A stretch of 35,700 bases of DNA from Candidatus Saccharimonadota bacterium (GTDB lineage Bacteria; Patescibacteriota; Saccharimonadia; Saccharimonadales; Saccharimonadaceae): contig WQTP01000039.1 of assembly GCA_009786195.1 (NCBI GenBank), forward strand, positions 1-35,700, given 5' to 3'. The position numbers and the translations under genes were made by a program. The notes beneath the pieces were generated by a model. That model did no database searches, was not told where the DNA came from, and saw nothing but the letters and a program-made list of their open reading frames with translations. The first letter of the stretch is position 1; each line of letters opens with the position of its first letter. This document shows positions 1-35,700 of this stretch, in pieces.

Positions 1-133
1 GGGATATCAAAACGGTTCCCTCGGATATCCAGTGGGACCAGAAGTTCTTGATTCGAACGGGATTGTGTCTCAGGTTTATGAGCATGGTGTGATCCATTGC
101 TCTGGCGTCTACTGCTGGTTTGACGTTAAGTGA
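1..133 (+). CDS. 3' end of an LGFP-repeat protein (5' truncated by window edge)
   Basis: Frame starting at nt 2 reads GYQNGSLGYPVGPEVLDSNGIVSQVYEHGVIHCSGVYCWFDVK*; the 'G.LG.P...E......G..Q.+..G.I' pattern is typical of LGFP repeats. Confidence 0.65.
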   Translation, partial: GYQNGSLGYPVGPEVLDSNGIVSQVYEHGVIHCSGVYCWFDVK

Positions 134-192
134 TTAAAGAGGTTCATCTAGTATTTGCTAGTTTGCTGATTAACCGGAAAACACCGTAGGGG

Positions 193-885
193 CTAAAGAA
201 CGATTCCCCCTCGTTGCTGTTCGAGTCGCTCTCGCGTATCTTTATCGTGCCACGAAGCACCGAAATAATGCATCGTGTACGTATTGTCCGTAATTCTATC
301 CTGCTTTGGTGAGTTCCAGTAGCGTGGACAAAAATATTCCTTTGGATACACTGTTATGTCTTTTAATTTCTGAAAAGAATCTTCTGGATTCATTCCCATT
401 TTTATGAGCTCTTCTTGCATTCTGCTATTAATTGTCCTGAGATTGATTTCCCCATTCTCATCGATTAAGTGCTCGCGCTTGTAAAAATTCTTTATTATCT
501 TTTTGATAAATGGGTGATGTTTTTTAGCTCCAAAAATACAGCCGGCGATATGATTGTCCTGTTCGAATCCCATGAACATATCTTCGTTCAAAAATTTGTC
601 AAGGTTTTTGAATACTTTGGTATTAACATCCATATAAATTCCACCAAATTTATACATTTTTTCCAATCGACAGACATCCGCAATAAACGCCCATTTTTTC
701 TTTTCGTAGGCTTCTTTTGCATAGTTATATTTGTTGATGTTAAAATTGCTCTCATCCCATCTCATTATTTTATAATCTGGACATTGTTCTTCCCACGTTT
801 TCATGAGCTCCTTAGTTTCCTTTGAAAGTGGTTTGCCGCCGAACCAACAATAGTGAATGATTCTAGGAATTTTCTTTGTGCTCAT
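193..885 (-). CDS. Glycosyltransferase with DXD motif (Gly_transf_sug / capsular polysaccharide synthesis type)
   Basis: IPRIIHYCWFGGKPL..., then FIADVCRLEKMYKFGGIYMDVNTKV (DXD region); overlaps the upstream ORF by 4 nt. Confidence 0.85.
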   Translation of the reverse strand: MSTKKIPRIIHYCWFGGKPLSKETKELMKTWEEQCPDYKIMRWDESNFNINKYNYAKEAYEKKKWAFIADVCRLEKMYKFGGIYMDVNTKVFKNLDKFLNEDMFMGFEQDNHIAGCIFGAKKHHPFIKKIIKNFYKREHLIDENGEINLRTINSRMQEELIKMGMNPEDSFQKLKDITVYPKEYFCPRYWNSPKQDRITDNTYTMHYFGASWHDKDTRERLEQQRGGIVL

Positions 886-3170
886 TGCCTAGTCCTCCCA
901 TATCTAATGCGACGTTTAATGTTACCAGCAAGCAACCGCGCAGATCTTTTGATGGACAAAAAACTAGCCAGCTCGGTGGCCAAGCGGTCATTTTCGGCCT
1001 CGAGTCGCTCCACCTCGGGATTGCTACCAACTCTTTTCTTGGGCTTAGCCCTCTCAGCTTCCCATGGTAACTTTTCCACCGTAATAAATTTGTTATTTTT
1101 GACGTGCTCTATTTCTTTTTCGGTAATTTTACTCAATTCTTTTTTTGGATTTATAAACATTTTGACGAATTGGATTTTCGTTTGTCGAGGAACATCAGCC
1201 ACGAGAGCAGAAAAAATGCCCGTTCTGATTGACCTTTTATACTTCTTCAGGTATTTTGCATACTTTTCTTCTTCGCCCTTTTTATAAATCATTCGAGCAA
1301 TCGCAGCGTGATTATGCCAAACATGGCAATTGAAAGCTCGTTTTATTCTGTTATTCATAATTTTGGAATGTTTTTTCTGATAAGCATACGCGTCGAAACA
1401 TGTTTCCCAACGCCTAATGTCTGTCGAGCGAGTTGCGGAGTCTGGGTTGAAACGCTGCAGATATAGTTTTTTCAAGCCAACCGCTACTGGGCCTGAGTGC
1501 TGGAAGGTCATGATATTAAAAGTCATGCCTTCAGCAGATAATAGTTCTGTGCGAAACCTCAGTTTATTTTCTTCAATGAGACTTCGTCTGTAAATCTTGT
1601 TCCAGACAGATTCGCGGAAAAACCATGCATATATACCCTCTATCGCTTTTTCTGGGGGCCACAACTGAAAATGATCATTCTCTATTGGCTTATCATCATT
1701 ATACTCGTCGTAGCAATATAGCGAGGCGCCAATATTGGTATTCATATTCTCAATTAATCCAACCATATATTCTACAAAAGTTGGCGCGATAATATCATCA
1801 CTATCCACGAAAATTACATATTCGCCTTTGGCGTTATCCAAACCAACGTTTCGAGCGGTTGAGAGTCCGCCATTTTCTTTGTGAATAACCATGATCCTAG
1901 AATCTTTTTTTGCATATTCATCAGCAATTTCTCCAGCTTTATCCGGTGTGCCGTCATCAACAATAATAATCTCGATATTTTGATAAGTTTGGGCAATGAT
2001 GCTATCGAGACACTCTGCAATATATTTCTCAACATTATAAGCCGGCAAGAGCACTGAAACCAGCGGGCTATCTATGCGCAAACTATTATTCAAGTACTTT
2101 ATGGATTTCTTTCTGCCCGCTTCAATCGCTCGGTGAGCGTTTCCGAGGTGGACATCAAAAGTGTATTTTTTTCTTACCGGTTCGTCATATCCAATTAACC
2201 TATCGCGTAAATTAACCAATTCAAGCAAATTGTGCACTCGAGAATTTTGCGATAATTTATCGTCACTTTTGAATCTATCAAAGACATAAAACGGTTTGGA
2301 ACAAATAATGGAAAAAATTGCACCGTGGAATGAATCTGTTAAAACAATTTCAGCATCATCAATTAGGTTGAAAAACTCTTCGGGCCCAGCCCCGAGTTGA
2401 AACTCTCCGTAATTTGCATCCTTAGAAAAAATAGGTACTATTTTAATCGGTAATTTTTGCTCTTTCGCGATACGATCAACATGATTCCACGCATTTTCGT
2501 TTTCGCCAAGAAAATAACACAAGATATATTTATCACCACTCGACCGCTTGTTTTGTTTTATAACTTTTCTCCACTCAGAATAATCCAGTAAGAATGTCGG
2601 ATCAAGAACAATACTAGCTTCTTTTTGAGTTAGGTCATGAATCAACTTCGCACCATGTGCCTCTCTGGCTGAAAGATGTGCGAACTGCGAAATCAAGCTA
2701 GTCATATTATTTCGCACGTGCTCGTTATCGATCGAAGTTACACCAAAGCTCGGCGCATATGATATTTTCTTCCTGTTATCTTCTACGAAATCCAAAAAAT
2801 ACCGCGAGTCGAAAACTATCGGCGACCATATCTGGTCAGAACCCGTAATAAACGCGTCGTATTTGGAATTTAGCTTATCGAAATCATCATCGTCCACACA
2901 ACTATGAGTAAAAGAAAGTTGGTTTTTGATAAAATCATCAAATTTAGCATCGCGTTTTTTGTCGACGATCCGCTCCGCAGTCCCATAGTCGGTCGCATCA
3001 TCTGCCTTGGCGCCTGTTGGGTATCTTTTGCCATGCGGGATGTAATTTATAATGTCAACATTATACCCTTCTGATTTCAATGTGTTGCTGAGTGCTACAA
3101 CCTGCAGGGCTGTCCCATAATTGCGATAATGCCACCATGTGGTCAATGCCACTTTTTTGGTCATCGCCAT
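882..3170 (-). CDS. Fusion: N-terminal polysaccharide pyruvyl transferase-like domain plus GT2 glycosyltransferase domain plus C-terminal coiled coil
   Basis: N-terminus TWWHYRNYGTALQVVALSNTLKSEGYNVDIINY and ...VLTDSFHGAIFSIICSKPFYVF (pyruvyltransferase-like); middle SPLVSVLLPAYNVEKYIAECLDSIIAQTYQNIEIIIVDDGTPDKAGEI (GT2). Confidence 0.85.
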   Translation of the reverse strand: MAMTKKVALTTWWHYRNYGTALQVVALSNTLKSEGYNVDIINYIPHGKRYPTGAKADDATDYGTAERIVDKKRDAKFDDFIKNQLSFTHSCVDDDDFDKLNSKYDAFITGSDQIWSPIVFDSRYFLDFVEDNRKKISYAPSFGVTSIDNEHVRNNMTSLISQFAHLSAREAHGAKLIHDLTQKEASIVLDPTFLLDYSEWRKVIKQNKRSSGDKYILCYFLGENENAWNHVDRIAKEQKLPIKIVPIFSKDANYGEFQLGAGPEEFFNLIDDAEIVLTDSFHGAIFSIICSKPFYVFDRFKSDDKLSQNSRVHNLLELVNLRDRLIGYDEPVRKKYTFDVHLGNAHRAIEAGRKKSIKYLNNSLRIDSPLVSVLLPAYNVEKYIAECLDSIIAQTYQNIEIIIVDDGTPDKAGEIADEYAKKDSRIMVIHKENGGLSTARNVGLDNAKGEYVIFVDSDDIIAPTFVEYMVGLIENMNTNIGASLYCYDEYNDDKPIENDHFQLWPPEKAIEGIYAWFFRESVWNKIYRRSLIEENKLRFRTELLSAEGMTFNIMTFQHSGPVAVGLKKLYLQRFNPDSATRSTDIRRWETCFDAYAYQKKHSKIMNNRIKRAFNCHVWHNHAAIARMIYKKGEEEKYAKYLKKYKRSIRTGIFSALVADVPRQTKIQFVKMFINPKKELSKITEKEIEHVKNNKFITVEKLPWEAERAKPKKRVGSNPEVERLEAENDRLATELASFLSIKRSARLLAGNIKRRIRYGRTRQ

Positions 3171-4345
3171 TTGCCCCGATCAAATAATATCGCCCATTTC
3201 GCTTTGCTTTGCCCATAATCAGTTCTTCGCACTATAAATTTAGGGGAGGAAGCGTCTGGCAGATAACACAAGATATTACCGTCGCTATCCCACACCTCCC
3301 CCATAATTTTTATGGTGGAGTCGTTAATTTGCGACAGATCAAACGCGCCGGTATGGATAACTTCTGTATTTTTTTTACATAATTCCGTTTTTGTTCTCCC
3401 GCCAATTATCGAAACACTTCTATCCATATCCATCAGGCTCACTAGCGCGTTCGTTTCTATATCTTGCATAACCTTATAGCTAATCTTTATTTCTATCATT
3501 TCGTTTTGATTGACTTGCTTTGGACTGAGTAGTTCAATTTTAAAATCTTTAACAATAGAGTCTGAGGCCTCGTCCTTTTGGGTATTTGCAAATGATGGGT
3601 CTAGGTTTCTTAAGCTATACTCATTTGCTATATCTTCTGGCGCACCATTGATAATCATTTTGTTGCTGTCAATTAAAATCGCCTTGTTGCAATATTCTCG
3701 AACCGCATCCATCGAATGAGTGACTAACACGACCGTTTTCATTTTGTCTTTTTTTATATCGTCAAAAAACAAGTTGCACTTCCTCTGAAACGCCTCGTCC
3801 CCGACGGCGAGGACTTCGTCCAGGACCAGGATATCCGATTTGGCGCGGATGGCACAGGAGAAGGCCAGGCGGACCTGCATGCCGGAGGAATAATTCTTTA
3901 GTTTTTGATTCATGAATTCGCCCAGTTCGGCGAAATCGACAATATCATCGTACATTTCGTCGACTTCTTTTACCGAAAAACCCATCAGTGCACCATTTAA
4001 ATAAACATTCTCGCGCCCCGTCAGTTCGGAGTTGAAACCAACGCCCAGTTCAATGAATGATACCAGAGAACCGTTGACTCGAACCGAACCACCATCTGGT
4101 TCGTAAATTCCTGAAATCAGTTTAAGTAGCGTCGATTTACCCGAACCGTTTCGTCCGACGATGCCGAAAAAGTCGCCCTTTTCGACGTTGAACGATACGT
4201 CGTGCAGCACGCGCTGTTTTTTGTAACCTTTGACTCCGCGCGTCCAATTCAAAAACGCTTGTTTGAGTCCGGCCGGTTTTTCCGTCGGTAGGCGAAAATG
4301 TTTGGATAAGTTCTTAACCTCAATAGCGATTTCTTTACTCATCAC
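3161..4345 (-). CDS. Polysaccharide ABC exporter ATP-binding protein (Wzt/TagH-like) with C-terminal extension
   Basis: Walker A GRNGSGKST, signature YSSGMQVRLAFSCAI, Walker B DILVLDEVLAVGDEAF; extra C-terminal domain as in Wzt. Confidence 0.93.
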   Translation of the reverse strand: MMSKEIAIEVKNLSKHFRLPTEKPAGLKQAFLNWTRGVKGYKKQRVLHDVSFNVEKGDFFGIVGRNGSGKSTLLKLISGIYEPDGGSVRVNGSLVSFIELGVGFNSELTGRENVYLNGALMGFSVKEVDEMYDDIVDFAELGEFMNQKLKNYSSGMQVRLAFSCAIRAKSDILVLDEVLAVGDEAFQRKCNLFFDDIKKDKMKTVVLVTHSMDAVREYCNKAILIDSNKMIINGAPEDIANEYSLRNLDPSFANTQKDEASDSIVKDFKIELLSPKQVNQNEMIEIKISYKVMQDIETNALVSLMDMDRSVSIIGGRTKTELCKKNTEVIHTGAFDLSQINDSTIKIMGEVWDSDGNILCYLPDASSPKFIVRRTDYGQSKAKWAILFDRGKWR

Positions 4346-5154
4346 ACTAACTCCGTAAATCGCCTAGACGCCTTGCGGAAATAAAGAATCGACACGGTTG
4401 TGATCGCGGCCGCGATTAACAGCGGTGCAATTTGGATAAGTGGATTATTAACTAAACTCCAAATTGTGTCAGTCGGCGCATAAGTTACAGCGCTGCGAGC
4501 ATCCTGAATCACTTGCGCTACGGGGTTGAATAGCAGCGCCTTGGCCGCCAGCGGACTCATATTGATCACCATGGAAAGCGGATAAATAATCGGCGTGGCA
4601 TAAAACAGCGCTTGCATAATCACTTCCCAAATATGCGCCAGGTCGCGAAACTTGACATAGAGCGCCGCCAGCAAAAACGCCACCGCCAGCGCAAAAATAA
4701 ACAGTTCGACAACCAGCGGTACGAGCAGCAACGCCGTCCAACGAAATTGCACACCACTAAGCACCGCGAACACCAACACCACTAGCAAATTAATACCGAG
4801 ATTGATCAACGCTGACATCGCTCGCGACACCACCACCACACTTTTCGGAATCTTTATTTTCCGGAGCAGCCCACCATTCTCCACAATAGCTCGCATTCCC
4901 ATCCCCGTCGTTTCAGCAAAAAACGTCCACAGAACAATACCGAGAAGTAACGAAACCGGATAGTGCGGAATACCATTGCCCATTTTCAGAAAATGCACAA
5001 ACACGACATACATCACCGTAAACAGCATCAGTGGTTTGAGCGCCGACCATAGCATACCGAGCGCTGAATCTTCGTAGCGCAATTTGAAATCTGTCCTCAC
5101 CAGTTCACGCAGCAAAATAGTAGAATAGCGGTATTTCTCACGTATCTTTTTCAT
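4342..5154 (-). CDS. Polysaccharide ABC exporter permease (Wzm/TagG-like); start revised to MKKIREKYRY
   Basis: LRELVRTDFKLRYEDSALGMLWSALKPL, ABC2-membrane type; ORF track starts at 5190, but ATG at 5154 lies 7 nt after a TGaTATACT element. Confidence 0.9.
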   Translation of the reverse strand: MKKIREKYRYSTILLRELVRTDFKLRYEDSALGMLWSALKPLMLFTVMYVVFVHFLKMGNGIPHYPVSLLLGIVLWTFFAETTGMGMRAIVENGGLLRKIKIPKSVVVVSRAMSALINLGINLLVVLVFAVLSGVQFRWTALLLVPLVVELFIFALAVAFLLAALYVKFRDLAHIWEVIMQALFYATPIIYPLSMVINMSPLAAKALLFNPVAQVIQDARSAVTYAPTDTIWSLVNNPLIQIAPLLIAAAITTVSILYFRKASRRFTELV

Positions 5155-5195
5155 TACTAATAGTATATCATTTTCTTGATAATTATTCATTATAA

Positions 5196-6377
5196 TCAGG
5201 GGTGCAGACGTTCGAACAATTCTAATGCACTAGCAAAAGTCTTGTCCATATCATAATAAGCATACTCGCCCAAACGTCCACCAAAAATGATGTTTTCGTC
5301 TTTTTTAGCGAGTTCTTGATATTTTGCCAAACGTTCTTGGTCCTTGATCGTATTGACTGGATAGTACGGTTCGTCGCCACGTTGCCAAGTTTTGCTGTAT
5401 TCGCGCACGATGACGGTTTTGTCGTAATCCTCAGCGTAACCTGGCCATTTGTCGGGATCGTTTGCCCGTTCGGGATGGAAATGTTTGAATTCGTGAATAC
5501 GCGTGTATTCTGGTATCAAATCGGCGTAATTCATGACTGGACAACCCTGGAAATCATGCACATCAACGATTTCCTTTTTCAGATCCAAACTGCGCCACTT
5601 CAATTCGCCAAATTGATAATCATAAAAACGATCGATCGGCCCAGTAAATATTGTTGTAATTTTCACATCTCTTAATTTTTGAATTTCTTCATCGTCAAAG
5701 TAATCAATCCCCAACCGTACTTCGACCGATCCTGCACCCCGATTGCCAACCGCGATCATATTCTTGAATAACTGTTCATAACCGTCCACCGGTAAACCTT
5801 CGTGTGAATTATTGAAATAGCGATTATCGTAATTATAACGCACTGGTAATCGTTTGATAATTTCGGGCGACAGTTCTTCGGCCGGCGTTTGCCACTGCTT
5901 GGCCGTGTAATTCATGATAAAAGCTTCGAACAGTGGTTTACCAATCAAAGAAATCCCTTGTTCTTTGAGATTCTTGGGTTTATCCGGCGCATCGGCCGCC
6001 TGCTCGATGATTTTGGCTCTGGCCTCGTCGGGCGTCATGGCCGAATGAAAAAACTGATTAATCGTACCGAGGTTAATCGGCATCGAAAAAACTTCGCTCT
6101 CATGTGTAGTGTAAACTTTGTGTACATAGTTGGTAAATTTGGTAAAACGATTAACATACTCCCACACCTTTTCGTCGCTGGTATGGAAAAGATGTGCGCC
6201 ATATTTGTGACATTCGATACCCGTTTCTTTATCAAATTCCGAATAGGAATTACCACCAATGTGATCTCGTTTATCGATGACCAGCACGTTTCGACCCAGC
6301 TCGTTTGCCACCCGTTCAGCAATCGTCAGACCAAAAATCCCCGTTCCTACTACTAACAAATCTGGTTTCGTGTTCAT
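5196..6377 (-). CDS. glf: UDP-galactopyranose mutase
   Basis: FAD motif LLVVGTGIFGLTIAERVANELGRNVLVIDKRDHIGGNSYSE, plus YGAHLFHTSDEKVWEYVNRF and NYTAKQWQTPAEELSP. Confidence 0.95.
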   Translation of the reverse strand: MNTKPDLLVVGTGIFGLTIAERVANELGRNVLVIDKRDHIGGNSYSEFDKETGIECHKYGAHLFHTSDEKVWEYVNRFTKFTNYVHKVYTTHESEVFSMPINLGTINQFFHSAMTPDEARAKIIEQAADAPDKPKNLKEQGISLIGKPLFEAFIMNYTAKQWQTPAEELSPEIIKRLPVRYNYDNRYFNNSHEGLPVDGYEQLFKNMIAVGNRGAGSVEVRLGIDYFDDEEIQKLRDVKITTIFTGPIDRFYDYQFGELKWRSLDLKKEIVDVHDFQGCPVMNYADLIPEYTRIHEFKHFHPERANDPDKWPGYAEDYDKTVIVREYSKTWQRGDEPYYPVNTIKDQERLAKYQELAKKDENIIFGGRLGEYAYYDMDKTFASALELFERLHP

Positions 6378-6386
6378 AGTAAACTA

Positions 6387-7109
6387 TTACAATTTCGCCG
6401 CAGCAGCAGCGTCGACGATCACAGTTACGTTGGGGTGTGATTGCAAAGCGCTGGCTGGCACATCTACGGTTTGCGGGCCATTGATCATCGCCGCAACTGC
6501 ATCAGCTTTGTTCTCACCACTGGCAATAATTAAGATTTGCTTGGCTTGCATGATGCTGGCGATGCCCATCGTGATAGCCTGCTTTGGCACTTCATCAATC
6601 GAATTGAAAAAGCGCGCATTGTCCCTGAGAGTTGATTCGTTCAAATCGACTACATGAGTCTTAATACCAAACGATGTACCTGGTTCGTTAAAACCAATAT
6701 GACCGTTCGAACCAATCCCTAGCAACTGCAGATCAACGTTCAGTCCATCCAAAATCGCGTCATATCGGCGACATTGTTCAGTTTGATCTGCGCCGTCTTC
6801 GGGCAGGTGGATATTATCAGTCGGGATATCTAACTTTGAAAATAGATTACGCTGCATAAATGAATAATAACTCTCGGGATGCTCTTGGGGTAATCCTAGA
6901 TACTCGTCCAAATTAACGGTTTTAACCGCCCGATATGACGTGCCGTTTTGTTGGTGATCCGTTACCATGCGCTGGTACAGACCGACTGGACTAGATCCAG
7001 TAGCCAAACCCAGCACAGAGTCTGGTTTTGTCGTAACTATATTCTTGATAATATTAAAAGCTTGATCACTTAATTCATCATAATTTGCAGTTTTAATAAT
7101 CTTAAACAT
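6387..7109 (-). CDS. nagB: Glucosamine-6-phosphate deaminase
   Basis: LGLATGSSPVGLYQRM, VNLDEYLGLPQEHPESYYSFM, LLGIGSNGHIGFNEPGTSF; SD aaaggagg upstream. Confidence 0.95.
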   Translation of the reverse strand: MFKIIKTANYDELSDQAFNIIKNIVTTKPDSVLGLATGSSPVGLYQRMVTDHQQNGTSYRAVKTVNLDEYLGLPQEHPESYYSFMQRNLFSKLDIPTDNIHLPEDGADQTEQCRRYDAILDGLNVDLQLLGIGSNGHIGFNEPGTSFGIKTHVVDLNESTLRDNARFFNSIDEVPKQAITMGIASIMQAKQILIIASGENKADAVAAMINGPQTVDVPASALQSHPNVTVIVDAAAAAKL

Positions 7110-7212
7110 CGTTGTTCCTCCTTTTAACGTTACAACCAGTATAACATTTTTTACAGTAAGTTCAAACTTCGTTACTATAGAGTAAAATGCTGGTGCGTGT
7201 TAAAATGTTTGT

Positions 7213-8214
7213 ATGAACAAGTTGGTTACGATCGTTATTCCGGCTTATAACGAGGAGAAATCGTTGCCGTCGCTACTGGAACGTTTAGAAAATCTGGTCG
7301 AAGTTAGTCGTGATTATAATTTTGAATTCTTATTTATCGACGATGGTTCAAAAGACAAGACGTTGTCTATTTTACAACATGCATCCGAAATCGATCCGCA
7401 TCTTTCTTATCTCAGTTTTTCCCGAAATTTCGGCAAAGAAATCGCCGTAGCCGCTGGTATCGACCACGCTGATGGTGATGCGGTGGTAATCATGGACGCC
7501 GACGGTCAAGAACCGCCCGAGATGATCCCCGCGATGATTAAATGGTGGGAAAAGGGTTACGACGATGTCTACGCCCGTCGCAGTTCGCGCCACCATAGTA
7601 GCTTTTTCAGGAGTTTGACCTCGAAACTGTATTATCGCACTCTGCAGAAAATGTCGCGTGTACCAATCCAGATCGATACTGGCGATTTCCGCTTATTTTC
7701 TCGTCGCTGCATTCTAGCGCTCAGACAATTTCGCGAATCAGCACGACAAAACAAAGCTCTGTTCAGCTGGATCGGTTATCGCAAAAAAGAACTTTCTTTC
7801 GAACAGGGCGAGCGCGGCGGTGGTAAAACCAAATGGAAATTGGGTGTTCTTTCCCCTGGCAACTCCCTGATCAACCTGGCGATCGACGGTTTTACATCGT
7901 TTACAACTATCCCCCTGCGCCTCGTTACGCTGTTTGGTCTGTTAATTAGCGCCAGCGCGGCTATTTACATCGTTGTTGTTCTGATTCAGGCGTTTATGGG
8001 TCTGCCGCGCCTCGGTGGTTATAACACGATGCTGATTATTATCCTGTTTTTGGGCGGCGTACAGATGGTTTCTCTCGGTATTATTGGCGAATATGTCGGT
8101 CGAATTTTCAGCGAGACCAAAAATCGCCCTCTTTATCTGATTGAGGAAATTCATAAAGCAAAGGTAGCTAGCAGTGGCAAAAAAGACGATCCCGAAAAAC
8201 TTGATCAACAGTAA
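7213..8214 (+). CDS. GT2 family glycosyltransferase, DPMS/GtrB/ArnC-like with C-terminal TM helices
   Basis: VTIVIPAYNEEKSLPSLLERL, FIDDGSKDKT, AVVIMDADGQEPPEMIPAM; two C-terminal TM segments. Confidence 0.93.
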   Translation: MNKLVTIVIPAYNEEKSLPSLLERLENLVEVSRDYNFEFLFIDDGSKDKTLSILQHASEIDPHLSYLSFSRNFGKEIAVAAGIDHADGDAVVIMDADGQEPPEMIPAMIKWWEKGYDDVYARRSSRHHSSFFRSLTSKLYYRTLQKMSRVPIQIDTGDFRLFSRRCILALRQFRESARQNKALFSWIGYRKKELSFEQGERGGGKTKWKLGVLSPGNSLINLAIDGFTSFTTIPLRLVTLFGLLISASAAIYIVVVLIQAFMGLPRLGGYNTMLIIILFLGGVQMVSLGIIGEYVGRIFSETKNRPLYLIEEIHKAKVASSGKKDDPEKLDQQ

Positions 8215-8605
8215 AGAGTTTCGCTTCGTTATCGTCGGCGGCGTCAACACTGTGATCGATTTCGCATTTTATAATTTTCTTAGCAAAATTTTCAGTCTGG
8301 CGCTACCCGTCGCTAACATGATTTCGAGTTTTATCGCTATGTTGTTTAGTTTTTTTATGAACAAAAAGTGGACATTTCGCTCGAGTGGGAAAAATTACCT
8401 CCGCGAAATCGTTTTGTTTTTCATTTTCACCATCATTAGCATTTGGGTGATCCAAAGCGGCCTGATTTGGCTAGTTGAAAATACCTTTTCCACCATCGAT
8501 TGGCAAAATTTTTGGACCAAAAATCTGCTCAAAATCGCCGCGTCTATTCCATCGTTAATTTGGAATTATGTGACGTATAATCGTTTTGTGTTCAAGGATA
8601 AATAG
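8174..8605 (+). CDS. GtrA-like membrane protein
   Basis: FRFVIVGGVNTVIDFAFYNFL...FMNKKWTFRSSGK...NYVTYNRFVFK; overlaps the GT2 gene by 41 nt. Confidence 0.88.
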   Translation: MAKKTIPKNLINSKEFRFVIVGGVNTVIDFAFYNFLSKIFSLALPVANMISSFIAMLFSFFMNKKWTFRSSGKNYLREIVLFFIFTIISIWVIQSGLIWLVENTFSTIDWQNFWTKNLLKIAASIPSLIWNYVTYNRFVFKDK

Positions 8606-8627
8606 TTATTGTAATTCTTGCGATAGT

Positions 8628-9393
8628 TTATTCTAATTCTAATAGTGATGTTCTATCGTCTGGGCTACTCATATTATAAAGATAGCCATTTGGAGAAATA
8701 AGTCTGTAATCACCTATTAAATATTCACTCGAATTATCAATTATTTCCATTCTAGGAAATTGCGCACGCATATCTGACACAATTCTCATGAACTGCGCAT
8801 AACTCACTTCGTATAGGTGTTGATTTTCTACTGCTAGCCCTCTCACGGGAGTAAACTGAAGTAATTTCCACTTTGTAACACCTTTTTCCTGCAAAGAGTG
8901 TCCCACATCCCCAATTTTATCGAGATTGAGTCTAGTTATCACTGAATTGATTGATACTTCAATATCATTTTCCCTCACAAGGTCTATACTATTTAGAATA
9001 TTTTGTTTATGATTTCCAGTTCGCCCAAGTAATTCGTTAATTCCATCATCTACTGAATCAATGGATAATGTAATTTTAGCAAGTCCATTTTTGATTTGTC
9101 CAATCTTTTTCGTTGTTAATAGGCTGCCGTTTGTTGTTAATTTATTTTTGATTCCATAACTATCTGATGTTTTTATTAGTTCGCCCAAATGGGGGACAAG
9201 AGTCGGCTCGCCTCCTTGAAATGTTAGGTCTGTTACACCAAGCTCGGCAAGTTTCGTAATAATTAAAAGATGTTGTTCTTTTGTTAAGTTGTTGTCTTCT
9301 AAATATCGAAAGCAATACCCGCACTTTTGATTGCATTTATCTGTTATTGCCCAAGCGACCTTAGAACTCTCTCTCTCTCTCTCTCATTTGCAT
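8628..9393 (-). CDS. Radical SAM enzyme, viperin-like; start ATG out of frame via a (GA)9 tract as sequenced
   Basis: The ORF track reports only 8628..9188 from a TTG. The same frame continues upstream as SSKVAWAITDKCNQKCGYCFRYLEDNNLTKEQHLLIITKLAELGVTDLTFQGGEPTLVPHL, which includes CX3CX2C and a GGEP motif. ATGs at 9393 and 9387 are out of frame relative to it across the GA tract. Confidence 0.85.
9367..9385 (-). repeat. Dinucleotide microsatellite (CT)9C on + strand, i.e. G(AG)9 on the coding strand
   Basis: Direct reading of ttagaaCTCTCTCTCTCTCTCTCTCatttgcat (19 nt). Confidence 0.97.
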
Positions 9394-9434
9394 TATCCGT
9401 TAATTATGGTTGACTAGTGGTTACTCCCTTGGTA

Positions 9435-9902
9435 TCATATGTCGCTAATTTTCTTCAGCACAATGTGCCGGTCGCGGCCTTCGCCCTCGGATTCGGAGGT
9501 GAGTTGGGAGTAATCAGCCAGAACTTTGTGGACCACGCGACGTTCGGCGGCGTTCATGGGTTTGAGACTCATCGCTTCACCGGTGTCTAAAACTTCTTTG
9601 GCCCACTTTTCGGCTTGGTCGGCGATGCGATCATTGTGACGACGTTTGTAATCGGCCACATCCAAATTCACTCGGGTTAATTCAGCTTCTTTCTGAATTA
9701 AAGTGGTTCGCACTAAAAATTGCAAACTGCGCAAGGTATCACCATTCTTGCCAATCAACAAGTTCGATAAATAAGTATTCGGCACCGAAAGTTCGATCAC
9801 ATCCTCATCAGCCGTCGCATAAACATCAACGTTAATACCAAAAAACGATAGTACGTCCTCGACGTATTTTTTGGCAAATGTTATCGATTCTTCCCTATTC
9901 AT
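9435..9902 (-). CDS. jag: Jag/KhpB-type KH-R3H RNA-binding protein
   Basis: KH core LLIGKNGDTLRSLQFLVR and R3H-like SLKPMNAAERRVVHKVLADY..TSESEGEGRDRHIVLKK; adjacent to yidC. Confidence 0.9.
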   Translation of the reverse strand: MNREESITFAKKYVEDVLSFFGINVDVYATADEDVIELSVPNTYLSNLLIGKNGDTLRSLQFLVRTTLIQKEAELTRVNLDVADYKRRHNDRIADQAEKWAKEVLDTGEAMSLKPMNAAERRVVHKVLADYSQLTSESEGEGRDRHIVLKKISDI

Positions 9903-9913
9903 TATAATTTTTC

Positions 9914-10885
9914 CTATTTCGCCTTGATCCTTCTCACAATCGTCTGGCCGCCACTGGGTTTTGGTGTTTTAACTTTGTAACTTTTATTCTTAGACGGTTT
10001 CTGGGTGATAATTTTTGCTTCGTGAATATCTTTGGGATTAAGTTTGGTAGTTTGAGCACGCGCGGATTTGGTAGCTAATTTTTCCATTTCGCCTAAATCT
10101 TGATTCAGAATAACGTGTTGTTGAATAATAGCGATAAGTGACGTTGTGGCATAATATAACATCACCGCGGCCGGTAGCGCTAAACCAATCATAAAAGTCA
10201 TTACTGGAAAAAGATAGATCATTTTACCAGTAGTAGCCGCTGCCATTTCAGTTTGGTCGACTTCTTTGCCGGCAGCAGCTTCGCGAAACATGTCGCGTAG
10301 TTTTTTCTTTTCAGATGCTTGTGGCATAACTTGCTTGCTTTGGTAAAACTGAAAAGCGGCGGCTAGTGCGGCGATAATTAATGCGGGTAAATACGAGCCA
10401 GCTGTTTTGGTTAAATCAATTATGCCGAATAAGTGTGTTGTGTTATTAGTAAGTAACTCTGGAATCCGCCCGACTTGTTCCAAAAACGGATAAATGAAAT
10501 CGCTGGGTACTACGTGTTGAGCTTGCTGATAAGTCGTTGAGAAAATCTGAATTACCCGAAAAATTGCGAAAAAAACTGGTAACTGAATTACCAACACAAG
10601 AATCGAGCCGAACGGTTTGATCCCTTTCTCGCGATAAAGTTCCATCATCATTTGGCTTTCCAGCATGCGGTTACCTTTAGCCTGGATTTTAATGCGCTTT
10701 AATTCAGGTTGAATCGAGCGCATTAGTTTGGTTTGGCGAAGTTGTTTTTTAACCAGCGGCCAGAGTAGAAAACGAATTAAAATTGTCAGGATAATAATCG
10801 CCACACCAAAATCCGCCACCAAGCTGTAGATTAGTGCCAGTACGTTAAAAATAGGTTGCGTCAGCAATCGATCAAAAATATTCAT
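9914..10885 (-). CDS. yidC: Membrane protein insertase YidC/Oxa1
   Basis: FGVAIIILTILIRFLLWPLVKKQLRQTKLMRSIQPELKRIKIQAKGN; YREKGIKPFGSILVLVIQLPVFFAIFRV. Confidence 0.95.
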   Translation of the reverse strand: MNIFDRLLTQPIFNVLALIYSLVADFGVAIIILTILIRFLLWPLVKKQLRQTKLMRSIQPELKRIKIQAKGNRMLESQMMMELYREKGIKPFGSILVLVIQLPVFFAIFRVIQIFSTTYQQAQHVVPSDFIYPFLEQVGRIPELLTNNTTHLFGIIDLTKTAGSYLPALIIAALAAAFQFYQSKQVMPQASEKKKLRDMFREAAAGKEVDQTEMAAATTGKMIYLFPVMTFMIGLALPAAVMLYYATTSLIAIIQQHVILNQDLGEMEKLATKSARAQTTKLNPKDIHEAKIITQKPSKNKSYKVKTPKPSGGQTIVRRIKAK

Positions 10886-10921
10886 GAGGATAGTTTAGCA
10901 GATTTTACCAAGAAACGCTAT

Positions 10922-11281
10922 TTATTTTGGGACTGCCTGTGTTTCCAGACCAGTCCCATGTAGTAGTGGCAAGAGTTGGATAGTCAACTCATCGTGTTTT
11001 GCGGCTAGAACATCAGCTGAATAAACACTAATGATGATATCAATCGCGGGTGAACCGGGCAGCAAATGTCGCGTGATTTCATAAATGCGACGACGAATAC
11101 GATTGCGTTTGACTGCGCTTTTAAAGATTTTTTTACTTACTACAACTGCCACGCGCGGATGACGACGATGTTTGTTAACCGCCCATCGAACCGCAAAGAA
11201 TTTACTATGCGCAACTTGACCATTCGACATAACATAACGCAAACTGTTATGACCGTGAAAACGATATTTCTGAGAAATCAC
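10922..11281 (-). CDS. rnpA: Ribonuclease P protein component (GTG start)
   Basis: VVVSKKIFKSAVKRNRIRRRIYEITR; located between rpmH and yidC. Confidence 0.93.
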   Translation of the reverse strand: MISQKYRFHGHNSLRYVMSNGQVAHSKFFAVRWAVNKHRRHPRVAVVVSKKIFKSAVKRNRIRRRIYEITRHLLPGSPAIDIIISVYSADVLAAKHDELTIQLLPLLHGTGLETQAVPK

Positions 11282-11408
11282 GAAAATTCCTTTCGAGCTA
11301 ATTCTGTCTCATTCGGAAAAATGCATAGATGTATTCTTCTCTCATTTCGTTGAATTATCATGCATCCATTCTATCACGAGGAGAAGGATCGTCGTGGCAA
11401 TTTTCAAT

Positions 11409-11546
11409 TTATACTGCGATTTTACCGCGTGCTTTGTTGCGTCGACGTTTTAGGACAGCCTGACCAGCTTTAGTGGCCATGCGAGCTCGAAAACCGTGTA
11501 CTTTGACGCGTTTACGGGTTTTTGGTTGATAAGTTCTCTTTGGCAT
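11409..11546 (-). CDS. rpmH: 50S ribosomal protein L34
   Basis: [45 protein letters not shown]; start revised from 11636 to the ATG at 11546. Confidence 0.97.
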
Positions 11547-11562
11547 AATGTGGCACATTGTA

Positions 11563-11597
11563 TCAAATTTAGTTGTTCTTGCCAAGTCTGACTGTCT
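11563..11597 (-). promoter_or_regulatory. Predicted rpmH promoter (TTGGCA-N17-TACAAT with TGn)
   Basis: Minus strand acTTGGCAagaacaactaaatttgaTACAATgtgccacattATG. Positions approximate. Confidence 0.5.
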
Positions 11598-11628
11598 TAA
11601 GAACATTTCTTCCACTGAAATCGATGAC

Positions 11629-11733
11629 TTATCCACAATTTTACAGGGGGAAAATGAAATCTGTGGAAAAACTGACCACTAAATGTCCAAAAATTACGAG
11701 ATTCGAAAAATCCAGATTGGGGGTTGTGGAAAA
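11629..11733. promoter_or_regulatory. DnaA-box cluster between rpmH and dnaA
   Basis: TTATCCACA at 11629-11637 (perfect consensus); TGTGGAAAA at 11662-11670 and 11725-11733. Confidence 0.7.
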
Positions 11734-11774
11734 GTTGGTAAGTTTGTTATGATATTTGCCAGAAAGGTTTCCAA

Positions 11775-13127
11775 GTGGAGAAAAGTCAGGAAGAAGTTTT
11801 GTGGCAAACAATACTCGGCGAGATTGAACTTTCGATGTCGCATGCTACTTTCGCGACGTGGTTCAAACCAACAGAGTTATTGGCCATCCAAGGTCAAAAT
11901 TTACAGGTTTTAGTTAATAATTTCTTCGCTAAAAATCAGTTCGAGAAGAAATTTGACGCGCAGATCAAACAAATTCTGCGAAAAAATGGTTTTTCATCCC
12001 CAACAATTGAATATATTATAAAAGGTAAGCACGCTACCAAAGAAGAAACTGTTGATGAAAAAACCATCCAAGCTCAAACAGAGGTTGAGCAACCAACAAT
12101 CAAAAGTCCGACTGGTCTTAATCCAAAATATCGTTTCGATAATTTCATCGTTGGTACTTGTAATGATTTGGCGCACGCCGCTTCGCAGGCAGCAGCAGCA
12201 ATGCCGGGTGAAAAATATAATCCAATTTTTATTTACGGTGGATCAGGTCTTGGTAAAACTCATTTAATTCAGGCGATTGGTAATGAAATTTTGGCAAAAA
12301 AACCGAGAACGCGTGTGTTATACGCTTCGGCTGAAACTTTTGGTAATGAATTTATCGATTATGTTCGATTTAAAAAGAATCGTGATTTCGGTAAAAAATA
12401 TCGTGATGTTGATGTTTTGATTATTGATGATATTCAGTTTATCGCTGGTAAAAAATCAACTCAGGAGGAGTTTTTCAATACTTTCAATTCTCTACATCAA
12501 TCAGATAAACAAATTATTCTATCATCTGACAAACCACCCGCCGAGATCCCTAGTTTGGCCGATCGTTTGCGTAGTCGTTTTCAAATGGGTATGGCAATTG
12601 ACGTGTCACTGCCAGATTATGAAACACGTTGTGCGATTTTGGAGGCCAAAGCTGCAGCCTTGGGGGTTAGTTTACCAACTGAAATAACTGAGTTTTTGGC
12701 CGATCAAATTCGTACTAATATTCGTGAGTTGGAGGGTGCACTCAATCAAATTTTGGCTTATTGTGAAATGCGACGAGAAGAACCAACCTTGATGCTAACT
12801 AAGGGTTTATTGGGTGATATCAAGAACTCGCGTCCTAAACACATTACTGCGCGACAAATTATCGATAAAACTGCTAGTTATTTTGACTTGAAAGCTTCTG
12901 ATATTTGTAGTCCGGCGCGCGATCGTCATATCGCCGAACCGCGTCAAATGGCGATGTACTTGCTACGTAGTGAGATAAAAATGAGTTTTCCTAAAATTGC
13001 TCATGAGCTCGGTCGCAAAGATCACACTACCGCTATTCACTCTGTTGAAAAAATTGAACGTGAGATAAAACTAAATGCTCGCGTTCGTGAGCAAATCTCA
13101 GATTTAAGGGAGAGACTTTATGCGTAA
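11775..13127 (+). CDS. dnaA: Chromosomal replication initiator protein DnaA (GTG start)
   Basis: NPKYRFDNFIVGTCNDLAHAA, FIYGGSGLGKTHLIQAIGNE, LIIDDIQFIAGKKSTQEEFFNTFN, ELGRKDHTTAIHSVEKIE. Confidence 0.98.
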   Translation: MEKSQEEVLWQTILGEIELSMSHATFATWFKPTELLAIQGQNLQVLVNNFFAKNQFEKKFDAQIKQILRKNGFSSPTIEYIIKGKHATKEETVDEKTIQAQTEVEQPTIKSPTGLNPKYRFDNFIVGTCNDLAHAASQAAAAMPGEKYNPIFIYGGSGLGKTHLIQAIGNEILAKKPRTRVLYASAETFGNEFIDYVRFKKNRDFGKKYRDVDVLIIDDIQFIAGKKSTQEEFFNTFNSLHQSDKQIILSSDKPPAEIPSLADRLRSRFQMGMAIDVSLPDYETRCAILEAKAAALGVSLPTEITEFLADQIRTNIRELEGALNQILAYCEMRREEPTLMLTKGLLGDIKNSRPKHITARQIIDKTASYFDLKASDICSPARDRHIAEPRQMAMYLLRSEIKMSFPKIAHELGRKDHTTAIHSVEKIEREIKLNARVREQISDLRERLYA

Positions 13128-13362
13128 AATCTTTGGAAAACTTGTTGATAAACTGCGAAATACTTTTGGAAAACTTTGGTTTGTTTTGGTAAAAAAATCT
13201 TGTGTAAATTGTTTCTTGTGTAAAAGTCGCGTTTTCTTCACCAATTTTTACCAAACTTTTTCACATGGGTTTTTGTTATTTTGGCCTCATAAAATTTCGT
13301 GGTTTTACCCATTTTCCACACCATTTACTGTGATTACTAATTTAAATAAAGGAGTATTATAA
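13128..13362. other. Candidate oriC: dnaA-dnaN spacer with short repeats and DnaA-like boxes
   Basis: AT-rich spacer with 12-bp direct repeat TTTGGAAAACTT (13132-13143, 13165-13176), 11-bp direct repeat TCTTGTGTAAA (13198-13208, 13214-13224), inverted TTTGGTAAAA/TTTTACCAAA (13185-13194/13246-13255), TGTTGATAA (13143-13151), TTTTCCACA (13312-13320). Confidence 0.6.
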
Positions 13363-14454
13363 ATGAAAGCGGTTGTAACCCAAGAAAATCTAGCTAGAGC
13401 TTTGAATATTGTTAGTCGAATCGCTAGTAGTCGCACTACGTTGCCAATTTTGAGTAATATTTTAATCAAAGCTGAAGATGGAAAATTGATTTTATCAGCC
13501 ACTAATTTAGAAGTTGCAATCACCGGATCTATCCCAGCTAAAATTAACCGCGAGGGGGTGTTAATTGCACCAGCCAGGTTAATTACTGAATTTATTGCGA
13601 ATTTACCAAAAACTAATATTGAAATTAACGCTAGTGATAATAAAATCACCATCACAGCTGGTAATTATCACTCTGTGGTTAATACGGTAGCAGCTGACGA
13701 ATTTCCTGTTTTACCTGAGCCGAAAACCAAAATATCAATTAAAATTCCAATTAGTGATTTTAAAAAAGCAGTAGCTGGAACAGCGTTAGTAGCTAGCAAT
13801 GACACTACTCGCCCAATTTTAACAGGTGTTTATTTACATACTTTTAATAGTGTTTTATATATGGCGGCAACGGATGGTTATCGGTTGGCTGAGAAAAAAG
13901 TTTTACCACTTGATAAAGAAATTTCAGCGATAGTACCAGCTTCAACTTTGAGTGATGTAGTGCGGATTATTAGTGATGAGATAAAAGAAATAACTGTTAA
14001 TTTTAGTGATGATCAAATTAGTTTTGTGATTGGTGACACAGTAGTAACTTCGCGATTAATTGATGGTAATTTTATTGATTATCGACAATTAATTCCCAAC
14101 AAAACAGATGTTGTGGCAACGTTAAATCATGATGAATTTATTCGGATCACCAAAATTTCCGAATTATTTGCTCGCGAAACCGCTGGATCAATTACTCTCA
14201 AGGTCGATGCTGATACTTCAACTCTCAGTATTCGTTCCATTACGTCCGAACTGGGTGAAAATAATTCAGAAGCCGAAGCGACGGTCAAGGGTAGCGGCAC
14301 AATCACCTTGAACTCAAAATTTTTACTGGATGCATTAAGTCAAATCGATGGCGATAATGTGAAACTTCAGTTCAGTGGTAAGTTAGCGCCAGCCTTACTA
14401 ACCGCCGATGACGATGATACTTATAAACACATTATTATGCCGGTAAAGAGCTAA
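13363..14454 (+). CDS. dnaN: DNA polymerase III beta sliding clamp
   Basis: MKAVVTQENLARALNIVSRIASSRTTLPILSNILIKAEDGKLILSATNLE; C-terminal KHIIMPVKS; SD aaaggag. Confidence 0.97.
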   Translation: MKAVVTQENLARALNIVSRIASSRTTLPILSNILIKAEDGKLILSATNLEVAITGSIPAKINREGVLIAPARLITEFIANLPKTNIEINASDNKITITAGNYHSVVNTVAADEFPVLPEPKTKISIKIPISDFKKAVAGTALVASNDTTRPILTGVYLHTFNSVLYMAATDGYRLAEKKVLPLDKEISAIVPASTLSDVVRIISDEIKEITVNFSDDQISFVIGDTVVTSRLIDGNFIDYRQLIPNKTDVVATLNHDEFIRITKISELFARETAGSITLKVDADTSTLSIRSITSELGENNSEAEATVKGSGTITLNSKFLLDALSQIDGDNVKLQFSGKLAPALLTADDDDTYKHIIMPVKS

Positions 14455-14475
14455 TACTCGTGATAAAATGTTGTT

Positions 14476-15543
14476 ATGATCAAAAATTTGCGCGTTCAAA
14501 ATTTTCGAAAACATCAGGATTTCAAGGTAGATTTTAAATCTAGCGCGACAATTATCACGGGCACAAACGGCAGTGGTAAAACATCGCTAATTGAGGCGAT
14601 TTATATTGCTCTTCAGGGTAAAAGTTGGCGGTCAAACTTTACAGAAATCTTGCGCGATGATGGTCAAAAAATTGCCGATTGGTGGCGAATTGATCTAGAA
14701 TTTCTTGACGGTCAAAAACGAATTATTAAATTCAAACCTCATCCTGATCCCCAATCTTATTCTTCGAAACTTGTTTCGGGATCTATAAAATCATTCAATA
14801 TTAATAATCAAACTTTTACACGTTTACCGGCAAAATTCAAAAAACCAACTATTTTATTTGAACCAAACGATTTGCAATTATTATACGGTTCGCCGACTCG
14901 TCGTCGCGATTTTTTTGATCGGTTTATTGGTCAAATCGAACCATCGCACGTGACTAATCTTAGGAAATTTGAACGGATTTTGCGTCAACGTAACAATCTT
15001 TTAAAATACGGCACTTCACTCGACGAATTGTTTGTTTGGGATCTGCAATTTGCTGATTTGGCCGAAAAAATTATTACCGCGCGCGATAAATGGCTCAAAG
15101 AAATTAATAACCATCTCAGTCATGAATATCAAAAAATCGTCGCTGGACACGATCAAATCACCATGAAATATACAGCGTTGCAAAAAACCCGTCAACAAAT
15201 CCTGGATCAACTAAAGGACGATTTTGTGAAAAATTGGCCATGTACTAAAACTGGTCCGCAAACTCATGATATCAAGTTCAAAATCAACGATCATGATGCT
15301 AAATTAACCGCCTCGCGCGGTGAAAATCGTACCATCATCTTTGCGATTTTAGCGGTTATGACCAAAATATTGAACCAAGTTTTAAACGAAAAAGTCTACT
15401 TATTATTCGATGATATTGACAGCGAACTCGATGCCAATCGCCGGAATGAACTATATAAATCCATAACTTTCGCCGAAAATTATTTATTCGCAACAACCAT
15501 CAAGATCGACAAAAATACTATGGATAGTGTTAATTTAATTTAA
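14476..15543 (+). CDS. recF: DNA replication and repair protein RecF
   Basis: MIKNLRVQNFRKHQDFKVDF, ITGTNGSGKTSLIEAIYIALQGKSWR, LLFDDIDSELDANRRNELY. Confidence 0.95.
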   Translation: MIKNLRVQNFRKHQDFKVDFKSSATIITGTNGSGKTSLIEAIYIALQGKSWRSNFTEILRDDGQKIADWWRIDLEFLDGQKRIIKFKPHPDPQSYSSKLVSGSIKSFNINNQTFTRLPAKFKKPTILFEPNDLQLLYGSPTRRRDFFDRFIGQIEPSHVTNLRKFERILRQRNNLLKYGTSLDELFVWDLQFADLAEKIITARDKWLKEINNHLSHEYQKIVAGHDQITMKYTALQKTRQQILDQLKDDFVKNWPCTKTGPQTHDIKFKINDHDAKLTASRGENRTIIFAILAVMTKILNQVLNEKVYLLFDDIDSELDANRRNELYKSITFAENYLFATTIKIDKNTMDSVNLI

Positions 15544-16592
15544 TAATAGAGATCATATTTGTAGACCCAACAGGCGTCCACTTGAAAATCACTAGTGGGA
15601 CAGGAGTAATATAAATTGACCACGTCGCCAGTTTTGAGCGGCGGCAACTTCTCATCTAGTTTGGGTACAAATTCACTGGTCAAAGTAACATCACGGGAGT
15701 TGATGTTGGTTGTGTTGGTGGGTAAGTTGTCACCGACGATGACGAAGTTTTTTGGCCAACCAGCAGTTGTCTTAAAGACAAGGCTGCGGCTGTCGTATAA
15801 CTCAATATATGCCACATCGTATTTTTCGACAACATTAACTTCAATAGTAAGGTCGCCAGTTGTCCTGAAGTTTGATGTTTGCACTTGCGTCCACAGCATA
15901 TCTCCGGTGCTATCTTTAGTTATTCTATTCCCAGCCAAAGTAATTCTTTCCAATTTGATGCCGTTTGAACGAGCATACAATTTCAAAGTAGCGGCAACCC
16001 CCCCAGCCCAATTATCTGTTCGATACTGCGCTAAAGTGGCTAAACCATTGAAAATAAATTCGTCCGAAACGTCCCTGTCGTAGGCCGGGCGGGAGAGCGT
16101 CCCGTTAGACCAGATATCGTTAAACTGAAAAACCAATTGGTCGCTGGAATCATAAATAGACACGTCGATGCTAACGTCATATTTATCTACTGTAACTTTA
16201 TATTTTGATTCATCAACATTAACGACCACATTAAAAGAAAGTCGATTTTCCGACACATCAATACTGCTTGTTTGTAAACTAATACGTTTGACACCGCGCA
16301 GTTTATTATAAGCAAAATGTTCAATAATAATCTGTATATTGTTAACATCATTTAATCTCCAATCAGTGTCCAGCAGTTTAGAGAAACCTAACATCTCTGG
16401 TCCCAGAATTGGTCCACCACCAGTATCGCCATAAGATACACTCTCTCCCGAAGCTGGATCTGTGCCAAGATATTTGTCACCCTTGGGCCAAACTAATACG
16501 GCCGCTATTATCAATACCGCAAAAATAACAAACACCACGACGATAGCCAACAAGGGATTTTCACGAAACGCTACGGATGCCTTTTTAAACAT
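15540..16592 (-). CDS. Hypothetical single-pass membrane protein, T4SS-locus associated
   Basis: N-terminal TM NPLLAIVVVFVIFAVLIIAAVLVW followed by a long extracytoplasmic region; SD taggag upstream of ATG. Confidence 0.6.
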   Translation of the reverse strand: MFKKASVAFRENPLLAIVVVFVIFAVLIIAAVLVWPKGDKYLGTDPASGESVSYGDTGGGPILGPEMLGFSKLLDTDWRLNDVNNIQIIIEHFAYNKLRGVKRISLQTSSIDVSENRLSFNVVVNVDESKYKVTVDKYDVSIDVSIYDSSDQLVFQFNDIWSNGTLSRPAYDRDVSDEFIFNGLATLAQYRTDNWAGGVAATLKLYARSNGIKLERITLAGNRITKDSTGDMLWTQVQTSNFRTTGDLTIEVNVVEKYDVAYIELYDSRSLVFKTTAGWPKNFVIVGDNLPTNTTNINSRDVTLTSEFVPKLDEKLPPLKTGDVVNLYYSCPTSDFQVDACWVYKYDLYY

Positions 16593-16602
16593 TGTTGTTC
16601 TC

Positions 16603-17886
16603 CTATGGACTTATTATAATATAACTCATTAATCGACTCATCAGAATATCTGGACTCACAGCTCCCTTACCATTACTACTGGACGTAAGGGTGGTCTTGC
16701 TCGTGTTTGAAGACGAACCGTTTGGATCAGCAATAAGCCAGTTACCGCTAGCATCTATACCCATGAACGCTAAAAAGTGTCCTACCTGGGAATATCCATA
16801 ATCGCCGCCCGCCACGACTCGCTTGCCTGTCTTTAGAGCATCGATAATCGCTTCTCTGTCACTTTCACTGTTACTATGTACTCTGTCGCTGGCTGTGACA
16901 TTATAAAAACTTGCAATATTCTTGAAAGGAGCAAGAGTACCATCTGTCGTGCAATGATAAATATTAGCCGCATTCATTTCATCATTAACAGTTTTTGGCG
17001 TGACCTGTTTACCTGTCAAACTAGTAATAATAATAGCCATCGCAGTCATCCCGCAACCAGAATGATGAATATCACCATTACCGCAAAAAGTATCTCCTCC
17101 CCATCTATCATCCCACTGAGAGAACACTTCGTATTGATCAAGGGCGGTAATCACGCCCGGTCCACCACTACCAGAATCAGAACAACTGTCGCCACCACCA
17201 CTAAACCCACCATTCCAACCAATCTCATTAATATAGGCTGTCAAAGAATCAACTGACTGTTTCATCCCCTCAATGGAGCCGTAACCTGCGCCGTTGATAT
17301 TTCCCTGAACCCAAGTCGGGCCGATTTTTTCGAGATATTCTTTCGGGTCGGCGATGCCAATAGCTTGGTCATGATAACCGTTAGTTAATGTTTTACCATA
17401 TTGGTCGAAACCTTCACCTAAATTCTTTCCCTGTATGCTCGCTCCACCCGCGCCTGTTCCTGGGGGGCAACCATTTCCCCAAAAATTATTTGCACCACAA
17501 ATAGAGGTAGGATCTTCGTAGCGCATTTGGACCAAAACAGCTATATATGGCACATTGTATTTATTGCCCATGCGAACCGCTAACTCACCATAATTATCGA
17601 GCAACCGCTGCATCGTTTCTTTATCACCATCGCCCCATCTGGCAGATAATTCACTCGGGTTGCCGTTAAAGAAGGATAACTCGGCATTTTTCGCACTCAT
17701 AATGTCAGTGCTACCGTCACTACCTGAACTACCACCCGCACCACACTCAACGCCAACGTTATAGTTTCTAATTCCAGCGCTAAAAATTGTCTTTTGATCT
17801 CGACTACTGGCCTGAACGTTTGTTGATAGCATCAATATGGCGAACAATGAAAACGCGCCGATGATTATCAAACTTTTCTTTTTCAT
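16603..17886 (-). CDS. Secreted cell-wall hydrolase: glucosaminidase/lysozyme-like domain plus peptidase C39-like domain
   Basis: Signal peptide MKKKSLIIIGAFSLFAILMLSTNVQASS; PYIAVLVQMRYEDPTSICGANNFWGNGCPPG; C39-like EVFSQWDDRW..HHSGCGMTAMAIIITSLTGKQVTPKTV and GHFLAFMGIDASGNWLIADPNG. Confidence 0.75.
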   Translation of the reverse strand: MKKKSLIIIGAFSLFAILMLSTNVQASSRDQKTIFSAGIRNYNVGVECGAGGSSGSDGSTDIMSAKNAELSFFNGNPSELSARWGDGDKETMQRLLDNYGELAVRMGNKYNVPYIAVLVQMRYEDPTSICGANNFWGNGCPPGTGAGGASIQGKNLGEGFDQYGKTLTNGYHDQAIGIADPKEYLEKIGPTWVQGNINGAGYGSIEGMKQSVDSLTAYINEIGWNGGFSGGGDSCSDSGSGGPGVITALDQYEVFSQWDDRWGGDTFCGNGDIHHSGCGMTAMAIIITSLTGKQVTPKTVNDEMNAANIYHCTTDGTLAPFKNIASFYNVTASDRVHSNSESDREAIIDALKTGKRVVAGGDYGYSQVGHFLAFMGIDASGNWLIADPNGSSSNTSKTTLTSSSNGKGAVSPDILMSRLMSYIIISP

Positions 17887-18425
17887 CCGCCCGACTCCGT
17901 TTTCATCCTATCTGTGCATTTGAAATAATCATAAATCAATTCGTCTTGTTCTGGACACAAAACCAACGTGGTGTAATCAACTAACCCGGTTATTTCGGGG
18001 GGCAACGGCGAATAATAATCATTAATACGATAAGATTGTTGAAGATTCGAAATATCAACAATAAAAGTTGTGAAATAGATTTGTTTTGCTTGATCATAAG
18101 TAGTTTGTTCATATGAACCTTCACGAATCATCGCGCTGGTGGCAGATGGTATCCATGATAAATTTCCTTTAACAGTCCAGTACAGATTACTCTCAATATC
18201 TGCTTGCCTAGTGTTAGACAAATTTTTGACGTAGTTGCTGTAATTATTGATAGCTATAGTTTGCACTTCGGTAGTAGTAGTTGGCGGCGGCGGAGTATCT
18301 TCTGATGATCTTGATAACCGAGGCCACAACGATAATACCACCAAAACCACCATCACCAAGAAACCCACCAATGCAATCACTAGGGTTTGGTGTCGTTTGA
18401 TGATTTGAGTAATCTTGTTCAACAT
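17883..18425 (-). CDS. Hypothetical single-pass membrane protein
   Basis: TM LVIALVGFLVMVVLVVLSLWP; overlaps the next ORF by 4 nt (translational coupling). Confidence 0.6.
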   Translation of the reverse strand: MLNKITQIIKRHQTLVIALVGFLVMVVLVVLSLWPRLSRSSEDTPPPPTTTTEVQTIAINNYSNYVKNLSNTRQADIESNLYWTVKGNLSWIPSATSAMIREGSYEQTTYDQAKQIYFTTFIVDISNLQQSYRINDYYSPLPPEITGLVDYTTLVLCPEQDELIYDYFKCTDRMKTESGG

Positions 18426-18437
18426 ATCTATATCCTA

Positions 18438-21400
18438 TTATTTCAAGTGATCCCCAATATAAACAAAATCCATTTTACCCTTCCACTGATCGGCCGTCAG
18501 AGTATTCATAGCCGACCAAGAGCCATTTTTCGGGAAACCGAACCCAGCTCCAGTCTCTAGTATAGTTATATTATCACCATCGACTGATAAAACTAGACCG
18601 GTATGACCGCATTTTTCATTACCGCAATAAGAAACGGAGTTGTATTGAGTAGTGCTAAATATGGCCAAAGCTCGCGGAGTACTAGATAACTCTAGCCCAG
18701 AATTATTACTTACGAGATTTTTCGCCACATCCCTACCATCGCCACCGCCATATGTAAGGTCCGTATACAGGTCTATAAACCAGGCTGGAATAGTAGTGCA
18801 ACCATTGATATTAACTCTAAACGTGTAATTGTTGCTACTTCGTGTATACGTTCCTCCGAGAGCATCAAAAGCTGCTTTAATTCCTTGAGTGCTGTACTCA
18901 CCTAAATTATCGTCTTGTTGTGATGTGGAACTAGTGCTGCCAGTGGAGATGAACTCGAGCTCCCGAGCGATCTGCTGTTCGATTTCTTTGTCCTCAGGGC
19001 TATCACTAGCGCTGTACCAGGCGTAACCCTGTAAAATTGGATAATCCATACCAGCATATAACCCAATACGGAAATAACTATCGCGATTAATATCGGTAGT
19101 AACCCTTTCATTGCAGTGTTCTCCCTCCCATCGCCCACCTTTCATACCAACCAGCCGTGCTTCATTGGGGTCATTTGTCTCAAAAGCCCTAACGATATAA
19201 CCATCTGACTCGCTACCAATTTCATAACCTAGGCAGTATTTGGCATAGTTCCGATAAACATTATTACTATCTCCGTCGAGCAACTTCTTGACATTGTTAC
19301 TTACACGTATAATCGTACAATTACCATTATCGTCTATATCTTCAACACCACAGCCATAAAAATTAACATCCCAGTCGTAACTGAAATCACCAGTTATCGT
19401 CGCCATTTGATCCTGGCTCATCTCTATGGTTGGTGCGTTGATATCAGAAATGCTTGCGACAGCTGCTAGTGCCTGAGTTGATCTGTTATTGAACAATCCA
19501 CCTAAAACGAAGTTTGGCACAGCACCAACCAACTTAGCAAAATTGGCAAAATAGTCCTGAATGCCGGATGGCATCGTGTTAATTTTAGCGCTGTTAACAA
19601 CTCGAGCAATAGTTGAACGGTAATCCGATGCATCAAATAACCGCTCAGCTAACGGTCGTGATGTCCACTCGTGCTCTAACCACTCCTGGGCTGCTAATTG
19701 ATTCTCGTAGGCTTGGCTTGGAGATAATTCACCCGCACCCGATGAAGCAAACGAAGTCATCGCATTATGCTTGCCGAAATAAAATGCAGTGTTGGCATTC
19801 TGCCCGTGATCATAAGCATATTTATCGTAAGCTATCCCTTGGCCAATTTGGAAGGCCCACGCCATGAGGCTGGCCATCGCATCAGCAGCGCCAAGAACAT
19901 TAAATTTCAATATAACAGTCGTAATTAAACCAACAGGGTCGAGGCTGCCAACCACGTCCATCAAAAACTGAGCAGCATCATTGCAAAACACAAACGATAA
20001 TCCATTAAAAAGACCACCTGCACCCACTGAGTTTAACCACGTTAGTAATTCAGCCGCCCAGCCACCAGCTTCCTTGTACATGTTTTTTACCTGATCGGGA
20101 GTATTGTCGGCAATAACCACCCCATTAATAGTTTCCTGGTATTTTGAGCTGTCTGTCCAGCTTGATTCTCGATATGAATTTACCTTAGTAATATTAAAGT
20201 TGTCGTCAACTTCATAATCGTCTGGTATATTGTTGCTATATAAAAATTCACCACGCAGTACACCTAGAACATCGAAATCAATAGCATCACCATCTAAACC
20301 CATAAAAGATGCTTGAATCTGCCCCCAGGTGCTAAGGGGCTCTTGATATATCGATGTCCCAGTTTGCTCTAGGCCAAGCATATTTTGTTTATGGGCATCT
20401 CCCGCAGCCTGTATCGAACAAAGACCGATCATTATAACACCCGCTATAGCAGCACCAGCACCAGCGATTTTTAACGCCTTGGTTATTTTGAGCCGGGTCT
20501 TTCCAGCCTTAGCCTCGGCAGCGTGTAGTTCTGCTTCTGCTATCTGATTTGTCGCCTCAGGCGTTTCTATTGAATTACCGTCGTCGCCGACGACTTTCTC
20601 TGCCCCCATATTATTTTTTGCTTGTTTTGTTCGTCCTATTTCACGAGTTATAATAAAGTCCTCAATCTTATCAAGTCCTAATCCCTTTAATTTCTCAATC
20701 GGGTGAAACCACGAATACGAGCCCAACATTTTACTGACCTTTCTAACCTTTATTTCTGTTCCCAGTACACTACCACCCGATGCCCTACCCGACGTTCGTA
20801 GTGCATTCAGCAGCTCTTTATGTGATAACCGTCGTCCGTTTGTCGATATTTTACCACTAGGGGAAATATCCACTATTTCATTAAGGCCGTAACTTTTGAG
20901 AGTGGACTCTATTTGTGGTTTGACTTGATTCTCAAAATTCCACTGAGCCTGAGTTCTTTCTGGACCAGCAGGCAACTCTTCGTAATTTACCAACTTCCAA
21001 TTATCGTCACCAATGAGTGTCGCGTAATTAATTTCAATGCTTTCGAATGTGCCAAAAACGTTACTTGACTTGATGGTAATACCCGCGTCGGCAAGTTTAT
21101 TAACGTAGTTCTTCCCTACCATCTGGCCAAAAGCGCCAACGCGACTGGTTTGGAAATGATCATGCACCGCTGTACTAACAGCTGATCTAGCTGCTACGGT
21201 GGCCGATCGTACCACATTTCGCATTGTCCTAGCTCCAGTTACTAACTCATGCACTGTCTGCGTGGTGTCCTTTAGCCAATTAGCCATTTGCCCAAACTCA
21301 GCAACAGCGATAGCCGGTAGCATGAAGATTGACATACCACCAGCAACTACGATACCGATTAACCAACCGATTATGCCCTTTTTGTGGCGAGCAAAGAAAC

Positions 21401-21731
21401 CAGATTGTTTATTCTGCGATGCAGCAATAGCAGCGTCGCGTTTTTCAATCATATTGGTTAGCCAATCTAACTGTTTACCTTCACGCTCTTGTTTAGCAAT
21501 ATCTCTGGGCGATTTTTCTTTATCACTTTCCCCACCAGCGCTCTTTTCAGCTTTACCAAGAGCACCTCGGAGGTTATCGAATTTATCGTAATTATCACCT
21601 AACAAATCACGATACAGCTCCTCGCGGTTAGCGGGAGCTTTACTGCGCGTATCAGAATAATCGCGAGGACTAGAATAATCTGGTGCTTCATCACCCCTAT
21701 CGTCTGAACTATACTGACCACCCCACGCCAT
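18438..21731 (-). CDS. Large multi-TM protein with C-terminal CHAP-like amidase domain, T4SS-locus associated
   Basis: TMs IGWLIGIVVAGGMSIFMLPAIAVAEFG and IAGAGAAIAGVIMIGLCSIQAAG; C-terminus NGCTTIPAWFIDLYTDLTYGGGDGRDVAKNL...STPRALAIFSTTQYNSVSYCGNEKCGHTGLVLSVDGDNITILE with Cys and His positioned as in CHAP. Confidence 0.75.
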   Translation of the reverse strand: MAWGGQYSSDDRGDEAPDYSSPRDYSDTRSKAPANREELYRDLLGDNYDKFDNLRGALGKAEKSAGGESDKEKSPRDIAKQEREGKQLDWLTNMIEKRDAAIAASQNKQSGFFARHKKGIIGWLIGIVVAGGMSIFMLPAIAVAEFGQMANWLKDTTQTVHELVTGARTMRNVVRSATVAARSAVSTAVHDHFQTSRVGAFGQMVGKNYVNKLADAGITIKSSNVFGTFESIEINYATLIGDDNWKLVNYEELPAGPERTQAQWNFENQVKPQIESTLKSYGLNEIVDISPSGKISTNGRRLSHKELLNALRTSGRASGGSVLGTEIKVRKVSKMLGSYSWFHPIEKLKGLGLDKIEDFIITREIGRTKQAKNNMGAEKVVGDDGNSIETPEATNQIAEAELHAAEAKAGKTRLKITKALKIAGAGAAIAGVIMIGLCSIQAAGDAHKQNMLGLEQTGTSIYQEPLSTWGQIQASFMGLDGDAIDFDVLGVLRGEFLYSNNIPDDYEVDDNFNITKVNSYRESSWTDSSKYQETINGVVIADNTPDQVKNMYKEAGGWAAELLTWLNSVGAGGLFNGLSFVFCNDAAQFLMDVVGSLDPVGLITTVILKFNVLGAADAMASLMAWAFQIGQGIAYDKYAYDHGQNANTAFYFGKHNAMTSFASSGAGELSPSQAYENQLAAQEWLEHEWTSRPLAERLFDASDYRSTIARVVNSAKINTMPSGIQDYFANFAKLVGAVPNFVLGGLFNNRSTQALAAVASISDINAPTIEMSQDQMATITGDFSYDWDVNFYGCGVEDIDDNGNCTIIRVSNNVKKLLDGDSNNVYRNYAKYCLGYEIGSESDGYIVRAFETNDPNEARLVGMKGGRWEGEHCNERVTTDINRDSYFRIGLYAGMDYPILQGYAWYSASDSPEDKEIEQQIARELEFISTGSTSSTSQQDDNLGEYSTQGIKAAFDALGGTYTRSSNNYTFRVNINGCTTIPAWFIDLYTDLTYGGGDGRDVAKNLVSNNSGLELSSTPRALAIFSTTQYNSVSYCGNEKCGHTGLVLSVDGDNITILETGAGFGFPKNGSWSAMNTLTADQWKGKMDFVYIGDHLK

Positions 21732-21740
21732 TTAGGCTAT

Positions 21741-21774
21741 CCTCTTAATCACTTTGATATTATAGCATAAGAGG
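21741..21774 (-). promoter_or_regulatory. Predicted promoter of the 18438-21731 operon with inverted repeat CCTCTTA/TAAGAGG around the -10
   Basis: Minus strand TTGTTC-N17-TATAAT with TGc extension; CCTCTTA 21741-21747 and TAAGAGG 21768-21774. Confidence 0.5.
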
Positions 21775-21792
21775 GATTAATGAACAATAACC

Positions 21793-22341
21793 CTAGAAGC
21801 TACGCGTATCGAAAAAATTCTTATCAGTTCCCGCCTGTTTATAGAGAATGGCATAGCCATTCGGCTCATTTTCTCCAAATAGCTGTATTTCTAGTATTTC
21901 CGTTGCGCCAGAATGCCCGCTATCGCCGAGTTGCAATAAATCTCGCGCCCTCTCGATAGCTTGAGGTCCTACATACTCGACATTTGGATGGCTAGGGTTG
22001 TAATTAACTGGTTCAGGGATACGGTTATAATCAAATTCCCCACTCGCTACTGGCGGCAGATTGTCTGGTGAAGAGTCCCCTTGTGGTATCTCATCACTCG
22101 AATCCTCATTTACCACTCCCGGATTATCCACCGAATCTTCTGGCCCTATACTCGGATCTGTTCCTCCTGGTTCTGTCGCGACCGGTGTATTTCCTCCCGA
22201 TGTTGCGCCGGCTGCCTCACCACCACACCCAGACGCACCACCACTTATAGTAGCTGCAAGGACGAGAGCTAACATTGCTTCTGCCCCTCTTTTTAATAAA
22301 TTCTTTTTTTCTTTGTCTGGTTGGTTAGGATTCTTTTTCAT
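21793..22341 (-). CDS. Putative secreted/lipoprotein-like small protein
   Basis: Basic N-terminus, hydrophobic AMLALVLAATISGGASGCGG (weak lipobox), then low-complexity P/G/D/E linker; SD aaaggaga. Confidence 0.6.
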   Translation of the reverse strand: MKKNPNQPDKEKKNLLKRGAEAMLALVLAATISGGASGCGGEAAGATSGGNTPVATEPGGTDPSIGPEDSVDNPGVVNEDSSDEIPQGDSSPDNLPPVASGEFDYNRIPEPVNYNPSHPNVEYVGPQAIERARDLLQLGDSGHSGATEILEIQLFGENEPNGYAILYKQAGTDKNFFDTRSF

Positions 22342-22384
22342 AATGACACTTCTCCTTTCGTATCATTATTTAATCTACGTTCGG

Positions 22385-22413
22385 ATTATATCACACTTGC
22401 TAAAATAATGCAA
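22385..22413 (-). promoter_or_regulatory. Predicted promoter (TTGCAT-N17-TATAAT, extended -10 TGa) for 21793..22341
   Basis: Minus strand TTGCATTATTTTAGCAAGTGTGATATAAT. Confidence 0.6.
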
Positions 22414-22419
22414 ATCAAA
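22389..22419. repeat. Copy 1 of imperfect ~30-bp direct repeat
   Basis: TATCACACTTGCTAAAATAATGCAAATCAAA; compare 25071-25099. Confidence 0.8.
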
Positions 22420-22525
22420 TTAATATAACAGAAACACGACCGGCGCATCACTGCCCCGATCGCGGTTTAGTGTATCTATTGTAGCATACATTTTGTCCGC
22501 GAGGTAGTGGATATGGACGAGCAAC

Positions 22526-22554
22526 TTGCATTAACGCGCCATAAACGGTATAAT
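22526..22554 (+). promoter_or_regulatory. Predicted promoter (TTGCAT-N17-TATAAT) for the surface protein gene
   Basis: TTGCATtaacgcgccataaacggTATAAT, 12 nt before ATG 22567. Confidence 0.6.
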
Positions 22555-22566
22555 TGATATGTATAA

Positions 22567-24399
22567 ATGGTGAGGAAAGGGATCGTGGTGAGTAGGTATT
22601 GGGGACGACAAATCAACACTCTAAAAGTCGGTAGGTGTGGTTTTTGGCGTTGCCACAGATTTATTATCCTGCTCACGATATCTGCACTAGGTATTTTTAT
22701 CGGGTATAGTTTAATCAGTTCAGGTCACATCAACGCTCTCGTTGCCGCTGATCCATCTACTATATCCACTTGTGGTGGTAATCCAGAATGTTTTGCATTT
22801 AGTATCGACACGCGTTTGACGCTCAATGGAGCGACTACTGGGACGAGCACAACTTTTGCTATACCGCTATCTGGTCAGCCAAACAACAATGCTAATCATC
22901 CACATAATTGGGTTATAAACTGGGGCGACGGAACACCCGACCAAACAAGCTCTGATACTGGCGCATCAAATGGGTTTGGCATCAGTCACAACTATGCAGC
23001 ACCAGGACAATACCAAATAACCATACGACCTAACGGAGCTGCCACGGCTGGTTGGATGAACGCATTTGGGTTTGGCAACTACACTGACCACACTGGTGCT
23101 AATGTTACAGCCAACAGGCAAATGTTTCAGTCCGTTGATGTGCCTTTTACAGATTTAATGAAAACCAAAGGATCGACCCACCGCTTTGCCTATATGTTCC
23201 TTGAAACCGTGAATAGCATCGGCATCCCAGCTAACCTATTCACTAATGTATCGACAACTGGCGATACAAATCTCAGCTATATGTTTCATTATACTTTTAG
23301 GAGCTTCGCCGTCAATTCCACCGTCGCCACTATTCCATCGGGGCTGTTCGACGGCCTAGATACCAGCAGCAGTGCAAATTTTTCTTATATGTTTTATGGT
23401 ACTTTCAGAAACTTTGCCACTAATTCCACTGCCTATACTATTCCGTCGGGGCTATTCGACGGCATAGATACGAGTAGCGGCACAACCTTGAACCGCATGT
23501 TCTACGAAACTTTTACTTCCCAGGGATCATTCCCGATTTCTACTGTTGCCACCGTCCCGCCCGACCTATTTAGCCACATCAGCACCGCGAGCGCGACCTC
23601 TGCTTCCTATATGTTTAACACCACCTTTTCGGGCTACGGCATGCGCACGGCCAACTTTTCGGTCAATGGTGCAATCGTACCGTCATTGACGCAATCTTTT
23701 TCGGCTCCTTATGTAACAAAGAACATTTCTACCAATAATATGCCCAGCACCAATCCGGTTGTCAACGCAGGCGACGTGATTGTACCAACCTACAATGACG
23801 CAATTCGTTCTATCGTTAAACCGGGAGGAACGTACTCTACCTATGATTGGTATTCAACGGACGGCACGTCTTGCGCATCCGCTACACCAACTCCGGATTG
23901 CGGTCCGCAGATTGCGCCAGTAACTTTTCCCGATGTTATCGAATGGACACCGACTGTGTCAACAGAAAAAGGCAACGTCGTGTTTTATGCTCCGCGATCG
24001 ACCAAAATAGTTACATTTGAGTCTAATGGTGGTTCATCTGTATTTGATCAAAATTTGACTGTTGGTAGTACTGTGTCAGAACCGGCCGACCCGGTTCGCA
24101 GTGGGTATGACTTTAATGGTTGGTATATAGATTCTGCGCTAACTGTACTTTGGGATTTCACATATGATACTGTCGTAGATGATACGATATTATATGCGGG
24201 ATGGCTTGTTGTTGCACCCCCACTACCAACCGATCCAAACACTCCAGGCATCCCAGACGTGCCGAATACTGGAGTCGGTCAAACAGAACATGATTTTGTA
24301 GTGATAGCTGGTATCGTTCTCAGCGTCATCGCGGTCTTGCTCAGCCTAATTACTGTCCAGAGTTTAGCACGTTTGGTCGGGAAAATCGATGCGAGTTGA
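22567..24399 (+). CDS. Cell-surface protein: signal anchor, PKD-like domain, tandem ~45-aa repeats, InlB B-type repeat, PNTG motif plus C-terminal TM
   Basis: INWGDGTPDQTSSDTGASNGFGISHNYAAPGQYQITI (PKD-like); TIPSGLFDGLDTSSSANFSYMFYGTFRNFATNSTAYTIPSGLFDGIDTSSGTTLNRMFYETF (repeats); VTFESNGGSSVFDQNLTVGSTVSEPADPVRSGYDFNGWYIDSALTVLWDFTYDTVVDDTILYAGW (InlB/Flg_new); VPNTG...TM...ARLVGK. Confidence 0.88.
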   Translation: MVRKGIVVSRYWGRQINTLKVGRCGFWRCHRFIILLTISALGIFIGYSLISSGHINALVAADPSTISTCGGNPECFAFSIDTRLTLNGATTGTSTTFAIPLSGQPNNNANHPHNWVINWGDGTPDQTSSDTGASNGFGISHNYAAPGQYQITIRPNGAATAGWMNAFGFGNYTDHTGANVTANRQMFQSVDVPFTDLMKTKGSTHRFAYMFLETVNSIGIPANLFTNVSTTGDTNLSYMFHYTFRSFAVNSTVATIPSGLFDGLDTSSSANFSYMFYGTFRNFATNSTAYTIPSGLFDGIDTSSGTTLNRMFYETFTSQGSFPISTVATVPPDLFSHISTASATSASYMFNTTFSGYGMRTANFSVNGAIVPSLTQSFSAPYVTKNISTNNMPSTNPVVNAGDVIVPTYNDAIRSIVKPGGTYSTYDWYSTDGTSCASATPTPDCGPQIAPVTFPDVIEWTPTVSTEKGNVVFYAPRSTKIVTFESNGGSSVFDQNLTVGSTVSEPADPVRSGYDFNGWYIDSALTVLWDFTYDTVVDDTILYAGWLVVAPPLPTDPNTPGIPDVPNTGVGQTEHDFVVIAGIVLSVIAVLLSLITVQSLARLVGKIDAS

Positions 24400-24411
24400 C
24401 GCACGGGGTGG

Positions 24412-24678
24412 TTATGAATAAACTTCGCGACGATGCGCGACAGTTATTAGCTCAAGGACTAGCTTGTCGTCGATTATCTCTACTAGTAGTCGATAGTCGC
24501 CAATTCGATAGCGCCAGTATTGCCTCAGAGTATGTTTGAGTTGCTTGCCGTGCGAGCGCGGGTCGTCTGTCCCCTCTAAATTATCGGCAATCCATTGGAT
24601 GACGCGCTTGGCATTTACGCGGCCGATTTTACGCAGATCCTTTTCAAATCTAGCTGTCGGGACAATTTTATATGTCAT
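24412..24678 (-). CDS. RelE/ParE-family toxin
   Basis: MTYKIVPTARFEKDLRKIGRVNAKRVIQWIADNLEGTDDPRSHGKQLKHTLRQYWRYRIGDYRLLVEIIDDKLVLELITVAHRREVYS; start trimmed to 24678, overlapping the antitoxin stop. Confidence 0.88.
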   Translation of the reverse strand: MTYKIVPTARFEKDLRKIGRVNAKRVIQWIADNLEGTDDPRSHGKQLKHTLRQYWRYRIGDYRLLVEIIDDKLVLELITVAHRREVYS

Positions 24679-24928
24679 ATTGTGCCTTGAGCTCACTCCA
24701 CGTTGCCGAGGTTTTGTGGCTGGCGTTGTATTTTTGGGCGCGATTGATGGCGGCCAGATCGACCTTGTCATCAGTGTTTTTGATGACAATTTCATCATTG
24801 CTAGCAGCGTTTTTAGCGACCATAATCACAAAAGAATTGAGCGACAATCCCAACCTGTCCGCAGCGCGCTTGATCAGCGTTTTGGTTGCGGCAGTAGTTT
24901 TGATCACCATAGTTGTGTCATTAGCCAT
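24668..24928 (-). CDS. RelB/DinJ-like antitoxin
   Basis: TTMVIKTTAATKTLIKRAADRLGLSLNSFVIMVAKNAA (RHH-like N-terminus) ...WSELKAQYDI; overlaps the toxin ATG by 11 nt. Confidence 0.85.
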   Translation of the reverse strand: MANDTTMVIKTTAATKTLIKRAADRLGLSLNSFVIMVAKNAASNDEIVIKNTDDKVDLAAINRAQKYNASHKTSATWSELKAQYDI

Positions 24929-25031
24929 AATTTAACCCTTTCTTTACCATTTATTACTATAATATTTACCATTTTATCACATTTCATAACAACACACAAA
25001 CATTTTAACAGAAATAGCGTTAAACAATAAA

Positions 25032-25054
25032 ACCTCGCCGAGCTGATGCGAGGT
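25032..25054 (-). terminator. Rho-independent terminator-like hairpin (minus direction)
   Basis: ACCTCGC-cgagctgat-GCGAGGT stem; minus-strand 3' side is followed by TTTATTGTTT. Confidence 0.55.
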
Positions 25055-25070
25055 GTTTATGGAAGCAGTG

Positions 25071-25099
25071 TATCATACTTGCTAAAAATGCAAATCAAA
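25071..25099. repeat. Copy 2 of imperfect ~30-bp direct repeat
   Basis: TATCATACTTGCTAAAAATGCAAATCAAA; one substitution and a 2-nt gap relative to 22389-22419. Confidence 0.8.
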
Positions 25100-25329
25100 C
25101 ATCCATACCCACCACCTTAACATTGCGCGATTGTTTAACTGCGCGGTTTAGTTGATTCTCAATTACCCAAAGATACGGATCGCGAATTAGTGTTGTGAAG
25201 GTGGCGGAGGGTTACACCATGTTGCCTTTATGAACTAAATGTTTCCAACCATAAAGATTAAATATCATATCAGACTGAACAGCTTTGTAGTCAACTGACA
25301 TTTTTCTAGATATTCTTACATTTAGCTGC

Positions 25330-26748
25330 TTAGGCAGCTGCTTCAAACTCTTCAGTTGAAGTCGCAGTGTCGTTGGCGGAGGTGCTGTCCCCATAGCCAA
25401 GAAACTCAGTGCGGCTAGTAAAATCCCTAATCGCAGTCATGAGCTCTTCGCTTACTAGCTGAGTAACTGCAGGTGATTCTAATTGTTTTATTAGGTAGAC
25501 AGCTTTCGTTCTTAATTCTCCCATTGTATTTCTCACGTTCTCTGTACTCTCTTTACCAGCCTTCAGTAGTCTAAGCATCATCATCGCATTTTGATCATAC
25601 CACTCAATCTTTTCGTTAGATCCTTTTGCCAGCAATGAATATACGCGAAAAGCGTCAACCAATATACCCTGATCTGAGCCTGAAAATCCCTGAATTGTAT
25701 CTAGAGCCTTGCCCTTTTTGAGCGTATTGGTGAACTCTATTATAGAATCAATTCGACCCTTCCCCGTACTGTTTAATGACGAATAGTTACTAGCATAGTC
25801 GATGTCCTCAGATTTACCAAATTTATCGAGTGTTTGGCTGATTCTTTTTGCACTTATGGGGGAATCTTCAAATACCTTTCGCCCATCATCTTTAAGCCTA
25901 CTAAATAACACATACTGAATTTCTGGAGACGTTTTGTCGGCGTATCTTAGTGCCTTTTTACGGACAAAGCCACGACCTTGATATCCATCTGGCTTATCGC
26001 CACTAGCTGCGTAGTAGTCAGCATCAGCTTGAAGGATGCTGTACTGCGCATCAGCATTGACCATGTCCTCAGTAAGGCCCGGGTAAGCGTTGAACCCTAT
26101 TTCATTCAGTAGGTTCTTAGCGAAGTAAACAGCAACTGACTTCTCTGTTTTACTGCCAGTTTTGATCAGATTGGCAAGTATAGATCGCATGATATAGCGT
26201 ATATTGTCATCATAAAAACCTGATTTAATTAATTCAAGACTCAATCTGTGAGTAGGTTCACCCGATCTCGTTTTTAAGAGGGGATTGATATAAGTGGTTT
26301 CTTTACCATTAAGAAAGTCGATTCTGTCAGAGTTTAAAAATGCCCTTTTGTATAGTTCACCTCTTTTTTCTTCGGTTGATATAAATTCGGGATCATAATC
26401 ATAAAGAGGGTTTTCTTTCTCGAAACGTTCATTCATGATATCCTGCATGCCCTGTTGTGCTTCCTTGCTACCTAGAATCCACGGAGGCATGTTATTGGCA
26501 AAATGCTTCTCATCTTCTCTAAACCAGTCAAGCCATTTCCTAACACTCCAATTTCGCTCCTCTTCGGTGAGCCGTCCTTTCCAGTATTCGTTGTTCCAGA
26601 TGTAAGCGTCAGGACCACGATCACGATGTCGATCAACTTCAACAATAACGACTCCAGCAGCAACACTACCCACAATGGGCGAAACTTCAGGTGTTACCCC
26701 AGAGTCCACCGGGGCTTCTTCATGGTTACTGCCGCTGTCATTTAACAT
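25330..26748 (-). CDS. Hypothetical 472-aa predicted soluble protein (no signal peptide or obvious domain)
   Basis: Long ORF with TTGACA-N17-TATTGT promoter ending 6 nt before the ATG. Confidence 0.65.
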   Translation of the reverse strand: MLNDSGSNHEEAPVDSGVTPEVSPIVGSVAAGVVIVEVDRHRDRGPDAYIWNNEYWKGRLTEEERNWSVRKWLDWFREDEKHFANNMPPWILGSKEAQQGMQDIMNERFEKENPLYDYDPEFISTEEKRGELYKRAFLNSDRIDFLNGKETTYINPLLKTRSGEPTHRLSLELIKSGFYDDNIRYIMRSILANLIKTGSKTEKSVAVYFAKNLLNEIGFNAYPGLTEDMVNADAQYSILQADADYYAASGDKPDGYQGRGFVRKKALRYADKTSPEIQYVLFSRLKDDGRKVFEDSPISAKRISQTLDKFGKSEDIDYASNYSSLNSTGKGRIDSIIEFTNTLKKGKALDTIQGFSGSDQGILVDAFRVYSLLAKGSNEKIEWYDQNAMMMLRLLKAGKESTENVRNTMGELRTKAVYLIKQLESPAVTQLVSEELMTAIRDFTSRTEFLGYGDSTSANDTATSTEEFEAAA

Positions 26749-26796
26749 GCTACTACAATAACAAGCTTAAACAGTTTTGTCAATTATTAATTTGAA

Positions 26797-28620
26797 TTAA
26801 CCTCTCATGCCAGCATTCATGTCAGTATCACTACTATCATTTGGCGGATTTGATCCCCTTTCTGGTGCTTGCGTCTCTGTCTGTGTTGTTGATTCCACCT
26901 GTGGTGTGTAATTACGGCTCTCAATAAGAGCTTTTTGGTTTATAATGTTATTACCTAAAGTTTCAAGTAACCTTTGACCAGTAGTATTGTCTTTAAGATC
27001 AAGGTTCTTGAATTTATCGACAGCGTTTTGTAATATGCCTATATCATCCAAATTGTTAGTCTTCAACACCTGGTTTGAGAATGTTGTCAAAAGACTATTA
27101 ACGTCATTATCACTAAGATTAGCGGCACTCAAATTGCCACCTTCTATAGTTTTCTTTTGACCTGTATCGGCACTCACGAATTCGATCCTGCTTTCGGGGT
27201 TTTGGCCGCCTATTACATTAGCCACACCCATAGGACTAATTGCGCTCGATACCCTTTGCGGGTTGCCATTCTCATCTTCTTCTAAAGCCCAAATTTGTCC
27301 AGTTTCTTCTATGAGTGATGTTGCTTCCTCTGTTAATTTACCTTGCATTTGGGCACCATAAGAAGCAGCGACTCCACTACCAGGGAACATCTCCAGCATT
27401 TTGCGAGAAACTTTCCAGGCCGGACTGTCGGTGCCAGACTCTGATGCAAGTTGAGCATGCTTCATCTTTGCCTCGTGCTCAATAACGTCACCCCTTCTCT
27501 TAAGGCTGATTTCGTATTCTTGTTCTGCTAGTTTGCGTCTCTGAGATTGCGCGGTATTCTCCAAGTCAAGCTTTTGTTTCGCAATCCTTTGAGTGCCCGC
27601 AGTATTGCTTTTAGCAATTTCAGCCAGATTTTTTGATCCTTCTACCAGATTGCCATTACCAAGGTCCGTTAGAAAACTAACAGCACCGCTTGCACCCTTT
27701 GCGACAGAACCAATCCTCGTTCTTGTCGCTCTATTTAGCTCCTGGGCTGCTAGAGACCGCTCTTCTTCAGTCTTAGCATTTCTTAATTTTTCCTGTGCGG
27801 CGTTTATAGCTTTAAGACGACTTCCAGAAACCTTTCTTCCGAATCGATTCAAATAATTCCCATCCTTATCTTGTTTGAGTTGCCACTTTTCTGCTGACGA
27901 CTTGAGTCTGTCGCCAAGCGCCGTCCCCACTATATTTTTTCCGGCCTGTCCCAGACTATCCCCGATATCCTTGATCGGCGTTTTGTCCAGACCCTTTTGT
28001 ACCAGACCCTGCAATTGGCTGAGTGCTTGACCGCCCATCTTCATGATTGGAATGATAGTTGCGACGGGTACTAGTTGGACCAAACAGATCATGAAAAATC
28101 CAATTAACGGGTGATCACCTAGAGATTTCATCATAATAAATGTCAGCAGTTCGGTTGCGCCCCAAACAAAAGCGATTACTGGATAGATGAACAAAACGCG
28201 TGCGAATTCAGTCACCCACTTTTTAAACCACTTTTCAGTATTGGGTAGTAAATACAAGACAAAAGCAATCGGCGAAATAATAATTAGAACAGTCACCAAT
28301 ACTTCTCGCAGAACCAGAACTGCAACAATTAGTAAAATCCCCACAAGCACTGTGCCCAAGTTAATAGCGATTAATATAATTGCGCCAACTCCCAGTGCGA
28401 AAAGTGACACACCACCAAGAATACCTCCCCCCACCTTTGCAAGAGGATTCATTTCAGCACCAGCGGCAGGTACGATATTGCTAATAAAATCACGTAAATT
28501 TGCACCTAGGACATTACTAATATCCACTGCGATGACACAAATATAGAACGACAAGTTCACCGCAATCGCAACAATAATCAAGCGAGGCAGAATTTTCTTG
28601 ATAGTATAGTTGCTAAACAT
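26797..28620 (-). CDS. VirB6/TrbL-like polytopic T4SS membrane protein
   Basis: Multiple N-terminal TMs (LIIVAIAVNLSFYICVIAVDIS; GVSLFALGVGAIILIAINLGTVLVGILLIVAVLVLREVLVTVLIIISPIAFVLYLLPNTEKWFKKWVTEF) plus long polar C-terminus. Confidence 0.75.
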   Translation of the reverse strand: MFSNYTIKKILPRLIIVAIAVNLSFYICVIAVDISNVLGANLRDFISNIVPAAGAEMNPLAKVGGGILGGVSLFALGVGAIILIAINLGTVLVGILLIVAVLVLREVLVTVLIIISPIAFVLYLLPNTEKWFKKWVTEFARVLFIYPVIAFVWGATELLTFIMMKSLGDHPLIGFFMICLVQLVPVATIIPIMKMGGQALSQLQGLVQKGLDKTPIKDIGDSLGQAGKNIVGTALGDRLKSSAEKWQLKQDKDGNYLNRFGRKVSGSRLKAINAAQEKLRNAKTEEERSLAAQELNRATRTRIGSVAKGASGAVSFLTDLGNGNLVEGSKNLAEIAKSNTAGTQRIAKQKLDLENTAQSQRRKLAEQEYEISLKRRGDVIEHEAKMKHAQLASESGTDSPAWKVSRKMLEMFPGSGVAASYGAQMQGKLTEEATSLIEETGQIWALEEDENGNPQRVSSAISPMGVANVIGGQNPESRIEFVSADTGQKKTIEGGNLSAANLSDNDVNSLLTTFSNQVLKTNNLDDIGILQNAVDKFKNLDLKDNTTGQRLLETLGNNIINQKALIESRNYTPQVESTTQTETQAPERGSNPPNDSSDTDMNAGMRG

Positions 28621-30284
28621 TATTGTTTAACACCCCCAATACCACCCCCCACGGCCGTAGAATAAATAATTATGAGAAAAACAATAGCAAAAGCAATATT
28701 AGCAATCGGGATAAATGCGCTCCAAACTTCCCGAATACTACTATCCGGATCATTGAGTGTCTGGTAATTCAACTGACCATTAATGGTATCCATTAATCCG
28801 TTAATCACCCACCCCATCGTTTCAACTATTGGACACATAATCCAACCAAAAGAACCGCCCTGTGAATAGCAATCGGCAGGCGGGTCAGTATTCTCACCAC
28901 CGTAGGGATTGAACACGTAGCCGCCTCTTTCAGCCTGACCGGCCAAACAGGCATTTATGGTCTCACCAGCGGCCACTGGAATAATCTCTTTGCCCTCTAT
29001 GGGTTGGTTTGAAGAAACGATAGACCCAGTCCCGAGGCCATTTTTCAGATCGCTACCGTATTTTGAAAGCTGGAAACCGCTAAGCGCCACCGAGTAGCAG
29101 TAATATTCTTCATTATTCCTCGAAAACCCATTTTTACACGCGGTGAATAGCGGATTTACAACTTCAGTCTCAGAGTTATCATCATAAATGGACTGAGGAT
29201 ATTTACTAGAACAGACCTCTACCGCTGCTTTACCCTGTAGCCAGTTGGCGTAGCTCTCAGCGAGTTCACTTACTCTTTTTAGGACATTTTCGCAGGTTAT
29301 CTCGCTACTGCTCGTATACCTCGAAAATGCTTCACTGTTCGGCATCCTTGTTATTAGTTTGTTCCAATCAGTCGTCTGTGCGACCCCTCCAACCAGCTCA
29401 ATACCATCAACATAGGAAATTTTTCTTTCATTAATTCCAGGTTCAGTTTTGGATTTCACGTCAGCCCCACATCCCCACGTCTTGTTGACCAACGTTTCCC
29501 AGTAAAAATAGTATCTATCCGCGGCGCTTAGTTCACCCGTGGTGAACCATTTTGGCCAAGATGGGTTCACGAGCTTGTTGACAGTATTGATAGATCCTTT
29601 TTCGTAAGACACCCCCACATCATTATTGGGCTCAAGCATTAGGTTGTTTATTAATGTTTCACAAGCTGACTTAGCACCGCTGCTGCTGTTATCTCCGGAT
29701 GGTAAATCTCGCAAAACACTGCTGCTGTCAAAATAATACCATTTTCCATTTTTAAAATATATATTATATTGTTGTGGGCCGGAGTTACCCATGGTGTAGG
29801 GGCATGTAGCAAAAGCATCGTATACGTCTTTTGATTCACCAGCTTTATAAGCATCTCCGATAAAATCTCTTACAGTCTTGTTAAAATACGGTAAAGCAGC
29901 GAGGAGTGCTTCTTGGCAAGACATTTTCCCATCATTTGGTCCAACAAGTTTTGATACATTAAGAGTATTATTAGTTATAGGAAATAGCGCGAGCTCGTAG
30001 CCGCCATTTATCTGTATAACGATGGCATTTATCAGTTGGCTAACAGGTACGGCAGCGTTTCCATTACTCAACGTTTCGCTAAGCTTACACTGATTCCGAA
30101 TAGCATCGACAAGTATATATTTCTTAACAGTTGAATCACTTTCTGCTAATCCTGGTATACCGTAGGCATTCGATGATGTAAATACGTTCATGAAAATCTG
30201 ACAAACCAAAATCACCGCCATAAGGAACAGGCCGAATCTTTTGAGACGCGCCCTAATCACCGTGATCCCACCTATGTGTTTCAT
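28620..30284 (-). CDS. T4SS-locus membrane/extracytoplasmic protein, start revised to MKHIGGITVIRARLKRF
   Basis: N-terminal TM RFGLFLMAVILVCQIFMNVF, C-terminal TM AFIPIANIAFAIVFLIIIYSTAVGGGI; the ORF-track TTG start at 30320 lies in the -35 of the predicted promoter. Confidence 0.65.
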   Translation of the reverse strand: MKHIGGITVIRARLKRFGLFLMAVILVCQIFMNVFTSSNAYGIPGLAESDSTVKKYILVDAIRNQCKLSETLSNGNAAVPVSQLINAIVIQINGGYELALFPITNNTLNVSKLVGPNDGKMSCQEALLAALPYFNKTVRDFIGDAYKAGESKDVYDAFATCPYTMGNSGPQQYNIYFKNGKWYYFDSSSVLRDLPSGDNSSSGAKSACETLINNLMLEPNNDVGVSYEKGSINTVNKLVNPSWPKWFTTGELSAADRYYFYWETLVNKTWGCGADVKSKTEPGINERKISYVDGIELVGGVAQTTDWNKLITRMPNSEAFSRYTSSSEITCENVLKRVSELAESYANWLQGKAAVEVCSSKYPQSIYDDNSETEVVNPLFTACKNGFSRNNEEYYCYSVALSGFQLSKYGSDLKNGLGTGSIVSSNQPIEGKEIIPVAAGETINACLAGQAERGGYVFNPYGGENTDPPADCYSQGGSFGWIMCPIVETMGWVINGLMDTINGQLNYQTLNDPDSSIREVWSAFIPIANIAFAIVFLIIIYSTAVGGGIGGVKQ

Positions 30285-30291
30285 ATGAATT

Positions 30292-30320
30292 ATCATAACC
30301 GAAATCGCGATATTGCGCAA
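30292..30320 (-). promoter_or_regulatory. Predicted promoter (TTGCGC-N17-TATGAT) for 28620..30284
   Basis: TTGCGCAATATCGCGATTTCGGTTATGAT; lies almost entirely within 28-bp repeat copy 1 and is 7 nt from the ATG. Confidence 0.6.
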
Positions 30321-30322
30321 GT
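30295..30322. repeat. 28-bp perfect direct repeat, copy 1
   Basis: ATAACCGAAATCGCGATATTGCGCAAGT, identical to 31604-31631. Confidence 0.97.
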
Positions 30323-30334
30323 ATTACCCAAAAA

Positions 30335-31549
30335 CTATGCAGGTGTGGACGGAAAAATTTCACCCAGATCCATCCTGAGGAATTTTTGCCATTTTACACC
30401 CTTGTCGCCCACTAACAAAATTTCTGACTCAGGAAACTTTTCTTTAAATCGCATGGCGCTCGGCATGTTCATTTCGCTGTCACTACTTTTTACTTCGATA
30501 CCTAAAATCTTTGCGCCATATTTTAAGACAAAGTCGACCTCTAATTCACCCTCACGCCAATAAAATAATTGAGCGTTAGTGTTGCAATTCACCAGATTAA
30601 GCAAATGTGCTCCTACTGCGCTCTCAACCAACCTGCCCCACCACAACTTGTCGGCCAAGGCATCTGAAAAAGTTTCTGTTTGCCCTGCCGAAACCAGACC
30701 CATGTTGAACACTTGAAATTTAGGGCTAGAGGATCTTGTCTTGATAACTTTTCTACTGAATGTTTCAAGTCCCGATAATAAACCAGCTTGTTCTAACAAC
30801 TCCAAATACTTTGCCAGTGTCACGGTATTACCAGCATCTTGTAGCTGCCCGAGGAGCTTGTTATATGACAAAATTTGAGAATTGTATGAGCACCCTAATT
30901 CAAAAAGTTGTCTCAGTAATGCTGGCTTAACAATTTGCGTCAACATTAGGATGTCTTGGTTAATACTGGCCGATACTACAGAATCCTTGACATAATTTTT
31001 AAACCGCATTTCATCATCGATTAACGTTGCTGCTCCTGGGTAGCCACCAAACCACACAAACTGTTCAGGCGTGAAGTTAAAAACTTTTTCCATCTCTCGA
31101 TAAGACCAGTGCCCAATCCGTATTAACTCATAACGCCCGAGCAGTGAATCGTGCAAGCCTCTCTGTAACAATAGTCGCGAAGAGCCAGAAAGTATCAGTT
31201 TAATGTTAATGCCGCTACTGGTGTCAGCATCCCAATTCTTTTTTACAGTTAAACTCCAATCATTGATTCGCTGGATTTCATCAATAATCAATAATGCTTC
31301 TTTTTTCCCCTGGGAACGCATCTCGACGCGTAATTTTTCCCAAACACCGTCAAGCCATTCGCCGTTCGCTGTTGAAATATCATCGACGGCATACTTTGCA
31401 GTATAAATTAAATTTTTCTTGAACAGTTGATTAAGGATTGTGGTCTTACCAACCTGTCTCGGGCCAACCACTACCTGCAAAAACTTGCGTGGTTCTAAAA
31501 TCCGGTGTTTCAATATTTCTAACTGGGTGCGCTCATATTCTTTTGTCAT
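30335..31549 (-). CDS. AAA_14-type ATPase with DUF4143 C-terminal domain
   Basis: Walker A VVVGPRQVGKTTILNQLF, Walker B ALLIIDEIQRINDWSLTVKKNWD, C-terminal FYWREGELEVDFVLKYGAKILGIEVKSSD; SD aaggag 5 nt from ATG at 31549. Confidence 0.93.
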   Translation of the reverse strand: MTKEYERTQLEILKHRILEPRKFLQVVVGPRQVGKTTILNQLFKKNLIYTAKYAVDDISTANGEWLDGVWEKLRVEMRSQGKKEALLIIDEIQRINDWSLTVKKNWDADTSSGINIKLILSGSSRLLLQRGLHDSLLGRYELIRIGHWSYREMEKVFNFTPEQFVWFGGYPGAATLIDDEMRFKNYVKDSVVSASINQDILMLTQIVKPALLRQLFELGCSYNSQILSYNKLLGQLQDAGNTVTLAKYLELLEQAGLLSGLETFSRKVIKTRSSSPKFQVFNMGLVSAGQTETFSDALADKLWWGRLVESAVGAHLLNLVNCNTNAQLFYWREGELEVDFVLKYGAKILGIEVKSSDSEMNMPSAMRFKEKFPESEILLVGDKGVKWQKFLRMDLGEIFPSTPA

Positions 31550-31560
31550 ACTTGCTCCTT

Positions 31561-31601
31561 TACTCAATGTACTGAGTAATATTTACTCAATGCACTGAGC
31601 A
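31561..31601. promoter_or_regulatory. Two tandem palindromic elements TACTCAATGYACTGAGYA
   Basis: TACTCA-ATGTAC-TGAGTA (31561-31578) and TACTCA-ATGCAC-TGAGCA (31584-31601), offset 23 bp, between the -10 and the SD of the ATPase gene. Confidence 0.8.
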
Positions 31602-31629
31602 TTATAACCGAAATCGCGATATTGCGCAA
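31601..31629 (-). promoter_or_regulatory. Predicted ATPase-gene promoter (TTGCGC-N17-TATAAT)
   Basis: TTGCGCAATATCGCGATTTCGGTTATAAT on minus strand. Confidence 0.65.
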
Positions 31630-31631
31630 GT
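31604..31631. repeat. 28-bp perfect direct repeat, copy 2
   Basis: ATAACCGAAATCGCGATATTGCGCAAGT. Confidence 0.97.
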
Positions 31632-31674
31632 GTCACACGCAGAATCATATATTGGCGCGAACCGAATGCGATTC

Positions 31675-31703
31675 TTGCATTAAAACCGTTAGCATGTTAC
31701 GAT
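31675..31703 (+). promoter_or_regulatory. Predicted promoter (TTGCAT-N17-TACGAT with TGt) for the pilin cluster
   Basis: TTGCATtaaaaccgttagcatgtTACGATgatactATG. Confidence 0.55.
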
Positions 31704-31709
31704 GATACT

Positions 31710-32012
31710 ATGTTTACGAAGTTTTTCGCTGATTGTGGTACGACGACGTTCTTTCAATGGTGCGGCGGCAACGATAACGGCGGTATTATGGATCTACTAA
31801 TGACTATTTTTAACTGGTTGTCGATGGGTGTGGCGATTGCGGTAGTTGGTGGAATCATTTATGGCGGAATTACCTACGCGACGTCGAGTGGTGATACTGG
31901 TAAAACTCAAGAAGCCGTTAAAAGAATTCGCGATGCTGTTATCGCACTAGTACTGTATTTTGCCATGTGGGCGATATTGAACTGGTTGTTACCGGGAGGA
32001 ATTTTCAATTGA
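31710..32012 (+). CDS. VirB2/TrbC-like small membrane protein 1
   Basis: SMGVAIAVVGGIIYGGITYATSSGDTGKTQEAVKRIRDAVIALVLYFAMWAILNW. Confidence 0.7.
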   Translation: MFTKFFADCGTTTFFQWCGGNDNGGIMDLLMTIFNWLSMGVAIAVVGGIIYGGITYATSSGDTGKTQEAVKRIRDAVIALVLYFAMWAILNWLLPGGIFN

Positions 32013-32485
32013 TGAAGAAGATTTTAATCGGCATTTTTGCAATTACGATCGGTGTTTTCGAGTTGATAATTGCGATACCAGCACCGACGGCTGCCGCTTT
32101 GACTCTGAGCAATCCGGAATGTGAAGACCGGGCTAAATCCGCGTCAAATATTTTCCTGAACTTTCCAACTTGGTATCGCGGTCTGACTCTCGAAGCGAGC
32201 GGAGATACTTGTGTTTTGGCCAACGATGCTTTTGAAGGTGAAGAAATTGGTCCAATTATTTTTATGATTGCTCTCAACGTTGTTGATATTGTTTTGCGTT
32301 TTGCTGGTCTGATCGCGGTTGGTTTTGTCATATGGGGTGGATTTCATTATATGTTAGCTCGCGGCGAACCTGAACACGCCAAAAAATCTCTTAATATTAT
32401 CAGAACTGCATTAATTGGTACGGTAATCTCAATGATTTCGGCTGTCGCGGTGAGCTTTCTCGTCTGGAGACTAAGTCAGATATGA
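32012..32485 (+). CDS. VirB2-like small membrane protein 2 (start revised to MKKILIGIF)
   Basis: Signal peptide plus LIAVGFVIWGGFHYMLARGEPEHAKKSLNIIRTALIGTVISMISAVAVSFLVW. Confidence 0.7.
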   Translation: MKKILIGIFAITIGVFELIIAIPAPTAAALTLSNPECEDRAKSASNIFLNFPTWYRGLTLEASGDTCVLANDAFEGEEIGPIIFMIALNVVDIVLRFAGLIAVGFVIWGGFHYMLARGEPEHAKKSLNIIRTALIGTVISMISAVAVSFLVWRLSQI

Positions 32486-32757
32486 AATTTCTCACCTGGT
32501 TTACAACGATCAGTGCCGATATCCCTAAAATGCCAGTGAGCGTTTTAATCAGAAACGGTCTTAACATTATTTATTTTGTCGGTGGTCTGATTGCGGTTGT
32601 TATCATGATCATCGCTGGGTATAGTTATCTGACCGCCGATGGTGATCCGCAGAAAGCTCAAAAAGGCATGCGAACGATCATTTACTGTGCTATTGGACTA
32701 GTGGTGATGATATCTGCCTTTGCTATAACTAATTTTGTTCTAGGAAGAGTTGAATGA
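32482..32757 (+). CDS. VirB2-like small membrane protein 3
   Basis: GLIAVVIMIIAGYSYLTADGDPQKAQKGMRTIIYCAIGLVVMISAFAITNFVLGRV; 4-nt overlap with previous CDS. Confidence 0.75.
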   Translation: MKFLTWFTTISADIPKMPVSVLIRNGLNIIYFVGGLIAVVIMIIAGYSYLTADGDPQKAQKGMRTIIYCAIGLVVMISAFAITNFVLGRVE

Positions 32758-33239
32758 AACGATTAAAACTAATAATTGTTGGTCTAGCGGTGGTCCTGAG
32801 CATTGGCCTAATGTGCGCACCGACCCCAACCTATGCGGTTGATTGTACGAAAGATCCGACGGCTAACGGCTGTCCGTGCGGTGATAAACTCGCTGATGGA
32901 GTAACAGACAACCCGGCCAAAAAAAATTCCGCTACCTGTGAAGACCTGACGGGACAATCAGGCGAGAGGGTCACTAGCATCTTTCAGAACATTGTTAACG
33001 TTCTGCTATTCGGCGCCGGGATTATAGCAGTTATCGTGATTATTGTTAGTGGTATTCGGTTTGTCACTTCGCGCGGCGATTCTAACGCTGTCACCAAAGC
33101 TCGACAATCACTGATTTACTCCGTAGCTGGATTAGTAATCACAGTCGCCGCATTCGCGATTGTTAATTTCGTATTTAGTCGATTGGGGACTAGTGATGGG
33201 GGTGGGGGGAATGGTAATAGCGGCGCGGAAAGATTTTGA
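32754..33239 (+). CDS. VirB2-like small membrane protein 4
   Basis: GIIAVIVIIVSGIRFVTSRGDSNAVTKARQSLIYSVAGLVITVAAFAIVNFVFSRLG; signal peptide. Confidence 0.78.
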   Translation: MKRLKLIIVGLAVVLSIGLMCAPTPTYAVDCTKDPTANGCPCGDKLADGVTDNPAKKNSATCEDLTGQSGERVTSIFQNIVNVLLFGAGIIAVIVIIVSGIRFVTSRGDSNAVTKARQSLIYSVAGLVITVAAFAIVNFVFSRLGTSDGGGGNGNSGAERF

Positions 33240-33246
33240 AAAAATG

Positions 33247-33275
33247 TTGCTAAAATAGTATGCGTAGGTTATTAT
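33247..33275 (+). promoter_or_regulatory. Predicted promoter (TTGCTA-N17-TATTAT) for pilin-like gene 5
   Basis: TTGCTAaaatagtatgcgtaggtTATTAT followed by SD aaggagg. Confidence 0.5.
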
Positions 33276-33299
33276 GGTAGCGTATATAAGGAGGAATTC

Positions 33300-33719
33300 A
33301 TGAAAAAAATATTGACGATTGTCGCAAGTATGATAGCGGTGTTGGGATTAGCGTTAATGCCGGTGCTGCCAGCTAGAGCAGCCAACTGCGACAGCGTTTC
33401 CGGCACTAGTTTGGCAGCGTGTAGCGCTTGTATAGCCGAAGAGGGTGCTACGTGGGAGGATGGTAAATGTGTCAGAAAGAGTGGTGGTGATATCACCAGC
33501 ATTATCCACACTGTAATCAACGCTATGCTATTTATTGTCGGTATTTTGGCAGTCATCATGATTGTCTTTGCCGGTATTCGTTATGTCACCTCGGCTGGCG
33601 ACAAAGGTAAAGTTGATGCGGCTAAAAACACTATTATTTATTCAGTTGTTGGTTTGATTGTATCAGTCATAGCGTTCGCCCTAGTGCAATGGGTGTTTGA
33701 TATTTTGAGTAAAAATTAG
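33300..33719 (+). CDS. VirB2-like small membrane protein 5
   Basis: GILAVIMIVFAGIRYVTSAGDKGKVDAAKNTIIYSVVGLIVSVIAFALVQWVFDIL; signal peptide. Confidence 0.78.
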   Translation: MKKILTIVASMIAVLGLALMPVLPARAANCDSVSGTSLAACSACIAEEGATWEDGKCVRKSGGDITSIIHTVINAMLFIVGILAVIMIVFAGIRYVTSAGDKGKVDAAKNTIIYSVVGLIVSVIAFALVQWVFDILSKN

Positions 33720-35539
33720 CGTTGTTCTTGCGGATTGGTGGTGATTAAATCAGTTTCAGTTTGGGAAGCAATAATTTGGATATGTACATGACTTTGTCCA
33801 GCAAAAAACAAACCCTGACCAACCGGAAAGTTAGCCAAACGTTTCAATTCTTCCTCAGTTAATTTGAAAACTTGACCCAGAACATCGATAGCCGAAGGAG
33901 ATTGTTTAAGTAGAATTTGCATGCTAGCATTAGCAACAATCGCCCGCCCCATTTGACTGTTCATCATGTCTTCGACATCCTGGGAAATCGTGGTTAATCC
34001 GAGATAATATTTACGCGCACGTTTAGCGATCGAAAAGAGGAAATTCGCCGCATCCGGCCATTTCATCAGTTGCCAGGCCTCATCAACGATCAACATGCGT
34101 TTTTTCTTTTGTGTGCGCACAGTGTTCCAAATATGACTAAGGACGATATACATTGCTACCGGTCGTAATTCGTCCTCGAGATCGCGGATATTAAATACCA
34201 CCATATGATTGTTAATATTAACGTTAGATTGTTGGGAAAAAATTCCAGCGAAAGTACCCGTCGTGTACTGACGAAGACGCTGCGCTAACTCTGGCCCATT
34301 ACCACCCATATGAGCTAAAGTATCATACAAATCGGCCATGACTGGTGGGGGTGAATTATGGGTCAACGGATCAGACGTAATTCCAACACGCGCATAAGTA
34401 TCAATCAAAGCTTGATCGAGATCAGCTTCCTCGGAAGGTGATAAGATGTTGACAATTTCACCGTTAGCGGCTACCTGTCCAGCACCTAACATCAACCTCA
34501 ATAATCCATGCAAAGTTACCAAATTGGCCCTTAATGCATCGGCCGATTCGCCATCCTCATTGTCAATTACTCTCGGCAGATCAAACGGATTAACACGAGT
34601 ATCAGAATTCAAACTGAGGTGAATATATGAACCACCAACCGCGTCGCAGAGTCTGTTATATTCGTTTTCTGGATCAATAATAATAATATCAGCTCCCATC
34701 ATCATCGTGCGTAGTGCTTCAAGTTTAACAGTAAAAGATTTACCAGCACCAGATTTAGCAAATACCACCATATTGGCATTTTCGAGACTAAAACGATCGA
34801 AAATCACCAGACCATTATTGTGCATATTAACACCGTAAAGAATACCATTATCCTGAGTTAAATCAGCCGAAGTGAATGGAAAAGAAGTCGAAATCGCGCC
34901 AGTGTTCATATTACGACGAATTTTTAAATCATCAATAAACTGCGGGACTGTCGAATTCAAACCCTGTTCCTGTTGCGCCGAAGCAACCTTAGTCAAAACC
35001 ATTTGCTGACCAAAGATAGTTTCAATTTTGTGGGTAGCGAATTCTAATTCATCCTGACTGTTAGCGTACAACGTCACATACAAACCAAAACGATAGAATT
35101 TCTCCATACCAGCCTGCAACTGATCGCGTAATTCTTCAGCATCCCGATACGCTGCTTCGAGCGCTGGATCACGAACCTTACCCCTTTCCGCATCAATCGA
35201 CATACTAGCTTCGAGTTGAGTAACTTTCTTGCGCAAATTATTCATAACGATAAGACTATCAACTGGATAAATGAACATACTGATATCGATAACTTCGTCG
35301 AGATTAATAATCGAAGATAGCCAACCAGTATAGATACTGCGTGGATAAGCGTAAACATAAAGAGTTCTACACCAACGCGTACCGAGCATAAAATAACCAG
35401 ATTTGAACTCAATCGAAGCTGGTGCTATCAAATCACGCAAAGTGGTGATACCTTTTTGGAACTCGGCTTCAACCTCAGCGGCTTCACGAGCACGTTGCTG
35501 AGTGGCGAGATCGACTCTGGAAGTTTGCTTTTTAGCCAT
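33716..35539 (-). CDS. virB4: VirB4/TraC-like T4SS ATPase (start revised to MAKKQTSR)
   Basis: VFAKSGAGKSFTVKLEALRTMMMGADIIIIDPENEYNRLCDAVGG, KRMLIVDEAWQLMKWPDAANFLFSIAKRARKYYLGLTTISQDVEDMM. Confidence 0.95.
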   Translation of the reverse strand: MAKKQTSRVDLATQQRAREAAEVEAEFQKGITTLRDLIAPASIEFKSGYFMLGTRWCRTLYVYAYPRSIYTGWLSSIINLDEVIDISMFIYPVDSLIVMNNLRKKVTQLEASMSIDAERGKVRDPALEAAYRDAEELRDQLQAGMEKFYRFGLYVTLYANSQDELEFATHKIETIFGQQMVLTKVASAQQEQGLNSTVPQFIDDLKIRRNMNTGAISTSFPFTSADLTQDNGILYGVNMHNNGLVIFDRFSLENANMVVFAKSGAGKSFTVKLEALRTMMMGADIIIIDPENEYNRLCDAVGGSYIHLSLNSDTRVNPFDLPRVIDNEDGESADALRANLVTLHGLLRLMLGAGQVAANGEIVNILSPSEEADLDQALIDTYARVGITSDPLTHNSPPPVMADLYDTLAHMGGNGPELAQRLRQYTTGTFAGIFSQQSNVNINNHMVVFNIRDLEDELRPVAMYIVLSHIWNTVRTQKKKRMLIVDEAWQLMKWPDAANFLFSIAKRARKYYLGLTTISQDVEDMMNSQMGRAIVANASMQILLKQSPSAIDVLGQVFKLTEEELKRLANFPVGQGLFFAGQSHVHIQIIASQTETDLITTNPQEQR

Positions 35540-35700
35540 CAGCTTTACCTCCAATGTCCGCAGTTGGTACTTGACCCTGACCTTTTTGCACTACCGCGGA
35601 AACGTAATTTCGAAAATCACCGATCGGCTCGCGTACGGCAGTATCAGGGTTATAAACGTTATACATCAACTCACCAATCTCTTTAGTTTTTAATTGTATC
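35532..35700 (-). CDS. 3' end of conserved hypothetical gene upstream of virB4 (truncated by window edge)
   Basis: Minus-strand frame IQLKTKEIGELMYNVYNPDTAVREPIGDFRNYVSAVVQKGQGQVPTADIGGKADG*, overlapping the virB4 ATG by 8 nt. Confidence 0.6.
   Translation of the reverse strand, partial: IQLKTKEIGELMYNVYNPDTAVREPIGDFRNYVSAVVQKGQGQVPTADIGGKADG

What the first reader, a model, noticed from the sequence alone, without database searches (positions are those of the whole stretch)
8628..9393. Radical SAM gene with a start codon running directly into a (GA)9 tract: candidate phase-variable (OFF as sequenced) locus
The coding strand reads ATGCAAAT-G(AG)9-TTCTAAGGTCGCTTGG. From either ATG (9393 or 9387) the frame reads M(QM)RERERE-F-stop. 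The intact radical SAM frame (SSKVAWAITDKCNQKCGYCF...) has a TGA at 9386-9384 just before the tract and no ATG/GTG/TTG between the tract and the CX3CX2C cluster. Adding one GA unit (21 nt) or losing two (15 nt) joins ATG to the radical SAM frame with no stop. The coding frame on the 3' side is otherwise uninterrupted to the natural stop, so the repeat is the only lesion. Slipped-strand dinucleotide tracts at the 5' end of ORFs are the classic contingency-locus design, known for surface and restriction genes in pathogens. A radical SAM enzyme in a small CPR-type genome would be an unusual target. The ORF track misses the first ~60 codons, including the FeS motif, so an automated annotation would probably call a truncated protein.
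Basis: partly seen in the sequence, partly recalled or inferred. Interest (0 to 1): 0.85.

Follow-up and report, generated by a model that had tools for sequence, protein, structure and literature searches.

The report
Slippage-switched viperin-like gene in CPR bacterium
A viperin-like enzyme gene in a tiny symbiont-type bacterium starts with a stuttering GA repeat that probably switches it on and off by copying errors, and the same genome and its relatives carry dozens of similar repeats in promoters and gene starts, a switch not reported for these bacteria in the papers we could search.

Summary
The minus strand reads ATGCAAATG followed by G(AG)9 (9385-9367). As sequenced, both ATGs end at a stop after 8-10 codons. 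The 246-codon radical SAM frame beyond the tract has no usable start. Tracts of 9, 15, 21 or 27 nt restore the full protein; other odd lengths do not.

The locus is not isolated. The genome holds about 63 distinct slippage-prone tracts (57 poly-G of 9-11 nt, 6 GA of 14-19 nt). Their length distribution is bimodal and chance cannot give it. Ten lie between TTGACA and a -10 element; others sit inside ORFs. Two paralogous promoters differ by exactly one GA unit. MutS was not found. Relatives carry GA tracts of 15-51 nt, often just after start codons, notably of secreted proteins.

Phase variation is therefore well supported as a class, but at this locus no reads were available and length polymorphism is unproven.

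The enzyme's nearest profiles and structures are prokaryotic viperins. However, it misses the curated cut-off and most viperin-diagnostic residues, so I call it viperin-like, not a viperin.

The mechanism is known from Neisseria, Haemophilus and Campylobacter. The lineage (CPR) and the target are new as far as the held papers show.

The parts
9367..9385 (-). G(AG)9 dinucleotide tract, 19 nt; the proposed slippage switch
9391..9393 (-). upstream ATG
9385..9387 (-). ATG abutting the tract; favoured start, because with a 15-nt tract it gives 18 residues up to the CN of the Fe-S motif, like MKKIDKKIIVWNVTSKCN in a CPR relative
   Evidence: inference
9384..9386 (-). TGA in the radical SAM frame just before the tract, so no start lies upstream in that frame
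8628..9368 (-). open frame of viperin-like radical SAM enzyme (246 aa, GC 35.5% against 44.2% for the genome)
9312..9335 (-). CX3CX2C [4Fe-4S] motif codons (CNQKCGYC)
9435..9902 (-). jag-like gene 41 nt upstream on the same strand, behind yidC, rnpA and rpmH; no terminator found between, so read-through transcription is plausible. Context only
   Evidence: names from general knowledge
8174..8605 (+). GtrA-like membrane protein, convergent neighbour. Context only
   Evidence: name from general knowledge

Best explanation
This is a simple-sequence contingency locus. DNA polymerase slips on the GA tract that directly follows the start codon. Every gain or loss of 2 bp shifts the reading frame of a viperin-like radical SAM enzyme, so about one tract length in three is ON (9, 15, 21, 27 nt) and the rest are OFF; the assembled consensus (19 nt) is OFF. 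Shown: the tract, the frames, the intact downstream ORF, the genome- and lineage-wide class of such tracts, and one-unit length differences between paralogous promoters. Inferred: slippage at this tract in living cells, translation from the ATG beside the tract, transcription as the tail of the jag operon, and a nucleotide-modifying, possibly antiviral, activity of the ON protein.
For: Frame logic. G/C runs fall to 4 at length 8, then rise to 48 at 9, 8 at 10 and 3 at 11; A/T runs show no second mode; two congeners show the same. 73 overlapping G9 words against at most 28 in any other of 288 sampled genomes of the phylum; 67 and 147 in the two congeners. 12 tracts between -35 and -10 against 0.95 by random placement. 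(AG)7 against (AG)8 in a pair of 92%-identical promoters, and G9 against G10 in a G001 promoter family. 4 of 7 ambiguous N in G001 abut poly-G tracts. GA tracts of relatives: 9 of 18 follow an open SD-preceded start within 72 nt, against 14% of random positions; several are ON, several OFF. No MutS hit in 100 of 101 relatives, this genome included. ON-form N-terminus matches relatives in length.
Against: No read data and no orthologue of this gene in congeners or family, so length polymorphism at this tract is unproven. In 452 G000/G001 orthologue pairs no upstream tract is shared, so individual tracts are not conserved. No clear Shine-Dalgarno before either ATG and no sigma-70-like promoter just upstream.
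Confidence: 0.75

Rival explanations
1. Assembly or sequencing error: the real tract is uniformly an ON length (15 or 21 nt) and the gene is an ordinary expressed gene.
For: Consensus comes from a draft assembly in 43 contigs; contig ends and mismatches cluster at homopolymers, and the C28/C35 overlap differs by a substitution next to poly-G, as sequencing errors do.
Against: A 19-nt dinucleotide tract is well inside a short read, and dinucleotide indel errors are rarer than homopolymer ones (general knowledge). A uniform ON tract would still be a slippage-prone tract in a genome with no detectable MutS. The tract class is real in three congeners.
Confidence: 0.12
2. Decaying pseudogene: a horizontally acquired gene that lost its start by a fixed frameshift.
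For: Low GC (35.5%), no relatives in genus or family, no promoter signal.
Against: The other 246 codons are uninterrupted, all radical SAM motifs are intact, and the only lesion is in the slippage tract, one GA unit from ON.
Confidence: 0.08
3. The GA tract is a translation or regulatory element and translation starts downstream at a non-standard codon; frame does not matter.
For: GA-rich sequence can resemble a Shine-Dalgarno; no SD precedes the ATGs.
Against: No ATG/GTG/TTG lies in frame between tract and Fe-S motif; ATG-started ON forms match relatives in length; in relatives GA tracts lie after, not before, SD-preceded starts.
Confidence: 0.05

Closest known systems
Simple-sequence contingency loci with intragenic repeats (Neisseria, Haemophilus influenzae, Campylobacter jejuni, Helicobacter; PMC5084427, PMC2651432, PMC6321876, PMC2823697)
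   Same: Perfect tract near the 5' end of an ORF, unit changes shift the frame, many loci per genome, mixture of ON and OFF genes.
   Different: CPR/Patescibacteria lineage; target is a viperin-like enzyme; the genome also carries tracts in nucleotide-biosynthesis genes (purL, purM, purN, pyrF), not mainly surface genes.
Promoter-spacer phase variation (from general knowledge: N. meningitidis porA/opc poly-G/C, H. influenzae hif TA repeats)
   Same: Other tracts of this genome sit between -35 and -10 with spacer 17-19.
   Different: The locus in question is translational, not promoter-type.
Prokaryotic viperins / SAND (Bernheim et al. 2021, cited in PMC12926258; nomenclature PMC9642334)
   Same: Best profile (PADLOC pVip 156 bits; NF038283 146 bits) and most of the top structure matches; CX3CX2C, SxDS, GR, NxV and WK retained.
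   Different: Below NF038283 cut-off of 180; only 2 of 18 viperin-diagnostic residues; outside the well-supported viperin clade in the tree, though one clade is not rejected.
Phase-variable defence systems (restriction-modification, BREX pglX; general knowledge)
   Same: If the enzyme is antiviral, a bet-hedged costly defence.
   Different: No phase-variable viperin was found in the held papers.

Membership tests
SSR contingency (phase-variable) locus | Perfect tandem tract far beyond chance length | tested here: met
   19 nt, longest dinucleotide tract of 772 kb; bimodal run lengths
SSR contingency (phase-variable) locus | Tract placed so that unit changes toggle expression | tested here: met
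   ON at 9/15/21/27 nt, OFF otherwise
SSR contingency (phase-variable) locus | Same tract type switches other genes in the genome or lineage | tested here: met
SSR contingency (phase-variable) locus | Tract-length polymorphism in the population at this locus | not testable with these tools
   no reads, no second strain; only indirect signs at other tracts
SSR contingency (phase-variable) locus | Reversible switching of expression | not testable with these tools
   needs cells or Ribo-seq
Prokaryotic viperin (pVip/SAND) | Radical SAM core with CX3CX2C | tested here: met
   PF04055 1.7e-20; alignment
Prokaryotic viperin (pVip/SAND) | Score above curated equivalog cut-off NF038283 (180 bits) | tested here: not met
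   146 bits; still the best of all NCBIfam models, next moaA 86 bits
Prokaryotic viperin (pVip/SAND) | Residues shared by annotated viperins and absent from other radical SAM proteins | tested here: not met
   2 of 18 diagnostic columns; lacks N-x-H before the Fe-S motif and the K before the NxV motif
Prokaryotic viperin (pVip/SAND) | Nests with viperins in a tree | tested here: inconclusive
   7 viperins form a 95/95 group without it; AU test does not reject query plus viperins, p = 0.187
Prokaryotic viperin (pVip/SAND) | Viperin fold | tested here: inconclusive
   AF2 model pLDDT 68, pTM 0.67; viperins dominate the top hits, TM 0.6-0.67, beside BlsE and SkfB
Prokaryotic viperin (pVip/SAND) | Makes ddh-nucleotides / blocks phage | not testable with these tools
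   needs enzyme and phage assays

The most novel reading that the evidence does not exclude
An epibiotic CPR lineage without detectable MutS runs a genome-wide phasome of dozens of poly-G and GA switches in promoters and gene starts that includes nucleotide biosynthesis genes and a viperin-type enzyme making antiviral nucleotides: bet-hedged innate immunity under slippage control.
Probability: 0.2. Interest if true: 0.87.

Novelty: new variant of a known kind. Interest (0 to 1): 0.64.

Why it matters
Phase variation by repeat slippage is known mainly from host-adapted pathogens. Finding dozens of such tracts in a small-genome CPR lineage, in promoters, secreted-protein genes, nucleotide-biosynthesis genes and a viperin-like enzyme, suggests these presumed episymbionts diversify their populations stochastically. 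It gives a directly testable explanation for strain heterogeneity, and warns that automated annotation truncates or misses the OFF genes. Existing metagenomic reads could settle it.

Tried and rejected
Filing the enzyme as a bona fide viperin: at first favoured on PADLOC/NCBIfam/PDB hits, then withdrawn after the residue and tree tests.

Conserved upstream tracts in the congener: none shared in 452 orthologue pairs; whole-flank alignment mostly fails at about 75% nucleotide identity.

Loss of MutS as the reason why some family members are tract-rich: rejected, MutS is missing in nearly all relatives, rich or poor.

Contig ends at tracts as proof of population polymorphism: suggestive (8 tracts, 6 distinct, against 0.72 expected), but one overlap shows a substitution instead, so not proof.

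Viral contigs: no relative of the protein.

A GA tract beside the start in other viperin-like genes: none among the homologous loci inspected.

Empty-site comparison: the congener contig ends inside jag and the neighbours are absent there.

Full report
**Observation.** The described sequence is there, letter for letter. On the minus strand ATG (9393-9391), CAA and ATG (9387-9385) run into G(AG)9 (9385-9367, 19 nt), then TTCTAA. Both ATGs read M(QM)REREREF-stop. The radical SAM frame carries TGA at 9386-9384 and has no ATG/GTG/TTG before its CX3CX2C motif. Simulating tract lengths 9-29 shows full-length products (249-257 aa) only at 9, 15, 21 and 27 nt; 19 nt gives 8-10 aa. The ORF list begins at TTG 9188 and so loses the Fe-S motif.

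**It is not an isolated tract.** A first pattern search found GA tracts of at least 15 nt at three other places in the 772 kb genome, and reading them showed each between a TTGACA and a -10-like hexamer. I then fetched all 43 contigs and counted repeats. G/C runs fall 1461, 288, 56, 8, 4 for lengths 4-8, then jump to 48 at length 9, 8 at 10 and 3 at 11. A/T runs fall steadily (2 at length 9). GA tracts number 4, 1, 1, 2, 2, 1 for 4 to 9 units; other dinucleotides stop at 11 nt. The second mode at 9-11 G is seen in both congeners. There are 65 listed tracts (59 poly-G, 6 GA); two are repeats of the same tract in overlapping contig ends, so 63 are distinct.

**Where the tracts sit.** By the rule TTGACA (one mismatch allowed) - tract - TANNNT with spacer 15-20, 12 tracts lie in promoter spacers against 0.95 for random placement (maximum 4 in 200 trials); ten have an exact TTGACA. 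Five have the form TTGACA-N9-G9/10-TARACT or TAGAGT, and four GA tracts have TTGACA-(GA)n-TAYTYT. Others lie inside ORFs. NCBIfam names purL, purM, purN, pyrF, an MsbA-like ABC ATPase and a Nudix hydrolase among their products. Sixteen in-ORF tracts join an upstream start in frame; at least three, besides this locus, break it (C22:3593 G10, C31:1602 G10, C35:2100 GA14) (rough gene calls of my own).

**Signs of real slippage.** Promoters at C16:1837 and C32:6981 are 92% identical over 196 bp, and the difference inside the promoter is one GA unit, (AG)7 against (AG)8. In the congener G001 a family of paralogous promoters CCCCTTGACTTTTT-C-Gn-TA.ACT has n = 9 or 10. Of seven ambiguous N bases in G001, four directly abut poly-G tracts, as expected where reads disagree, though post-homopolymer sequencing error could do the same. 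Contig ends coincide with tracts more often than expected (8 against 0.72), with the same caveat. MutS_V was not found in this genome or in 100 of 101 relatives, which would favour slippage but does not explain why only some genomes are tract-rich.

**The lineage.** In 101 relatives poly-G counts are bimodal: this genus and about a dozen other genera of the family are rich, most have none. The same genomes tend to have long GA tracts (10 of 14 GA-bearing family genomes are poly-G-rich, Fisher p = 2e-5, counts taken by hand). In 288 genomes across the phylum this genome has the highest count. In relatives GA tracts of 15-51 nt often follow an SD-preceded start within 72 nt: 9 of 18 against 14% of random positions. 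Several of those genes encode proteins with an N-terminal hydrophobic stretch like a signal peptide; some are in frame (L120, and a reverse transcriptase L129), some out of frame (L122, L124, L132). This is the same design as the locus in question. Tract positions turn over fast: none of 452 orthologue pairs between G000 and G001 shares an upstream tract.

**The enzyme.** Pfam gives Radical_SAM. Its best specific models are prokaryotic viperins: NF038283 146 bits (cut-off 180; next model moaA 86 bits) and PADLOC pVip 156 bits. Plasmid-borne hits annotated as viperin family proteins match at 27-32% identity, and PDB sequence and fold searches return viperins first or nearly so, with BlsE and SkfB close by (model of moderate confidence). 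I then tested membership. In an alignment with seven annotated viperins the query keeps CX3CX2C, GGEP, SxDS, GR, NxV and WK, but it has only 2 of 18 residues that are near-invariant in viperins and rare in other radical SAM proteins; the N-x-H before the Fe-S motif and the K before NxV are missing. In a tree the seven viperins group at 95/95 without it, while the AU test does not reject it as their sister (p = 0.187). So: viperin-like, membership not established. It has no close relative in genus or family, GC 35.5% against 44.2%, and looks horizontally acquired.

**Mechanism.** The likely chain is: transcription from the jag operon (41 nt gap, no terminator seen) or from a weak leaderless-type promoter (many genes here have a -10 element 6-9 nt before the start); initiation at ATG 9387 beside the tract, whose ON forms match relatives in N-terminal length (MRERESSKVAWAITDKCN against MKKIDKKIIVWNVTSKCN); frame set by tract length; slippage uncorrected by MutS. 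Only the sequence facts are shown; slippage at this tract and the enzyme's activity are inferred.

**Known or new.** The mechanism is that of classic contingency loci (PMC5084427, PMC2651432, PMC6321876). Searches of the held papers for phase variation with Saccharibacteria, Patescibacteria or the Candidate Phyla Radiation, or with viperin, returned no paper reporting it, judging from titles, abstracts and a few passages; the one CPR paper with a hypervariable repeat concerns a coding repeat in a gracilibacterium (PMC6851277). The library is incomplete, so this is not proof of novelty.

Noticed in passing
G000 contigs C1:1993, C3:3183, C26:3086, C36:27089, C37:19134 (loci L007, L009, L047, L057/L069, L058): Promoters of the form TTGACA-N9-G9/10-TARACT (or TAGAGT) with the poly-G tract filling the spacer; likely transcriptional phase variation.
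   Followed up: partly
G000 C16:1837-1850 and C32:6981-6996 (L022, L053): Paralogous promoters, 92% identical, differing by one GA unit inside the -35/-10 spacer (17 against 19).
   Followed up: yes
G000 C30:17502, C30:22221, C30:23034, C42:3579 (L051, L063, L074): Poly-G tracts inside nucleotide-biosynthesis genes (purM, purL, purN, pyrF); phase-variable nucleotide synthesis would be odd.
   Followed up: partly
G000 C31:1602-1611 (L001, minus strand): G10 tract near the start of an ORF (ATGGAAAGTACG...), out of frame as sequenced.
   Followed up: partly
G000 C35:2100-2113 (L056): (GA)7 tract in the middle of a histidine-phosphatase (cobC-like) gene, frame broken as sequenced.
   Followed up: partly
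G001 C2:18458, 19682, 22542; C1:31639; C5:4141, 4904: Family of near-identical promoters CCCCTTGACTTTTT(T/G)C-G9/10-TA.ACT in front of neighbouring genes; what they drive was not examined.
   Followed up: no
L129 (relative's GA tract locus): Reverse transcriptase gene (RVT_1) with a 47-nt CT/GA tract 25 nt after its ATG, in frame.
   Followed up: partly
L120, L122, L124, L132: Secreted or surface-type proteins of relatives with long GA/CT tracts in the first codons, some in and some out of frame.
   Followed up: partly
G000 C43:1618-3688 (L076): Cluster of (ACC)n/(CCA)n trinucleotide repeats, perhaps a Thr/Pro-rich repeat protein.
   Followed up: no
L080-L083, L085, L093 (Patescibacteria genomes): A family of ~230-aa CPR radical SAM proteins that also hit the PADLOC pVip models; two appear to follow an arginyl-tRNA synthetase gene (judged by eye).
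   Followed up: partly
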